Shown here: positions 1-64,000 of the stretch, piece after piece
Numbering within the stretch: the first letter of the stretch is position 1
How the letters are laid out: each line of letters begins with the position of its first letter
NCBI GenBank assembly: GCA_947447975.1
Contig: CANFLU010000001.1
Location: forward strand, 186,001 to 250,000
Origin: Comamonadaceae bacterium
GTDB taxonomy: Bacteria > Pseudomonadota > Gammaproteobacteria > Burkholderiales > Burkholderiaceae_C
Length of the DNA: 64,000 bases
Direction of reading: 5' to 3'
Notes under the pieces: generated by a model
Database searches by the model: none
Told to the model about the DNA's origin: nothing
The model's input: the letters and a program-made list of their open reading frames with translations, nothing else
Position numbers and translations under genes: made by a program

Positions 1-137
1 CTTACCTGATCGACGCCTTGTCCAATATGGGCCAGGAAATGGTCACCCTCGAGTTCTCGGACGGCAACAGCTCCGCGCTGATGACCATCCCCGACAACGC
101 GACCTTCAAATACGTGGTGATGCCCATGCGGATTTGA
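1..137 (+). CDS. dnaN: DNA polymerase III subunit beta (sliding clamp), C-terminal end only
   Basis: This is the last 44 codons of a gene entering from the left edge, read from base 3 to a TGA at 135-137. The visible peptide opens with YLIDALSNMG and ends with FKYVVMPMRI, which is the characteristic C-terminus of the beta clamp, the ring that tethers the replicative polymerase to DNA. The C-terminal position next to gyrB supports the call. In betaproteobacteria dnaA, dnaN and gyrB commonly lie together with no recF between them, so the origin is probably a few kilobases to the left. That placement is inference. Only the third clamp domain's tail is visible. Confidence 0.93.
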   Translation, partial: YLIDALSNMGQEMVTLEFSDGNSSALMTIPDNATFKYVVMPMRI

Positions 138-259
138 TTTCGCTCTATCCGGTGCCCCCAAGCCAAACCCCCGCAGCCCGGGGGTTTGGACATTCAAGAA
201 CAGCCGATTTTTTGAGTGGCAACGCAAAACCTAGATGTTGGCGATGCCCGAATTGATAA

Positions 260-2878
<2,619 letters not shown>

Positions 2879-2925
2879 GCACTTGATTGCGTATCAAATT
2901 TTCTTGCGTTTGTAAGGAAAAAAAG

Positions 2926-2948
2926 GCCCGGTTTACCGAGCATTTTTG
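2926..2948 (+). terminator. Rho-independent terminator after gyrB
   Basis: A compact stem GCCCGGT/ACCGAGC (2926-2941, one mismatch, two-base loop) is followed by a T run at 2943-2947. It lies 47 bases after the gyrB stop in the correct orientation. Confidence 0.75.
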
Positions 2949-3003
2949 TTTGTTTTGAATCGATGTTGGAGTTTGAAGTCACTCGCCAACTAGCGGATGG
3001 CAC

Positions 3004-3093
3004 GCGGGACGGCGTGGTACCCGGCTCCGTTCGTGTCCCCCGCCCTGCGGGCTCCTCCTTTACCTCACTACGCCGGGCGGCACGCCGTCCCGC
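3004..3093 (+). repeat. Palindromic intergenic repeat unit, copy 1
   Basis: A perfect 13-bp outer inverted repeat (3004-3016 GCGGGACGGCGTG, 3081-3093) encloses a 52-nt core at 3023-3074. The core itself contains GCCC-TGC-GGGC. The same core occurs in reverse orientation in copy 2. Any short open frame across it reads a spurious FTSL-containing peptide and is not taken as coding. It resembles a REP/BIME-type element in design, but I do not recognise a named family with certainty. Confidence 0.75.
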
Positions 3094-3222
3094 TGAAGCG
3101 CTGGTGACTGCAGGCCCATGCTGTGAATACAGTTACTTCGAATAAGCGCGCTGCCGCAAAATTTTCCAAGGCTCGGTATTTAGAAGATGTCTTTGAATCC
3201 CTTACGCACCAAAGACCTCGGT

Positions 3223-3316
3223 GCGGCTGGACTTGGGGCGTATGGCATAGCGAAGTAAAGCGGGAGCCCGTAGGGCGGAGGACATGAGCGGAGCCATGTG
3301 CCCCAAGGCCAGCCGC
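3223..3316 (-). repeat. Palindromic intergenic repeat unit, copy 2 (inverted)
   Basis: The outer stem is 17 bp with one mismatch (3223-3239 against 3300-3316) and encloses bases 3244-3295. Their reverse complement matches the copy 1 core at 43 of 52 positions. Eight of the nine differences are transitions. The outer stems of the two copies are unrelated to each other, while the core is shared. The 129 bases between the copies (3094-3222) hold no gene that I can support. Confidence 0.75.
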
Positions 3317-3344
3317 GTACAAATGCCCCAGTGAAATAACTTGC

Positions 3345-3371
3345 GTAAAAATTCCTTAAAGCGTTTTAAGG
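3345..3371 (-). terminator. Terminator overlapping the stop of the indolepyruvate oxidoreductase gene
   Basis: Read on the minus strand, CCTTAAA-ACGC-TTTAAGG forms a perfect 7-bp stem (3354-3371) followed by AATTTTT. The gene's TAA stop is inside the first arm. The stem is AT-rich, so its strength is uncertain. Confidence 0.55.
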
Positions 3372-6300
3372 CAGCTTCCCTCCCAGCCCTTCCCAGCTAG
3401 GTTTTACCGCCGCGATATGCCGCGCCTTCACATGCCCAAAGCCGCGAATCTCTTCGGGCAATTTGGCAAAGCGCAGGGCGTCGGGCAGAGTCGTGGGGCT
3501 CAATTGCGCCAACATGCGCTCCACGGTCTGCATGTAGTTGTGCACCAGGGCGCGTTCGCCTTGGCGCTCTTCGCTGTAGCCAAAAATATCCAACGCGGTG
3601 CCGCGCAAGACCTTGAGCGGCGCCAGCAGCCGAAAGCCCAAGCCCATCCAGGGGCCAAAGCGCTGTTTGATAAGGCGGCCTTTTTCATCTTGCTTCGCCA
3701 AGAGTGGCGGCGCCAGGTGGTAGTGGACTTGGTAGTCGCCTTCAAACATGGTGTTGATTGTTTCCTTGAACGCGGGGTCGCTATGCAGACGCGCCACTTC
3801 GTATTCGTCTTTGTAGGCCATCAGCTTGAATAAGTAGCGCGCCACGGTATTGCTCAGCGGTAAATCTTTGTCCTCGGCCTGGGCCCCTAGCGCGCTTTCT
3901 ACGCTGCGCACCTTGGCCACGAAGTCGCGGTAGCTTTGTGCATAGGCGGCGTTTTGGTAGCCGGTTAAAAATGTGGCGCGGTGCTCTATCAGTGCGTCTA
4001 GCGATATGGGTGCCGGTTTGCGCACCCATTGCACCGTCTGCGCGGGCAGCAAGCTGCGCTGCACCGCCGCCGGGTCGTGTGCGGCCAGGCGGCCCCAATG
4101 GAAAGCCGCTTGGTTTTTTTCAACGGCCACGGCGTTAAGCGCCATGGCTTGTAAAAGCGCATCCTGCCCCAGCGGTATCCAGCCTTTTTGCCAGGCATAG
4201 CCCAGCAGTACCGGGTTGGTAAAAATGCTATCGCCCAGCAACTCGGTGGCGATGGCTTCGGCGTCCACGCAGCCCAGCGATTGCGGGTCTTGCAAAGTGG
4301 CACCAATGGCGGCGATACAGGCTTCGCCAGGATTGCTCCAGTTGGCGTTTTGCACAAAAGCGGCGGTGGGTTGGCTATGGCTGTTGAGCACTACCCGGCT
4401 GCGCCCGGCGCGCAGGCGCATACTGGTTTCTTTGCCAGCGGTGACGATAGGGTCGCAGCCGATCACCAAATCCGCGCAGGCCATGCCTACACGGGTGGTG
4501 CGTATCGCGTCTTGGTGGTGGCTGATCAACACATGGCTCCAGGTCGCGCCGCCTTTTTGCGCCAGGCCGCCCGCGTCTTGCGTGACGATGCCTTTGCCTT
4601 CGATATGCGCCGCCACGCCCAGCAACTGGCCGATGGTGATCACGCCCGTACCGCCCACGCCTGCGACTACCAAGCCCCAGACGCCGTCATGCGCTTCTTG
4701 CAAATCGAACACCGCTGGTTCAGGCAGGCCCATGGCGGGGCCGCTGCCAGTGGATTGCGCAGAGCTTTTCTTTCTACGCAATGTGCCGCCTTCCACAGTG
4801 ACAAAGCTGGGGCAAAAACCTTTAACGCAAGAAATGTCTTTGTTGCAGGTACTTTGGTTGATACGCCGCTTGCGGCCCAGCTCGGTTTCTAGTGGCTCGA
4901 CGCTCACGCAATTGCTTTGCACGCCGCAGTCGCCGCAGCCCTCGCAGACCAATTCATTAATCACCACGCGCGTGGCCGGGTCCACCATGGTGCCGCGTTT
5001 GCGGCGCCGACGTTTTTCAGTGGCGCAGGTTTGGTCGTAAATGATGACGGTGGTGCCTTGGATCTCCCGCAGCACGCGCTGCACCGCGTCTAGGCTGTCG
5101 CGATGCTCCACCGCCACGCCTTCGGGCAGGCCTTTGACGCCATCGTATTTTTCGGGCTCGTCGGTCACCACCACAATGCGCTGCGCACCTTCGGCGCGCA
5201 TGCTTTGCGCGATCTGGATCACGCTGTGGCCCTCCGCCCGCTCGCCCACTTGCTGGCCGCCGGTCATGGCCACGGCGTCGTTGTACAAAATTTTGTAGGT
5301 GATGTTCACGCCCGCCGCAATCGACTGGCGCACCGCCAGCAATCCGCTATGGAAGTAGGTGCCGTCGCCTAAGTTGGCAAAAATATGGGTGTCATTGACA
5401 AAAGGCTGCTGTCCGACCCAGGGCACGCCTTCGCCGCCCATTTGGGTAAAGCCGGTGGTGGAGCGGTCCATCCACAGCGTCATAAAGTGGCAGCCGATGC
5501 CGGCCATGGCGCGCGAGCCTTCGGGCACGCGGGTGGAGGTGTTGTGCGGGCAGCCCGAGCAAAACCAGGGCTGGCGTTCGGCCAGCGGCGCGCCCAGGGC
5601 CAGCGCCTGCATGGACTTTTCTTTGGCGTCCAAAATCGCCAACTGCGCATCCATACGGGCACGCACCTCGGCATCTACGCCTAGGGCGCTCAGGCGCTGC
5701 GCAATCGCGCGGGCAATCATGGCGGGCGACAAATCCGCGTTGGCGCGCAGCAAGCGGTTGGCCGAGGGTTCAGGGCCCGACCATTCGCCGCCAATGCCGT
5801 AGGGGCTGGCCGCGTCATCGGACACGGTGAACTTGCCCACCACGCGCGGGCGCATATCGGCGCGCCAGTGGTAGAGCTCTTCTTTAAGTTGGTACTCAAT
5901 AACCTGGCGCTTTTCCTCGACCACCAAAATCTCTTGCAAGCCGCTGGCAAATTCGCGCGTCAGCTGCGCCTCCAGCGGCCAGACCACTGCCACTTTGTGC
6001 AAGCGAATGCCGACGCGGCGGCAGGTTGCATCGTCCAGGCCCAAGTCGAGTAACGCTTGGCGCGTGTCGTTAAAGGCCTTGCCGCTGGCCATCAAACCAA
6101 AGCGGTCGTTCGGGCCTTCGATGACATTGTGGTTGAGCCGGTTGGCACGCACATAGGCCAGGGCTGCATACCATTTGGTATCAAACAGGCGCGCCTCCTG
6201 GTCCAGCGCACCATCGGGCCAACGGATGTGTACGCCGCCTGCGGGCATCACAAAATCGGTGGGCATCACAATCTTGACGCGCTGCGGGTCGACATCGACT

Positions 6301-6965
6301 GCTGCGCTGGATTCGACGATTTCCTGAATCGTTTTCATGCCCGCCCAGATGCCCGCGTAGCGGCTCATGGCAAACGCATGTACGCCCAAATCCAAAATAT
6401 CTTGCACGCTGGCCGGGAAAAACACTGGCGTGCCGCAAGCCTTAAAAATATGGTCGCTCTGGTGCGCTGCCGTCGAGCTTTTGGACACATGGTCGTCACC
6501 GGCCACGGCGATCACGCCACCCCAGGGCGTGGTGCCGGCCATATTGGCGTGCTTGAACACATCCGAGCAACGGTCCACGCCCGGGCCTTTGCCGTACCAA
6601 ATGCCGAACACGCCGTCGTATTGATTGCTGCCCGGCGGCGCAAAGCCTAGTTGTTGCGTGCCCCACAAAGCGGTGGCGGCCAGCTCCTCATTGACGCCGG
6701 GCTGGAAATGCACATGGTGCTCCAGCAAGCGCTTTTTTTCTTTGGCCAGCGACTGGTCGTAGCTGCCCAATGGTGAACCGCGGTAGCCGCTGATCAAACC
6801 CGCGGTGTTTTTGCCCGCTGCCAGGTCGCGCACACGCTGCATCATCGGCAGGCGCACCAAGGCGTGGACGCCGCTCATAAAAGCCTGGCCAGTCGATTGG
6901 GTGTATTTATCGTCCAGTGTGACGGGTGCGGCGCGCAGCTGGTCGGGGTGCAGGGGGGCGTTCAT
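3366..6965 (-). CDS. Fused indolepyruvate ferredoxin oxidoreductase (alpha + gamma/beta domains)
   Basis: Large 1199-residue 2-oxoacid:acceptor oxidoreductase of the single-chain IorAB type. It oxidatively decarboxylates aryl-pyruvates, chiefly indolepyruvate or phenylpyruvate from aromatic amino acid transamination, to acyl-CoA. The N-terminal part has the pyrimidine-binding fold with RGSPLGSYD. The middle carries the TPP/Mg motif GDGTYFHSG and NDAVAMTGGQ. A ferredoxin-like cysteine cluster follows (CEGCGDCGVQSNC, then CNKDISCVKGFC), and then the gamma domain with VAGVGGTGVITIGQ. A C-terminal region typical of the fused aerobic enzymes completes it. The ATG is preceded by AGGAG at good spacing. 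It appears monocistronic with its own terminator. The exact 2-oxoacid substrate is inferred from the family. Confidence 0.9.
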   Translation of the reverse strand: MNAPLHPDQLRAAPVTLDDKYTQSTGQAFMSGVHALVRLPMMQRVRDLAAGKNTAGLISGYRGSPLGSYDQSLAKEKKRLLEHHVHFQPGVNEELAATALWGTQQLGFAPPGSNQYDGVFGIWYGKGPGVDRCSDVFKHANMAGTTPWGGVIAVAGDDHVSKSSTAAHQSDHIFKACGTPVFFPASVQDILDLGVHAFAMSRYAGIWAGMKTIQEIVESSAAVDVDPQRVKIVMPTDFVMPAGGVHIRWPDGALDQEARLFDTKWYAALAYVRANRLNHNVIEGPNDRFGLMASGKAFNDTRQALLDLGLDDATCRRVGIRLHKVAVVWPLEAQLTREFASGLQEILVVEEKRQVIEYQLKEELYHWRADMRPRVVGKFTVSDDAASPYGIGGEWSGPEPSANRLLRANADLSPAMIARAIAQRLSALGVDAEVRARMDAQLAILDAKEKSMQALALGAPLAERQPWFCSGCPHNTSTRVPEGSRAMAGIGCHFMTLWMDRSTTGFTQMGGEGVPWVGQQPFVNDTHIFANLGDGTYFHSGLLAVRQSIAAGVNITYKILYNDAVAMTGGQQVGERAEGHSVIQIAQSMRAEGAQRIVVVTDEPEKYDGVKGLPEGVAVEHRDSLDAVQRVLREIQGTTVIIYDQTCATEKRRRRKRGTMVDPATRVVINELVCEGCGDCGVQSNCVSVEPLETELGRKRRINQSTCNKDISCVKGFCPSFVTVEGGTLRRKKSSAQSTGSGPAMGLPEPAVFDLQEAHDGVWGLVVAGVGGTGVITIGQLLGVAAHIEGKGIVTQDAGGLAQKGGATWSHVLISHHQDAIRTTRVGMACADLVIGCDPIVTAGKETSMRLRAGRSRVVLNSHSQPTAAFVQNANWSNPGEACIAAIGATLQDPQSLGCVDAEAIATELLGDSIFTNPVLLGYAWQKGWIPLGQDALLQAMALNAVAVEKNQAAFHWGRLAAHDPAAVQRSLLPAQTVQWVRKPAPISLDALIEHRATFLTGYQNAAYAQSYRDFVAKVRSVESALGAQAEDKDLPLSNTVARYLFKLMAYKDEYEVARLHSDPAFKETINTMFEGDYQVHYHLAPPLLAKQDEKGRLIKQRFGPWMGLGFRLLAPLKVLRGTALDIFGYSEERQGERALVHNYMQTVERMLAQLSPTTLPDALRFAKLPEEIRGFGHVKARHIAAVKPSWEGLGGKLP

Positions 6966-7174
6966 GGCAATGGGCTCCTGGAATGTTGGGCCGCCTTGTG
7001 GGCTGTAGTCTGTGCAGTTGGCTCCGTGTAGGAGGGCTGCGTCTGCTGCGCAGTGTAGTCAAACTAGGGGTGCGTGTGTATTGCGCCCTTGAAGCCCCAT
7101 GCGTACCTTAGGAAGCGTATAGCGGACCAGGCGTCAACGGCAGCGCGGCAGGGCGACAGACTCCATGACCCTCT

Positions 7175-8404
7175 TCACTTAGGCCACAACACCCACATCT
7201 GCAACGGCTGTTTCAGCCTGCCGGCCAATTCCCCAGCTTGCGTCCCCGAGCCGGCAAAGAAGTCGGCGCGCACGGCCCCGGTGATGGCGCTGCCGGTGTC
7301 CTGGGCGATAACCAATTGCTGCAAGGCGGTTTGTGCGCCGGTAGAGCTCATCCATACCGGTGTGCCGTAGGGGATGCTGCCCGGATCGACGGCGATCGAG
7401 CGGCCCGCACTCAGGGCCACACCTTGCGCGCCGCGCGGGCCTGCTTCCGCGTCGCCGTCCTTGATGGTTTCTTCGCGGAAAAATACCACGCGTGGGTTAC
7501 TCCAGAGCAGCTCTTGTTGGCGCTGCGGGTTGCGTGCCAGCCAAGCTTTGATGCCCGGCCAGGTGGCATCTTTGCTCAGGCCTTGGTCGAGCAACCATTT
7601 GCCCACGCTTTTATAGGGCTGGTCATTGGTGCCGGCAAATGCCAGGCGCGAGGTGCGAAAGCTACCATCGGCTTGCTGCACGCGGATGCGCCCTGAGCCT
7701 TGAATTTGCAAAACCAGGGCATCGACCGGGTCGCCGAAATACACCAGGGCACGGCCTTTGAGTGCGCTCATGGCTTCGGGCAAGGTGTCCATTTCTTTGC
7801 GTGTATACCAAGGTTTGCGGCTGGCCAGATTGGCCGGTGGCGCATAAATCGGCGCGCTGAAATGGGCGTTGGGGGTGCGGCTAGCCTCAAACACGGGCTC
7901 GTAATACGCGGTCAGCAAACCCTGGGATTCGCCTTGCAGCGATTCGACACGGTAGGGCTGCAAGTGGCGGAACATCCAGGCGCGTTGCCCGGCCGCGTCT
8001 GCATTGGCCAGCGCCAGGGCTTGCGGGCACAAAGCCGCCAGCGCCGGGGGCATGCTGGCGCTGCGTTCGCAGCTTTTTATCCATGCGCGCCAGCCCTGGT
8101 CCAATGCGTCCTGCTGCAAGCCGGGCAAAGCATCCCAGCCCACGCCCACCCAGCGGCTGCGTGCCTGGACGATGGTTGGCCCTATCTCTACCTTGGGCGG
8201 CACTACCACCGGCGCATCGGGTGAAGCTGGCGTTGGCGAGGTAGAGGCCGCCGGTGTGCGGTCTTCAACCGGCGCCTTGGTAGGGCTACTGCCGCAAGCG
8301 CCCAGGCTTCCTACAATCAGCGCGCACATCACTGCGGCAGCACCCCACCCCATGACCTTGATTATTTTGGAAGCACTTGGCGCCGGCCTGCTGCTTATCG
8401 GCAT
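7175..8404 (-). CDS. mltA: Membrane-bound lytic murein transglycosylase A (lipoprotein)
   Basis: Cleaves the MurNAc-GlcNAc bond of peptidoglycan, forming 1,6-anhydro ends. It should be anchored to the outer membrane: a signal peptide ends in a lipobox reading SLGAC. The MltA domain is recognisable from LLTAYYEP, IQGSGRIRVQ and QPYKSVGKWL. The C-terminal 3D domain carries IAQDTGSAI and VRADFFAGSG, which includes the family's catalytic aspartate. The start at 8404 gives 409 residues and a signal peptide with basic residues ahead of the hydrophobic core. An alternative ATG at 8353 would give 392 residues with an uncharged n-region. With 8404 the gene's 5' end overlaps a small plus-strand gene; with 8353 the two starts share a CATG. 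Neither start has a strong ribosome site. Confidence 0.92.
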   Translation of the reverse strand: MPISSRPAPSASKIIKVMGWGAAAVMCALIVGSLGACGSSPTKAPVEDRTPAASTSPTPASPDAPVVVPPKVEIGPTIVQARSRWVGVGWDALPGLQQDALDQGWRAWIKSCERSASMPPALAALCPQALALANADAAGQRAWMFRHLQPYRVESLQGESQGLLTAYYEPVFEASRTPNAHFSAPIYAPPANLASRKPWYTRKEMDTLPEAMSALKGRALVYFGDPVDALVLQIQGSGRIRVQQADGSFRTSRLAFAGTNDQPYKSVGKWLLDQGLSKDATWPGIKAWLARNPQRQQELLWSNPRVVFFREETIKDGDAEAGPRGAQGVALSAGRSIAVDPGSIPYGTPVWMSSTGAQTALQQLVIAQDTGSAITGAVRADFFAGSGTQAGELAGRLKQPLQMWVLWPK

Positions 8405-8489
8405 CGTATGGTGGACGATGTTTTCGGGGCGCAAAATCGGGGAGCTTCCCCCCCCAGCTATCGACGAAGAAACGCCCCCCAAGCGGTGA
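8352..8489 (+). CDS. Putative 45-residue single-pass membrane protein
   Basis: A short reading frame divergent from mltA. It begins at the ATG of a CATG shared with an alternative mltA start and ends at TGA 8487-8489. The peptide has one clear hydrophobic helix (about residues 3-24, ending in IVWWTMFSGR), then a basic turn and a Pro/Glu-rich charged tail. That pattern fits an inner-membrane microprotein with a cytoplasmic C-terminus. It resembles small hypothetical proteins I associate with Comamonadaceae, but this is recollection only. There is no obvious ribosome-binding site. The frame is antisense to the mltA signal-peptide region, so chance coding is possible. No function can be assigned. 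Confidence 0.45.
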   Translation: MTLIILEALGAGLLLIGIVWWTMFSGRKIGELPPPAIDEETPPKR

Positions 8490-8496
8490 TCTGAAT

Positions 8497-9321
8497 TCAC
8501 AGCAAACGGTGCTGTAAGGCGGGTAACTGCATGCGGCAGCGCGCCAACTGTGCCGCATCGAGATCGGCCAGCACTACGCCGGGTTCTTGCGCCTGCTGCG
8601 CTAGCACCGCGCCCCAGGGGTCTATGGCTAGCGACTGGCCCCAGGTGCGCCGCCCGTTGGGGTGCGTGCCGCCTTGCGCAGCGGCCAGCACAAAGCTCAG
8701 GTTTTCTACGGCACGCGTACGCAGCAGCAATTCCCAATGCGCCTGGCCGGTGGTGTAGGTAAAGGCGCTAGGTACCAACAATACATCCGCCCCTGCCGCG
8801 GAGTGCATCCGGTACAACTCGGCAAAGCGCAAGTCATAGCACACACTCAAGCCCACGGTCCACACATGGCCGTCGCGCGAGGGCAGCGCAAACTGCACAG
8901 GCTGATGACCCGCCTGCAGCACGCGCGATTCGTCATAAGACTCGGTGCCATTGTCAAAGCGGAACAAATGAATCTTGTCGTAACGCGCGGCGCAAGCGCC
9001 TTGGGGGTCAAAGGCCAGGCTGCTGTTAAACACCTTGTCGCCATGGGTCGAGGGATCGATGGACAAAGGCAAGGTTCCGCCCACAATCCACAGACCCAGG
9101 CGACGCGCCTGGCCGCTCAAAAAGTGTTGAATCGGGCCACTGCCAAACGGTTCCTGGATGGCTAGCTTCTCGCCATCGTGCTGCCCTATGAGGCAAAAAT
9201 ATTCGGGCAAAACTGCCAACTCCGCCCCGGCCTGAGCGGCTTGCTCTAGCAGCAAACGGGCCTGGGCCAGGTTGTCCTCCACCACGCCGGTGGATACCAT
9301 TTGAATTGCTGCGACCTGCAT
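8497..9321 (-). CDS. Nitrilase-superfamily carbon-nitrogen hydrolase (Nit1/deaminated glutathione amidase-like)
   Basis: 274-residue cytoplasmic amidase of the nitrilase superfamily. The Glu-Lys-Cys triad is visible: Glu in VLPEYF, Lys in YDKIHLF and Cys in SVCYDLRF. The family branch matches Nit1 proteins, which hydrolyse deaminated glutathione as metabolite repair; that specific substrate is inference. It lies 45 bases downstream of the yhdP gene on the same strand and is probably co-transcribed with it, an arrangement common in betaproteobacteria. The gap holds CAGGAGTGCGG just before the ATG, a good ribosome site. Length is normal for the family. Confidence 0.9.
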   Translation of the reverse strand: MQVAAIQMVSTGVVEDNLAQARLLLEQAAQAGAELAVLPEYFCLIGQHDGEKLAIQEPFGSGPIQHFLSGQARRLGLWIVGGTLPLSIDPSTHGDKVFNSSLAFDPQGACAARYDKIHLFRFDNGTESYDESRVLQAGHQPVQFALPSRDGHVWTVGLSVCYDLRFAELYRMHSAAGADVLLVPSAFTYTTGQAHWELLLRTRAVENLSFVLAAAQGGTHPNGRRTWGQSLAIDPWGAVLAQQAQEPGVVLADLDAAQLARCRMQLPALQHRLL

Positions 9322-9366
9322 ACCGCACTCCTGCGAATCTGGGTTGATGAAAAAAGCCGGTAAGGC

Positions 9367-12300
9367 TTACTTGGGTGTATTGCTGCGTTCCACCTTGGTG
9401 ACGCGCGGCTCCAACCAAGTGCCGTCAATGAAAAACTCATGCGTATTCGCCTGTACCAAGGGTTTGAGCAAGAGCCACTGTGCCAACAGCGAATAAATAC
9501 CCACCACCGGATTGACCGCTGTATAGACCAGGGCGGCACCGGCCGCATTGATCTCGGGGATAACCACCACCTTAATCGCCTGGGTTTCCTTGGCAATATC
9601 GGCGCTTCCTTCCATCAAAACGACCGCATTGGGGCCCTTCATTTGCAGATTATTGGTGCGGGCCTGACCTTGCGAAATATTGACGTCCCCGCGCACGAAA
9701 TCAAAGGTGAAACCTTCGCTAAACACATCGCGGAAATCAAGCAGCAAACGCCGTGGCAGCGATTGCAAGCTCAGCACACCCAGCAGCTTGCCAATGTTGG
9801 GCTCGCTTTTTAAAAACTGCCCGTCTTCTATATCCACGTTAAAGCTGCCGGTCATGCTGGGGTAGTCCACGGTGATGGGCGATCCCATCCATCCCACTTG
9901 CCCTTCTATTTTTCCTTTACCTCTGCGGATGACATTTTTCATACCGTAGCGTGCCAACAGGTCGCCCGAGTCTTTGATGTCGAGTTTGAAGTCCAGCTGT
10001 GTGCGGCGGCGGTCGCGCATGGATTCGGCGGGCGGGTTGACGGCTGCGCCTGACGACGCAGGTTGCAAGCGCCACGATCCACTGGCGTTCAGTACTGCTT
10101 CGGGCATATTCACATTAAAGCGCTTGAGCAGCCACTCGCGCTGCGTATCGCGGGCGGCGGGCGATACCTGGTTAATTGCTTCGACTTCCAGCCGCCCCAG
10201 CTTCCTGCCTTGCAGCTCAAACTCTTCTGCAACTACGTCCAGCGCCGGTATGCTGGAGGGCTGCTCGTCTAGCAACTTGTCCACTTCCTGTGCCGCACTG
10301 CTGTTGAGCGTGAGCCGGCTCAAGCGTGCAAACAGTCGGCCGGCATTGCTGCTATCTGTGGTCGTGCCGCCCAAGGAGGCTTGGCGGTATTCCAGTTGGC
10401 CGCTGAACTCGGTGGTCTCGACCTGCGAACGCCACAGGTTTGCGATGCGCGTAGCTTTGAGATTTACTGCGTGCACCGCATGGCCACTCCAGCTAATTTC
10501 TCGGGCGCGCAGCTGCAGCGCATTGGGAAGAAAATCAGTGCCCAGATCAAACTGCGGGGTGCTGATTTTTTTGCGCGTACCGACGCTAGTGCTTACACCG
10601 CTAAATAGGACCGACCAGCTATCCACATCCAGCGTGTCCATGCTCAGCCGTGCGGAAATGCCTTGCGCCGGCATGGTCATGGGCTCGTTAGCGCCCGCGC
10701 CCAGTGCGAGGGTGCCGCGCAGCACCCGCGGTGTGGCACTGGAGATATCGCGCAACAAATTCAAATTCGCGCTGGTTCCCAGAATCACTTGCCATTGTTC
10801 TTGGGTTTTTGCCAAGGCCGCACTATTGGAATCCAGTGGTGCTGCGACTTGCAGTCGCAGCGGCACCTGTGTTTCGGCGCCCTTGGCAAATGGCGCAGGC
10901 AGGGCCAGCGCCATGCCTTGCAAATTGGAACTCACGGTGATGTCTGGCACGCCGGCGCGCATCATGATTGCGGCCTGGTAATTGGTGGCACCCGTCGCAT
11001 AGTGCGCCAAGTTGGCCATGGCGCCTAGTTCGGTAGCTTCACGCAAACCTTCGGCGGCCACGCGTCCTTCCAGTCTGAGTACGGCGGGGCTGGCTTTCAG
11101 GCTGGCACCCCCGTCCGCACTTTTAGCCACAAGGGCTACTGCGTTCTCGGCTGGCGCGCCCATGCTCCCTAAGCTGCCGTCGATGCGCACGTCACCACCA
11201 AAAAGGCGCCCGGTCACCCCATTGACGTTGTAGCCATATTCGGTAAAGTTAATGGGTCCGCGCGCACGCAATACCCGTGGCGTCGTTGGCAAGATTTGTA
11301 CATCATTGCCTTGCAGATTGACACTGCCATTGACCGTCATGTGATTGGTATCGGCCAGTGGGAAATCGAGTTTGACGCGGTAATCGGCCAAGCCGTTGGC
11401 CGAAGCTTTTGCCAATGCTTGGCCCGTCATTTCCGCCAAGGGCGAGTTATTGCTCACGGCCAAGGCATCGGCCAGTGGGCCGCGCCCTTGCGCGTTGACT
11501 GAAACGGTTGAGTTGCCGTACAAATTGTTAATCACCGCGTCGCCGCGCCACATAGGCACCGTTCCCCACAGGCCACGCATGCCGTTGAGATAGAGCGCGC
11601 TTTGGTCGATCACCAATTCACCGGTGAGTTGGGTAAATACAGGCCATGGTGGCTTAGCCGTTGGCATGGGTGAGGCTGGTGCGTAGGCGTAAGTCGCATT
11701 ACTCAGGTTGGCCGAAATGCGGAAATCGCCTTGGCGCGGCTGGGCAAATGGAAAGTCGCGCAGGTTGCCTTTGAGTTTGAGCTTGATGTCCGAGGCGGTT
11801 CCTGCACGCACCGCATCGCGCAAATAATCGCGCAGGTCTTTCGACACAGACAGCGGTAAATAGCGCGGTACGCGGGCCAGGTCCAGCCGGGTGAAGCGCC
11901 CTTGCAGGTCCGTAAAGCCTGGTCCAGACCCGTTTGGCTGCACGGTCCATTGCCCATCTAATTCACCCTGCACATCGGCATTGACAAAGCGCACCTTACT
12001 GACGCTGACCGTCCAGCCCGCAGAAGCCTTCTTCCATTGCAGATCCGCGTTCAACTCCGTGACGGGCACCAGCGGCTCGACCAAGTGTTTTCCCCAATCT
12101 AAAACGCCTTTGTCTATGGCGAGATGCGCACGCCCACCACGTTCACTCAGATCCAGTTCCAAGTCCAGGCCGCGAACGCCTGGCGTCCCTTCGGCCTGCG
12201 CAGCAAACCCAGCCTGTCGGATACGGCCCTTCAGGGCGAACGTCTCCGGCGCGCTGGCAGCGCCCTTCCAAGAGGCTTGGAAATCTTGCACATTGCCAAG

Positions 12301-13500
12301 GGGCTGGTAGGCCTCCAACCAGGAACGCAACTTGGGGTCCATGGGAAAGCGCTGTGCGATTTGGCTTAAAGCGCCCACATCCAGGCGCTCGGCAATCAAT
12401 TCACCATGGGCTGGCGAGGAGTCAATCTTGGCACCTTTACCCGCTTGTGCATCCCACATCGATAAGCGCGCATTGCCACCGGGCCAGCGTACGCCGTCTG
12501 CGGTGACAAATTGCAGGCCCTCGCTGGTGTACTCCATGCCGCCGTCGATGCGGCGCGCGGCCAAGCGCCCCGATGCCGTGGGCACCACCATGGGGGAGGA
12601 TTGCTCAGCATGGCCTAGTTGTACGTTCTTGACCAGCACATCCGCAGTCGCACCTGTGAATGTGCCGCGCCGCACATCCAACCAAGTGCGTATGCTGCCG
12701 CGTCCCTCACTGACCTGCGTACCCAAGTCCAAATAGTTGCGTAGCTGACCCCAGTCCACGTCACCAAACATCGCATACATCTGCCCCGTCCAGGTGGCCA
12801 ACTTGCCCGCATGCAATGCCAGCACTGGATGCGTAAATACGCCTTGCACGGTAAAGCGATCGCCCCATTGGGCTGGCGGGCTGGCATCGAGCCGCATGCT
12901 GTGGCTAAAACGCCTATTGCGCAGCACAATATCCACATCGTACAAATCCAGCGCTACTGCGTTGCGCGTTTCGTCGGTCCAGCGCAGCTGGCCGTGGCGT
13001 ATCGCAATTTCTGGTTGGCTAAAGAACCAATCGCTGGCGGCATCGGGGGCTTCATCGATATGACTGAGTTGTAAGCCAGCGATCCAGATGGACCCGTCGG
13101 CACCGCGCCGTATGTCAAGTACCGCGCCTTCAACATACAGCTGTTCTAGGTTGCCAGCCGCCAGCGACCGGGGGGAAATCGCGGCCCTCACCGTGGGCAG
13201 GGTCAGCGCGACCCGTCCTTCTTTGTCAACCAATTGCACCTCATGCAGCGCCAGCGAGGGTATCAGTCCGTTGGATACCGCTTCGATATGGCCTATGCGT
13301 ACCCCTATCCCTAAACGCAGCGTAGCTTGTTCCTGTAGCCAGGGGCGCAAGGTGTCGATTCGCGGCACAATGGCAAAGTGCAGCACCGCCCAAAACACCA
13401 CAAACAGCAGCCACCCAGCACTGACCAGACGCAGCAGCCACTTGGCCAGAAGCGCGACTGCCAACAGGGTGCGCGAAGGGGTCTTGGGGGTATCAGTCAT
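9367..13500 (-). CDS. yhdP: YhdP-family AsmA-like protein (TIGR02099, phospholipid transport)
   Basis: 1377-residue envelope protein. One N-terminal membrane helix (about residues 15-40, LLAKWLLRLVSAGWLLFVVF) anchors a very long periplasmic beta-rich domain of the AsmA/DUF3971 type. In enterobacteria YhdP, with TamB and YdbH, carries phospholipids to the outer membrane; transfer of that role here is inference. The C-terminal AsmA-like segment contains NLQMKGPNAVVLMEGSADIA and a conserved terminus. The ATG at 13500 was chosen over a GTG two codons upstream; neither has a clear ribosome site. Only 26 bases separate it from the divergent glnE start, so the promoters must lie inside the neighbouring coding regions. 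It is followed by the nitrilase gene. Confidence 0.9.
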   Translation of the reverse strand: MTDTPKTPSRTLLAVALLAKWLLRLVSAGWLLFVVFWAVLHFAIVPRIDTLRPWLQEQATLRLGIGVRIGHIEAVSNGLIPSLALHEVQLVDKEGRVALTLPTVRAAISPRSLAAGNLEQLYVEGAVLDIRRGADGSIWIAGLQLSHIDEAPDAASDWFFSQPEIAIRHGQLRWTDETRNAVALDLYDVDIVLRNRRFSHSMRLDASPPAQWGDRFTVQGVFTHPVLALHAGKLATWTGQMYAMFGDVDWGQLRNYLDLGTQVSEGRGSIRTWLDVRRGTFTGATADVLVKNVQLGHAEQSSPMVVPTASGRLAARRIDGGMEYTSEGLQFVTADGVRWPGGNARLSMWDAQAGKGAKIDSSPAHGELIAERLDVGALSQIAQRFPMDPKLRSWLEAYQPLGNVQDFQASWKGAASAPETFALKGRIRQAGFAAQAEGTPGVRGLDLELDLSERGGRAHLAIDKGVLDWGKHLVEPLVPVTELNADLQWKKASAGWTVSVSKVRFVNADVQGELDGQWTVQPNGSGPGFTDLQGRFTRLDLARVPRYLPLSVSKDLRDYLRDAVRAGTASDIKLKLKGNLRDFPFAQPRQGDFRISANLSNATYAYAPASPMPTAKPPWPVFTQLTGELVIDQSALYLNGMRGLWGTVPMWRGDAVINNLYGNSTVSVNAQGRGPLADALAVSNNSPLAEMTGQALAKASANGLADYRVKLDFPLADTNHMTVNGSVNLQGNDVQILPTTPRVLRARGPINFTEYGYNVNGVTGRLFGGDVRIDGSLGSMGAPAENAVALVAKSADGGASLKASPAVLRLEGRVAAEGLREATELGAMANLAHYATGATNYQAAIMMRAGVPDITVSSNLQGMALALPAPFAKGAETQVPLRLQVAAPLDSNSAALAKTQEQWQVILGTSANLNLLRDISSATPRVLRGTLALGAGANEPMTMPAQGISARLSMDTLDVDSWSVLFSGVSTSVGTRKKISTPQFDLGTDFLPNALQLRAREISWSGHAVHAVNLKATRIANLWRSQVETTEFSGQLEYRQASLGGTTTDSSNAGRLFARLSRLTLNSSAAQEVDKLLDEQPSSIPALDVVAEEFELQGRKLGRLEVEAINQVSPAARDTQREWLLKRFNVNMPEAVLNASGSWRLQPASSGAAVNPPAESMRDRRRTQLDFKLDIKDSGDLLARYGMKNVIRRGKGKIEGQVGWMGSPITVDYPSMTGSFNVDIEDGQFLKSEPNIGKLLGVLSLQSLPRRLLLDFRDVFSEGFTFDFVRGDVNISQGQARTNNLQMKGPNAVVLMEGSADIAKETQAIKVVVIPEINAAGAALVYTAVNPVVGIYSLLAQWLLLKPLVQANTHEFFIDGTWLEPRVTKVERSNTPK

Positions 13501-13526
13501 TGGCACGTGCAGTCAGGCAGGGAATT

Positions 13527-16241
13527 ATGACCGGCAATATGCACAAGTCGCTCTCGGACCATGCGCGATTTGCGCAAAGAGTGCGCAGACGGTATGGCCC
13601 AACATTGGCAATGCTCCCAGAGGGCCTGCCCGATGCGGCGGCGCAGCTTGTCCTTTACCAGGCGCTGCGCACCCAAGGCCTCACGGTGGGTGCGGCTTTG
13701 CGCATGACGCGCCAGCACGTGCTCGAACGATTGCTGGTGCTGGACTGCGACGCGGGCCTGGACTTGCGCGCGGTCACCCAGTGCATGACCGAACTGGCGG
13801 AACTGGCCTTGTGCGAAGCCTATGCCCAGGCTAGCGCCGATGTGCAGGCCGTGCATGGCGCGCCCTGCAAAGCCGATGCAAGCCCTAGCGCGCTGTGCAT
13901 CATTGGCATGGGCAAACTGGGCGCGCGGGAGCTCAATGTGTCCAGCGACATTGACTTGATTTACGTGTACGAAGCCGATGGCGAAACCGCTGGCAATAGC
14001 GAAGGGCGGGGCCGTATCTCCAACCAGGAGTATTTTGGAAAGCTGGTGCGTGCGCTTTACACGCAATTGGGCGAAACCACCGAGCACGGATTTGTATTTC
14101 GGGTCGACCTGGCCTTGCGGCCCAATGGCAACTCTGGGCCGCCAGCGGTGTCCCTGGGCGCTTTGGAAGAATATTTTCAGACGCAAGGCCGCGAGTGGGA
14201 GCGCTTTGCATGGCTGAAAAGCCGGGTACTGGCGCCGCAGTCCAGCGTGGGTAGCGCTTTTGCCATGCAACTGCGCGCGGTCGTAACGCCCTTTGTGTTT
14301 CGCAAATACCTGGACTACAACGTATTCGATGCGCTGCGCATACTGCACCGCCAAATCCGTGAGCATGCGGGCAAACGCAGCGCCGGCCGCCCCGAGCGGC
14401 ACAATGATGTCAAGCTCTCGCGCGGTGGTATCCGCGAAATTGAATTTACGGTACAGCTATTACAAGTAGTGCGCGGTGGCCAGTTTCCCGAGTTGCGCAC
14501 CCGCCCTACGCTCAGCGCGCTACAGCGCCTGGTTCAAGCAGGCTTGATGCCCACTGAAAAAGCCCTGGCCTTGCAAGAAGCCTATGTTTTTTTGCGCCGT
14601 GTAGAGCACCGTATCCAATACCTAGACGACCAGCAAACCCATGTGCTCCCCACGGGTGATGACGATCTGGCTTGGATCGCGCATACCATGGGTATAGCCA
14701 GCGTCAGCGCATTTTTGACGCAGCTCGATCACCATCGCGAAAACGTGGCGCAAGAATTTGATGTGCTGCTCGGCGGCAAGGACAAACCATGCACCGTCTG
14801 TAAACCGAATGAGGGCGGCCCGGCCCTGGAGACGGACTTGGACAGCGTACTGGACCAATTGCCAGCGGCCATGCAAGAGCACTTGGCACTGTGGCGTGAC
14901 CATCCGCGCATCTTGGCGTTGCGGGAGGAATCGCGGGGCCGCTTGCTGCGCTTGGTGCAGCGCACTGGCCAGTGGCTGCACGAGGGCGATATCACACAGG
15001 ATGCGGCCTTGCGGCTGATGGATTGGATGGAGTCACTGCTGCGCCGCGAAAGCTATTTGGCTTTATTGGTGGAGCGTCCAGCGGTGCACCAGCGACTGCT
15101 GCGACTCTTGGGTGCAGCGCGGTGGCCGGCGCGCTACTTGCTCAAGCATCCAGGCGTTATCGACGAGTTGGCCGGAAGCACCATGGTGCGCGAACGCTTT
15201 GACGCTGCGCAATGCGAGGCCGACATAGAGAGGCGCTGCATGGCTTTGCGCAACAGCGGCGAAGAGGACGACGAAAGCTTGCTCAATTTGCTGCGCCGCG
15301 CGCACCATGCCGAAGTGTTTCGCACGTTGGCGCGTGATGTAGAAGGCCTGATAACGGTGGAGCAAGTTGCCGATGATTTAAGCGCGCTGGCCGAAGTGAT
15401 TCTGCGCATCACCACCCGCTGGGTCTGGCAACGCATGAAACAGCGCCATTGCGAGTTGCCGCGTATCGCCATCATTGCCTACGGCAAACTCGGCGGCAAA
15501 GAGCTGGGCTATGGCGGCGACCTGGACATTGTGTTTCTGTACGACGATCCAGATGAGCAAGCAGGCGAAATTTACGGCACGCTGGTGCGTAAACTGATCA
15601 ACTGGTTGACGGTGAAAACCAGCGAGGGCGACCTTTACGAAATCGATACGGCGCTGCGCCCCAATGGCAACTCTGGCCTTTTGGTCACTACTTTTGGCGC
15701 CTATGCCGACTACCAGCAGCAACGTGGCTCGAACACCGCTTGGACATGGGAACACCAGGCGATGACACGCGCACGTTGCGTGCTGGGAAGCGCCGACATG
15801 CAAAACCGTTTTGATGCCATCCGCGAAGCCGTGATTTGCAGCCCGCGCGACCAGAGCGCCTTGCGCGACGAAATTGCCACGATGCGTGACAAAGTACGTG
15901 CTGCCCATCCGGTGCCCGCCGATCGCTTTGACGTCAAGCACAGCCCAGGCGCTATGGTGGACATTGAGTTTGCCGTGCAGTACCTGGTATTGGCATTCGG
16001 ACAAACCCATCCGGCTTTGCGCGCCAATGTGGGCAATATCGCTCTATTGCAAGCAGCACAAGACAGTGGCCTGTTGCGCGCGCCGCTAGGCCAGGATGCC
16101 GCTCAAGCCTACCGCACGTTGCGACGCATCCAGCATAAAGCCCGCCTGAACGAAGAGCCCACCCATGTGGCCCTGGACGATGCCCATCAAGAGCGCCAGG
16201 CGGGGTTAGCGCTGTGGCATTCGGTTTTTGCAGTCACCTAA
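13527..16241 (+). CDS. glnE: Bifunctional glutamine synthetase adenylyltransferase/adenylyl-removing enzyme
   Basis: 904-residue regulator of nitrogen assimilation that adds or removes AMP on glutamine synthetase in response to PII and glutamine. Two nucleotidyltransferase domains are plain. The N-terminal (deadenylylating) one has GMGKLGARELN and SSDIDLIYVYE, and the C-terminal (adenylylating) one has AYGKLGGKELGYGGDLDIVF. Both metal-binding Asp pairs are intact, and RPNGNSG recurs in both halves. The start at ATG 13527 is preceded by GCAGGGA at good spacing; a TTG nine codons earlier is less likely. The 3' end overlaps the convergent esterase gene by 4 bases. Confidence 0.96.
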   Translation: MTGNMHKSLSDHARFAQRVRRRYGPTLAMLPEGLPDAAAQLVLYQALRTQGLTVGAALRMTRQHVLERLLVLDCDAGLDLRAVTQCMTELAELALCEAYAQASADVQAVHGAPCKADASPSALCIIGMGKLGARELNVSSDIDLIYVYEADGETAGNSEGRGRISNQEYFGKLVRALYTQLGETTEHGFVFRVDLALRPNGNSGPPAVSLGALEEYFQTQGREWERFAWLKSRVLAPQSSVGSAFAMQLRAVVTPFVFRKYLDYNVFDALRILHRQIREHAGKRSAGRPERHNDVKLSRGGIREIEFTVQLLQVVRGGQFPELRTRPTLSALQRLVQAGLMPTEKALALQEAYVFLRRVEHRIQYLDDQQTHVLPTGDDDLAWIAHTMGIASVSAFLTQLDHHRENVAQEFDVLLGGKDKPCTVCKPNEGGPALETDLDSVLDQLPAAMQEHLALWRDHPRILALREESRGRLLRLVQRTGQWLHEGDITQDAALRLMDWMESLLRRESYLALLVERPAVHQRLLRLLGAARWPARYLLKHPGVIDELAGSTMVRERFDAAQCEADIERRCMALRNSGEEDDESLLNLLRRAHHAEVFRTLARDVEGLITVEQVADDLSALAEVILRITTRWVWQRMKQRHCELPRIAIIAYGKLGGKELGYGGDLDIVFLYDDPDEQAGEIYGTLVRKLINWLTVKTSEGDLYEIDTALRPNGNSGLLVTTFGAYADYQQQRGSNTAWTWEHQAMTRARCVLGSADMQNRFDAIREAVICSPRDQSALRDEIATMRDKVRAAHPVPADRFDVKHSPGAMVDIEFAVQYLVLAFGQTHPALRANVGNIALLQAAQDSGLLRAPLGQDAAQAYRTLRRIQHKARLNEEPTHVALDDAHQERQAGLALWHSVFAVT

Positions 16242-17146
16242 ACTTTTATGCCGCTTGCGCGCAAAAATGTCCCCAACTGCCGTACCGAGGAATCGGCTTC
16301 GGCAAAACGCCCCGCAAAAATTTGCCAAACATGCCACATACCTTGGAACTCCTGCAATTGCACCGCTGTACCTGCTGCTTGCAAGTTGACCGCCAGCGTC
16401 TTGGCGTCGCCTAACAGGGTTTCATGTTCACCAACGTGAATCAGGGTGCGCGGCAGATTGTGCAGGGCGGCAAAGTGGGGTGAAACCAATGGGTGAGCCA
16501 AGTTGCTGATGCCAACATAAAGTTGGGCCGCCATAGACAGGGTCGATGTGTCTGGAAAAAACGGGTCGACAGCGGCTTTGCTTTGGTGCGTAGGCTGGCT
16601 AAGCGTTAAATCGGTCCAGGGCGAGAGCAATGCCATCGCCCCGGGCGCGGGGTGGCCGCTATCGCGCAGTCGCAGCGCCAGGGCCAGCGCCAGACCGCCA
16701 CCCGCAGAGTCACCGGCCAGCACGATGGTGCGCGCCGGATTTTGCGCGTGCAGCGCCAGGTAGGCGGTGTGGGCATCGTCCAGCGCGGCGGGAAACGGGT
16801 GCTCAGGCGCCAGCCGGTAGTCCAGCAAAAAACAATCTAGCCCGGCGGCTAGGGCCAAGTGGCCGGCCAGGCCCCGGTGGGTGTGGCAAGAGCCGGTGAT
16901 ATAGGCGCCGCCATGCAAATACAAAACCACCGCAGCGGCTTCAGCGCCTGTGGGCCGCAGCCATTCACCAGTGCATCCGTCCAGTTGCGCCGGCTGCACC
17001 AGTACGCCAGCCGGGGCAGGGAACATGCGCGCTGAAGACTTGTTACGCGCTGCACGGACCTGCTCCAGCGTGCCGCCGCGCAAAGCGAATTTACGCAACT
17101 GACGTTTAACTGCGTAATAAAAAAACCGGGATTTCAGGGAGGGCAA
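16238..17146 (-). CDS. Alpha/beta hydrolase, HSL-type esterase
   Basis: 302-residue serine esterase of the hormone-sensitive-lipase family (family IV). The oxyanion motif HGGAYITGS and the nucleophile elbow GDSAGGG are visible, and the later HVGEHETLLGDA and MWHVW segments supply the acid and histidine of the triad. There is no signal peptide, so it should be cytoplasmic. It probably acts on short-chain acyl esters, but the natural substrate cannot be read from sequence. It is convergent with glnE, overlapping its stop by 4 bases. It may share a transcript with the marC pair upstream (57-base gap). Confidence 0.85.
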   Translation of the reverse strand: MPSLKSRFFYYAVKRQLRKFALRGGTLEQVRAARNKSSARMFPAPAGVLVQPAQLDGCTGEWLRPTGAEAAAVVLYLHGGAYITGSCHTHRGLAGHLALAAGLDCFLLDYRLAPEHPFPAALDDAHTAYLALHAQNPARTIVLAGDSAGGGLALALALRLRDSGHPAPGAMALLSPWTDLTLSQPTHQSKAAVDPFFPDTSTLSMAAQLYVGISNLAHPLVSPHFAALHNLPRTLIHVGEHETLLGDAKTLAVNLQAAGTAVQLQEFQGMWHVWQIFAGRFAEADSSVRQLGTFLRASGIKV

Positions 17147-17203
17147 CGCAAACTCCTACAGGGCCGCCACGGCGGTTTATGGCGATAGATCTTGGCGCTG
17201 CGC

Positions 17204-17818
17204 TTAGGCGCTGCTGCTCTGTACCAACTGCATCGCAAACGTGCGGATGCCGCGCAACAGCATTTCAATGGCTACCGACACCAGCACCAGGCCCATTAGG
17301 CGCTCAATGGCCGTGACCACACGGATACCGATGAGGCGTTGGATGCGTTCGGCAGATACCAGCACGATGGCACTGATCAGCATGGTGATGCACAAGGCGG
17401 CTACCCACTCCAGACGTTTTTCCGGTTGCTGCGATACCAGTAGCAAGACCGTAGCCAAAGCCGAGGGCCCTGCAATGGAGGGCACAGCCAGTGGAACGAT
17501 CAACGGCTCTATCAGTAGCTCGGCTTCAGGCGGTGTAGGGGGCGGAAATACCATGCGCAAGGCGATCAAAAACAAAATCACCCCACCCCCGATTTGCAGC
17601 GCTAAATCGCTTAAGTTCATCACCCGCAAAAAGCCTTCGCCGACAAACATGAATGTCAGTAGCAAAAAAAAGGCGATCGAAATTTCCCGAAGAATGACGC
17701 GCAGGCGTCGCGCTTGCGGCACGTGTTTGAGTGCATTGGCAAAGACCGGAATATTGCCTATCGGGTCGGTGATCAATACCAGCAAAATCGTCGCTGAAAC
17801 AAAGGTGTAATTCATCAT
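17204..17818 (-). CDS. MarC family integral membrane protein
   Basis: 204-residue UPF0056/MarC protein with about six hydrophobic helices and the family landmark LVLITDPIGNIPVF near the N-terminus, plus LAVPSIAGPSALATVLLL in the middle. The family sits in the inner membrane; its function is unresolved, and the early link to multiple antibiotic resistance in E. coli was not upheld. The start ATG overlaps the stop of the glyoxalase-fold gene by 4 bases (ATGA), which indicates translational coupling. Confidence 0.88.
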   Translation of the reverse strand: MMNYTFVSATILLVLITDPIGNIPVFANALKHVPQARRLRVILREISIAFFLLLTFMFVGEGFLRVMNLSDLALQIGGGVILFLIALRMVFPPPTPPEAELLIEPLIVPLAVPSIAGPSALATVLLLVSQQPEKRLEWVAALCITMLISAIVLVSAERIQRLIGIRVVTAIERLMGLVLVSVAIEMLLRGIRTFAMQLVQSSSA

Positions 17819-18228
17819 GTGGCGTACACCGTGTCCAATGAGGCAAAGCCTTTGATCTCTAGCGGGTTGCCGCTAGGGTCCAGAAAAAACATGGTCCATT
17901 GCTCGCCGCTTTGTCCTGCAAAGCGCAGCTGCGGCTCCATCACAAACTTTACTTGCGCATCGCGTAAACGCTGCGCTAGCGATTGCCAGTCGGGCAGGGC
18001 CAGCACCAGTCCCAAATGCGGCATGGGCACAAGGTGGTCGCCTACACGCCCGGTCAAGCTCGTTTTAAACGGCTCGCCCAAATGCAAGGAAATCTGGTGA
18101 CCGAAAAAATCAAAGTCCACCCAGGTGTCGGTACTGCGCCCCTCCGTGCAGCCCAACACGCCGCCATAAAACGCGCGGGCGGCTTGCAAATCGGTGACGT
18201 GGTAGGCGAGATGAAACAGGCTAAGCAT
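17815..18228 (-). CDS. VOC superfamily protein (glyoxalase/dioxygenase fold)
   Basis: 137-residue single-copy vicinal-oxygen-chelate protein. It opens with LFHLAYHVTDLQAARAFYGG, the usual first beta-alpha unit with a metal-ligand His. It continues with FDFFGHQISLHLG and closes with MFFLDPSGNPLEIKGF, carrying the C-terminal Glu ligand. This pattern fits a metal-dependent lyase or dioxygenase-like enzyme, but the substrate is unknown. It is first in a two-gene unit with marC (4-base overlap). It is divergent from the copper cluster, with 37 bases between start codons. Confidence 0.85.
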   Translation of the reverse strand: MLSLFHLAYHVTDLQAARAFYGGVLGCTEGRSTDTWVDFDFFGHQISLHLGEPFKTSLTGRVGDHLVPMPHLGLVLALPDWQSLAQRLRDAQVKFVMEPQLRFAGQSGEQWTMFFLDPSGNPLEIKGFASLDTVYAT

Positions 18229-18265
18229 GGTTCAAGGATAGCAGCCCTGCTGCCATAATGACACG

Positions 18266-18622
18266 ATGTCTCTGCTCCACTACTTGCGCACCTCCGCCGA
18301 CCTAGGCCGCTGGGTGTTGCTATGGTGGTGCATGGCCCTGGGCGTAGCCGTCGCCGCGCCGTGGTTGCAGCCGGTGCAGCACACACTGGTATGCAGCGCT
18401 TCGGGCAGCGTCTCGGTGCAGGACACCGGGGCACCGGATACACCGGCCAGCCACCATCTCGATTGCGTGCTGTGCCTGGGTACCGGGGCTCCTCCCCTTG
18501 CGATGGCGCCAGTGCCTGCAGCCGACCCGGTGCCACTGCTGCGCACGGCACAAGCGGCATCTATGGGCCCGCAGCGCCGTACCGCGGCTCCGCCGCCAGG
18601 ACGCGGCCCGCCCCAGGTGTAA
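18266..18622 (+). CDS. DUF2946-like small Cys-motif protein, copper cluster
   Basis: 118-residue protein with an N-terminal hydrophobic segment (about residues 16-34, WVLLWWCMALGVAVAAPWL) that looks like a signal peptide or anchor, then HHLDCVLCLG. The HxxxCxxC pattern and overall plan resemble DUF2946 proteins, which accompany copper and TonB receptor genes in proteobacteria. The C-terminal 40 residues are low-complexity Pro/Ala/Arg. The function is unknown; periplasmic metal handling is an inference from the motif and the neighbours. A 153-base gap follows before ycnI, with no gene in it. Confidence 0.6.
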   Translation: MSLLHYLRTSADLGRWVLLWWCMALGVAVAAPWLQPVQHTLVCSASGSVSVQDTGAPDTPASHHLDCVLCLGTGAPPLAMAPVPAADPVPLLRTAQAASMGPQRRTAAPPPGRGPPQV

Positions 18623-18775
18623 TCCCAGCCCGCTAAGCGCCAGGTACTTGTTGCATGGTGCCTCGCGCTGTGCGCGGCTCCCCGGGCGCTCTGCCCCAAA
18701 CCGTTCTATCGAAGTAAGCGCTGCGCTATGCCTGCGCGCTATCGAAGATTTCTCTAGCCCCAACAAATTTTTAGC

Positions 18776-19327
18776 ATGCACATACTCCAAAATTCTTTTC
18801 TGTTGCTGGTCAGCACATTAGCCCTGGTAGCAATCCCGGCGCAGGCCCATGTGGTGTTACAAGATGGTGCCGCTGCCGCCAACAGCAGCTACCGCGCTAC
18901 CTTGCGTGTGGGCCATGGCTGCGATGGCGAGCCGACGACGTCCATGCGCGTCATACTGCCCGCTGGTTTCCATGGCGCCCAGCCCATGCCTAAGCCCGGT
19001 TGGACGCTGCGAACTGTCATCGGCCCTTTGGCCGTGCCCTATGAAAGCCACGGAAAGAAATACACCGAAGGCGTGCTGGAAATCAGCTGGACTGCCAATG
19101 GTGTGGACAATGCCTTGCCCTCTGATTTTTACGACGAATTTGTGCTGCGCGGAACCACCCCCGCCAAGCCCGGCCCGCTGTGGTTCAAGGTCGTGCAAGC
19201 CTGCGCCAAGGGGTCGAATGACTGGGTCGAAGTACCCGCAAACGGTACATCCACCAAAGGCTTGAAGATGCCAGCGGCTTTGCTCGAAGTTTTGGATGTG
19301 CAGGCCGCTAGCGGCCACGCACATTAA
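18776..19327 (+). CDS. YcnI family copper-binding protein (DUF1775)
   Basis: 183-residue exported protein. The signal peptide ends PAQA at residue 24, so the mature chain would begin with His25 (HVVLQD). In the characterised Bacillus YcnI an N-terminal His of the mature protein binds copper, and the same arrangement is visible here. The domain landmarks GHGCDGEPT, GWTL and LWFKVVQACAKG follow. It probably binds Cu(II) in the periplasm and hands it on. It sits directly upstream of a PCu(A)C chaperone gene, a frequent pairing. There is no C-terminal membrane helix, unlike Gram-positive homologues. Confidence 0.87.
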   Translation: MHILQNSFLLLVSTLALVAIPAQAHVVLQDGAAAANSSYRATLRVGHGCDGEPTTSMRVILPAGFHGAQPMPKPGWTLRTVIGPLAVPYESHGKKYTEGVLEISWTANGVDNALPSDFYDEFVLRGTTPAKPGPLWFKVVQACAKGSNDWVEVPANGTSTKGLKMPAALLEVLDVQAASGHAH

Positions 19328-19394
19328 TCGTTTGCGCAGACCATTCGCTTTGTTTGGTCGGTGTATCAATCGTTATTTTTAGAAAGTAAACACC

Positions 19395-19871
19395 ATGAAC
19401 AGCAAATTCCTTATCCGCAGCCTGATGCTCGCCAGCCTGATGCTTACCAGTGCCTGGGCGCAAAACATCAGTGTGCACAACGCCTGGGTGCGTGCCACGG
19501 TGCAAGGGCAAAAGGCCACGGGTGCCTTTATGACGCTCACCTCCAAAACCGATACCCGTTTAGTCGGCGTCAGCACCAGCGTGGCCGGCGTGGCCGAAGT
19601 GCATGAAATGAAGATGGATAACAACGTAATGCAAATGCGCGCCCTGCCCGACGGGCTGGCGCTGCCTGCAGGCAAGGCGGTGGCTTTGCAGCCCGGCGGT
19701 TTTCACGTGATGCTGATGGACTTGAAGCTGCCGCTGCAAAAAGACACCACCATTCCCCTGACCATGCGCTTCAAAGACGCCAAGGGTGTGGAGAGCAGTG
19801 TGGAGATCAAAGTGCCCGTGTCTCAGGTGGCGCCTGGCGGCGGCAAAGAGCACCAGCACGGTGAACATTGA
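19395..19871 (+). CDS. Periplasmic copper chaperone PCu(A)C
   Basis: 158-residue exported cupredoxin-like chaperone, with its signal peptide cleaved after about residue 22 (SAWA). The copper site of the family is visible as His70 (VHEMKM), Met81 (MQMRAL), and His104 and Met106 (GGFHVMLM). PCu(A)C proteins deliver Cu(I) to the CuA or CuB centres of cytochrome oxidase. A His-rich tail (EHQHGEH) provides a possible extra Cu(II) site, as in other long-tailed members. It is preceded by ycnI (67-base gap) and followed by the second DUF2946-like gene. Copper delivery to respiratory oxidase is inferred from the family. Confidence 0.92.
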   Translation: MNSKFLIRSLMLASLMLTSAWAQNISVHNAWVRATVQGQKATGAFMTLTSKTDTRLVGVSTSVAGVAEVHEMKMDNNVMQMRALPDGLALPAGKAVALQPGGFHVMLMDLKLPLQKDTTIPLTMRFKDAKGVESSVEIKVPVSQVAPGGGKEHQHGEH

Positions 19872-19901
19872 GTTGCTGCACCTTAGCTTGTAATAAGGCG
19901 G

Positions 19902-20321
19902 GTGGGCCGCATGCTTGATCGGCAAGGTAGGGCATGGCGCCGTGCATGGGTGTGGCTGCTCCTTGGCCTCCTGCTGGTGGCGCCGTTGTTACCGGGGCTC
20001 AGCGCATCGTCGACACGCGCCACCTTAGCCAACTTAGACATATGCAGTAGCACTAGTGCCTTGGGCACTAGTGAGGTTGCGTTTGCCACACCTGTACTGG
20101 CGAATGACCATGCGCCGACTTCGGATAGCCACCAGAGCGCTGGAGGCCATTGCTTGTGGTGCTTCGCCTCTTCCCACGCATTCGGCCCGGCGACTTTTAC
20201 GCCATTAGGGTTCGTTGACACCCTCGCCAAGCAAGCACTGCCCGCGCCGTATGGGCGGCGACCAGGTGCAGCGGCCATTCTGGAAGCCGCCTTCGCGCGC
20301 GGTCCTCCGACCCTGGCCTGA
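19902..20321 (+). CDS. DUF2946-like protein, second copy in copper cluster
   Basis: 139-residue protein with a basic N-terminus, a strong hydrophobic segment (about residues 16-34, WVWLLLGLLLVAPLLPGL) and later the motif GGHCLWCFASSH. That HCxxC pattern is the hallmark of DUF2946. The GTG start at 19902 is used; an ATG three codons later (19911) is equally possible. It lies 30 bases after the PCu(A)C gene and ahead of the TonB-dependent receptor, the usual context of the family. The function is unknown. It has the same plan as the protein at 18266-18622 but little sequence identity. Confidence 0.7.
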   Translation: MGRMLDRQGRAWRRAWVWLLLGLLLVAPLLPGLSASSTRATLANLDICSSTSALGTSEVAFATPVLANDHAPTSDSHQSAGGHCLWCFASSHAFGPATFTPLGFVDTLAKQALPAPYGRRPGAAAILEAAFARGPPTLA

Positions 20322-20333
20322 GCTGCCACAGCT

Positions 20334-20390
20334 GCCTGCCATTGCAGGCGCATCAATTGGATGCTTGCGCGGGACGCTTTTGCCCCGCGC
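20334..20390 (+). other. Two hairpins between DUF2946 gene and TonB receptor
   Basis: GCCTGC-CATT-GCAGGC (20334-20349) and GCGCGGG/CCCGCGC with a 10-base loop (20367-20390) are perfect stems in the 108-base gap. No U-tract follows either, so they are not standard terminators. They could be mRNA-processing or attenuation structures that set receptor expression apart from the upstream genes. Confidence 0.4.
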
Positions 20391-20429
20391 TGGGGCATTC
20401 ATTTCGAATCCCTTATTGAGTAAATATTC

Positions 20430-22808
20430 ATGCAACATCGATTCATTCCGGTGGCCATAGCCATCGGCCTATCTACATCCCTGGGTGCTTGGGCCCAACC
20501 AACTTCCACAGACCCTTCGCAAGAGCAAGCGCCAGTGAAATCTTTGGGCATAGTCACCGTTTTCGGCAGCCGCCCCAGTTCCTTACCTACGCAAATTCCC
20601 ACCACGATTGAAGGCATTACCCGCACGCAAATGGAGCAAACTATTAACGCGACAGACAGCGAAGACGTGCTCAAGTACTTTCCCAGCCTGGTCGTACGGC
20701 GGCGTTATATCGGCGACTACAACCATGCAGTGCTTTCCAGTCGGGCTTCCGGTACTGGCAATAGTGCGCGCTCGGCCGTCTATGCCGATGGCATTTTGTT
20801 GTCCAACTATTTAGGCAATGGCGCCACGTATGCGCCGCGCTGGGGCATGGTCACGCCTGAAGAGATCGAGCGCGCAGACGTGATGTATGGCCCGTTTTCC
20901 GCAGCCTACCCCGGCAATTCGGTGGGTGCGGTGGTGGACTATGTCACCCGGATGCCAAAGCAGTTCGAAGGACACGCGCAAATCGTGGTCTCGCAGCAAA
21001 ACTTTGACTTGTACAACACGCACGAGACCGACTTTGCCACCCAGGCCAGTGCCTCGCTAGGCAGCAAGAGCGGCGACTGGGCGTGGTGGGTGAACATCAA
21101 CCGCACCGATAGCCAGGGCCAACCGCTGGTGTTTGCGACCAAATCCTTCACGGTCGATCCGACCAAGAGCAGCAATAACGGCGCGGTGTATGGTTTGGAT
21201 AAAACCAATACGCCTTGGTACATCCTAGGCACCAATACCCAGTACCACACGGTACAAGAGCACGCCAAACTCAAATTGGCCTATGACTTGTCCCCCACCG
21301 TACGCGCAAGTTACACGCTGGCTAATTGGAAAAACACCTCCGACGGTACGGCCAAAAGCTACCTGACGGACACGGCCAATCCCTATGGCGGTAATCATGT
21401 CATCAGCGGGCAGACCTTCTCCGCCAACGGCTTGTTCAATGCCACCCAAGAGCGCTTAGACCATTGGATGCACGGCCTGTCAGTCAAGAGCAATACCAAG
21501 GGCGAGTGGGATTGGGAGCTGGCTGCTAGTCGGGTGGACTACGGCACTGACCAGGCCCGCCAGTCTTCTATCAATAGCGCCGCCAATCTCAACGGCACCA
21601 TGGGCAACGGCAGTGCCGCCACATTGACCGACCAAAACGGCACGGGCTGGACCACGCTGGCGGTCAAAGGCATCTGGCGCCCCCAAGGCCTGCAGGGCGC
21701 GCACCTGGTGGATTTTGGTGTCCAGCAAGATAGCTACCAACTGCGCGTCCTGAAGTCCAACCTGAGTGCTACCGACAACTGGTTTACCAGCAGCGCGGCC
21801 AGTCTAAGCGCCGACGTAGGCGGTCAAAGCAAGCTGCAAAGTATTTACGCGCAGGACGCTTGGGCGTTTGCGCGAGACTGGAAAACCGTGTTGGGCTTGC
21901 GACTGGAAAATTGGAGTGCATCGGACGGCTATGCCGTAACCACTGCGGCCACGGATCGCTATGCCCCGCGCAATGAGTTTTTCGCCTCGCCCAAAGCCGC
22001 ATTGGCTTACCAATGGTCACACGATACGGTGCTCAAAGGCTCGCTTGGGCGAGCGGTTCGTATGCCAACCGTGTCTGAGCTCTACGGCGCTACTGCGAGC
22101 AAATGCGTGGACATCAACCCCGCCAAGAAAATTGTCAGCAGCGCCTGTACCAGCGGGCAGACGTGGTTGAACGAGCCCAATCTGCGACCGGAAAAATCCT
22201 GGACAACAGAGCTTACATTGGAAAAAGAACTGGGTAATGGACTCTTGCGGCTGACCTATTTCAATGAGGATGTGGCAGACGCGCTGTACTCGCAAGTGGC
22301 AGGCCTCAAGACCGACAACACCCCGGTCAACATGGTGCAAAACATTGACGCCATCAGCACGCATGGCTTAGAGATGGCATTTCAGGGAGAGAACCTTCTC
22401 ACCCATGGCCTGGACCTGTCGGGCAGCGTGACCTATGCCGACTCGCGCATCCAAGCGAATAGCTCCTACGTGGCCACACCTGGCGACACCATTGGCAAAT
22501 TGCAGCCCCGCGTACCGCAGTGGCGCGCCACTGCGCTAGCCAATTACCACTGGAACCCGCAACTGAGCACCTCCTTGGGCTTGCGTTACAGCTCCGACCA
22601 GTTCAGTAGTTTGAACAACACGGATATCAACGGATTTGCTTACACCGCCGCAAGCCGATTTACCGTACTGGACCTTCGGGTGCGCTATGCCATCCAGCCC
22701 AAACTGGTAGCCGCCTTTGGCGTTGACAACCTGACCAATCAAGCGTACTGGAACTTCCACCCCTATCCGGGGCGCACCTTGGTTGCAGAGCTGCAATACG
22801 CGCTGTAG
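20430..22808 (+). CDS. TonB-dependent outer-membrane receptor, probably copper-related
   Basis: 792-residue beta-barrel receptor. A signal peptide ends at about residue 22 (LGAWA). A plug domain (roughly 55-190) has LKYFPSLVVRRR, SAVYADGILL and VMYGPFSAAYPGNSVG. The barrel ends in FGVDNLTNQAYWNF and a final strand closing in LQYAL rather than the more common aromatic. The plug and barrel resemble OprC/NosA-type copper receptors, and the upstream copper-binding genes support copper as cargo. The cargo is inference, as no ligand residues can be assigned with certainty. It is the last gene of the copper cluster, convergent with the deaminase gene 22 bases downstream. Confidence 0.88.
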   Translation: MQHRFIPVAIAIGLSTSLGAWAQPTSTDPSQEQAPVKSLGIVTVFGSRPSSLPTQIPTTIEGITRTQMEQTINATDSEDVLKYFPSLVVRRRYIGDYNHAVLSSRASGTGNSARSAVYADGILLSNYLGNGATYAPRWGMVTPEEIERADVMYGPFSAAYPGNSVGAVVDYVTRMPKQFEGHAQIVVSQQNFDLYNTHETDFATQASASLGSKSGDWAWWVNINRTDSQGQPLVFATKSFTVDPTKSSNNGAVYGLDKTNTPWYILGTNTQYHTVQEHAKLKLAYDLSPTVRASYTLANWKNTSDGTAKSYLTDTANPYGGNHVISGQTFSANGLFNATQERLDHWMHGLSVKSNTKGEWDWELAASRVDYGTDQARQSSINSAANLNGTMGNGSAATLTDQNGTGWTTLAVKGIWRPQGLQGAHLVDFGVQQDSYQLRVLKSNLSATDNWFTSSAASLSADVGGQSKLQSIYAQDAWAFARDWKTVLGLRLENWSASDGYAVTTAATDRYAPRNEFFASPKAALAYQWSHDTVLKGSLGRAVRMPTVSELYGATASKCVDINPAKKIVSSACTSGQTWLNEPNLRPEKSWTTELTLEKELGNGLLRLTYFNEDVADALYSQVAGLKTDNTPVNMVQNIDAISTHGLEMAFQGENLLTHGLDLSGSVTYADSRIQANSSYVATPGDTIGKLQPRVPQWRATALANYHWNPQLSTSLGLRYSSDQFSSLNNTDINGFAYTAASRFTVLDLRVRYAIQPKLVAAFGVDNLTNQAYWNFHPYPGRTLVAELQYAL

Positions 22809-22830
22809 GTCTTGCAAATCGGGCGCTTGG

Positions 22831-23880
22831 CTAGGAAGTGGCTAGCGCCTGGTCAAACACGTGGTCGAGCGTCGTCCGCCATAGCACTTTGTCTGCTTCA
22901 GGCGCAAAGCTGGCATCGATGCTGTTACGGGCCAACTGCCACGCGTCCTGCCCGCTCAGCTCAGGCAGTGCGGCAAACACGGCTTCGAAGTTGCTAAGCA
23001 GGTAGCCGCCAAAATAGGCGGGGTCATCCGAGTTGAGGGTGATGCACAGCCCGGCATGCAGCAGTGTGGCCAGGTTGTGCTCTTGCATGGTGTTGAACAC
23101 ACAGAGCTTCACGTTGGACAGCGGGCATACGGTCAGCGGCATGCGGCTGTCGGCCAGGCGCTGTACCAGCACTGGGTCCTCGCTGCAGCGCACGCCGTGG
23201 TCGATGCGCTCCACGTGCAAGACATCGAGCGCACTTTCGATATAGGCCGGCGGCCCTTCCTCACCTGCATGGGCCACGATGCGCAGGCCCAGTGCACGGC
23301 ACTTGGCAAAAACGCGGGCAAATTTTTCTGGTGGGTTGCCGCGTTCTCCCGAGTCCAGGCCCACGCCGATAAAGTGCGCGCGGTAAGGCAAGGCTGCCTC
23401 CAAAGTATCAAAGGCAGATGCTTCGGACAAGTGGCGCAAAAAGCACAGGATCAGGCTGGCGCTGATACCCCAGTGGGCTTTGGCGTCCGCGCAGGCCCGT
23501 GCCAGCCCTTGGATCACTGCGCCCATGGGAACGCCGCGTTCGGTATGGGTTTGCGGGTCAAAAAACAATTCGGCATGCACGATATGGTCGGCATGCGCCC
23601 GCGCAAAGTAGGCCATCGCCATGCGGTAAAAATCGTCTTCCTCTATCAGCACGGAAGCACCGGCGTAATACAAATCCAAAAAGCTTTGCAAGTCGGTAAA
23701 CGCATAGGCTGCGCGCAAAGCCTCTACGCTGGGGTAGCTGAGCGTGATGCCGTTTTTCGCGGCCAGCGCAAATATCAGTTCTGGCTCCAAAGAGCCCTCG
23801 ATATGGATGTGCAACTCGGCTTTGGGCATGCGCGCCAGTAAGGCGGAAAGGTGGTTGCGGGCGATAGTGGCGTAGGTCAT
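22831..23880 (-). CDS. Adenosine/adenine deaminase family protein (likely adenine deaminase type)
   Basis: 349-residue zinc amidohydrolase. Metal and catalytic residues are all visible: His24 and His26 (AELHIHIEGS), His204 and Glu207 (VAHAGEEG), His228 (DHGV), Asp285 and Asp286 (NSDDP). The segment PLSNVKLCVF resembles bacterial and fungal adenine deaminases more than true adenosine deaminases, so conversion of adenine to hypoxanthine is my preferred reading; I cannot confirm it. It is the last gene of an operon that begins at 28839, 23 bases after a cyclo-ligase-like gene, so it probably processes the compound taken up by the ABC transporter or a product of it. Confidence 0.85.
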   Translation of the reverse strand: MTYATIARNHLSALLARMPKAELHIHIEGSLEPELIFALAAKNGITLSYPSVEALRAAYAFTDLQSFLDLYYAGASVLIEEDDFYRMAMAYFARAHADHIVHAELFFDPQTHTERGVPMGAVIQGLARACADAKAHWGISASLILCFLRHLSEASAFDTLEAALPYRAHFIGVGLDSGERGNPPEKFARVFAKCRALGLRIVAHAGEEGPPAYIESALDVLHVERIDHGVRCSEDPVLVQRLADSRMPLTVCPLSNVKLCVFNTMQEHNLATLLHAGLCITLNSDDPAYFGGYLLSNFEAVFAALPELSGQDAWQLARNSIDASFAPEADKVLWRTTLDHVFDQALATS

Positions 23881-23903
23881 GGTGAGGGGCTCCCGTAAAG
23901 CGC

Positions 23904-24665
23904 TCAGGCCAGTGGCGGCAAAGCCGCTTCCATGGCTTGCAGCTCTTGCAATGGCGGTATGGTGGCTAGCATCTGCGGGTCCAGCATATCCCAGACGATG
24001 CCACAGCGCGGCTTGTGCGGGTTGGTCACTTCTATCGTGCGCGTGGGCGTAAAAATCGCGTCGGCTACGGTGTCAAAAATCTCGGGGTACAAAGTCTCTT
24101 GTAGCACTTGGCAATCGTGCACCAGCGCCGCCGTAGGCGTTTGCGCATGGATCACGCCGATGCGGTAGAGCATGCCCCATTCCGCATCAAAAAAACCATG
24201 GCCTTTGCCAAAGCGCACGCCGTGCTCATTGATAGCGCCGGTGCCGGTAATCATGTAGTCCAGACGCGGTAGCTCAGCGCGAATTTGTGCCAACGTCATA
24301 TGCCGCCCGTGGCGCTCCATGCCGTCGAGTGTGGCGGCATACAGCAAGCGGTCTTTGGGTATGGTGGCCGGATCCAGCAGCCAAAAGCCCCGGCGTATGG
24401 AATAGGTGGTCATCAAGATGCGCTTGCCTTCGCACAGCGTACGGTAGCGCAGCTCTTCGATGCAGTTGTCTGGCGTGATGAAGATGCATTCGGACTGTTG
24501 GTAATACCGGTGCGCCATCAAGCGATCAGTAGCCGCGCTACTGCCCACAAAGTCGGTGATGAATTCGCCGAAATCAAAATGAAAACGGCTATCGGCAAAA
24601 GCCACTTCGCGCAGTGCGGCAAACACGCGTTCGCGCACCGTGTGTTTATGGTCGGTGTGTTCCAT
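23904..24665 (-). CDS. 5-formyltetrahydrofolate cyclo-ligase-like protein, copy B
   Basis: 253-residue protein of the 5-FCL/MTHFS fold. The nucleotide-binding signature appears as GVRFGKGHGFFD at 149-160, in the MTHFSD-like form rather than the usual RLGxGxGYYD. Paralogous to the protein at 28102-28839 in the same operon: both share ADSRFH, an EFIxDFxGS segment and FxTPDN. Canonical enzymes convert 5-formyl-THF to methenyl-THF with ATP. Whether this branch does that is unknown, and another substrate is likely given two copies beside a transporter. The start at 24665 has GAAGGAAA upstream; the longer frame would abut the permease stop. Confidence 0.75.
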   Translation of the reverse strand: MEHTDHKHTVRERVFAALREVAFADSRFHFDFGEFITDFVGSSAATDRLMAHRYYQQSECIFITPDNCIEELRYRTLCEGKRILMTTYSIRRGFWLLDPATIPKDRLLYAATLDGMERHGRHMTLAQIRAELPRLDYMITGTGAINEHGVRFGKGHGFFDAEWGMLYRIGVIHAQTPTAALVHDCQVLQETLYPEIFDTVADAIFTPTRTIEVTNPHKPRCGIVWDMLDPQMLATIPPLQELQAMEAALPPLA

Positions 24666-24704
24666 AGGCTTATTTCCTTCAATCAAAAAAAGTGGGCTGC
24701 GCAC

Positions 24705-26279
24705 TCAGGCCGCAGGCGCCATCGCATAGCGTTGCAGCACGTAGCGCTCCAGTACCACGACCAGGCTATTGAGCAGTACGGCGATGAGGATGGCCACCAC
24801 CGCTACGCTCCATATCATTCCGAAATCGAGCACGCCGCGCGACACATTGAGCAAATTGCCGATGCCGGTGCCAGTGGCCAGCCATTCGGCAATCATCACG
24901 CCCAAAAACGCGCGTGGTGCCGCCAAGCGCGCTGCGGCGCATAAATACGGCAAGGCCCAGGGCAGCGCAATCAGGCGCAACTGCCGCCAGCGCCCGGCGC
25001 CATACACACGCACAAAATCGGTAGCGCTGCTTGGCACCAGTGCCAGCCCTTGGGCAATCGTCACAAAGGCGGGGAAAAACGTTACCGACACTGTCACCAC
25101 CAAGATGCTTGCGGTGCCGCGCCCGAACACCAGCACCACTAATGGCGTCAGCGCCACCAGTGGCATGGATTGGCTGACCAAGGCCACCGGCATCAGGCTG
25201 AGGCCCAGCGCCTTATAGACCGTGGTGCTCACCGCCAGCAACAGCGCCACCGCCAGCCCCGCCAGCATGCCCAGCACGGTGTAGGGCAAGGTTTGCGACA
25301 GCGCATCAAGTAAGAGTTCGCGGTTCTCGGCCGCGTTGTCCGCGGCAAACAAATGTTCCAGCACGCCTGCCGGTCCGCGCAGCACGATATCGGACACGCC
25401 CAGCAAGGTGAACAGCGCAATCACCCCGTACCACAACACAAAAGGCATGGCCAGCGTACCCAGGCGCATGGCCCAGCGCGTGGCTGCGCTTTCGGTATCC
25501 AAGCCCGCCTGAAAACCCAGCGGCGTGCTGGCGCTTTGGGTGTCGCCCGCAAAGCGCGCCGCGATCAGGCCCGCGCAGCCGTACGCGATGCCGCTAACTG
25601 CCGTGGCCGTGAGGCCAATCCCCCACAAGCGCGCTGGGTCGGCCCGGCCTAGCGAGCCGATTAAATAGGTGCCCAGCCCGGCATTGCCGCCGCTGCCAAA
25701 CTCCGCCAGTATCGAGCCCAGCACCGCGGCGGGCGCTGCAACGCGTAAACCGGCTAGCAAGCTTGGCAAGCCGCTACGCAATCGGATGCGGCGCAGTATT
25801 TGTGCATCACTGCCGCCATACACGCGCACCAGGTCCACCAAGCGCGCGTCCACCTGCGTCAGGCCCAGGACCGTGGCGACCATGGTCGGGTAATACACCG
25901 ACAGCGCGGCCAGCACCACGCGCGGTGTATCGCCAGGCAAAGCGATCACCAAAATCGGCACCAGCGCAATCGCTGGCATGGCAAACAAGCTTACGTTGAC
26001 ACCGGCCATCAAGCGCCCTGCAGGACGCCACCACGCAAACCACATGCCCATCAATACCGCGACCGTATTGCCGATCAAAAAACCAACAAAAGCGGTTTTG
26101 AGCGTGCCCCAAATATGCGGCGGGTAGTCGCCTCGGTCCAGCCACCATTGGCGCAGGATGCCGCTGGGAGCAGGCAGAGCACCTTGGCCTACCCATTGGG
26201 CCCGTCCTGCCAATTCCCACAGCAGTAGCATCAGCAGCAAGCCGGGCAAGGCCGCGCGGTGGCGTGTGGGCGTGTCCAT
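24705..26279 (-). CDS. ABC transporter permease, two fused permease domains
   Basis: 524-residue inner-membrane protein made of two tandem BPD-type permease halves, roughly residues 1-255 and 265-524, each with about six helices. Each half has its own coupling region: DLVRVYGGSDAQILRRIRL in the first and DFVRVYGAGRWRQLRLIAL in the second. Usual NitT/TauT/SsuC or ThiX permeases are about 250-280 residues and dimerise; here the dimer is encoded as one chain. Its neighbours are the ATPase and an NMT1-type binding protein, so a complete importer is encoded. The substrate is unknown; an N-heterocycle such as a pyrimidine, purine or pterin is a guess from context. Confidence 0.88.
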   Translation of the reverse strand: MDTPTRHRAALPGLLLMLLLWELAGRAQWVGQGALPAPSGILRQWWLDRGDYPPHIWGTLKTAFVGFLIGNTVAVLMGMWFAWWRPAGRLMAGVNVSLFAMPAIALVPILVIALPGDTPRVVLAALSVYYPTMVATVLGLTQVDARLVDLVRVYGGSDAQILRRIRLRSGLPSLLAGLRVAAPAAVLGSILAEFGSGGNAGLGTYLIGSLGRADPARLWGIGLTATAVSGIAYGCAGLIAARFAGDTQSASTPLGFQAGLDTESAATRWAMRLGTLAMPFVLWYGVIALFTLLGVSDIVLRGPAGVLEHLFAADNAAENRELLLDALSQTLPYTVLGMLAGLAVALLLAVSTTVYKALGLSLMPVALVSQSMPLVALTPLVVLVFGRGTASILVVTVSVTFFPAFVTIAQGLALVPSSATDFVRVYGAGRWRQLRLIALPWALPYLCAAARLAAPRAFLGVMIAEWLATGTGIGNLLNVSRGVLDFGMIWSVAVVAILIAVLLNSLVVVLERYVLQRYAMAPAA

Positions 26280-26289
26280 TGGCTACCCG

Positions 26290-27057
26290 CTAGGCCGTGC
26301 CGTACAAAATACCGGCTACTTGTTGCTCCAGCGCGCGGAATGCAGTGCTGTTAAACAAGTCCACTGTGCGTGGCCTGGCAAAAGGTACCTCTACGATCTG
26401 CGCAATGCGCCCGGGCTGGCTTTGCATTACCGCCACGCGGTCGGCCAAAAACAAGGCCTCGTCAATACCATGCGTGACCAGCAGCGTGGTAGTGGGCCGC
26501 TCCAGCCAAATGCGTTGCAACTCCAGGTTCATGCTGCGGCGCAGGATTTGGTCCAGCGCGCCAAAAGGCTCGTCCAGCAACAGCACTTCGGGCTGCGTCA
26601 CCAGCGCGCGCGCAATCGCCACCCGCTGGCGCATACCGCCCGAAAGCTGTGAAGGTAGCGCGCTTTCAAAACCTTGGAGGCCTACCAACTCCACCAGGCT
26701 GCGGATGCGCGCCATGTCCACCGGCGCACCGGTCACATCCAGTGGCAAGCGCACGTTGTCCACCACCGAGCGCCATGGCAACAGCGCTGCGTCTTGAAAC
26801 GCAATGCCCAGCGCACCACGTTGCTGCAAAGCCAATGGCGACTCTTCGCCAATGCGCACCGTGCCGCTATCGGGCTGCTCCAGCCCAGCCACCAGACGCA
26901 GCAAGGTGGACTTGCCGCAGCCCGAAGGCCCGATCAGCGCGGTAAACGAACCATCGGGGCAGTGCAAAGAAACATGCTCCAGCGCCACCAAAGGGGGGGC
27001 GCCGGAGACGGCGAACACGCGCCCGACCTGGGCTATGCGCAGTTCGCTGTTGCGCAT
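26290..27057 (-). CDS. ABC transporter ATP-binding protein (NitT/TauT/SsuB type)
   Basis: 255-residue ATPase. Walker A is GPSGCGKST, the Q-loop lies in [12 protein letters not shown], the signature is [15 protein letters not shown], Walker B is [12 protein letters not shown] and the H-loop is [10 protein letters not shown]. The start ATG overlaps the stop of the binding-protein gene by one base (TGATG), and the permease follows 10 bases downstream, so the three transporter genes are translationally coupled. The family imports sulfonates, nitrate, taurine or thiamin precursors; nothing in the ATPase itself fixes the cargo. Confidence 0.92.
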
Positions 27058-28022
27058 CAGATTTCTTTGAGCAAGCTGGTGTCAAAGTGCGATTTGTCGG
27101 CCTTCACATTGACGGCGTTGAGTGCGGCAATGCAGTTGGCAATCGACTCATCGCTCATGGCGAACACGCCGCCGGCGTTGGCGATCAAAGGCTTTTGGGC
27201 TTCGTTAAAGAACAACTCGTTTTCTATGCTGCGGCCGGTCCCTTTGAACCAGGTGTCTTTGAACTTGGGTGGATAGGCCTTGGTGTCTTTGAAGTTTTCG
27301 TCCCAGCCCTTGCGGCTGGCGCGCATAAAGGCCACTATATCTTTGCGGCGGGCCTTTAGGGTCTCTTGCGTGACCACCACCACGTCGTTAAACAGTGGCA
27401 GCTTGAAGTCTGCCAGCAGGAAACTGGTGGCATCTTTGCCCATGCTCTTGATGGTGAAAGGCACGTTGGTGGTGAAGTCCAGCGAACCGTCTATTTCACC
27501 CTTGATCAAGGGCGTCGGATCGTAGGCATAAGGCACAATCTTGACCTTGGCTTTGTCGATGCCGTTGAGCTTGAGCATGGCCTCGACGGTTAGGCGGTTG
27601 ACCGGTGGCACGGCAATGGTTTTGCCGATCAGGTCTTGCGGTGTTTTCAATGGCTTGGAGGCCAGGCTGACGATGCCGACAGGGTTCTTCTGGTATTGCG
27701 CCCCGATGATGACCAGCGGTGCTTTTTGGTCGGTAATGGCTTTGATGGCAGTTTCCACCGTGGTCAGGCACACATCGGCTTTTTTGGACAAGAGCGAGGC
27801 CTCTGGGATCACGTCCGGGCCGCCGGACAAATACGTCAGGTCCAGACCTTCGGCTTTGTAAAACCCTTTGTCCATAGCCACAAAGTAGCCCATGAATTCG
27901 GCGTCGTTCACCCATGCTGCTTGCATGGTGAGTTTGGCGGCGCTTTGGCTCCAGGCGCCCATGGGCGCCATAGACGCCAAGGCGGCGGAAGTGGCAAGAA
28001 ACTGGCGGCGTGATGCTTTCAT
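27057..28022 (-). CDS. ABC transporter substrate-binding protein, NMT1/THI5-like
   Basis: 321-residue exported binding protein. The N-terminus [16 protein letters not shown] has a twin-arginine signal, with cleavage likely near AWSQS at about residue 25. The NMT1/THI5 fold is indicated by [19 protein letters not shown], the ligand-loop [11 protein letters not shown] and [16 protein letters not shown]. Homologues bind pyrimidine-like thiamin precursors, riboflavin, nitrate or sulfonates. The DVIPE loop resembles that of pyrimidine/nucleobase-type binders, but the substrate is inference. Start 28022 was chosen because it has AAAGGATG upstream and gives the clean Tat signal. Confidence 0.88.
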
Positions 28023-28101
28023 GGTGTCATCCTTTGAAGGTGTGAAGTTAAAAAACAAGGGGCGGGGAAATCGGTACAAAAATGCGTTGAGAAAATGGTC
28101 T

Positions 28102-28839
28102 TCAGGCCAGGCCGATGATGCGTCGCAACTCGGCCAAAGCGGGAATGGCGCGCACTTGCTCGGGTGTGATGTCTTTCCAGTTCAGGCCGCGCGGGCGCTG
28201 GGTTTCGCGCGCCACTTGCAGGCTGCGCGTCGGGGTACAGATCCAGTCCACCAGTACATCGTCGGGGCTGGGGTAGAGCTTTTTGTCTAGCACCTGCACA
28301 TCGTGCACCACGGTCACCAGCGGCGTGAGGTTGTCCACCAGGCCCATGTCGCTGAAGATGCGCCACTCCAGATCAAAAAAACCGTGGCCGCGCCCAAAGC
28401 GCACGCCCGAGGTCGCCACTGCCGAGGCCCCTGTCGCTACAAAATCGAAAGCGCCCAAATCGGCCAATGCGTTGAGCGTCAGCGGCTCGCCAAAATGCGC
28501 CAGCCCGTCGGGCCAGGCGCCATAGAGTTCATGGCCTGTGGGCACTGCGCCCGGGCGCAGCAAGTAAAAGCCGCTGGCCATGTTGTAGCTGGACACCACC
28601 AGGCTCACGCCGCGCGCCAACAGGCGCTGACGCAGGCCGGTAAGGCTGTTGTCTGGCGTGACAAATACATGGCGCGCCGCATCAAAACCGGGTAGGGCCC
28701 ACAGCCGGTCTAGCGCGGCATCAGAGCCAATGAAATCGGGGATGAACTCGGAAAAGCGCAAATGAAAACGCGAGTCCGCCAGCGCCACGGCGCGCAGGCC
28801 GTCCCACAGTTGTTCACGGGCAAAAGCGGAAGCGGCCAA
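28102..28839 (-). CDS. 5-formyltetrahydrofolate cyclo-ligase-like protein, copy A
   Basis: 245-residue 5-FCL/MTHFS-fold protein and the first gene of the transporter operon. Its signature is GVRFGRGHGFFDLEW at 145-159. It shares ALADSRFHLRFSEF and TPDNSLTGLRQ with the paralogue at 23904-24665. The start is TTG at 28837-28839, with AAGGA six bases upstream; no ATG in frame covers the conserved N-terminus. Two paralogues at opposite ends of a transporter operon suggest a role in using the imported compound, perhaps opening or closing a formylated or pterin-like ring. That role is speculative; a housekeeping folate-repair role is the alternative. Confidence 0.72.
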   Translation of the reverse strand: MAASAFAREQLWDGLRAVALADSRFHLRFSEFIPDFIGSDAALDRLWALPGFDAARHVFVTPDNSLTGLRQRLLARGVSLVVSSYNMASGFYLLRPGAVPTGHELYGAWPDGLAHFGEPLTLNALADLGAFDFVATGASAVATSGVRFGRGHGFFDLEWRIFSDMGLVDNLTPLVTVVHDVQVLDKKLYPSPDDVLVDWICTPTRSLQVARETQRPRGLNWKDITPEQVRAIPALAELRRIIGLA

Positions 28840-28875
28840 TCGGTGTCCTTGTGCGTGGGTTTGACAAATCCAAGG

Positions 28876-28917
28876 CTTGCGGCCCGGCCTGATCGCGGCA
28901 CATCGGGGGGCCGCAAG
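28876..28917. other. 10-bp perfect inverted repeat in operon leader
   Basis: CTTGCGGCCC at 28876-28885 and GGGCCGCAAG at 28908-28917 form a perfect stem with a 22-base loop. A transcript of the transporter operon starting near the promoter at 28921-28970 would carry it in its 5' leader. It may act as an mRNA stabilising or attenuating hairpin, or as a protein-binding site. Confidence 0.5.
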
Positions 28918-28920
28918 GCT

Positions 28921-28970
28921 GGAACCATTGTTTCAGATATTCATAGTATCATGGAATGATTGTTTCAACC
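28921..28970 (-). promoter_or_regulatory. Candidate promoter and RpiR-type operator of transporter operon
   Basis: Two direct copies of GGAAnnATTGTTTCA lie at 28921-28935 and 28953-28967, 32 bases apart (about three helical turns). On the minus strand TTGAAA-N17-TATGAA makes a good sigma-70-type promoter. One repeat covers the -35 and the other the expected start point, a layout suited to repression by the divergently encoded RpiR-type protein. Operator assignment is inference from position and symmetry. Confidence 0.6.
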
Positions 28971-29068
28971 ACCGCCTTTTGGCCCATGCCCCAGCGCCTG
29001 CATTTACGGGTCACCATGCCCCTTTGTCCTGTTGGCGGCGGCCCCGTTCGACTTGCGATACTGCGGCC

Positions 29069-29917
29069 ATGACTACCCGCCTGACGCTGGCTATACAAGA
29101 GCATTTTGAGCAGCTCTCGCCCAGCGAGCGCAAATTGGCCAAGCTCTTATTGGATCGCGCCGACGACATGCTCACCTATTCGGCCACCGAGCTGGCGGCC
29201 ATGGCCGATGTGTCTAAGGCCACGGCGGCGCGTTTGTTTCGCAGTCTGGGTTATGCCGATTTCAACGAGGTGCGTTTGCAAGCGCGCGAAGAGCGTAACC
29301 TGGCCCCGCCGTTTCAGGCGCCGCGCCTGTCAGGGGCAAGGGCACCCGTGCGCGCCCACAGCATCAGCGCGCATTTGCAAACCGAGTCGGAAAGTCTGGC
29401 GCGCACCTTCGAGTCCCTGCGCAGCGACACCTTGCTGGCAGCCGCCAGCGTGTTGGCCAAGGCGCCCAAAGTCTGGCTACTGGGGCTGGGCATGGACGAG
29501 GGTCTGATGCGTTTTGTGCGCCCGCAGCTGGCGCGTATTCGGCCCGAGGTCTATGCGCTGGGCATGCAAAGCGGCGTCTGGGCCGAAGACTTGGCGATGG
29601 CAGGCCCGCGCGATGCGCTGCTGCTCATCATGACCCAACCCCGCGACAGTGCTATGGACCGCCTTGCCGCACACGCTGGCACCACCCGCGTGCAAACCGT
29701 GGCCGTGGTCGATGTGCGCCATAGCGCATGGGCGCAGCGCTTCTCCAGCGTGGTGCTGCCCTGCTACAGCAGCAGCACCGATTACGCCTTCTCCGCTATG
29801 GCGGCCACCAGCATGTTGCAACTGCTCAGCCACCACGTCGCTATGCGTTTGGGCAAACGCGCCCAGCAACGCCAGCAACTGGTAGACGACATCGCGCAGG
29901 AGCTAGGCGGCGATTAG
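29069..29917 (+). CDS. MurR/RpiR family transcriptional regulator
   Basis: 282-residue regulator. The N-terminal RpiR helix-turn-helix (about 1-77) has LSPSERKLAKLLLDRADDM and VSKATAARLFRSLGYADF. The C-terminal SIS sugar-isomerase domain (about 120-260) has VWLLGLGMDEG and ALLLIMTQPRD. SIS domains of this family usually sense phosphosugars, but members next to transport operons sense diverse metabolites. It is divergent from the transporter operon, so it very probably regulates it. The ATG at 29069 is used because it starts the conserved HTH domain; the upstream extension is not homologous-looking. It is convergent with the capA-like gene, 21 bases away. Confidence 0.9.
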   Translation: MTTRLTLAIQEHFEQLSPSERKLAKLLLDRADDMLTYSATELAAMADVSKATAARLFRSLGYADFNEVRLQAREERNLAPPFQAPRLSGARAPVRAHSISAHLQTESESLARTFESLRSDTLLAAASVLAKAPKVWLLGLGMDEGLMRFVRPQLARIRPEVYALGMQSGVWAEDLAMAGPRDALLLIMTQPRDSAMDRLAAHAGTTRVQTVAVVDVRHSAWAQRFSSVVLPCYSSSTDYAFSAMAATSMLQLLSHHVAMRLGKRAQQRQQLVDDIAQELGGD

Positions 29918-29938
29918 CTCGGGCGGGCTCGCTGGTCT

Positions 29939-31021
29939 TTACTTCAGCGTCGGATCTGCCAGCACCTTGCCCGGCTTGGGTAAGCCAGTGGGGCCGATGT
30001 GCGAAACGTGGGCCTCTACTTTTTGAACCCCGTTTTTGTCCAACTCCATGCGCAAGGCCCAGCCAATGTAGTTGATGGGCAGCGGAAAGCCGTCGAACAC
30101 AAAATTGCCCAGGCTGTAAAAAATCGGCTTGCCCTTGTAGCGCTCTGTATCCTGCAACTGGTGCGGGTGGCCGCCGATCACGGCGTCGGCGCCAGCGTCG
30201 ATCATCAGGCGTGCCAACTGGCGTTGGCGGTCATTGGCAATGGGCTCTTCCCATCCCCAGTGCATCACCGGAATCACGACATCGGCTTTGTACACCGCGC
30301 GCGCGGCGCGGATGTCGCGCAGCACTTGCGAATCCTCGCTCCAGGCCACGCCCGGTCGGTCGGTGTCGGCTTCAAAACTGCGCGGTTGAAACTCGTCGTA
30401 ACCCAGGATAGCCACGCGCACGCCTTTGCGCTCGATGATCCAGGGCGTATGCGCCTCGGTCAGGTTCATACCGCCGCCATAGAAGCCGATTTGATTTTGC
30501 TTGAGCAAACCCAGCATCTGCGCAAAAGCCTGCGGCCCGAAGTCGCCCGAATGGTTGTTGGCCAAGCCCACCGCGTCAAAGTGGCGCTGGATGTACTTTA
30601 AAGCGCGCGGATGCACGCGAAACACATTGGGCTTGTCGTCCTCTGGGCTGCCGGTGGTGGCGACCACGCATTCCAGGTTGCCGATGCGTATGTCCGCCCC
30701 CGCAAACAAACGGGCAAAGCCGGCATACGGGTCCTGCCCTTTGCGCATGGCGTCCATGGGCCCGTCTTCCAGCATCATGTCGCCCACGACCACCAGGGAC
30801 AAAGGCCCTTCAGCGTCCGGCCTGCGCGCCGGAGCGTTGGCCGGCGCTTTGGCCGTGCGGTGAACTTTGTGTGGGTGCTGCGTCTTGGCGTGGGTTTTGG
30901 ACTTGGCAGGTTTGTCTGTGACTGGTGTTGCGCCCGCTTCTGCGGCTGTCACCGGCGGCGTAGCAAATGCCAGCAGTAAAGCGCCAGCGGCGAGCGCGGC
31001 AAAAAGTGTGCTGCGCATCAT
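29939..31021 (-). CDS. CapA family metallophosphatase-like protein
   Basis: 360-residue exported protein of the PgsA/CapA type (poly-gamma-glutamate capsule synthesis family, calcineurin-like fold). A signal peptide (ending about VTAAEA) and a Lys/His/Pro-rich linker are followed by VVGDMMLEDGPMD, IGNLECVVATTG, GLANNHSGDFGPQA, VMHWGWEE and GGHPHQLQ, the metal-site blocks of the fold. No other capsule genes are nearby, so a role in poly-gamma-glutamate is doubtful; periplasmic phosphatase activity is a looser inference. The start at 31021 has GAGGTGG upstream and overlaps the stop of the preceding gene by 4 bases (ATGA). Confidence 0.87.
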   Translation of the reverse strand: MMRSTLFAALAAGALLLAFATPPVTAAEAGATPVTDKPAKSKTHAKTQHPHKVHRTAKAPANAPARRPDAEGPLSLVVVGDMMLEDGPMDAMRKGQDPYAGFARLFAGADIRIGNLECVVATTGSPEDDKPNVFRVHPRALKYIQRHFDAVGLANNHSGDFGPQAFAQMLGLLKQNQIGFYGGGMNLTEAHTPWIIERKGVRVAILGYDEFQPRSFEADTDRPGVAWSEDSQVLRDIRAARAVYKADVVIPVMHWGWEEPIANDRQRQLARLMIDAGADAVIGGHPHQLQDTERYKGKPIFYSLGNFVFDGFPLPINYIGWALRMELDKNGVQKVEAHVSHIGPTGLPKPGKVLADPTLK

Positions 31022-31482
31022 GGCGCCACCTCGGCCAGGGCGCATTGGTATTGCAGCTCTTTGCCTAGCAACGGCGAGTACAAAGAAACCCGGCCCGTCA
31101 GGGCATCAGGCTTGGGCGCGGTCTGCGCCACCGGCTGTAAAAAACGCGTGTGCTGCATGACCATGGGCTGGCGGCGTGTGTTGTAGTACACGTACAAGTT
31201 AATGCTCTCCAGGCCAGAGGCGCCACCGGCATCCGGCCCTGCGGCTAGCACTATGGCCTTAAAGCGAAAGCGATTGCCAATGGCCACCGCCTCGGTGGTG
31301 TAGGGGTCGGTCACCACGCCAAAGGTCTTGTGGTGGGTTTCGGAGTTCACGTCAAAGCTGCACTGCAACTGCGGTGCGGCCCGCGCGGCCAGCGGGCAGG
31401 CCAGCAGGGCAAGGCCGAGCGCGGCGGCGGCGGTTTGCAGCGGGCGCTGTGCTTGGAGTCGAGGGAGGAGGTCAAGGGCCAT
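31018..31482 (-). CDS. Hypothetical exported protein upstream of capA-like gene
   Basis: 154-residue protein that I do not assign to a family. A signal peptide is visible (hydrophobic run AALGLALLACPLA, cleavage after AARA at about residue 35). The mature part opens with PQLQCSFDVNSE, contains a second Cys near the end (LQYQCALAEVAP) that could form a disulfide with it, and has an aromatic-rich INLYVYYNTRRQPM segment suggesting a beta-sandwich. Its stop overlaps the start of the capA-like gene, so the two are translationally coupled and may work together in the periplasm. The start at 31482 has no clear ribosome site; a longer N-terminus is possible. Confidence 0.6.
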   Translation of the reverse strand: MALDLLPRLQAQRPLQTAAAALGLALLACPLAARAAPQLQCSFDVNSETHHKTFGVVTDPYTTEAVAIGNRFRFKAIVLAAGPDAGGASGLESINLYVYYNTRRQPMVMQHTRFLQPVAQTAPKPDALTGRVSLYSPLLGKELQYQCALAEVAP

Positions 31483-31669
31483 GGGGTGCGGGGTGGAAAT
31501 GGCGACGGGGGGAGTGTATGCGGGCCGTGCTGAAGGTGGTCCCGTTTCACAACCTATCCTCTTTCGAAAAACTGGCAGGCGCTGTGGATGCGGACGCATC
31601 GGGAGTGATTCTGCGAGCGCGAATAATTCATCGAATTAGAAGTAGCCGGCGAAGCGTCCGTGATATGCT

Positions 31670-31703
31670 TTTTTCATCGCTACAGCCCTTGTTCGATGAA
31701 AAA
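31670..31703. other. Perfect 10-bp inverted repeat before the riboswitch
   Basis: TTTTTCATCG (31670-31679) and CGATGAAAAA (31694-31703) are exact complements around a 14-base loop, immediately 5' of the GEMM aptamer core. It could be an operator or a 5'-terminal RNA hairpin. A TATGCT at 31664-31669 may belong to a -10 element just upstream. The rest of 31483-31669 shows no gene. Confidence 0.4.
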
Positions 31704-31704
31704 G

Positions 31705-31800
31705 AAAATTGAAGGGCAAACCCGGTGAAAACCGCTGACGCAAAGCCACCGAACTAAAGCGCCAGCCATTGGCGCAACGTCAGCGGGGCCGCTAGATGGG
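31705..31800 (+). ncRNA. GEMM-I (cyclic-di-GMP class I) riboswitch
   Basis: The conserved blocks occur in order: AGGGCAAACC (31713-31722), a GAAA tetraloop (31727-31730), GACGCAAAGCCACCG, CTAAAG, a variable CGCCAGCCATTGGCG hairpin, then GTCAGCGGGG, closely following the Vibrio Vc2 aptamer. The second G of AGGG corresponds to Vc2 G20, the form associated with cyclic-di-GMP; the cGAMP-responsive variants have A there. It sits 51 bases ahead of the glycosidase start. A competing stem GGCCGC/GCGGCC (about 31787-31816) links the aptamer's 3' end with the leader and could be the expression platform. Confidence 0.88.
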
Positions 31801-31851
31801 ATGGGCACATGCGGCCTGACTCCAAACTCCTCGGACCCGCAAACAAACACC

Positions 31852-32610
31852 ATGAAAAATTTATTTTCCACCCTGGCCTTTGCCCTAATGAGCCTCGCCA
31901 TGCTCGGCCAAAGCCAAGCCGCCGATACCAAAAAAGGGATTGGCTTGGCGGAGTCCCAAGGCTTGGGTGATAGCCAGCTGCAAGACTTGCAGGTCGCTTG
32001 GTATTACAACTGGGGCCCGCAATCGCAGATCAAAACCCGCGTTCCATTCGTACCCATGGCATTTAGCCCGGCGAGCATTGCCAAGCTGCCTAGCAATGTG
32101 CCGATCGTGCTGGGTTTTAACGAACCAGATAATGCTAAGCAGTCCGATTTGCGAGTTTCTGACGCGGTAGCTGCATGGCCCAGCCTGCAAGCCCGTGCAC
32201 AGTCGCTAGGTGCGCCCGCTACGGCGGGCAACCCGCTCAAAAAAGCCTCGTGGCTGGACGAATTCATGCGCGCAGCGCCTAAGGTCGATTTCATTACCTT
32301 ACATTGGTACAAAGGTGTGAACGCCAAGCAGTTCATCGCGGATGTGCAAGCTTTGTGTGACACCTATAAAAAGCCCGTTTGGGTCACCGAGTTCGCTCCA
32401 CAGACTGCGGGGGGCGCACGCGAGAAACCCGATCGCTTTACGCAAGAGCAGGTTGATGCGTTTATGCAGACCACTATCGCTTGGATGGAAAATTCATCCT
32501 GCGTACAGCGCTACGCTTGGCATGACGCCAAGCTTGGTACATCTAAACTTTTCGACGGACAGGAACTTAGTGCCACGGGCAAGACGTATGCCCGCCTTGG
32601 CCAAAGGTAA
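31852..32610 (+). CDS. Secreted GH128-type glycosyl hydrolase under riboswitch control
   Basis: 252-residue exported protein with a signal peptide ending QSQAA at about 24. The domain is the Asl1-like/GH128 glycosyl hydrolase catalytic fold: AWYYNWG (49-55), GFNEPD with the predicted acid/base Glu91, HWY (151-153) and VWVTEFA with the predicted nucleophile Glu180. GH128 enzymes cut beta-1,3-glucans. The actual polysaccharide here is unknown and could be the cell's own matrix. A GEMM-I riboswitch lies in its leader, so expression should follow intracellular cyclic-di-GMP. The start has only a poor ribosome site (ACCCGCAAACAAACACC), as expected if translation is RNA-controlled. Confidence 0.83.
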   Translation: MKNLFSTLAFALMSLAMLGQSQAADTKKGIGLAESQGLGDSQLQDLQVAWYYNWGPQSQIKTRVPFVPMAFSPASIAKLPSNVPIVLGFNEPDNAKQSDLRVSDAVAAWPSLQARAQSLGAPATAGNPLKKASWLDEFMRAAPKVDFITLHWYKGVNAKQFIADVQALCDTYKKPVWVTEFAPQTAGGAREKPDRFTQEQVDAFMQTTIAWMENSSCVQRYAWHDAKLGTSKLFDGQELSATGKTYARLGQR

Positions 32611-32685
32611 GCAGTGCGGTTCAAGCTGATTGCGCCAGCCATCAAGGCTTGCCTTACAGTAGGCATGCAACAACGCTGCCTTTCC

Positions 32686-33618
32686 ATGTCCCCCGTCCCC
32701 ACGCATATCGTCCTCCTAGGCGGCATCAATATGGATGTCTCCGTCTACGCCCACCATGCTTTGCGCGCGTGCGATTCCAACCCAGGGCGGGTGCAGTGCA
32801 GCCCCGGTGGCGTGGCACGCAATGTGGCGGAGAACTTGTTGCGTCTTGGGGTGGATGCGCGATTGCTAGGGGTCCTCGGCGACGACGTGTTCGGCCAGGC
32901 TTTGTGGCAATCTGGAGCGGCCATGGGGTTGGACATGCGCGCTTGCCTAACGCTGCCTGGTCAGCGTAGCGCCACCTATGTGTGCTTGCACCAAGCCGAT
33001 GGCGATATGGATGTGGCGGTGAACGACATGGACATCATGGATGCGCTCACGCCCGCGCTCTTGCAGCCGCAGATGGCCCTGTTGCGCAGCGCAGCGGTGC
33101 TGGTGGCGGACTGCAATTTGCGCCCCGATGTGTGGCAATGGCTGGCCGCCGAGGCGGCACACCCGGCGCTGTTTGCTGAGGCAGTGTCTGTAGCTAAGTG
33201 CGCACGCTTGGGCCCGGTGCTGCAGCATATCCACACGCTCAAAGCCAATCGCCTAGAGGCGCAGGCTTTGTGTAGCCGCGCCATTGATAGTGTGCAGGAG
33301 GCGTGCGATGCCGCGCTGGACTTGCACCGCCAGGGCGTAGGCCGGGTGTTGATCAGCTTGGGCGCCCAAGGCGTGGCCTGGTGCGATGCCGATGGCCGCT
33401 GTGGCCACTGCGCGGCGCGGGCAGTGCCGGTGCTCAGTGCCACGGGCGCGGGCGATGCGTTGATGGGCGGCTTGGTGTATGGTCACTTGCAGGGCTGGCC
33501 TCTGGAGGCGGCGCTGGAATGGGCCATGGCCTGTGCCGAAATCACTTTAGGCAGCCCCGCAGCCAATGCCCCGACGCTGAGCGTGCAGGCCGTACAAAAC
33601 TATTTGCAACACACCTGA
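32686..33618 (+). CDS. psuK: PfkB family kinase, probable pseudouridine kinase
   Basis: 311-residue ribokinase-fold kinase. The N-terminal VLLGGINMDV and SPGGVARNVAENLLRLG and the C-terminal LSATGATG-type anion hole (LSATGAGDALMGG, with the catalytic Asp) mark the PfkB family. It phosphorylates pseudouridine to its 5'-phosphate if the pairing with psuG two bases downstream holds, which is the main evidence for the substrate. A GTG-initiated frame begins at 32614, but the ATG at 32686 starts at the conserved first strand and is preferred. An additional ATG at 32665 is a further option. It follows the GH128 gene by about 75 bases, with no terminator seen. Confidence 0.87.
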   Translation: MSPVPTHIVLLGGINMDVSVYAHHALRACDSNPGRVQCSPGGVARNVAENLLRLGVDARLLGVLGDDVFGQALWQSGAAMGLDMRACLTLPGQRSATYVCLHQADGDMDVAVNDMDIMDALTPALLQPQMALLRSAAVLVADCNLRPDVWQWLAAEAAHPALFAEAVSVAKCARLGPVLQHIHTLKANRLEAQALCSRAIDSVQEACDAALDLHRQGVGRVLISLGAQGVAWCDADGRCGHCAARAVPVLSATGAGDALMGGLVYGHLQGWPLEAALEWAMACAEITLGSPAANAPTLSVQAVQNYLQHT

Positions 33619-33620
33619 CT

Positions 33621-34541
33621 ATGAATCCGAATTTAGACATCGCCCCCGAAGTGCAAGCCGCACTGGCCCAAGGGCAGGCGGTGGTGGCTTTGGAGTCCAC
33701 CATCATTTCGCACGGCATGCCGTTTCCGCAAAACGTCGAGACGGCACTACGGGTCGAGGCCGAGGTGCGCGCCCATGGCGCCGTGCCTGCCACAGTGGCT
33801 ATCGTGCAAGGGCGATTGCAAGCGGGTTTGTCGGTAGCGCAGATAGAGCGTCTGGGCCGCGCGGGGCATGCGGTGACCAAGGTGAGTCGCCGTGACATGG
33901 GTTTTGTGGTGGCCGCAGGCGCCGATGGCGCAACCACCGTGGCCGCGACCATGCGTATCGCCGCGCTGGCGGGCATACGCGTGTTTGCTACGGGTGGTAT
34001 CGGTGGCGTGCACCGGGGCGCCGAGCAGAGTTTCGATATTTCGGCGGACTTACAAGAGCTGGCGCAAACCCAGGTCGCCGTGGTCTGCGCGGGCGCAAAG
34101 TCCATACTCGATTTGCGCTTAACGCTGGAGTACCTAGAGACCCAAGGCGTGCCGGTGGTGGGCTATCAAACCGAAGCGCTACCCGCATTTTTTACCCGCG
34201 AGAGTGGTTTTAAGGTGGACTACCGGCTGGATTCGGCGCAGGCAATAGCGGCGGCTATGCGCGCCCAGTGGGCGCTGGGTCTGCCCGGCGGCATGGTGGT
34301 GGCCAACCCGATTCCGCAAGCGCATGCCATGGAGCGCGACACCATAGACCGCGCCATAGCCCAGGCCCTGCAAGAATCCGCTGCGCAAGGCATTAGCGGC
34401 AAAGCTAGCACCCCGTTTTTATTGGCACGGGTTAACGAACTTACTGGCGGCGACAGCCTAAGCGCCAATATCGCGCTGGTGCTCAACAATTCCCGCCTCG
34501 CCTCGTCTATTGCGCTGGCGTATGCAGCGATCGGCAATTGA
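33621..34541 (+). CDS. psuG: Pseudouridine-5'-phosphate glycosidase
   Basis: 306-residue enzyme that splits the C-C glycosidic bond of pseudouridine 5'-phosphate to uracil and ribose 5-phosphate. Family motifs are clear: VVALESTIISHGMPFPQN, DMGFVVAAGADGATTVAATM, FATGGIGGVHRGAE, CAGAKSILDL and MVVANPIPQAHAM, which include the Lys, Asp and His residues of the active site. It starts two bases after the psuK stop, so the pair is translationally coupled. Together they recycle pseudouridine from RNA turnover. Length matches the E. coli enzyme (312). It is convergent with the Lrp-type gene. Confidence 0.95.
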   Translation: MNPNLDIAPEVQAALAQGQAVVALESTIISHGMPFPQNVETALRVEAEVRAHGAVPATVAIVQGRLQAGLSVAQIERLGRAGHAVTKVSRRDMGFVVAAGADGATTVAATMRIAALAGIRVFATGGIGGVHRGAEQSFDISADLQELAQTQVAVVCAGAKSILDLRLTLEYLETQGVPVVGYQTEALPAFFTRESGFKVDYRLDSAQAIAAAMRAQWALGLPGGMVVANPIPQAHAMERDTIDRAIAQALQESAAQGISGKASTPFLLARVNELTGGDSLSANIALVLNNSRLASSIALAYAAIGN

Positions 34542-34570
34542 ACGGGCCGCACACCCGGGCGAGCGGTGCA

Positions 34571-35050
34571 TCATCCCTTCAGTGGGATGTGGGTACTGTT
34601 TTTCACTTCTTCCATCACCGCGTAGGTGCGGGTCTCGCGCACGCCAGGTAGTTGCCAGAGCACGGTGCCGGCGAAGTCGCGGTAGGCGGCCATGTCGGCC
34701 ATGCGGGTTTTGAGCAGGTAGTCAAAGCCGCCCGCCACCATATGGCACTCCATGATTTCGGGGCGCACTTGCACGGCGGCCTTGAAGGCCTCAAACACAT
34801 GTGGCGTGGTGTGGTCCAGCAGCACTTCTACGAACACCATCAGGCCCGCGCCCAACTTGTCAGGGTTTAGGTGCGCCTGGTAGCCCAGGATAAAACCCTC
34901 TTTGCCCAGGCGCTGCACCCGCGCCAACACAGCGGTGGGCGACAAGGCCACCGTCTCGGCCAGCTTGAGGTTGGAGATGCGCCCGTCCTCCTGCAAGGCA
35001 CGCAGGATCTTCAGGTCGGTCCGATCCAGGTTGGCAGCAACTGCGGTCAT
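34571..35050 (-). CDS. Lrp/AsnC family regulator, likely controls putA
   Basis: 159-residue Lrp-type regulator. An N-terminal winged helix (DLKILRALQEDGRISNLKLA, LSPTAVLARVQRL) and a C-terminal RAM ligand domain (FVEVLLDHTTPHVFEAF, GGFDYLLKTRMADMAAYR) are complete. Family members next to putA (PutR-like) activate it in response to proline. This gene is divergent from putA across 114 AT-rich bases, which fits that role. Regulation by proline or leucine is inference. Length is typical. Confidence 0.92.
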   Translation of the reverse strand: MTAVAANLDRTDLKILRALQEDGRISNLKLAETVALSPTAVLARVQRLGKEGFILGYQAHLNPDKLGAGLMVFVEVLLDHTTPHVFEAFKAAVQVRPEIMECHMVAGGFDYLLKTRMADMAAYRDFAGTVLWQLPGVRETRTYAVMEEVKNSTHIPLKG

Positions 35051-35164
35051 ATATGAATTATTCGCTATAAAGTGATAAAAATAAAGATAAATATTTGCTG
35101 TAAATAATGGGAATATAGCGTTTTACACCAAGCATGCGGCCCGCCGGCTGCAGGAGCAAGCCCT
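35051..35164. promoter_or_regulatory. Divergent AT-rich control region, lrp-type gene / putA
   Basis: The stretch 35050-35120 is strikingly AT-rich for this genome (ATAAAGTGATAAAAATAAAG, TAAATATTTGCTGTAAATAA). It probably holds both promoters and an Lrp-type binding site, since Lrp proteins favour bendable AT tracts. CAGGAG at 35151-35156 is the putA ribosome site. Confidence 0.55.
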
Positions 35165-38100
35165 ATGTTGATGCAGCAACGCCTTCCTAACCCCTACCGT
35201 CCCGAAGCCGATATCGTGGCCCAGCGCCTGCGCAGCTTGCAAGACAAGTTGGACTGGTCTGCCGCCGCCCAAGTGGCCGCGCCCTGGGTGCAAACCGTGC
35301 GCGACCATCCCGCTCCGTTTTGGGCCATGGAGAGCTTATTGCAGGAGTACCCGATTTCCAGCGCCGAGGGTCTCGCGTTGATGCGCCTGGCCGAAGCGCT
35401 CTTACGCGTGCCCGACATGGACACCGCCATCGCCCTGACCGCCGACCAGCTTGGCCGCGCTGATTTTGCGCAGTCCGGGGACCAGGTGCTGGCGCGTTTA
35501 TCGCGCGCGGCCATTGCCATGTCCAAACACTTTTTACCCGATGCGCAAGGTGCCGGTGGTAGCGGCTTGATGGGCCGTTTGGGCGCACACACCGTGGTTG
35601 CTGCCACGCTACGCGCAGTGCAGTTGCTAGGCCGCCAATTTGTGCTGGGCCAGACCATGGCCGAGGCCATGCGCCATGCTGACAGCGCACGCCAGGCGCA
35701 AAGCCAGGGTCTGCGTTTTTCATACGACATGCTGGGTGAAGGTGCGCGGACCGCCGCCGATGCGCAGCGCTATTTGCAAAGCTATAGCGATGCGATAGCC
35801 GCCTTGGCGCAGACCGCCGTGCCAGGGCGTGGGCCGCAGGGCAACGACGGCATCAGCATCAAGCTCAGCGCACTGCACCCGCGCTACGAAGAGGGCCAAA
35901 GCGCGCGCGTTATGGCAGAACTGCTGCCACGCTTGTGGGACTTGTGCGAACAGGCGGCGCGCGCCCATATCAACCTCACGATTGATGCCGAAGAGGTAGA
36001 TCGCCTGGAGTTGTCGCTCGAGGTGTTAGAGGCTTTGCTACCGCGTGTAGCGCAGCATTGGCCGCAGTGGCGCGGCCTGGGCCTGGCTTTGCAGGCTTAC
36101 CAGAGCCGCGCGCTGGAGCTGGTACACACCGTGGTGGCCATGGCGCGCCGGCACCGCGTCGGCCTGATGTGCCGTTTGGTGAAAGGAGCGTATTGGGACG
36201 CTGAAATCAAACGCGCCCAAGAGCTGGGGCTACCGCATTACCCGGTGTTCACGCACAAACACCATACCGATATTTCCTACCTGGCCTGCGCTTGGGCGCT
36301 GTTGGACGCGCCCGATGTGATTTACCCTCAATTTGCCACGCACAACGCGGCCACGATAGCGGCAATCATGCAAATGGGCGCACGCAGTGGCGGTGCGTTT
36401 GAGTTGCAACGCCTGCACGGTATGGGCGAGGGCGTGTACCGTGAGGTGCTGAAAAACCCGCTCATGGCTTGCCGCGTGTATGCGCCAGTAGGAGCGCACA
36501 AAGACTTGCTCGCCTACTTGGTGCGCCGCTTGTTGGAAAACGGTGCCAACTCATCATTTGTGCATCAGCTGGCCGACCCGAACTTGAGTGTGCGCGATTT
36601 GCTGATCTCACCGTTGCGCCTGGAATCCTTGGGCGCTTTGCCCCAACCGCCGCACTTATTTGGCAGCGGCGAAGGCGTACGCGCCAATAGTGGGGGGATG
36701 GACTTCACCGTGCCCGCCATGCGAGCACCCTACCTGCAAGCCCTGGCACAAACCAGGCCTGGAGCACCAGCACAGGCGACGGTGCAGGATGTACACCACG
36801 CGATGCAGCGTGCAGCAGCCAGCTTTAAGACCTGGTCCCGCACGTCAGTGGAGGAGCGCAGCGCCGCCTTGCTGCGCGCCGCCGATAGTCTGGAACAACA
36901 AAGCCCGCAGCTGTGCGCTTTGCTGGTGCACGAGGCCCACAAAACTTGGGGCGATGCGCAATCTGAAGTGCGCGAAGCGGTGGACTTTTTGCGCTACTAC
37001 GCGCACGAGGCCCTGCGCATCATGCAGCCGCTGTTTATGCCTGTGGCCCACGCTTATGAATGGTCAGGCGCGGGTGCCGCAACCAGCACATCCGCTGCGC
37101 AAGCGGGCGGTGCACCCTGGCTACCCGGCGTGACCGGCGAAACCAACACATTGCAATTGTGCGGGCGTGGCGTGTGGGTGTGCATCAGCCCCTGGAATTT
37201 TCCGCTGGCTATTTTTATGGGTCAGATCGCTGCGGCCTTGGCCAGCGGAAATACGGTGTTGGCCAAGCCTGCCGAGCAAACCCCGCAGATTGCGGCAGAG
37301 GCAGTGCGTTTACTGCATGTTGCAGGCATCCCGCATGACGCATTGCACTTGATGCATGGGCCGGGTGAGACCGTAGGTGCGGCCCTGGTAGCGCAAAGCG
37401 GCGTGGCAGGCGTGGTGTTTACCGGTTCCACCGAGGTAGCCAAAATCATCCAGCGTGCGCTTGCCGCCAAGCCTGGCCCCATCGTGCCACTGATTGCCGA
37501 GACGGGCGGCATTAATGCCATGGTGGTGGACTCGTCCGCACTACCCGAACAAGTGGTGGACGCGGTGCTAAGCAGCGCATTCCGGTCTGCCGGGCAACGC
37601 TGTTCGGCGCTGCGCCTTTTGTGCGTGCATGCCGATATCGCAGACACCGTGTTGGAGATGTTGCAAGGCGCCGCGCAGCAATTGCGTGTGGGTGACCCGG
37701 CAGACCTGGCGACCGATTTGGGGCCAGTTATCGACGCAGAGGCAGCAGCCACACTGCAAGCGCATATCGCGCGCCTGCATGCGCGCCACACCTGTTTGTT
37801 TGGCCCAGCGTGGCAAACCGCTTTGGCGCAAGATGGCTGCACCCTGGCGCACCGCATTTGCCCGCACGCTTACGAGGTGCAAAGCGTTGCCGATGTGGAT
37901 ACCGAAATATTTGGTCCGGTATTGCAGGTGCTGCGCTGGCAGGGCAACCCGCTCGATACTATCGAACAGATCAACGACCTGGGCTACGGTTTGACGCTGG
38001 GCATCCAAACCCGCATTGACAGCCGCGCACAAGCCATGGCGCAAGCGGCGCATATCGGCAACGTCTATATCAACCGCAATATGATCGGGGCGGTGGTCGG

Positions 38101-38242
38101 CGTACAGGCCTTCGGCGGCGAAGGCCTGAGTGGCACCGGCCCCAAAGCTGGCGGGCCGCACTATCTTTACCGCTTTTGTGCCGAACGCACGGTGACGGTC
38201 AACACCACTGCTGCGGGTGGGAACGTGGCGCTGCTGGCGTAG
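35165..38242 (+). CDS. putA: Bifunctional proline dehydrogenase / glutamate-semialdehyde dehydrogenase
   Basis: 1025-residue trifunctional-family enzyme in its short form. The first half is the FAD proline dehydrogenase barrel (ISIKLSALHPRYE, LTIDAEEVDRLE, RLVKGAYWD, FATHNAATI). The second half is the NAD-dependent P5C dehydrogenase (ISPWNFPLAIF, GFTG-equivalent VFTGSTEVAK, PLIAETGGINAM, and catalytic Cys813 in SAGQRCSAL). The N-terminus starts directly in the catalytic part and lacks the ribbon-helix-helix DNA-binding domain of E. coli PutA (1320 residues), so it cannot autoregulate; the divergent Lrp-type protein presumably does. Substrate channelling between the domains is known for this class. 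The ATG at 35165 has GGAG nine bases upstream. Confidence 0.96.
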   Translation: MLMQQRLPNPYRPEADIVAQRLRSLQDKLDWSAAAQVAAPWVQTVRDHPAPFWAMESLLQEYPISSAEGLALMRLAEALLRVPDMDTAIALTADQLGRADFAQSGDQVLARLSRAAIAMSKHFLPDAQGAGGSGLMGRLGAHTVVAATLRAVQLLGRQFVLGQTMAEAMRHADSARQAQSQGLRFSYDMLGEGARTAADAQRYLQSYSDAIAALAQTAVPGRGPQGNDGISIKLSALHPRYEEGQSARVMAELLPRLWDLCEQAARAHINLTIDAEEVDRLELSLEVLEALLPRVAQHWPQWRGLGLALQAYQSRALELVHTVVAMARRHRVGLMCRLVKGAYWDAEIKRAQELGLPHYPVFTHKHHTDISYLACAWALLDAPDVIYPQFATHNAATIAAIMQMGARSGGAFELQRLHGMGEGVYREVLKNPLMACRVYAPVGAHKDLLAYLVRRLLENGANSSFVHQLADPNLSVRDLLISPLRLESLGALPQPPHLFGSGEGVRANSGGMDFTVPAMRAPYLQALAQTRPGAPAQATVQDVHHAMQRAAASFKTWSRTSVEERSAALLRAADSLEQQSPQLCALLVHEAHKTWGDAQSEVREAVDFLRYYAHEALRIMQPLFMPVAHAYEWSGAGAATSTSAAQAGGAPWLPGVTGETNTLQLCGRGVWVCISPWNFPLAIFMGQIAAALASGNTVLAKPAEQTPQIAAEAVRLLHVAGIPHDALHLMHGPGETVGAALVAQSGVAGVVFTGSTEVAKIIQRALAAKPGPIVPLIAETGGINAMVVDSSALPEQVVDAVLSSAFRSAGQRCSALRLLCVHADIADTVLEMLQGAAQQLRVGDPADLATDLGPVIDAEAAATLQAHIARLHARHTCLFGPAWQTALAQDGCTLAHRICPHAYEVQSVADVDTEIFGPVLQVLRWQGNPLDTIEQINDLGYGLTLGIQTRIDSRAQAMAQAAHIGNVYINRNMIGAVVGVQAFGGEGLSGTGPKAGGPHYLYRFCAERTVTVNTTAAGGNVALLA

Positions 38243-38513
38243 GCTAAGCCGGCACAAGAAGGTCCTGCCCAAGAGTGAAATGGCCCGGCGATCCATGCGC
38301 ACTTGAGGGGCAATCACCGGCGGCTTAGGATGCCGTGCGCTTGCGGATACCAGGCCGCAATGGGGGCTGTGTTCGCAAGTCCCAAGGTCAGCAAGCTGGC
38401 GAGTTTGCGGCGACATCCCCAACGCGACTAGCACCTTTCTAATCCTTGGTTACCATGGTCTAAGCGGCGCCGCGAACCAGCAGCGGCGCTTCACAACAAA
38501 GAGGAGCGTGCGT

Positions 38514-40478
38514 ATGTGGATGGTGTGTCAACGCGCAGGGCTGATTGCCTTGGCAATGTGCATGGTGGCCTGCAGCAAAAACCAGGGCATAGGTGGATCC
38601 AGCAGCGACGCCAGCGCCAGTACGCAAAAAGAAAACGCCGCTGTTGCGCTGGCCATCGCGCAGGCGCCGACGCATGATTTCGATGATGCCAAACGCGGCC
38701 TGATTGCGCGGCCCTCAGGCCAGATACTTGCGGCTGATGGCCGCGTCTTGCGCGACTTTGCCGCCTATGATTTTCTGCAAGGTGCTGTGCCCGCTACCGT
38801 CAACCCCAGTCTGTGGCGCCATGCGCAACTCAACGCGAATATTGGCCTGTTCAAAGTGATGGACGGCGTCTACCAGTTGCGTGGTTTTGACATCGCCAAC
38901 ATCACCCTTATCGAAGGCAAGACGGGTTGGATCGTGGTCGATGCACTTACCTCGCGCGAGTCCGCTGCAGCGGCTATGGCGTTTGCCCAGCAGCACTTGG
39001 GTAAAAAACCGGTCAGTGGTTTGGTATTGACGCATGCGCATGCCGACCACTTTGGCGGTGCGCTAGGCGTCTTGTCCCAGGAAGAGGCGGTGCAACGCAA
39101 AGTGCCCATCGTCGCCCCGGCGGGATTTATGGAAGAGGCTACTAGCGAAAACGTGCTGGTCGGCACCGCCATGGGCAGGCGCTCGGTGTACCAGTTTGGC
39201 CGCGACCTGCCGCGTAGTGCCAAAGGCAATGTGGACACGGGCTTGGGCAAAGACGTGATCTACGGCAGCATCGGTATCTTGACGCCGACCTGGCTGATAT
39301 ACCAGGCCAATCAGCCTATGCAAATCGATGGTGTGGACTTTGTGTTTCATAACGTCCCCAATGCCGAATGCCCAGCTGAATTGAGCTTTTCGATTCCATC
39401 CATGAAGCTTTACGACGGTGCGGAAAACCTGTCGCAAACCATGCACAACCTGCTGCCCATACGCGGCGCCAAAGTGCGTGACGCTTTGCGTTGGGCTACC
39501 TACATGGAGCAGGCCCTAGAACAAACGCGCGAGGTCGAGGTGTATATCGCTTCGCACCACTGGCCGATATGGGGCAATGCGAATATCCAGCAGTTCATCA
39601 CCATGCACCGCGATGTATACAAATACACGCACGACCAAACCGTGCGCTTGATGAACGCCGGCTACACGCCCAATGAAATTGCCGACAAAGTGCAACTGCC
39701 TAAGTCCCTGGCCGAATTTATGGCAGTGCGCGGACACTATGGTGATTTACGCCACAACGTCAAAGCGGTGTACCAGTATTACCTGGGCTTTTTCGATGGC
39801 AACCCAGCGCACCTGAACCCCTTGGCGCCCATCGACCTTGGAAAGCGTTATGTGGACTTGGTCGGTGGCGCAGACAAAGCCATAGTGGCCGCGCAAAAGG
39901 CATTCGACCAAGGCGATATGCGCTGGGCGGCCGAGCTGCTCAACCATGTGGTGATGGCCGACGCATCCAACAAAGCTGCCAAAGAGTTGCTGGCCAAAAG
40001 CTACGAACAAATGGGCTATAGCGCCGAATCCGCCACCTGGCGCAATGCCTACTTAAGCGGCGCACAAGAGTTGCGCCATGGTGCCCCGGCGAAAGGCATG
40101 TCCAAGGCCGCAGCTATCGACCTCCTGCTCCAAACGCCGATGGAACGGTTTTTAGAAGCCATGGCTGCCAGCCTGGACGGCGCTGCGGCGGAGGGTAAAA
40201 ACTACCGCATCAACATCGTGTTGAGCGACCAGAAAGAAAGCTATGCCTTGTGGATAGATAACGCGGTATTGCATTTCAAACGCGGCCAGCACCCACAGGC
40301 CCATGCCACGCTGACATTGACCAAACCCTTGTTTGTAAAAATCATCGCCGGTAGCGCAGGCATGCAGGACACCTTGCTGAGCGATGACCTGACTGTCAGT
40401 GGCAGCAAAGTGGACCTGGTGCGCTTTTTTGGATTGATAGAAAAAGCACCGGGCACTTTCGGCATCGTGTCGCGTTAG
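38514..40478 (+). CDS. Alkyl sulfatase, metallo-beta-lactamase fold (SdsA/BDS1 type)
   Basis: 654-residue exported hydrolase. The N-terminus has a lipoprotein-like signal (LIALAMCMVACSKNQG), though Met rather than Leu at -3 makes lipidation uncertain. The metallo-beta-lactamase zinc motif THAHADHFGG is at about 171-180, with ASHHWPIWG and AECPAELSF further along. A dimerisation domain follows, and the last 110 residues form an SCP2-like domain that binds the alkyl chain. The family releases sulfate from primary alkyl sulfates such as SDS. The start at ATG 38514 has GAGGAG seven bases upstream and is preferred to a GTG at 38508. Upstream bases 38243-38513 show no gene. Confidence 0.92.
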   Translation: MWMVCQRAGLIALAMCMVACSKNQGIGGSSSDASASTQKENAAVALAIAQAPTHDFDDAKRGLIARPSGQILAADGRVLRDFAAYDFLQGAVPATVNPSLWRHAQLNANIGLFKVMDGVYQLRGFDIANITLIEGKTGWIVVDALTSRESAAAAMAFAQQHLGKKPVSGLVLTHAHADHFGGALGVLSQEEAVQRKVPIVAPAGFMEEATSENVLVGTAMGRRSVYQFGRDLPRSAKGNVDTGLGKDVIYGSIGILTPTWLIYQANQPMQIDGVDFVFHNVPNAECPAELSFSIPSMKLYDGAENLSQTMHNLLPIRGAKVRDALRWATYMEQALEQTREVEVYIASHHWPIWGNANIQQFITMHRDVYKYTHDQTVRLMNAGYTPNEIADKVQLPKSLAEFMAVRGHYGDLRHNVKAVYQYYLGFFDGNPAHLNPLAPIDLGKRYVDLVGGADKAIVAAQKAFDQGDMRWAAELLNHVVMADASNKAAKELLAKSYEQMGYSAESATWRNAYLSGAQELRHGAPAKGMSKAAAIDLLLQTPMERFLEAMAASLDGAAAEGKNYRINIVLSDQKESYALWIDNAVLHFKRGQHPQAHATLTLTKPLFVKIIAGSAGMQDTLLSDDLTVSGSKVDLVRFFGLIEKAPGTFGIVSR

Positions 40479-40491
40479 TCCGAAAGCACGC

Positions 40492-41574
40492 ATGCCGCTG
40501 GTCCTGTACGGTTCGACGATTTCCTACTTCACGGGAAAGCTTGAAGCGGCGCTGCGTTACAAAGAAATTGATTACCGCTTAGAGCCTATGCGCTCGCAAG
40601 CGCAGCGGGGCCTGATTCCGCAGGCCACCGGCGTGTTTCAAATGCCGGCTTTGCAGTTGGAAGACGGACGCTGGTTGACGGACTCGACGCTGATCCTGCA
40701 GTGGCTGGACCAGGCTTATCCGGCCTACCCGCTGCTGCCGCAAGACCCGGTATTGCGCTTTGTCAGCCTGCTGCTGGAAGACTATGCGGATGAGTGGCTG
40801 TGGCGCCCGGCCATGTATTACCGCTGGCACTACGCGCCCGATGCCGCACGCCTGAGCCGCCACATCAGCGAGGAATTGCTCTCCGACATGCCCGGCCCGG
40901 TGTGGCTCAAACAGTTTTTTGTGCGCCGCCGTCAGCGCGCTTTGTTTACGGTGGGCGACGGCGTTAGCGCAGACACCCAAGCGCATGTTGAGGGCATTTA
41001 CTTCCATACGCTGGCCGCCTTGGAGGCCATGTTGGCCAACCGGCCTTTTATGCTGGGCACCCGGCCTAGCTTGGTGGACATCGGCTTCTTCGGGCCCATG
41101 TTTCGCCACTTCAGCCAGGACCCGACAGCCGCCGTGCTCATGCAAGAACGCGCGCCTCACACCAAGGCCTGGGTGGCCCGCATGTGGGCCAGCCGCGGCG
41201 GCCAGTTGCAGGGCGAATTGGCGCCTATGCTGCCGCAAGACTTTGCGCCGCTGCTGCGCGATGTGGGCCAGGCCTACCTGCCCTATTTGCTGGCCAACGC
41301 GCAAGCCGTAGCCCAAGGCCACAAGCGTTTTGATGTGACCCTACAAGGCTGCGCCTACCGGCAAGTGCGCGCCTCGCGCTACCGCTTGCTGTGTCTGGAA
41401 ATGCTGCAACACCAATTTAGAGCGCTAAGCGCGTCACAGCGCACAGAGTTGGAGGTGGTGTTGGGCTCTAGCGGCATCACCTCCGCCTTGCGCGCCATCT
41501 TGCCCGCACGCAGTGGCGTGGATGTAGCCACCCACTCGGCTTTTGCGCCGGGCTTGCCCATGCTGGGTTTATAG
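40492..41574 (+). CDS. Glutathione S-transferase-like protein with C-terminal extension
   Basis: 360-residue protein. An N-terminal thioredoxin-like GST domain (LYGSTISYFTGKLEAALRYK, QMPALQLEDGRWLTDSTLIL) is followed by an all-helical GST C domain (ANRPFMLGTRPSLVDIGFFG). An extra region of about 110 residues at the end has no family that I recognise. The GST N-site Ser/Tyr (SYFTGK) is plausible for glutathione activation. It begins 13 bases after the alkyl sulfatase stop and is likely co-transcribed, hinting at a detoxification or surfactant-response role; that is inference. Confidence 0.8.
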   Translation: MPLVLYGSTISYFTGKLEAALRYKEIDYRLEPMRSQAQRGLIPQATGVFQMPALQLEDGRWLTDSTLILQWLDQAYPAYPLLPQDPVLRFVSLLLEDYADEWLWRPAMYYRWHYAPDAARLSRHISEELLSDMPGPVWLKQFFVRRRQRALFTVGDGVSADTQAHVEGIYFHTLAALEAMLANRPFMLGTRPSLVDIGFFGPMFRHFSQDPTAAVLMQERAPHTKAWVARMWASRGGQLQGELAPMLPQDFAPLLRDVGQAYLPYLLANAQAVAQGHKRFDVTLQGCAYRQVRASRYRLLCLEMLQHQFRALSASQRTELEVVLGSSGITSALRAILPARSGVDVATHSAFAPGLPMLGL

Positions 41575-41655
41575 GCCCGTGACGCGACCTAGGGTCTAGC
41601 GCTGTGCACGCATCGGTTCGAGCGAACGTTAGGCGCAACGCCGGAAGGCGTAGGT

Positions 41656-42096
41656 TTAGGCACCCATCAAAACAGAGATACCCCGCACCTTGGAAAAGTC
41701 GCGGTCGTGGGTGACTAGCGCATCGGCGCCTATCTCAAGGGCTGTGGCCACCTGGATGGCATCAGGCATCTTCAGCGCAAAGCGCGATCGCAGTTGTGCT
41801 GCTAGCACTGCAATGGGTGTGCTTAGCTCCACCACGCGGTAGCCGGCGAGCGCCTTTTCATAGCGCTTAGCCAAGGCGGTCTGCCCGCTTTTGTAGGGGC
41901 CCGCCAGAATTTCGGACAGGGTGATCGTCGAGAGCGACAGTACCAGTTCCTGTCGCGCTGCCGCTTCAAATAAACCGGTAAATTTGGGCGCGAATCGTGG
42001 GCGCGCTTCCAACACATAAATCCATGGCGCGCTGTCCACCAGCACCGTGCTACCAATCGCTAAGCCGCCCCAGCTGACAGCAGGGTCTGTAGCCAT
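41656..42096 (-). CDS. PIN-domain toxin (VapC-like)
   Basis: 146-residue PIN-domain ribonuclease. The acidic metal site is visible: Asp21 (VLVDSAPWIY), Glu62 (LSEILAGP), Asp112 (MPDAIQVATA) and Asp131/Asp133 (THDRDF). PIN toxins cleave specific RNAs when their antitoxin is lost. Its start codon directly follows the stop of the upstream antitoxin gene (TAA then ATG, no gap), the classic antitoxin-first order. The RNA target is unknown. Confidence 0.88.
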   Translation of the reverse strand: MATDPAVSWGGLAIGSTVLVDSAPWIYVLEARPRFAPKFTGLFEAAARQELVLSLSTITLSEILAGPYKSGQTALAKRYEKALAGYRVVELSTPIAVLAAQLRSRFALKMPDAIQVATALEIGADALVTHDRDFSKVRGISVLMGA

Positions 42097-42360
42097 TTAG
42101 ACCTGGCCCCATTCATCGCGCAATTGTGCAATCGTCTCGGCCGACTTCTTGCCCCACAAGCCTTTGCCGCTGCCCTGCAAGCTCAGAAATCCTTTATCTG
42201 ACCGCTTGTGCGCTTGCGCTAAATCTGCCAGCGGCACGATGGCTGCATACGGCTTACCATGTTTGGTGATGATGCTCGATTGCCCGGCATGGGCCTGGGC
42301 AATGAGTGTCGATAATTGAGCGCGGGCTTGTTCAAAGCCGTAGTGCGTGGGCGCAGCCAT
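42097..42360 (-). CDS. Phd/YefM-type antitoxin
   Basis: 87-residue protein with the Phd/YefM N-terminal fold: YGFEQARAQLSTLIAQAHAG then SIITKHGKPYAAIVPLADL. The C-terminal 35 residues are Gly/Lys-rich and probably unstructured until they bind the toxin. It should neutralise the adjacent PIN toxin and repress the pair by binding the palindrome just upstream of its start. Length is normal for the family. Confidence 0.87.
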   Translation of the reverse strand: MAAPTHYGFEQARAQLSTLIAQAHAGQSSIITKHGKPYAAIVPLADLAQAHKRSDKGFLSLQGSGKGLWGKKSAETIAQLRDEWGQV

Positions 42361-42373
42361 AGGGTCTCCAAAC

Positions 42374-42388
42374 TGTACAGTCTGTACA
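42374..42388. promoter_or_regulatory. Palindromic operator of the toxin-antitoxin pair
   Basis: TGTACAGTCTGTACA contains two TGTACA hexamers, each self-complementary, centred 9 bases apart, starting 14 bases upstream of the antitoxin ATG. Phd/YefM autorepressors bind such paired short palindromes (the YefM site core is TGTACA), so this is a strong candidate site. Confidence 0.7.
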
Positions 42389-42411
42389 TTTTAGGCGCAT
42401 CCCCTGCTAAT

Positions 42412-43203
42412 TTACAAGCCCCAGTCATATTCAATGCTGATAGGTGCGTGGTCTGAAAAACGGGTGTCTTTGTAGATGGCGTGTTGACGAGCGCCGGCCG
42501 CCAGCGCTGGCGTGGCCAGGTGGTAGTCCAAACGCCAGCCTACGTTTTTGGCATAGGCCTGCCCCCGGTTGCTCCACCAGGTGTAGGCCGCATCGGTAGC
42601 CGTAGGTTCGAGTTGGCGATAGACATCGACCAGGCCACCCTCGCTGAGCAAGCGCGTCATCCAGGCGCGCTCTTCGGGCAGAAAGCCGGAGTTCTTGCGG
42701 TTGTCTTTCCAGTTTTTCAAGTCGATTTCCTGGTGCGCAATATTGATGTCACCGCACAGCACAAATTCGCGGGAGCGCTTGAGCTTTTGCAAGTGCGGGT
42801 ACATGCCTTCCAGAAAACGGTATTTGGCCTCCTGCCGCTCCTCGCCCGAGGAACCGCTGGGGAAATAGCAGCTGATGATGGACAGCTTACGCTTAGGGGT
42901 ATCAAAGCGCAGTTCCACATAGCGGCCCTCGGCGTCAAATTCGGCAGAGCCATAGCCCACCCGCACATCGCTAGGTGCGTGGCGGGTGTATATGCCCACC
43001 CCAGAGTAACCTTTCTTCTCAGCGAAGTGAAAATGCCCGGCCATACCGGCCAAGGATTCAAACTGCCCGGCGACATCTACCGCTTGCGCCTTGACCTCTT
43101 GCACGCACAAACAATCTGCTTGCAAACTGTGCAGCCAGTCCTGCAGCCCTTTGCTGTTGGCCGAGCGTATGCCATTGAGGTTCAGGCTGGTGAGTGTGAA
43201 CAA
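42412..43203 (-). CDS. xth: Exodeoxyribonuclease III / AP endonuclease
   Basis: 263-residue DNA repair nuclease of the EEP family that incises at abasic sites and degrades 3' ends. Motifs are present in order: LNLNGIRSA, CVQEVKAQ (metal Glu), GVGIYTRH, YFPSG, GDINIAH, RLDYHLAT and SDHAPI (catalytic His). The conserved N-terminus begins at a TTG (43201-43203), with GGAG six bases upstream; no in-frame ATG fits, since the upstream extension runs through a duplicated transporter-gene fragment in another frame. The TTG start is therefore chosen. Confidence 0.93.
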   Translation of the reverse strand: MFTLTSLNLNGIRSANSKGLQDWLHSLQADCLCVQEVKAQAVDVAGQFESLAGMAGHFHFAEKKGYSGVGIYTRHAPSDVRVGYGSAEFDAEGRYVELRFDTPKRKLSIISCYFPSGSSGEERQEAKYRFLEGMYPHLQKLKRSREFVLCGDINIAHQEIDLKNWKDNRKNSGFLPEERAWMTRLLSEGGLVDVYRQLEPTATDAAYTWWSNRGQAYAKNVGWRLDYHLATPALAAGARQHAIYKDTRFSDHAPISIEYDWGL

Positions 43204-43276
43204 GCGGGTCTCCGGTAGATTGTTAGAAAGAAAGGAAGGAAGATAACCGAACCCTTGCAGCGCATTGCCTCGCGCG

Positions 43277-43385
43277 GTCTCAGGCACGCGTGGTCTGCAA
43301 CATGCCCCGGTAAATTTCCTCATCGCCCACCACGCCGACAAAGCCGCCCGATTTGCACAGCAGCACCGGGCGGCCGGTGGCGTGG
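43277..43385 (-). pseudogene. Duplicated 3' fragment of proV-like gene
   Basis: These 109 bases match 45386-45494, the 3' end of the proV-like gene, at 104 positions. Read in the same frame (43280-43385) they encode HATGRPVLLCKSGGF and GDEEIYRGMLQTTRA, then a stop. Only about 35 codons remain, with no start, so it is a fragment. It forms a direct repeat with the intact gene end, bounding the monooxygenase gene. Confidence 0.88.
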
Positions 43386-43387
43386 CT

Positions 43388-45196
43388 TTACTTCAGGTGG
43401 TTCACTGTCGCCTGCGCGTAGACCGGTGTAGGCAGGCCTTCGTAGCGCGCTTTAAGTTGCAGCGACAGGAACTGCGAATAGTGCCGACTTTGGTGCAAAT
43501 TGCCACCATGAATCCAAAGCTGGGCCTGGTTCGTCGGCTTCCACATATTACGCAGCTCGCCCTCCCAGGGGCCGGGGTCTTTGGTAGTGCTCGAACCTAG
43601 GCCCCAGACCTTGCCCACGCGGTCGGCCACTTCGGGAGAAACCAGATCGGCCAAGAACTGGTTCATCGAGCCGTAGCCGGTGGCATACACAATGACATCG
43701 GCCGGCAACTCGCTGCCATCACTCAAGGTGACCGACTTGGCGTTGATGCGCGTGATGTTGACGCCGCTGCGCAGCTTGATGCTGCCGTTGGCCACCAACT
43801 CGGAGGCGCCCACGTCAATGTAATAGCCCGAACCGCGGCGCAGGTATTTCATGAACAGACCCGAGCCGTCGTCGCCAAAGTCCAACATGAAACCGGCCTT
43901 TTCCAGACGCCCATAGAGGTCGGCATCGCGCCGCTTCATTTCCTCGTACACCGGGATTTGAAATGTGTGCATGATTTTGTAGGGCACACTGGCAAACACC
44001 AGATCGCCTTTGTGGTGGTCTATGCCGCTCTTGACTGCCTCTTCACTGTACAGGCCGCCCAGCGCCAACTCCATCAGCGAGTCCGAGGGCGCGATATGCG
44101 TGCTACTGCGTTGCACCATGGTCACGTCCACTTGGTGTTCCCACAGCGCGGCACAAATATCATGCGCCGAGTTGTTCGAGCCCAGCACCACCACTTTTTT
44201 GCCAAGGTATTTGTCCGGTCCAGGGTGCTTGCTGGAATGGTGTTGCTCACCTTCAAAACTTTCGGCGCCGGTGATGTGCGGTACGTTGGGGTAGCCCGAC
44301 ACGCCCATGGCAAACACCAATTGCTTGGGACGAAGGGTGATGGTTTTGCCTTCGCGCTCCACCTGCAACTCCCACTGCCCCGTGGCCTCGTCAAAGTGCG
44401 CTTTTTTGGCCTCGGTAGAGCCCCAGTAGTTCAGCTCCATGATCTTGGTGTACATCTCCAGCCAGTCACCGATCTTGTCCTTGGGCGCAAACACGGGCCA
44501 GTCGTCCGGGAAGGGCATGTAGGGCAGGTGGTCGTACCAGACCGGGTCGTGCAGACACAGGCTTTTATAGCGATTGCGCCAGGAGTCGCCGGGCTTGGCG
44601 TTTTTTTCAATGATGATGGTCGGCACACCCAGCCGTCGCAGGCGCGCCCCCAGTACGATGCCGCCTTGACCGCCGCCGACGATCACCACATAGGGCTGCT
44701 CGGTAAATCCCAAGCTTTGCTCCTCGTGCGCGCGCGCTTCCAGCCAGCTTTTGCGGCCTGGGTGTACGCCGTGTTCCGCGCCTTTAATGCGCTTGCTGCC
44801 GGTTTTCTCTTCAAAGCCTTTGAGCTCGGTCATGGTGGTTAACAGGGTCCAGGCTTTGTCGCCCTGGTCGGTGCCTTTCAGGCGCAGGTGCCCGCGCCCG
44901 CGTGCCACGCGCGTTTCGAAGGTGAACCAGGCATCGACCACACCATCGGCCTCGGTGGCCTCACCCTCCAAGGCGAAATGGCTGGCCGCCACATCGGCAC
45001 CGCGCGCCTGTACCATTTTTTCGATAGCGCCTAGGCCTTCCTGGGTACAAATATTCCAGGTAAAGGCCACCAGATCGCGCCAGTAGCAATCGGCGTCAAA
45101 CAGTGCTGCGGTGGCGGCAGCGTCAGGCCGGCCTAGCGCGGCACCAAAGTGTTCAAGCCAGGCGCTGGCGCGCCCGGACGGACTGGTCTGTGTCAT
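43388..45196 (-). CDS. NTF2-domain / flavin-containing monooxygenase
   Basis: 602-residue enzyme. Residues about 1-140 form a SnoaL/NTF2-like domain (FDADCYWRDLVAFTWNI). The rest is an FAD- and NAD(P)H-dependent monooxygenase: FAD motif VIVGGGQGGIVLGARL at about 175, second dinucleotide site VVVLGSNNSAHDICAAL and the ATGY motif VYATGYGSM. This class includes flavin monooxygenases and Baeyer-Villiger-like enzymes, often fused to an NTF2 domain; the substrate is unknown. The start at 45196 has AGAGGAG nine bases upstream. The gene lies in a 2.0-kb segment flanked by 109-bp direct repeats, which suggests insertion or duplication beside the transporter genes. Confidence 0.88.
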   Translation of the reverse strand: MTQTSPSGRASAWLEHFGAALGRPDAAATAALFDADCYWRDLVAFTWNICTQEGLGAIEKMVQARGADVAASHFALEGEATEADGVVDAWFTFETRVARGRGHLRLKGTDQGDKAWTLLTTMTELKGFEEKTGSKRIKGAEHGVHPGRKSWLEARAHEEQSLGFTEQPYVVIVGGGQGGIVLGARLRRLGVPTIIIEKNAKPGDSWRNRYKSLCLHDPVWYDHLPYMPFPDDWPVFAPKDKIGDWLEMYTKIMELNYWGSTEAKKAHFDEATGQWELQVEREGKTITLRPKQLVFAMGVSGYPNVPHITGAESFEGEQHHSSKHPGPDKYLGKKVVVLGSNNSAHDICAALWEHQVDVTMVQRSSTHIAPSDSLMELALGGLYSEEAVKSGIDHHKGDLVFASVPYKIMHTFQIPVYEEMKRRDADLYGRLEKAGFMLDFGDDGSGLFMKYLRRGSGYYIDVGASELVANGSIKLRSGVNITRINAKSVTLSDGSELPADVIVYATGYGSMNQFLADLVSPEVADRVGKVWGLGSSTTKDPGPWEGELRNMWKPTNQAQLWIHGGNLHQSRHYSQFLSLQLKARYEGLPTPVYAQATVNHLK

Positions 45197-45388
45197 TAGA
45201 AAGCTCCTCTGAATGGTAGATTTTTTGAACCGTAGGCCGGTGGCTAAGGCCCTTTGGCATGAGCTCCGCACCCGACTCCACAGTGAATCAGCCAAGCGCT
45301 ACTGTCAAGTACGCAATTACCCTAGGCAAGACTTTTCAAGTGCGACTTAGCTGCACCCTAGTGCGTAGGCCTGTTGCAGGCAGGCGTC

Positions 45389-46621
45389 TCAGCCGCGCGT
45401 GGTCTGCAACATGCCCCGGTAAATTTCCTCATCGCCCACCACGCCTACAAAGCGGCCCGATTCGCACAGCAGCACCGGGCGGCCGGTGGCGTGGCGGATA
45501 TGGATGATGTGTTCGAGCAGCATGTCCGGGCCGACCATGGCGATGCTGCGCCCGTCCAGGCCCGCTTTCACGATATCCAATTGGGGGTGGTGGGCCAGCA
45601 GCTGACCGGGTCGGCCTTCGATGTCCGCACGCTCGGGTTGTCCGGCGGCGTCTAGTTGCAGCCAATGGTGGCCGGTCCAGTCCAGTTGCACGCGCAGGCC
45701 TTCGTGCGTGAGTTTTTCTAGCGGCGTCATGAGTGAGCGCCCACGCAGCACTTTGATGGGGTTCATATGCGCCACAAAGTCGCGCACATACGCGTTGGCC
45801 GGATTGAGCACCACTTGCTCGGGCTCGCCCGATTGCACAATGCGCCCACCCTCCATGATGGTGATGTGGTTGCCCAGCTTGATCGCCTCGTCCAGGTCAT
45901 GGCTCACAAAGACAATCGTTTTTTTGAGTTGTTTTTGCAGTTGCAAAAGCTCTTGCTGCAAATGCTCGCGGATGAGCGGGTCCAGTGCGGAAAAAGGCTC
46001 GTCCATCAGCAAAATATCGGCGTCGGTGGCAAAAGCGCGTGCCAGGCCAACACGTTGCTGCATGCCGCCTGATAGTTGGTGCGCATATTTTTTGCCCCAT
46101 TGCGCTAGGCCTACCAGCTCCAGTTTTTGGGCAACTATTTTTTCGCGTTGCGCTTTGGGCATACCGCTGAGCTCCAAACCCAGACCGACGTTTTCGGCTA
46201 CGGTGCGCCAGGGCAGTAGCGCGAACTGCTGGAACACCATGGCCACTCGCGTGGTGCGCAGACGGCGCAAAGTGGTGGCGTCGCAGCGCGTCAGGTCCAC
46301 ATAGCCGCTAGGGCCCGCGTGCGAGTCGCGTATCAGCACGGCACCTCGGTTGGCTTGGTTCAGGCCGTTCAGGCAACGCAGCAGCGTGGATTTGCCCGAG
46401 CCGGACAAACCCATGAGCACCGAAATTTCGCCTTCAGCGATTTGCAAATTGCAGTCTGCGGCCCCCAGCACCGCACCGGTGGCATCCAAAATTTCCTGCC
46501 GGGTTTTGCCGGCGTCTAACAGGGCCAGTGCCTGCGCGCTGTGCTTGCCAAAGACCACGTCCACATTCCGAAACTCGGCCATGGGGGCGGGCCTGGTCTG
46601 CGGGCTTGAGCCTTCATTCAT
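45389..46621 (-). CDS. proV: Glycine betaine/proline-type ABC transporter ATP-binding protein
   Basis: 410-residue ATPase of the ProV/OpuA family. Walker A is GLSGSGKST, the Q-loop FQQFALLPWRTVAEN, the signature LSGGMQQRVGLARAF, Walker B ILLMDEPFSALDPLIR and the H-loop FVSHDLDEAIKLG. The C-terminal 120 residues hold CBS-like sequence (DEEIYRG near the end), as in osmotically gated family members. Its start overlaps the permease stop by 8 bases. Its 3' end is duplicated 2.1 kb away at 43277. Cargo is betaine, choline or a similar quaternary amine by family. Confidence 0.9.
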   Translation of the reverse strand: MNEGSSPQTRPAPMAEFRNVDVVFGKHSAQALALLDAGKTRQEILDATGAVLGAADCNLQIAEGEISVLMGLSGSGKSTLLRCLNGLNQANRGAVLIRDSHAGPSGYVDLTRCDATTLRRLRTTRVAMVFQQFALLPWRTVAENVGLGLELSGMPKAQREKIVAQKLELVGLAQWGKKYAHQLSGGMQQRVGLARAFATDADILLMDEPFSALDPLIREHLQQELLQLQKQLKKTIVFVSHDLDEAIKLGNHITIMEGGRIVQSGEPEQVVLNPANAYVRDFVAHMNPIKVLRGRSLMTPLEKLTHEGLRVQLDWTGHHWLQLDAAGQPERADIEGRPGQLLAHHPQLDIVKAGLDGRSIAMVGPDMLLEHIIHIRHATGRPVLLCESGRFVGVVGDEEIYRGMLQTTRG

Positions 46622-47474
46622 GGCTGCGGGTTTTGCACAAACGGTCGAGCACGATGGCCACGATCACAATCGCCAGCCCGGCCTCAAAGCCATCGGCGAT
46701 GTTGACCGAGTTCAGCGCGCGCACCACCGGTTTGCCCAGTCCGTCAGCGCCCACTAGCGCGGCGATCACCACCATAGACAGACTCAGCATGATGCATTGC
46801 GTAATGCCGGCCATGATGTTGGGCAGGGCCGAGGGAATTTCTACCTTAATCAGCAACTGCCAGCGCGTGGCGCCAAAGGCCTGCCCCGCTTCAATCAGCG
46901 GGCGCGGCACCGAGGCAATGCCTAGCGTGGTCAGGCGGATGGGTGCTGGCAGGGCGAATATGACAGTCGAAATCAGCCCCGGGACGACACCCAAACCAAA
47001 GAGAATGAGCGTGGGGATGAGGTACACAAAAGTAGGGATGGTCTGCATCAAGTCCAGCAGCGGGCGAAGTGCTGTTTCTAGCCAGGGTCGGTGTGCCGCC
47101 GCGATGCCGATGGGCACGCCAACCAGCACGCAGGACAGCGTGGCAAACGAGACCAAGGAGAGCGTCTCCATGGTCTCGGTCCAGTAACCCATATTGATGA
47201 TCAGGAGCAGGGCTGCGCCGACAAAACCCGCTAGCCTGACCGACCGTTGCAGCGCCCAAGCTAATGCGGTGAGCAGCGCCACCATGCACAGTGGCTGCAC
47301 CCACAACAGTACCCCGGTAAACCCCAGCACCAGGGCGCTGAGGTTTTCGGATACCGCGTCAAACAACCAGGGCGCGCTTTGGGTAATGCGCTCGACGCTA
47401 GCTGCGATGCCCTCGCCCAGCGGGAGTTTGTTGTCGGTGAGCCACGCAAGCGCCGCTTCCAGACCGGCCGCCAT
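46614..47474 (-). CDS. proW: Glycine betaine/proline-type ABC transporter permease
   Basis: 286-residue inner-membrane permease of the ProW type with about six to seven helices. The coupling and selectivity regions are recognisable: GVPIGIAAAHRPWLE, LLDLMQTIPTFVYLIP, VPRPLIEAGQAFGATRWQLL and GITQCIMLSLSMVVIAALVG. It lies 4 bases downstream of the binding-protein gene and overlaps the ATPase gene, so the three form one coupled operon in the order binding protein, permease, ATPase. Confidence 0.92.
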   Translation of the reverse strand: MAAGLEAALAWLTDNKLPLGEGIAASVERITQSAPWLFDAVSENLSALVLGFTGVLLWVQPLCMVALLTALAWALQRSVRLAGFVGAALLLIINMGYWTETMETLSLVSFATLSCVLVGVPIGIAAAHRPWLETALRPLLDLMQTIPTFVYLIPTLILFGLGVVPGLISTVIFALPAPIRLTTLGIASVPRPLIEAGQAFGATRWQLLIKVEIPSALPNIMAGITQCIMLSLSMVVIAALVGADGLGKPVVRALNSVNIADGFEAGLAIVIVAIVLDRLCKTRSHE

Positions 47475-47478
47475 GCGC

Positions 47479-48435
47479 TTACTTGCTGATCATCGTGGGG
47501 GTCACGTCCTTGCCGTCAAAGGTTTTGACGCCAGCGAGCCAGTTGCCCCAGGTGGAGGCGTTGCCTTTGAGCCACGCCTGGGCGGCGGCTTCGGGCTTCA
47601 TTTTCTTGTCCAAGATGGAGGACATGATTTCATTTTCGGCTTCTAGGCTGAACTTGGTATTTTTCAGCAGCTTGCCCACATTGGCGCATTCGGTGGAATA
47701 GCCTTTGCGTGTGTTGGTGTAGACCGTAGCCCCGCCGAAGTTAGGGCCGAAGAATTCGTCACCACCGGCCAAATACGTCATTTTGATTTTGCTGTTCATG
47801 GGGTGGGGTGCCCAGCCCAAAAACACAATCCACTCTTTCTTGGGAACGGCGCGTACCACTTGCGAGACCATGCCCGCTTCGCTGGACTCGACGATCTTGA
47901 AGCCGCCTAGGCCGAAGGCGTTTTTCTTGATCATGTCCAAAATCAGCCGGTTACCGTCATTACCTGGCTCGATGCCGTAAATCTTTTTACTGAATTTGTC
48001 AGCGTTCTTGGCGATGTCGGCAAAGGTTTTGACACCGGCTTCGGCCACATAGTCAGGCACCGCCAGGGTGTACTTCGCGCCTTCCAGGTTGGCGCCAAGG
48101 GTCTCGACCGAGCCATCGGCTGCGTAGGGTTTGATGTCGCCTTCCATAGACGGCATCCAGTTGCCCAAAAACACATCAATCTTTTTCGACTTCAGGCTGC
48201 TGTAGGTTACCGGTACCGAGAGCACTTGCGCCGACGGCTTGTAGCCAATGCCCTTGAGGATTTCAGACATCACGGCCGTGGTGGCGGTAATGTCGGTCCA
48301 GCCCACGTCAGCAAAGCGCACCGCCTGGCAGGAAGCGGGCTCGGCCGCTTGGGCTTGGCCCACCAAAGACAAAGAAGCTGCAAGGGCCGCGGTTGCGAGC
48401 GTCCAGATATGAGAAAAACGGGTCGGGTTTGACAT
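47479..48435 (-). CDS. Quaternary-amine ABC transporter substrate-binding protein (ProX/ChoX type)
   Basis: 318-residue periplasmic binding protein. The signal peptide is cleaved near AQAAEP (about residue 31). The OpuAC/ChoX fold is shown by FADVGWTDITATTAVMSEIL, FLGNWMPSMEGDIKPY, YGIEPGNDGN and VFLGWAPHPMN; the Trp-rich segments supply the aromatic cage for a trimethylammonium group. NWMPSM and EPGNDGN resemble choline/betaine binders of the ChoX group, so choline or glycine betaine is the likely cargo. Start 48435 has TGGAG eight bases upstream. It is divergent from pyrE, with 193 bases between. Confidence 0.9.
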   Translation of the reverse strand: MSNPTRFSHIWTLATAALAASLSLVGQAQAAEPASCQAVRFADVGWTDITATTAVMSEILKGIGYKPSAQVLSVPVTYSSLKSKKIDVFLGNWMPSMEGDIKPYAADGSVETLGANLEGAKYTLAVPDYVAEAGVKTFADIAKNADKFSKKIYGIEPGNDGNRLILDMIKKNAFGLGGFKIVESSEAGMVSQVVRAVPKKEWIVFLGWAPHPMNSKIKMTYLAGGDEFFGPNFGGATVYTNTRKGYSTECANVGKLLKNTKFSLEAENEIMSSILDKKMKPEAAAQAWLKGNASTWGNWLAGVKTFDGKDVTPTMISK

Positions 48436-48628
48436 ACAGGTCTCCAGAGAATTATTAGGTTTCTTCAGTTCTCCTCCGCGCGCATCCACCAAATGGGCCG
48501 CTAAAACGCAAGAAATTTCATGGTACACCGCTTGCGCACCAAAAAAGCCACCCTTGCGCAAATTTGCCGCTGCCGTTTCCGTACCTGTCGCTCAATACAA
48601 TGCGCACGCTACCTTTTCAGGACACTGC

Positions 48629-49351
48629 ATGACCACCTCCCGCACCAGCGCTAGCACCCACCAGCCCACCCCCAATCGCAGCCTGGCGCAAGATTTTGTG
48701 CAATTTGCCATCGCATCGGGGGTATTGCGTTTTGGCGAATTCAAAACCAAGGCCGGACGCCTAAGCCCCTATTTTTTCAATGCCGGTTTGTTTGACGATG
48801 GCGCCAAGTTGGGCCGCCTGGCGCAGTTTTATGCGCAGGCATTGCTCGATAACGGGGTGCAGTTCGACATGCTGTTCGGCCCCGCCTATAAAGGCATTCC
48901 TCTGGGTGCAGCGGTGGCCGTTGAGCTGGCGCGCTTGGGCCGCAACCTACCCTTTGCGTACAACCGCAAAGAAGCGAAAGACCATGGCGAAGGCGGCACA
49001 CTGGTGGGTGCGCCTTTGCAAGGACGGGTGCTGATTGTTGACGACGTTATGAGCGCAGGCACAGCAGCGCGCGAGTCGATTGCCTTGATCCAAGCCGCGG
49101 GGGCCACCCCCCACGCCGTTGCGATCGCGCTGGACCGCCAGGAAATGGCCACTGAAAAAAAAGCCGATGGCAGCACCCACGATGTGCCCTACAGCGCGGT
49201 GCAATACGTGCGCCACACCCTGGGCCTGCAAGTGTGCGCGATTGCCAATTTAGATGATTTGCTGGCCTACCTGCAAACCCAGAGCGGCAACGCGATGGGC
49301 GAACATCGGGAGCGCGTGCAGGCCTACCGGGCCCGCTACGGCGTATCCTGA
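48629..49351 (+). CDS. pyrE: Orotate phosphoribosyltransferase
   Basis: 240-residue enzyme of pyrimidine synthesis joining orotate with PRPP to give OMP. Motifs seen are FKTKAGRLSPYFFN, GPAYKGIPL, the flexible loop KEAKDHGEGG and the PRPP-binding site VLIVDDVMSAGTA. It carries an N-terminal tail of about 16 residues before the conserved core, longer than in E. coli (213 residues). The start at ATG 48629 follows CAGGA. The next gene starts 36 bases downstream. Confidence 0.97.
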   Translation: MTTSRTSASTHQPTPNRSLAQDFVQFAIASGVLRFGEFKTKAGRLSPYFFNAGLFDDGAKLGRLAQFYAQALLDNGVQFDMLFGPAYKGIPLGAAVAVELARLGRNLPFAYNRKEAKDHGEGGTLVGAPLQGRVLIVDDVMSAGTAARESIALIQAAGATPHAVAIALDRQEMATEKKADGSTHDVPYSAVQYVRHTLGLQVCAIANLDDLLAYLQTQSGNAMGEHRERVQAYRARYGVS

Positions 49352-49387
49352 AGACCTGCCGGCGTCGGGCCCGTAAGAGCGTTGGCC

Positions 49388-49738
49388 ATGGCCTCGGACT
49401 TTGGCTATATCGAATACCTGTGCGACCAGTTGCAGGACGCAGGCACCATCACCTATCGCAAAATGTTCGGCGAATACGCCTTGTATTGCGAAGGCAAAGT
49501 AGTCGGATTGGTGGTGGGCAACAGCTTGTTTGTCAAAGCGACCGAAGCCACCGAAGCCCTCTATGGCAAGGGCCCGCGTGGCGCGCCCTTCCCGGGCGCC
49601 AAAGCCTGGTACGCTGTACAAGAGCGCGTGGACGACCGCCATTGGCTGTGCGCTCTGGTGCGTGCTACCGAAGCGGCTCTGCCGGTGCCGCGCCTCAAAA
49701 AAGCGCGTAAGTCTGCAACTTCCAAACTAAAGTCTTAA
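49388..49738 (+). CDS. TfoX/Sxy N-terminal domain protein
   Basis: 116-residue stand-alone TfoX N-terminal domain protein: YRKMFGEYALYCEGKVVGLV then LFVKATEATEAL, with a Lys-rich tail. Full-length Sxy/TfoX proteins control competence with CRP, but short single-domain members have no demonstrated role, so competence should not be assumed. The ATG at 49388 is used; a TTG two codons earlier is possible. The stop lies 3 bases before the aldo/keto reductase start, so the two are probably co-transcribed with pyrE. Confidence 0.82.
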   Translation: MASDFGYIEYLCDQLQDAGTITYRKMFGEYALYCEGKVVGLVVGNSLFVKATEATEALYGKGPRGAPFPGAKAWYAVQERVDDRHWLCALVRATEAALPVPRLKKARKSATSKLKS

Positions 49739-49741
49739 ACC

Positions 49742-50752
49742 ATGCAACAGCGTTCACTGGGCCCATTCACTGTCAGCGCCATCGGCCTGGGCTGTATGAA
49801 TTTTTGCCATGCCTATGGCGCGCCCGTGTCCGAGGCGCAGGCGCAGCGCGTGTTGCTGGCTTCGCTCGATGCCGGCGTCACGCACTTTGATACGGCTACC
49901 TTGTACGGGTTTGGCCAGTCCGAGTTGTTGCTGGGCAAGTACCTCATGGCGCACCGTCAGCGCTTTACCCTGGCCAGTAAATGCGGCATACACGCGGTGA
50001 CCGGGCCTGACGGTAAAAAAATGCGCGCGATCGATGGGCGCCCCGCAACGCTGCGGCAAAACTGCGAAGACTCGCTCAAACGCCTCAACACCGAGGTGAT
50101 TGACCTGTATTACCTGCACCGCTGGGACAAGACCGTGCCTATTGAGGAAAGCGTAGGCGCGCTCGGTGACTTAGTAAAAGCAGGAAAAATTCGCGCGGTG
50201 GGCTTGTCTGAAGTGTCGGCGGCCACGTTGCGCAAAGCGCATGCCGAATTTCCTATCAGCGCCGTACAGTCGGAGTATTCGTTGTGGACCCGTAATCCCG
50301 AAATGGCAGTGCTGCAAGCGTGTGCGCAACTGGGAGTGGCCTTGGTCGCTTTCAGCCCCGTGGCCCGTGGCTTCCTAACTAGTGCCCCACCCGAACCGGC
50401 ACTGTTTGAGGCGACAGACTTTCGCAAAAACATGCCGCGTTTTGCCGTCGATGCCTATGCGGCCAATCGCCAACTCTTGCCATCGTTTACAAGGCTGGCG
50501 CAAGAGGCCGGATGCACGCCCGCACAACTGGCTATCGCTTGGCTGCTGCATCAAGCGCCGCATGTCTTGCCCATCCCCGGCACTACCAACGTGGCGCATG
50601 CGCTGGAAAACGCCGCCGCGGCACAAAAGGTATTGACACCTGAAACCCTGGCCGCCTGCGAAGCCTTGATCAACAGTCAGACGGTGCAAGGCAACCGCTA
50701 CCCAGACCAGGCGCGCAGCGAGGTGGACACGGAAGAGATTCCTGGCACTTAG
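49742..50752 (+). CDS. Aldo/keto reductase
   Basis: 336-residue NADPH-dependent oxidoreductase of the AKR superfamily with a TIM-barrel fold. The catalytic tetrad is visible: Asp and Tyr in HFDTATLYGFG, Lys in LASKCGI and His in YYLHRWD. The cofactor segment near the end is IPGTTNVAHALEN. Sequence character is that of the AKR13/YakC-like group acting on small aldehydes; the physiological substrate is unknown. It is convergent with the sulfate-binding protein gene, 18 bases away. Confidence 0.9.
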   Translation: MQQRSLGPFTVSAIGLGCMNFCHAYGAPVSEAQAQRVLLASLDAGVTHFDTATLYGFGQSELLLGKYLMAHRQRFTLASKCGIHAVTGPDGKKMRAIDGRPATLRQNCEDSLKRLNTEVIDLYYLHRWDKTVPIEESVGALGDLVKAGKIRAVGLSEVSAATLRKAHAEFPISAVQSEYSLWTRNPEMAVLQACAQLGVALVAFSPVARGFLTSAPPEPALFEATDFRKNMPRFAVDAYAANRQLLPSFTRLAQEAGCTPAQLAIAWLLHQAPHVLPIPGTTNVAHALENAAAAQKVLTPETLAACEALINSQTVQGNRYPDQARSEVDTEEIPGT

Positions 50753-50770
50753 ATTACGCGCAAGCGCCCA

Positions 50771-51811
50771 TCAGCGCTTGGTATAAATTTGGTCAAAGCT
50801 TGCGCCTTCGGCGAAGTGCTCTTTGTCGGCCTTCTCCCAGCCGCCAAAGGCTTCCTCTATGGTGAAAAGCTTGATTTTGGGGAATTGATGCGCGTATTTG
50901 GCCTTCGCTTTTTCAGATATTGCCGGGCGGTAAAAGTTCTTGCCCGCAATGTCTTGGCCCTCTTCGCTGTATAAATATTTCAGGTACTCCTCGGCCACCG
51001 CTCGCGTGCCTTTTCGGTCCACGTTTTTATCCACTACCGACACGGCAGGCTCGGCCAGTATGCTCAGCGATGGTGCGACCACATCAAATTTCGAACTGAA
51101 CTCTTTCTCCAGCAAAAAGGCTTCGTTCTCCCAAGCGATAAGCACATCGCCTTGTGCTCTTTGTGCAAAGGTGATGGTCGAACCGCGGGCACCGGTATCC
51201 AAAATCGGTACGTTGCCATAGAGCTTGGCGACAAATTCTTTGGCTTTAGCGTCGCTTCCATATTTACGCTTGGCAAATTCCCATGCAGCCAAGTAATTCC
51301 AACGCGCACCGCCCGAAGTTTTGGGGTTGGGCGTGATCACTTTGACATCAGGGCGAATCAAATCATCCCAATCTTTAATCCCTTTCGGGTTGCCCTCGCG
51401 CACTGCCAGAACGATGGTCGATATATAGGGCGAGGCATTGTGGGGCAGGCGCTTTTGCCAGCCTGGTGCAATCCAGCCGCCGTTTTTCACGATTGCGTCG
51501 GTGTCGCCCGCCAAGGCCAGCGTGGCCACGTCGGCATCGAGTCCGTCGATGATGGCGCGGGCCTGTTTGCCTGAGCCGCCATGGCTTTGTTTGATGCTGA
51601 CATCTTGCCCAGTTTTGGCCTTCCAGTATCTGACAAAAGCGGCGTTGAATTCGGTGTAGAGCTCGCGTGTGGGGTCATAAGACACATTGAGCAGTGTTAT
51701 CGCCTGCTGGGCCAAGGCCAGCGGACTCCACAAAGCGCTGAGGGTGAGGAAGAAGGCGACAAGGGAATACCGCAAGCGCGTGGTCTGAAGGTCTTGTCTA
51801 AATCCTTGCAT
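50771..51811 (-). CDS. sbp: Sulfate ABC transporter substrate-binding protein, copy 1
   Basis: 346-residue periplasmic sulfate/thiosulfate-binding protein. The signal peptide ends near LALAQQ (about residue 35). Family landmarks [39 protein letters not shown] and [16 protein letters not shown] contain the ligand-binding Ser, Gly and Trp residues. It is transcribed away from the cys cluster, unlike the second copy at 55166. Start 51811 has GGAG seven bases upstream, and an out-of-frame ATG sits between. The two copies may differ in affinity or in induction (sulfate against thiosulfate). Confidence 0.93.
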
Positions 51812-51841
51812 GGCATAGCTCCAAAAAAGTTTGAAGCGCAA

Positions 51842-52113
51842 ATTGTGAGATCGTCAAAGCAAAATTCAAACGACTAATTAGGCATGTTCTTATGGGAATA
51901 AGCAAAGAGGAATAAGCAAAATACCAGCGGGAATTTGTTGGAGGCTACTGCAGCCTGAGGTGCTACCAAAACCATGCCATCAAACCGCGATATAGCTGAA
52001 TAACTCTTAGCTTATGCGGTATATAAAAATAAGAATTCAATCCTTTGCAATCTAAGGCCTTGCGATGAAAATTCTTCTTCCGAAAACAAGTCGAAGCGTT
52101 CTGATAGGCCTTT
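51842..52113. promoter_or_regulatory. Divergent control region of sulfur genes with 12-bp direct repeats
   Basis: This 272-base gap separates sbp copy 1 from cysH. GGAATAAGCAAA occurs at 51895-51906 and again at 51909-51920, a 14-base period. CTTAT-GGGA-ATAAG overlaps the first copy as an inverted repeat. The AT-rich half sites fit a LysR-type sulfur regulator such as CysB, but that protein is not encoded in the window. No open frame was accepted here. Confidence 0.5.
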
Positions 52114-52872
52114 ATGCGTAGCGAAATCTCTTTCAACCAGCGTAGCACTGCGCCACAGAGGTATGCCCATGCAAGCGAGCGGTTTGCCGACAAACTGGCT
52201 TGCACCGAGCAAGCCTTGCGCGATGCTGCCGCGCGCTATCAGCCCCTCACCCAAGCCTCTAGCCTTGGCGCGGAAGATGTCGTGATCAGCCACTTGATTC
52301 AAAGCCTGGGCTTGAAAATCCCGGCCTTTGTGTTGGAAACTGGGGCCCTGCACCCGCAGACGCTGCAACTGCTACAGCGGATTCAAGCGCGGGCGGTGGT
52401 GCCCATCCAGGTGATTCAACCCGATGCCGATGCGGTTCTGGGTTTTGTGCGCGCCAATGGCGAGGACGCGATGTACCGCAGCCTGTCCCTGCGCAAAACC
52501 TGCTGTCGTATCCGCAAGACGGAACCACTGCGCCGGGCCTTGCTAGGGCAAAAAGCCTGGGTGACCGGCCTGCGCCAAGAGCAATCCGACGCACGCGCCC
52601 AGGTGCTCTTGCTCGACACCTGTGAAGAGGCGCAAGGCGGCTTGGTCAAGTGCAACCCCTTGGTCGATTGGACCTGGGGTGATGTGTGGCATTACATCCA
52701 AATGCATGGTGTGGACTACAACCCTTTGCATGACGACTTTATGCCCAGCATCGGCTGCGCACCCTGTACCCGCGCTATCAGCGACGGCGAGGACTTTCGT
52801 GCGGGACGCTGGTGGTGGGAATCTGACAACGCCAAAGAGTGCGGTTTGCACGTCAAGGAGTCCAGCATATGA
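52114..52872 (+). CDS. cysH: Adenylyl-sulfate (APS) reductase, Fe-S type
   Basis: 252-residue assimilatory reductase making sulfite from activated sulfate with thioredoxin. The [4Fe-4S] ligands are all present: Cys130-Cys131 (RKTCCRIRK), and Cys215 and Cys218 (GCAPCTR). The catalytic Cys243 lies in KECGLH. The CC/CxxC set marks the APS-using class rather than the PAPS-using enterobacterial one, which matches the absence of a cysC kinase domain here. It overlaps cysD by 4 bases (ATGA). Sulfite reductase genes are not adjacent. Confidence 0.94.
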   Translation: MRSEISFNQRSTAPQRYAHASERFADKLACTEQALRDAAARYQPLTQASSLGAEDVVISHLIQSLGLKIPAFVLETGALHPQTLQLLQRIQARAVVPIQVIQPDADAVLGFVRANGEDAMYRSLSLRKTCCRIRKTEPLRRALLGQKAWVTGLRQEQSDARAQVLLLDTCEEAQGGLVKCNPLVDWTWGDVWHYIQMHGVDYNPLHDDFMPSIGCAPCTRAISDGEDFRAGRWWWESDNAKECGLHVKESSI

Positions 52873-53819
52873 ATGCCATTAACCAACAGGAAATGCAATC
52901 AATAAGCAATGCGCAGCTCGATGCGCTGGAAGAAGAAACCATTTTTATCCTGCGCGAAGTAGCCGCTACCTTTGAGCGCCCCGCGCTTCTGTTTTCTGGC
53001 GGCAAAGACTCGCTGGTATTACTCAAGTGTGCAGAAAAAGCCTTTGGCGGCAAGGACGCAGGCAGCGGCAAAGGGCGGCTGCCTTACCCCTTGCTCATGA
53101 TTGACACCGGCCATAATTTTCCCGAAGTTACCGAATTTCGCGATGAGCGTGCGCGGGAACTGGGCGCGCAGCTTATCGTGCGCTCGGTAGAGGAGTCGAT
53201 GCGGCGTGGCACCGTGCGCTTAGCGCATGCAGGCGAAAGCCGCAATGCGCACCAGTCGGTGACTTTGCTCGAGGCAATTGAAGAATTCGGGTTTGACGCC
53301 CTGATGGGGGGTGCCCGTCGCGACGAAGAGAAGGCGCGGGCAAAGGAGCGCATATTTAGCCACCGCGACGCATTTGGCCAATGGAAACCTAAATCACAGC
53401 GGCTCGAGTTGTGGAATTTGTTTAACACCCGTCTACGCAAGGGCGAGCACTTTCGCGTATTCCCGATCTCCAACTGGACCGAGTTGGATGTGTGGCAGTA
53501 CATCAGCCGCGAAACCATTGCGCTGCCTTCGATTTATTACGCCCACCAACGCCAGGTTGTAGAGCGCCGGGGTTTGCTGGTACCGGTGACGGGCTTAACG
53601 CCCGCGGCCGCCAACGAGACCGTACAAACTCGTACCGTTCGCTTTCGTACCGTAGGCGATATCACTTGCACCTGCCCGGTGGCCAGCACGGCGGCCAACG
53701 CAGAGCAAGTGATTGAAGAGACCATCGCCAGCGATATCAGCGAGCGCGGCGCCACGCGCATGGACGACAAAACCTCGGACGCCTCCATGGAGCGGCGCAA
53801 GAAAGAAGGGTATTTCTGA
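52869..53819 (+). CDS. cysD: Sulfate adenylyltransferase subunit 2
   Basis: 316-residue ATP sulfurylase catalytic subunit that makes APS from ATP and sulfate with CysN. The PP-loop appears as FSGGKDSLVLL. Further landmarks are DTGHNFPEV, GGARRDEEKARAKERIFS, RVFPISNWTELDVWQYI and the conserved C-terminus MERRKKEGYF. The start ATG overlaps the cysH stop by 4 bases, and the stop overlaps the cysN start by one, so cysHDN is a coupled operon. Confidence 0.97.
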   Translation: MNAINQQEMQSISNAQLDALEEETIFILREVAATFERPALLFSGGKDSLVLLKCAEKAFGGKDAGSGKGRLPYPLLMIDTGHNFPEVTEFRDERARELGAQLIVRSVEESMRRGTVRLAHAGESRNAHQSVTLLEAIEEFGFDALMGGARRDEEKARAKERIFSHRDAFGQWKPKSQRLELWNLFNTRLRKGEHFRVFPISNWTELDVWQYISRETIALPSIYYAHQRQVVERRGLLVPVTGLTPAAANETVQTRTVRFRTVGDITCTCPVASTAANAEQVIEETIASDISERGATRMDDKTSDASMERRKKEGYF

Positions 53820-55111
53820 TGCAATTGGTGGATCACACGCGTCTGGGCCTGGCCCCTCTGCGCTTTATTACTTGCGGTTCGGTTGATGATGGCAAGAGCA
53901 CCTTAATAGGCCGGCTGCTGGTGGACAGCAAGTCCGTGCTCCAAGACCAGTTAGCTGGCGTGCAGCGCGCCGGTGAGACCGACCTGGCACTGCTGACCGA
54001 TGGCCTGAGCGCCGAGCGCGAGCAAGGCATCACCATTGATGTGGCCTACCGCTACTTTCAAACGCCACAGCGCAAGTTCATCATTGGCGATACGCCTGGC
54101 CATGAGCAATACACCCGCAATATGGTCACTGCCGCATCGACGGCGGATGCGGCGGTGCTCTTGGTCGATGCACTCAAGCTCGAATGGGAAAACCCGCAGC
54201 TCACTTTGTTGCCGCAAACGCGGCGCCACGCTTTGTTGGTGCAACTGCTGCGCATACCGAGCATTGTTTTTGCGGTGAACAAACTGGATGCGGTAGCCGA
54301 CCCCGCACGCGCCTTTGACAACATCAGCCAAGCCTTGCGCAGTTTTGCGGCGCAAGCAGGTATCACGGTCACTGCCCTGGTGCCAGTGTCGGCCCTCAAA
54401 GGCTGGGGCATTGTGCAGTCGGGTGCGCCCGAAGGAGCAGCGTGGCCGCACTACCAGGGGCCGGGTTTACTCGAGCTATTGGAAGGCCTGCCTGCCACGC
54501 CCAGTGATGCCCATTTGCCTTTGAGCTTTGCGGTGCAGTGGGTGGAGAAACAGCACGACAGCGGCGTCATCGAACAAGGGCGCCGCATATTTTGGGGCCG
54601 GGTCGGTACCGGGCAAGTTAGCCCTGGTCAGCAGATACGCATATTTCCCAGCGGGCACAGTGCGCGCGTCAGTACGGTGCTCGACGCGGCGCGCAATCCG
54701 GGTACTGTCGCTGCGGGCTCCAGCGCCGGCATCATTCTGGACCGAGAGGTGGACCTGTCTCGCGGCGACAGTGTGTTGGCCGAGGCATTCGCTGGCAATG
54801 ACTCCAAGCAATTGCAAGTGACCTTGGCCTGGATGGACGAAGAGCCTTTGGTACCAGGGCGCACGTACTGGGTCTTGCATGGCCATCGCTGGGTCAAGGC
54901 CAAAGTAGCGCACATTGCACATCGCCGTAATGTCCACACCTTGGCACAAGAACCCGCAGCAAGCCTGGCGGTCAACGAAATTGGCAGTATCAGTCTGCAA
55001 TTGCAGGAAGCCTTGGTGACGCTGCCTTTTGCACAATCGCGGGCATTGGGCGCTTTGATTTTGGTGGATGTGAGCAGTCACAAAACCGCCGGAGCTGCTC
55101 TGGTGCAATAA
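53819..55111 (+). CDS. cysN: Sulfate adenylyltransferase subunit 1 (GTPase)
   Basis: 430-residue EF-Tu-like GTPase that drives APS synthesis by CysD. G-motifs are GSVDDGKST (G1), EQGITIDVAYRYF (G2), DTPGHEQYTRN (G3) and NKLD (G4). Beta-barrel domains follow, ending in a conserved region around FAQSRALGALILVD. It is shorter than E. coli CysN (475) and lacks any fused APS kinase, consistent with APS being reduced directly by CysH. The start overlaps cysD (TGATG). Confidence 0.96.
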   Translation: MQLVDHTRLGLAPLRFITCGSVDDGKSTLIGRLLVDSKSVLQDQLAGVQRAGETDLALLTDGLSAEREQGITIDVAYRYFQTPQRKFIIGDTPGHEQYTRNMVTAASTADAAVLLVDALKLEWENPQLTLLPQTRRHALLVQLLRIPSIVFAVNKLDAVADPARAFDNISQALRSFAAQAGITVTALVPVSALKGWGIVQSGAPEGAAWPHYQGPGLLELLEGLPATPSDAHLPLSFAVQWVEKQHDSGVIEQGRRIFWGRVGTGQVSPGQQIRIFPSGHSARVSTVLDAARNPGTVAAGSSAGIILDREVDLSRGDSVLAEAFAGNDSKQLQVTLAWMDEEPLVPGRTYWVLHGHRWVKAKVAHIAHRRNVHTLAQEPAASLAVNEIGSISLQLQEALVTLPFAQSRALGALILVDVSSHKTAGAALVQ

Positions 55112-55165
55112 TCGATTTTCTGATTACAGACGGCCTTGAGCCCAGAACACTTAAAGAGAAATACT

Positions 55166-56167
55166 ATGGCTATTCGCAACTTTCGTTGGTCCTTGGCTTT
55201 ATCCATTGGCATGTTTATTGGCCAGGCCGCTTTAGCGCAAACGGTTTTGCTCAATGCTTCCTATGACGTAGCGCGTGAGTTTTACAAAGATATCAACACC
55301 GCCTTTGTGGCGCAGTACAAAAAGTCCAGCGGTAAAGACATCCGTGTGGACCAGGCCCATGGTGGCTCCAGTGCGCAGGCGCGGGCGGTGAACGATGGAC
55401 TCGAAGCCGATGTGGTCACCATGAATACCTCTACCGACATCGAGTTTTTGGCCACCAATGGCGTGGTGGCGAAAGACTGGACGAAACGATTTCCGCACAA
55501 CGCATCGCCCACCAGTTCGACCATGTTGTTTTTAGTGCGAGATAAAAACCCCAAAGGGATCAAAGATTGGGACGATCTGATCCGTCCCGGTGTTCAAGTT
55601 GTGGTCGTCAATCCTAAGACCGGCGGCAATGGGCGCATGGCCTATCTGGCGGCATGGGGCCAGGTGCGTAAACGCGGCGGTACCGATGCGCAGGCCGCAG
55701 ACTATGTGGCCAAGCTCTATAAAAACGTGCCGGTATTGGCCAAAGGCGGGCGCGATGCGACCACTATTTTCTTGCAACGCAATCTGGGCGATGTCTTGAT
55801 TACCTTTGAATCCGAAGTGGTCTCGGTGGACCGCGAATTTGGGGCGGGCAAGGTCGATGCGATACACCCCAGCGCATCCATCGTCGCCGAAAACCCAGTA
55901 GCGGTGGTGGAACGCACGGTTGCGAAGAAAGGCACGCAAGACGCCGCCAAAGCCTACTTAAATTTCTTGTATTCCGACGAGGCGCAGGAAATTGCAGCGC
56001 AGCACGCCATTCGTCCCAGCAACCCTGCCATCCTGAAAAAATACGCCAGCACCTTCAAGCCCATGTCCCTGTTCACCGTGGAAGACTATTTCGGTAGCCC
56101 AGCCGAAGCCCAAAAAGTGCATTTCAATGACGGCGGTCAGTTTGACCGGCTGTATACCGTCAAATAA
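55166..56167 (+). CDS. sbp: Sulfate ABC transporter substrate-binding protein, copy 2
   Basis: 333-residue periplasmic sulfate-binding protein. The signal peptide ends ALAQ at about residue 25. It has the same landmarks as copy 1: LLNASYDVAREFY, DQAHGGSSAQARAV, FPHNASPTSSTM and NPKTGGNGRMAYLAAW. It heads the cysTWA transporter genes (11-base gap to cysT), so it is the main binding protein of that system. Start 55166 follows AGAGAAA; a TTG ten codons upstream is less likely. The signal-free mature parts of copies 1 and 2 are clearly homologous but diverged. Confidence 0.95.
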   Translation: MAIRNFRWSLALSIGMFIGQAALAQTVLLNASYDVAREFYKDINTAFVAQYKKSSGKDIRVDQAHGGSSAQARAVNDGLEADVVTMNTSTDIEFLATNGVVAKDWTKRFPHNASPTSSTMLFLVRDKNPKGIKDWDDLIRPGVQVVVVNPKTGGNGRMAYLAAWGQVRKRGGTDAQAADYVAKLYKNVPVLAKGGRDATTIFLQRNLGDVLITFESEVVSVDREFGAGKVDAIHPSASIVAENPVAVVERTVAKKGTQDAAKAYLNFLYSDEAQEIAAQHAIRPSNPAILKKYASTFKPMSLFTVEDYFGSPAEAQKVHFNDGGQFDRLYTVK

Positions 56168-56178
56168 ACGACCACCGT

Positions 56179-57054
56179 ATGCAGACACCAGTGGCTAGCA
56201 GGCCGGCGGCCTCTGGCGTGGCGCGCGGCAAGAGCCTGCGCGTATTACCCGGTTTCAAGCTTACTCTGGCCTTCACGCTGTTTTACCTGAGCATGATTGT
56301 GCTCATCCCTTTGTCCGGGTTGTTCGCCAAAACCCTGACGCTTGATTGGGAACACTTTGTCGCCGCTGTCAGTAGCCCGCGCGTACTGGCCTCGTACCGA
56401 TTAACTTTTGGCGCTTCATTGATTGCTGCACTGGTGAACACGGTATTTGGCTTGGTCATCGCGTGGGTGCTAGTGCGCTACGAGTTTTTCGGTAAAAAGT
56501 TGGTCGATGCTTTGGTGGATTTGCCCTTTGCGCTGCCCACCGCGGTGGCCGGTATTTCACTGACTGCGCTGCTGGCTAGCAATGGCTGGGTCGGCAGTCT
56601 GTTGGAGCGCTATGGCATTGCGCTGGCTTTCAACCCCAACGGCGTGGTGATCGCTCTGACCTTTATTGGCCTGCCTTTTGTGGTGCGCACCGTGCAACCG
56701 GTGCTGGAAGATTGCGAACAGGAGCTGGAAGAGGCCGCCATGTGCCTGGGCGCCACGCCGTGGCAAAGTTTTTCGCATGTGATCTTCCCGACGATTGCGC
56801 CGGCACTTTTGACCGGCTTTGCCATGGCCTTTGCACGTGGCGTGGGTGAATATGGCTCGGTGATATTTATTGCCGGCAATATGCCCATGGTGTCAGAGAT
56901 CACGCCGCTCATCATCATAGGCAAGCTCGAGCAATACGACTACGCTGGTGCCACCGCCGTGGCCTCGGTTCTCTTGGTGGCCTCGTTTGCTATGTTGTTC
57001 GTGATCAACGCTTTGCAAACCTGGCAGCGTCAGCGCTTGGGGGCGTCGTCGTGA
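56179..57054 (+). CDS. cysT: Sulfate ABC transporter permease CysT
   Basis: 291-residue inner-membrane permease with six to seven helices. The family signatures [18 protein letters not shown] and the coupling loop [18 protein letters not shown] are present, followed by [16 protein letters not shown]. It pairs with CysW to form the channel. The GTG start of cysW overlaps its stop by 4 bases. Confidence 0.97.
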
Positions 57055-57941
57055 GCGGCCAAGCCCAGCACCCCGCAAAGCGTGCGGTGCGTGCAGAGCC
57101 CGCTTGGGTAGGGCGGGTGCTGCTGACCTTGGCGCTGACTTTTGTATTTTTGTTCTTGTTGTTGCCCTTGGCTGCGGTATTTGTCGAGGCTTTTCGCAAA
57201 GGGCTGGACGGCTACCTCAGCGCGCTGGCTGAGCCCGAGGCTTTGAGTGCGATTCGCCTGACATTGCTGACCGCTGTCATCGCGGTGCCCTGCAATTTGG
57301 TATTTGGCGTGTCGGCGGCTTGGGCGATCGCCAAGTTTGAGTTCCCGGGCAAGTCCGCACTCACGACCTTGATTGATTTGCCTTTTTCGGTGTCCCCGGT
57401 GGTGGCCGGCTTGGTCTATGTGTTGATGTTTGGCGCACATGGGTGGTTCGGCCCCTGGTTGATGGCGCACGATATCAAAATCATTTTTGCGCTGCCGGGC
57501 ATGGTGCTGGCCACGACGTTTGTGACCTTTCCCTTTGTGGCGCGCGAGTTATTGCCCTTGATGCAGTCACAAGGCACGGACGAGGAGCAAGCCAGCATGG
57601 TCTTGGGCGCAACAGGCTGGCAGACGTTTTGGCATGTGACACTGCCCAATATCCGTTGGGCGCTGCTCTACGGTGTGATTTTGTGCAATGCCCGCGCCAT
57701 GGGCGAGTTCGGTGCGGTGTCCGTGGTGTCCGGGCATATACGTGGGCAAACCAACACCATGCCCTTGCATATCGAGATTTTGTACAACGAATACCAATCG
57801 GTCGCGGCCTTTGCCGTGGCCACCTTGCTCACCCTACTGGCCTTGGTGACCCTGGTCGCCAAAAGCTTGGTGGAGTGGAAGTTTGAGCGCCAGCAGCGGA
57901 TCGCTCAAAGCCTTTCACCCGAGCGTCCTGTCAGCCCTTAA
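57051..57941 (+). CDS. cysW: Sulfate ABC transporter permease CysW
   Basis: 296-residue second permease, using a GTG start in the overlap with cysT (GTGA). Family blocks [37 protein letters not shown] and [19 protein letters not shown] are intact; the last is typical of CysW. The helix pattern is regular. cysA begins 13 bases downstream. Confidence 0.97.
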
Positions 57942-57954
57942 GACCATCCCCCCT

Positions 57955-59049
57955 ATGAGTATTTCGATTGACCATGTCAGCAAGCAATTTGGCAGCTTCC
58001 AAGCCTTGGACGATGTCAGCCTGGAGATTGCATCGGGCGAACTGGTCGCGCTGCTCGGGCCGTCGGGCTGTGGCAAGACAACCTTGCTGCGCATCATTGC
58101 TGGCCTGGAAAGTGCCGATGCCGGCAGTATTTATTTTTCCGGGGTCGATGCCACCGGCGTACACCCGCGTGAACGCAACGTCGGCTTTGTGTTCCAGCAC
58201 TATGCCTTGTTCCGCCATATGACGGTGTTTGATAACGTGGCCTTTGGCCTGCGCATGCGGCCGCGTGCCAGCCGCCCTAGCGACGCGCAGATCAAAGACA
58301 AAGTGCATCAGTTGCTGGACCTGGTCCAGCTCGATTGGCTGGGCGATCGCTACCCGGCGCAGCTCTCGGGCGGGCAGCGCCAACGCATTGCCTTGGCCCG
58401 CGCCCTGGCCGTGGAGCCACAGGTCTTGCTGCTCGATGAACCGTTTGGAGCGCTCGACGCCAAAGTGCGCAAAGAATTGCGCCGCTGGTTGCGCCGTTTG
58501 CATGACGAGTTACATGTCAGCAGCGTCTTTGTCACCCATGACCAAGAAGAAGCGCTCGAAGTGTCCGATCGCGTGGTGCTGATGAACCGGGGCCGCATCG
58601 AGCAGGTAGGCACGCCGCAAGCGGTGTGGGAGCAACCGGCCAGTCCGTTTGTGTTCAGCTTTTTGGGCCAGGTCAATCGCTTGCAAGGGCATATTGAAGA
58701 TGGCAGTTTGCGTATTGGCCAAGGCCACGCGCGCGTGGCCTGCCCTGAATGGAATCAGGCCGCACGGCAACAAGCGGGCTATGCCTTTGTGCGGCCCTAT
58801 GAACTAGAGCTACGCCTCCTCGTTGCGCCCGATGCGGATGCGGCCGGTTGGATAAAGGGTCAGGTGCTGCGTGTGCTGGCCGCGGGCCCGCTGGTGCGCC
58901 TAGAGATTGCCCCGCAGGATGCAGCCATCGTGCCCCAGGGCGAAGTGCTGGAGGTGCACCTGGGCTTGCAGGAATATGCCGCCAAGCCACTGCGCGACGC
59001 CGACCTGGTGCTGTTGCGACCGCGCGGCGGGCGCGTGTTTTTGGCTTGA
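57955..59049 (+). CDS. cysA: Sulfate/thiosulfate ABC transporter ATP-binding protein
   Basis: 364-residue ATPase. Walker A is GPSGCGKTT, the Q-loop [16 protein letters not shown], the signature [15 protein letters not shown], Walker [13 protein letters not shown] and the H-loop [13 protein letters not shown]-terminal TOBE-like regulatory domain follows (from about residue 240, [12 protein letters not shown]). The start is the ATG at 57955, just before the conserved [11 protein letters not shown]; a longer frame begins inside cysW. It is convergent with gatB, 14 bases away. Confidence 0.96.
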
Positions 59050-59063
59050 GGCGGCTATACGTG

Positions 59064-60532
59064 TTAGCTGAGCTTTTTTAGCAACAAAGCATTGACCTGC
59101 GCCGGATTGGCCTTGCCCTTGCTGGCCTTCATGATGGGGCCAACCAAGCCGTTCAATGCCTTGGCATTACCGGCTTTGAACTCTTCGACGTTTTTCGGGT
59201 TGGCGGCCAGCACCTCGTCGATGATGGCTTCCAAGGCGCCGGTGTCGTTCATTTGCTTGAGACCTTTGGCTTCGATGATGGCGTCAACACGTGCTGCGCC
59301 AGCGGCGCCCTGCGCATCTTCGCCTCCGCTCCATAAGGCATCAAATACTTGCTTGGCCGCGTTGTTGCTGATGGTGTCGTCGGCGATACGCTGAATCAAC
59401 GCGCCGAGCTGCGCCGCCTTCACGGGCAACTGCTCGATGCCCAGGCCATCCGCATTCATGCGCCGCGACAACTCGCCCATGACCCAGTTACTCGCCAACT
59501 TCGCTTGCCCGCAAGCTTTGGCCGTCTCTTCAAAATAAGCCGCCATCGCTTTGCTTTGCGTGAGTTGCGTGGCGTCGTATTCGGGCAGCCCGTATTGCGT
59601 GACAAAGCGTTCGGCCATGACACGCGGCAACTCGGCCATCTCACTGCGCACGCGCTCCACCCATTCGCGCGAAATCACCAGCGGCGGCAAATCCGGGTCC
59701 GGGAAGTAGCGGTAATCGGCGGCGTCTTCTTTGGTGCGCATGGCGCGGGTCTCCCCGGTGTCCGGGTTGAACAAAATGGTGGCTTGTTGAATCGCGAGGC
59801 CGTCTTCTATTTGTTCAATTTGCCAGCGCACCTCATAGTCGATCGCTTGTTGCATGAACTTGAAGCTGTTCAAGTTCTTAATTTCACGGCGGGTGCCCAG
59901 CGGCGCGCCGGGTTTGCGTACCGACACATTGGCGTCGCAGCGGAAACTGCCCTCTTGCATATTGCCGTCACAAATGCCAATCCAAGTGACAATTTTGTGC
60001 AGCTCTTTGGCATAGGCCACGGCCTCTTCACTGGAGCGCATATCGGGTTCGGTGACGATTTCCAACAGTGGCGTACCAGCGCGGTTCAGGTCAATACCCG
60101 ATTGACCGATGAAATCTTCGTGCAGCGACTTGCCTGCATCTTCTTCCAAATGCGCACGCACCAAGCGCACGGTTTTTTTCTCATCGCCCAAAAAGAAAGA
60201 AACTTCGCCGCCCTGCACCACGGGGATTTCAAACTGGCTGATTTGGTAGCCCTTGGGCAGATCAGGGTAAAAATAATTTTTACGCGCAAAGATGCTGCGC
60301 TCAGCGATGTGTGAGCCCAGTGCCAGCCCGAGTGCAATGGCACGTTCCACCGCGCCCTTGTTCATTACCGGCAAGGTGCCGGGCAAGGCTAAATCGACCG
60401 CGCAAGCTTGGGTGTTCGGCTCGGCACCAAAAGCGGTAGACGCCCGGCTAAAAATTTTGCTTTGCGTGGAGAGTTGGGCATGGGTTTCAAAGCCGATGAC
60501 GACTTCGTAGCCATGAACCAGTTTGGCGGCGC

Positions 60533-60536
<4 letters not shown>
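59064..60536 (-). CDS. gatB: Aspartyl/glutamyl-tRNA amidotransferase subunit B
   Basis: 490-residue kinase/tRNA-binding subunit of the GatCAB amidotransferase, which corrects Glu-tRNA(Gln) and often Asp-tRNA(Asn). The start region [19 protein letters not shown], the block [23 protein letters not shown] and the tRNA-binding tail (GYxxxx-like helical YqeY domain ending [14 protein letters not shown]) are complete. It overlaps gatA by 4 bases (ATGA), and the order gatC-gatA-gatB is the usual one. Confidence 0.97.
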
Positions 60537-61996
<1,460 letters not shown>

Positions 61997-61999
61997 GGT

Positions 62000-63580
<1,581 letters not shown>

Positions 63581-63595
63581 GCGCCGGACGCAGCG

Positions 63596-64000
63596 ATGGC
63601 TCTGGCTTCGCTGGGCCGAGACCCCCCTCCGTTTTTCCGGCAAGGCCCCTCGGCCTTGTCGCGTTTGGTGGTGTTCAGTGCTTTGGCGCTGTTGCTGATG
63701 GTGGCTGACGCACGGTTTCACATGGTGCAACCCTTGCGCGCCACCATTGCTACCGCGCTCTATCCTTTGCAATGGTTGGTATTGCAGCCCCTGTGGTTGT
63801 CGCAGCACTTAGGCGAGCGCATGGACGGCATGCTCAGCAACGAAGCCTCGCTGCGCCAATTGCGTCAGCAACTGGCAGAGCAGCGGCAACGCACCCAGCA
63901 AACCGAGCAGTTGACGCTGGAAAACCAGCGTTTGCGCAGCGTTTTGAATTTGCAGGAACGTCAATTTCCTGGAACGCTGGCCGCCCAGGTGGTGTATGAC
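63596..64000 (+). CDS. mreC: Rod shape-determining protein MreC, N-terminal part (runs off the window)
   Basis: The first 135 codons of mreC, open to the right edge. One membrane helix is visible at about residues 22-38 (RLVVFSALALLLMVADAR), then a coiled coil rich in Gln/Leu (LRQLRQQLAEQRQRTQQTEQ at about 87-106) and the start of the periplasmic beta domain (AAQVVYD). MreC links MreB to the periplasmic wall-synthesis machinery. The start ATG follows the mreB stop by 15 bases; its ribosome site is weak (GGACGCAGCG). The stop lies outside the window. Confidence 0.93.
   Translation, partial: MALASLGRDPPPFFRQGPSALSRLVVFSALALLLMVADARFHMVQPLRATIATALYPLQWLVLQPLWLSQHLGERMDGMLSNEASLRQLRQQLAEQRQRTQQTEQLTLENQRLRSVLNLQERQFPGTLAAQVVYD

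What the first reader, a model, noticed from the sequence alone, without database searches (positions are those of the whole stretch)
22831..29917. Undescribed-looking operon: two cyclo-ligase-like paralogues, an NMT1-type importer, a deaminase and an RpiR regulator
Six minus-strand genes form a tight unit (gaps of 23, 39, 10, -1 and 79 bases): FCL-like A, binding protein, ATPase, fused permease, FCL-like B and adenosine/adenine deaminase, divergent from an RpiR regulator. 5-FCL proteins normally occur as a single folate-repair gene. Two MTHFSD-like paralogues (GVRFGKGHGFFD and GVRFGRGHGFFD) bracketing an importer suggest a dedicated catabolic or salvage route, possibly for a purine, pterin or formylated N-heterocycle. 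The gene layout is seen; the substrate is inference.
Basis: partly seen in the sequence, partly recalled or inferred. Interest (0 to 1): 0.75.

Follow-up and report, generated by a model that had tools for sequence, protein, structure and literature searches.

The report
Conserved import-and-ring-repair operon making adenine
A small group of bacterial genes, found together in many different bacteria, probably imports a nitrogen-ring compound and turns it into adenine with an enzyme resembling a folate-repair enzyme, which would be a new salvage route if tests confirm it.

Summary
In detail: six minus-strand genes (22831-28839) form one tight operon, divergent from an RpiR regulator that starts at 29069, not 28877. 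It is not a local oddity. FCL-A, binding protein, ATPase and fused permease follow one another in 85 of 92 loci from Alpha-, Beta- and Gammaproteobacteria, 81 with the divergent RpiR gene. All 73 regulator/FCL-A gaps examined carry an operator-like palindrome, TGAAACN4GTTTCA, at one mismatch or less; exact copies are nearly unique per genome, so the module looks self-contained. The slot after the permease is the clue: of 77 readable loci, 31 hold FCL-B (9 of these also an ADA-family deaminase) and 4 an adenine deaminase of another family; 42 hold neither. Two deaminase families in one slot point to adenine. The binding protein's nearest solved fold binds a formamido-pyrimidine; FCL-A has the fold of MTHFS, which closes an N-formyl group onto an amine. 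Best reading: import of a ring-opened or N-formylated aminopyrimidine, FCL closure to adenine, and, where a deaminase is present, deamination. Ligand and chemistry are inferred. The published thiamin link of this paralogue family is not supported here, though not excluded.

The parts
29069..29917 (+). RpiR-family regulator, divergent; start 29069 rather than 28877
   Evidence: HTH_6 46 bits; SIS 24.3 bits, just under its 25-bit cutoff; start by comparison with relatives; divergent from FCL-A in 81 of the 85 core loci
28952..28967 (-). Operator-like site, 2 mismatches to TGAAACN4GTTTCA
   Evidence: seen as such in the near-identical locus L035; window coordinates
28920..28935 (-). Operator-like site, 1 mismatch to TGAAACN4GTTTCA, 32 bases from the other
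   Evidence: A site with at most 1 mismatch in 73 of 73 gaps; window coordinates
28102..28839 (-). FCL-A: 5-FCL-like enzyme, TTG start
   Evidence: PF01812 42.4 bits; fails TIGR02727 (25.1 vs 84.9 bits); AF2 pLDDT 90.2; first 12 Foldseek chains are 5-FCL/MTHFS or its relative YqgN (YqgN named)
27057..28022 (-). NMT1/ThiY-like substrate-binding protein with an RR signal
   Evidence: PF09084 143.5 bits; 75% mean column identity over 38 sequences, RR invariant; nearest folds 3ix1 and 4nmy
26290..27057 (-). ABC importer ATPase
   Evidence: ABC_tran 117 bits
24705..26279 (-). Fused double-length ABC permease (two BPD_transp_1 stretches)
23904..24665 (-). FCL-B: second 5-FCL-like enzyme, a separate clade
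   Evidence: PF01812 40.1 bits; 20.2 vs 84.9 bits on TIGR02727; clade of 24 of the 25 FCL-B rows at SH-aLRT 100
22831..23880 (-). Adenosine/adenine deaminase of the ADA family
   Evidence: PF00962 290 bits; NF006850 535.9 bits, cutoff 419; nearest solved chain 3ou8, E 1.1e-113

Best explanation
The operon is a self-contained, RpiR-controlled salvage module. The NMT1-type ABC importer takes up an aminopyrimidine or other N-heterocycle that carries a formamide (or is otherwise ring-opened). The 5-FCL-like enzyme activates the formyl oxygen with ATP and closes it onto the neighbouring amine, as MTHFS does on 5-formyl-THF, giving adenine. In this genome the deaminase then makes hypoxanthine for the general purine pool. 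FCL-A does this alone in the 46 of 77 readable loci without FCL-B; where FCL-B is present it has probably taken over the main catalytic role and FCL-A is relaxed, auxiliary or altered. Shown: gene linkage, conserved palindrome, families, folds, two deaminase families in one slot, lower conservation of FCL-A beside FCL-B. Inferred: ligand, ATP chemistry, direction of flow, binding of RpiR to the palindrome.
For: Core module in order in 85 of 92 loci. Palindrome in 73 of 73 gaps and in each of 11 further loci. Exact matches in 23 of 30 genomes searched, once per genome in 21 of the 23, so few other genes can share an exact copy. After the permease, among 77 readable loci: ADA-family deaminase in 9 and an adenine deaminase that passes TIGR01178 (576.5-605 bits, cutoff 472.5) in 4 of 4 tested, its tblastn match starting within 31 bases of the permease match; one of these was also checked in Pfam (PF13382). 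A short N-terminal match to it follows the permease in L109, perhaps a remnant. The two deaminases show no significant sequence similarity (BLASTP E 0.28). Binding-protein model closest to 3ix1, an N-formyl-4-amino-5-aminomethyl-2-methylpyrimidine binder. FCL-A model closest to MTHFS. Outside the module, an FCL-B relative lies by a nucleoside hydrolase in R. leguminosarum (L034) and FCL-A by a phosphorylase-superfamily gene in Kaistia (L050), each with a PfkB kinase and homologous ABC binding proteins, 72% identical.
Against: 42 of 77 readable loci have neither FCL-B nor a deaminase after the permease. The 9 ADA loci are all betaproteobacterial, 6 of them near copies of this one (97-99% FCL-B identity), and the 4 others come from alphaproteobacterial groups; independent events are few. 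In Salinicola L051 and L052 an ADA-family match lies about 4 kb beyond RpiR, not in the operon. 4 loci hold FCL-A without this importer. NCBIfam and the PDB entry name the ADA protein an adenosine deaminase; adenine activity of its nearest solved relative is recalled. Solved 5-FCLs have at least one tyrosine at the two aromatic places of the glycine-rich loop where these proteins mostly have Phe-Phe. FCL-A's fold match is moderate (TM 0.47-0.55 by query length). No ligand, activity or expression data.
Confidence: 0.42

Rival explanations
1. Thiamin-precursor salvage: the importer brings in FAMP or HMP-like pyrimidines and the FCL-like enzyme serves thiamin metabolism, as proposed for the COG0212 paralogue.
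For: A COG0212 paralogue is described as thiamin-associated and of unknown activity (passages of PMC4120688; a table row of PMC5041015; the primary paper was not held). Binding-protein folds nearest to FAMP- and thiamin-bound proteins and Thi5. ThiC not found in this genome nor in 29 of 40 other genomes that hold FCL-A; leaving out the three without the importer, 26 of 37. TenA lies beside the module, convergent, in Salinicola L064. A more distant FCL with a BMP transporter lies next to a thiamin operon in Roseicitreum.
Against: ThiC absence is not more common with FCL-A: in the G448 family 7 of 14 have ThiC against 129 of 283 others (Fisher p 0.79); in this genus 0 of 7 (one with FCL-B only) against 8 of 30 (p 0.31, too small to decide). 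Six thiamin proteins (ThiC not among them) against 92 loci gave one TenA hit. No TPP riboswitch in the window at Rfam's gathering score. Adenine deaminases are unexplained.
Confidence: 0.22
2. Uptake of adenine or an N6-substituted adenine such as a cytokinin, with the deaminase as the main enzyme and the FCL proteins as ATP-dependent helpers or sensors with another chemistry.
For: Adenine/adenosine deaminases in 13 of 77 readable loci; a cytokinin deaminase in the same ADA branch is recalled, not from a call.
Against: FCL-A is in all 85 core loci, the deaminase is not: 42 of 77 readable loci hold neither FCL-B nor a deaminase after the permease, so the FCL step must matter without it.
Confidence: 0.2
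3. Ordinary folate repair: both FCL genes are 5-formyl-THF cyclo-ligases beside an unrelated importer.
For: PF01812 family and MTHFS fold.
Against: Both miss the 5-FCL equivalog cutoff (25.1 and 20.2 vs 84.9 bits) while two other genes in this genome pass it (125.3 and 119.7 bits); FCL-A keeps company with the importer in 85 of 92 loci.
Confidence: 0.08

Closest known systems
5-formyltetrahydrofolate cyclo-ligase (MTHFS, PF01812, TIGR02727)
   Same: Fold and glycine-rich loop motif
   Different: Far below the equivalog cutoff; lies in an importer operon
COG0212 5-FCL paralogue, thiamin-associated
   Same: Paralogue of 5-FCL of unknown activity; that these proteins fall in COG0212 was not tested
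   Different: No thiamin gene found in these loci beyond one convergent TenA; adenine/adenosine deaminases instead in 13 of 77
ThiXYZ/ThiY FAMP importer
   Same: NMT1 binding protein with ATPase and permease; nearest solved fold 3ix1
   Different: Fused permease, RpiR gene, no TPP riboswitch match; 19% identity to 3ix1
Adenine/adenosine deaminases (ADA family with 3ou8; TIGR01178 ade)
   Same: Full-length family matches
   Different: Here part of the importer/FCL operon

Membership tests
5-FCL (TIGR02727) | Score above 84.9 bits | tested here: not met
   FCL-A 25.1, FCL-B 20.2 bits
5-FCL superfamily | MTHFS fold | tested here: met
   FCL-A model: first 12 Foldseek chains are 5-FCL/MTHFS or YqgN; FCL-B not modelled
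5-FCL | Cyclisation of 5-formyl-THF | not testable with these tools
   needs an assay
COG0212 thiamin paralogue | Clustering with thiamin genes | tested here: not met
   6 thiamin proteins against 92 loci: one TenA hit
COG0212 thiamin paralogue | Co-occurrence with lack of ThiC | tested here: not met
   ThiC in 7 of 14 vs 129 of 283 (p 0.79); 0 of 7 vs 8 of 30 (p 0.31, underpowered)
COG0212 | Match to the COG itself | not tested
   no COG library at hand
NMT1/ThiY binding protein | PF09084 and binding-protein fold | tested here: met
   143.5 bits; 3ix1 best fold
NMT1/ThiY binding protein | Binds a formamido- or aminopyrimidine | not testable with these tools
   needs a binding assay
RpiR regulators | HTH_6 plus SIS domain | tested here: inconclusive
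   HTH_6 46 bits met; SIS 24.3 vs cutoff 25
Adenine deaminase, ADA family | Family match | tested here: met
   NF006850 535.9 bits, cutoff 419; the model is named adenosine deaminase
Adenine deaminase, ADA family | Adenine rather than adenosine as substrate | not testable with these tools
   nearest chain 3ou8 is deposited as adenosine deaminase; adenine activity recalled

The most novel reading that the evidence does not exclude
The module is a formamidopyrimidine salvage system: it imports ring-opened adenine (FapyAde) or its relatives, released by DNA or RNA damage and repair, and the FCL-like enzyme recloses the imidazole ring with ATP to give adenine. That would be an enzyme that repairs a damaged purine base as a free metabolite, the small-molecule counterpart of folate repair by MTHFS.
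Probability: 0.18. Interest if true: 0.88.

Novelty: new variant of a known kind. Interest (0 to 1): 0.62.

Why it matters
5-FCL-like paralogues are often annotated as 5-FCL (as in the plasmid records), and one such family is described as of unknown activity, with thiamin the only lead seen here. This module gives a clean four-gene unit, a probable operator and a short ligand list, so the activity can be tested directly: one binding protein, one enzyme, one predicted product (adenine). If right, it adds a salvage route for ring-opened purines or related formamides.

Tried and rejected
Rejected: ordinary folate repair; thiamin salvage as the first choice (controls), though it stays the main rival. 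A wider regulon of the palindrome found no support: of 23 genomes with an exact match, 21 have one, G442 two and G449 four; G440's only exact match is not the module's own site, which has one mismatch there. L127 (G442) and L135 (G440) show no module-like gene; G449's extra sites were not read, and sites with mismatches were not searched genome-wide. Three of the 30 genomes (those of L050, L065, L070) hold FCL-A without the importer. Viral contigs: no relatives confirmed. Papers: nothing that names this operon appeared in the listings (open-access library; listings show titles and abstract starts, for large result sets only the top ones); I saw passages of five papers and read none whole. Chance of deaminase adjacency was not given a p-value because loci are related. 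The FCL-A/FCL-B pair counts (66 of 66; 28 of 28 with FCL-B against 41 of 91 without) use overlapping pairs from hand-chosen alphaproteobacterial loci (12; 8 and 14) and are not independent tests. The tree is a quick search with several long rows; 11 near-identical or incomplete loci were left out beforehand, and one FCL-B row (L162) was dropped because it did not translate cleanly. Only the best 80 of 236 confirmed relatives were kept by the scan.
Full report
Observation. The six genes are present as described, on the minus strand, with gaps of 23, 39, 10, -1 and 79 bases (starts as). Family scans give an A_deaminase, two 5-FTHF_cyc-lig proteins, a permease with two BPD_transp_1 stretches, an ABC ATPase, an NMT1 binding protein and an HTH_6/RpiR regulator. 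The RpiR gene begins at 29069, so 28840-29068 is a regulatory gap.

Not the folate gene. This genome has four PF01812 genes. Two elsewhere pass the 5-FCL equivalog cutoff of 84.9 bits (125.3 and 119.7); the two operon proteins do not (25.1 and 20.2). The assembly is given as 90% complete with 3.9% contamination, so one of the two ordinary copies could be foreign.

Distribution. Matches to an FCL-A query occur in 7 of 61 relatives and 11 of 369 genomes of the class at E 1e-3, in 8 of 385 of another class at 1e-25, and in 9 of 295 and 14 of 297 of two families at 1e-50. A scan of named genomes confirmed 236 relatives and kept 80. Of the other 7, three end at the contig edge and four (L050, L065, L070, L073) hold FCL-A without this importer. 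The loci come from Rhodobacterales, Hyphomicrobiales, Burkholderiales and Salinicola, among others. They were chosen by FCL similarity and include near copies. In the evenly drawn samples the strong hits carry the module: G365 and G444 in the short stretches read, and all 9 and all 14 of the two families, query genomes included. Hits of about 35% identity or less show no importer of this kind within the roughly 3.5 kb held.

Regulation. An inverted repeat TGAAACN4GTTTCA with at most one mismatch lies in 73 of 73 regulator/FCL-A gaps and in each of the 11 new loci. In this genus two copies sit 32 bases apart. In 30 genomes that hold FCL-A (three without the importer) an exact match was found in 23, once per genome in 21. 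In one of these 21, G440, the exact match is not the module's own site, and I read no module-like gene beside it or beside G442's extra site. So the module is probably its regulator's main target. That RpiR binds the repeat is inferred.

The slot after the permease. Of 83 loci with a good permease hit, 6 end too soon. Of the 77 readable, 42 have neither FCL-B nor a deaminase, 22 have FCL-B, 9 FCL-B plus an ADA-family deaminase, and 4 a deaminase that passes TIGR01178 (adenine deaminase), starting within about 31 bases of the permease match (Pfam check of one). A short N-terminal match to the latter follows the permease in L109. In two Salinicola loci an ADA-family match lies about 4 kb beyond RpiR instead. 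The two deaminases share no significant sequence similarity, though both belong to the amidohydrolase superfamily (recalled). The same type of reaction recruited from two families into one operon slot is the strongest evidence that adenine is the module's product or substrate. Because 42 loci do without it while FCL-A is always there, I place adenine after the FCL step.

Wider family. A relative of FCL-B in R. leguminosarum lies beside a nucleoside hydrolase (the frame found covers only its C-terminal part) and a PfkB kinase (the record is unannotated). In Kaistia, FCL-A with RpiR but without this importer lies beside a homologous ABC binding protein (72% identical), a PfkB kinase and a phosphorylase-superfamily protein. 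More distant FCL proteins lie with BMP-type transporters, once, in an unannotated record and by eye for the transporter, beside a cyanuric-acid-type ring-opening hydrolase, and once beside a thiamin operon. The common theme seems to be N-heterocycle uptake.

Structures. FCL-A model, pLDDT 90.2: the first 12 PDB chains are 5-FCL/MTHFS or YqgN, with TM 0.47-0.55 by query length. Binding-protein model, pLDDT 89.4: best 3ix1, the FAMP binder (TM 0.70, 19% identity), then thiamin-bound 4nmy and Thi5. The binding protein is very conserved (75% mean column identity over 38 sequences), which suggests one ligand across the module.

Two FCL clades. 24 of 25 FCL-B rows form one clade at SH-aLRT 100; the haloarchaeal row L029 falls beside it on a long branch. 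In 12 alphaproteobacterial loci with both genes, FCL-A pairs average 64% identity and FCL-B pairs 81%, A lower in 66 of 66 pairs. With the binding protein as yardstick, FCL-A is 14.6 points less conserved in 8 loci with FCL-B and level in 14 without. Changes reach the glycine-rich motif. FCL-B has probably taken over, or the two share the job. The pairs are not independent.

Thiamin tested. The COG0212 family is described as thiamin-associated and of unknown activity (passages). Here ThiC is missing from this genome and from 29 of 40 other FCL-A genomes, or 26 of the 37 with the importer, which looked suggestive. The controls show no association: 7 of 14 FCL-A genomes have ThiC against 129 of 283 others in one family (p 0.79), and 0 of 7 against 8 of 30 in this genus (p 0.31, too small to decide alone). 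Of six thiamin proteins, ThiC not among them, only TenA was found in the 92 loci, once and convergent. Thiamin is weakened, not excluded.

Verdict. A real, widespread module that I did not find described in the open-access listings searched. Most likely it imports a formamide-bearing or ring-opened aminopyrimidine and makes adenine from it with an MTHFS-like ring closure. The boldest form, salvage of ring-opened adenine, fits the chemistry of the enzyme family but is untested.

Noticed in passing
window 31705-31796: c-di-GMP-I riboswitch aptamer (60.8 bits) just upstream of a glycosyl hydrolase-like gene (31801-32610) and a PfkB kinase gene (32614-33618).
   Followed up: partly
window 20430-22808: TonB-dependent receptor convergent with the operon, 22 bases from the deaminase end; matched next to it also in L036 and L040, not in L042 or L044, the other close loci that reach that far. 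A DUF2946 gene precedes it.
   Followed up: partly
window 29939-31045: PGA_cap capsule-synthesis-type protein beyond the RpiR gene.
   Followed up: no
L028 6009-13078: Roseinatronobacter plasmid: the module lies next to a second, more distant FCL gene with its own BMP-type ABC importer and a LysR gene.
   Followed up: partly
L033 4843-9663: Allorhizobium plasmid, unannotated: distant FCL gene near a BMP-like importer (by eye), a cyanuric-acid-type ring-opening hydrolase and an isochorismatase, pointing to a pyrimidine or triazine pathway.
   Followed up: partly
L065 and L070 about 9995-10744: Kaistia soli and a Mesorhizobium carry FCL-A without the importer, among amidohydrolase-, nitrilase- and HyuA-like genes (names by eye).
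   Followed up: no
L029 8962-9726: A haloarchaeal plasmid carries an FCL-B-like gene (41%) with no transporter of this kind nearby.
   Followed up: no
L112 2292-3746: An amidase gene follows the RpiR gene in the same direction in Lichenifustis (Pfam); L067 looks alike by eye.
   Followed up: no
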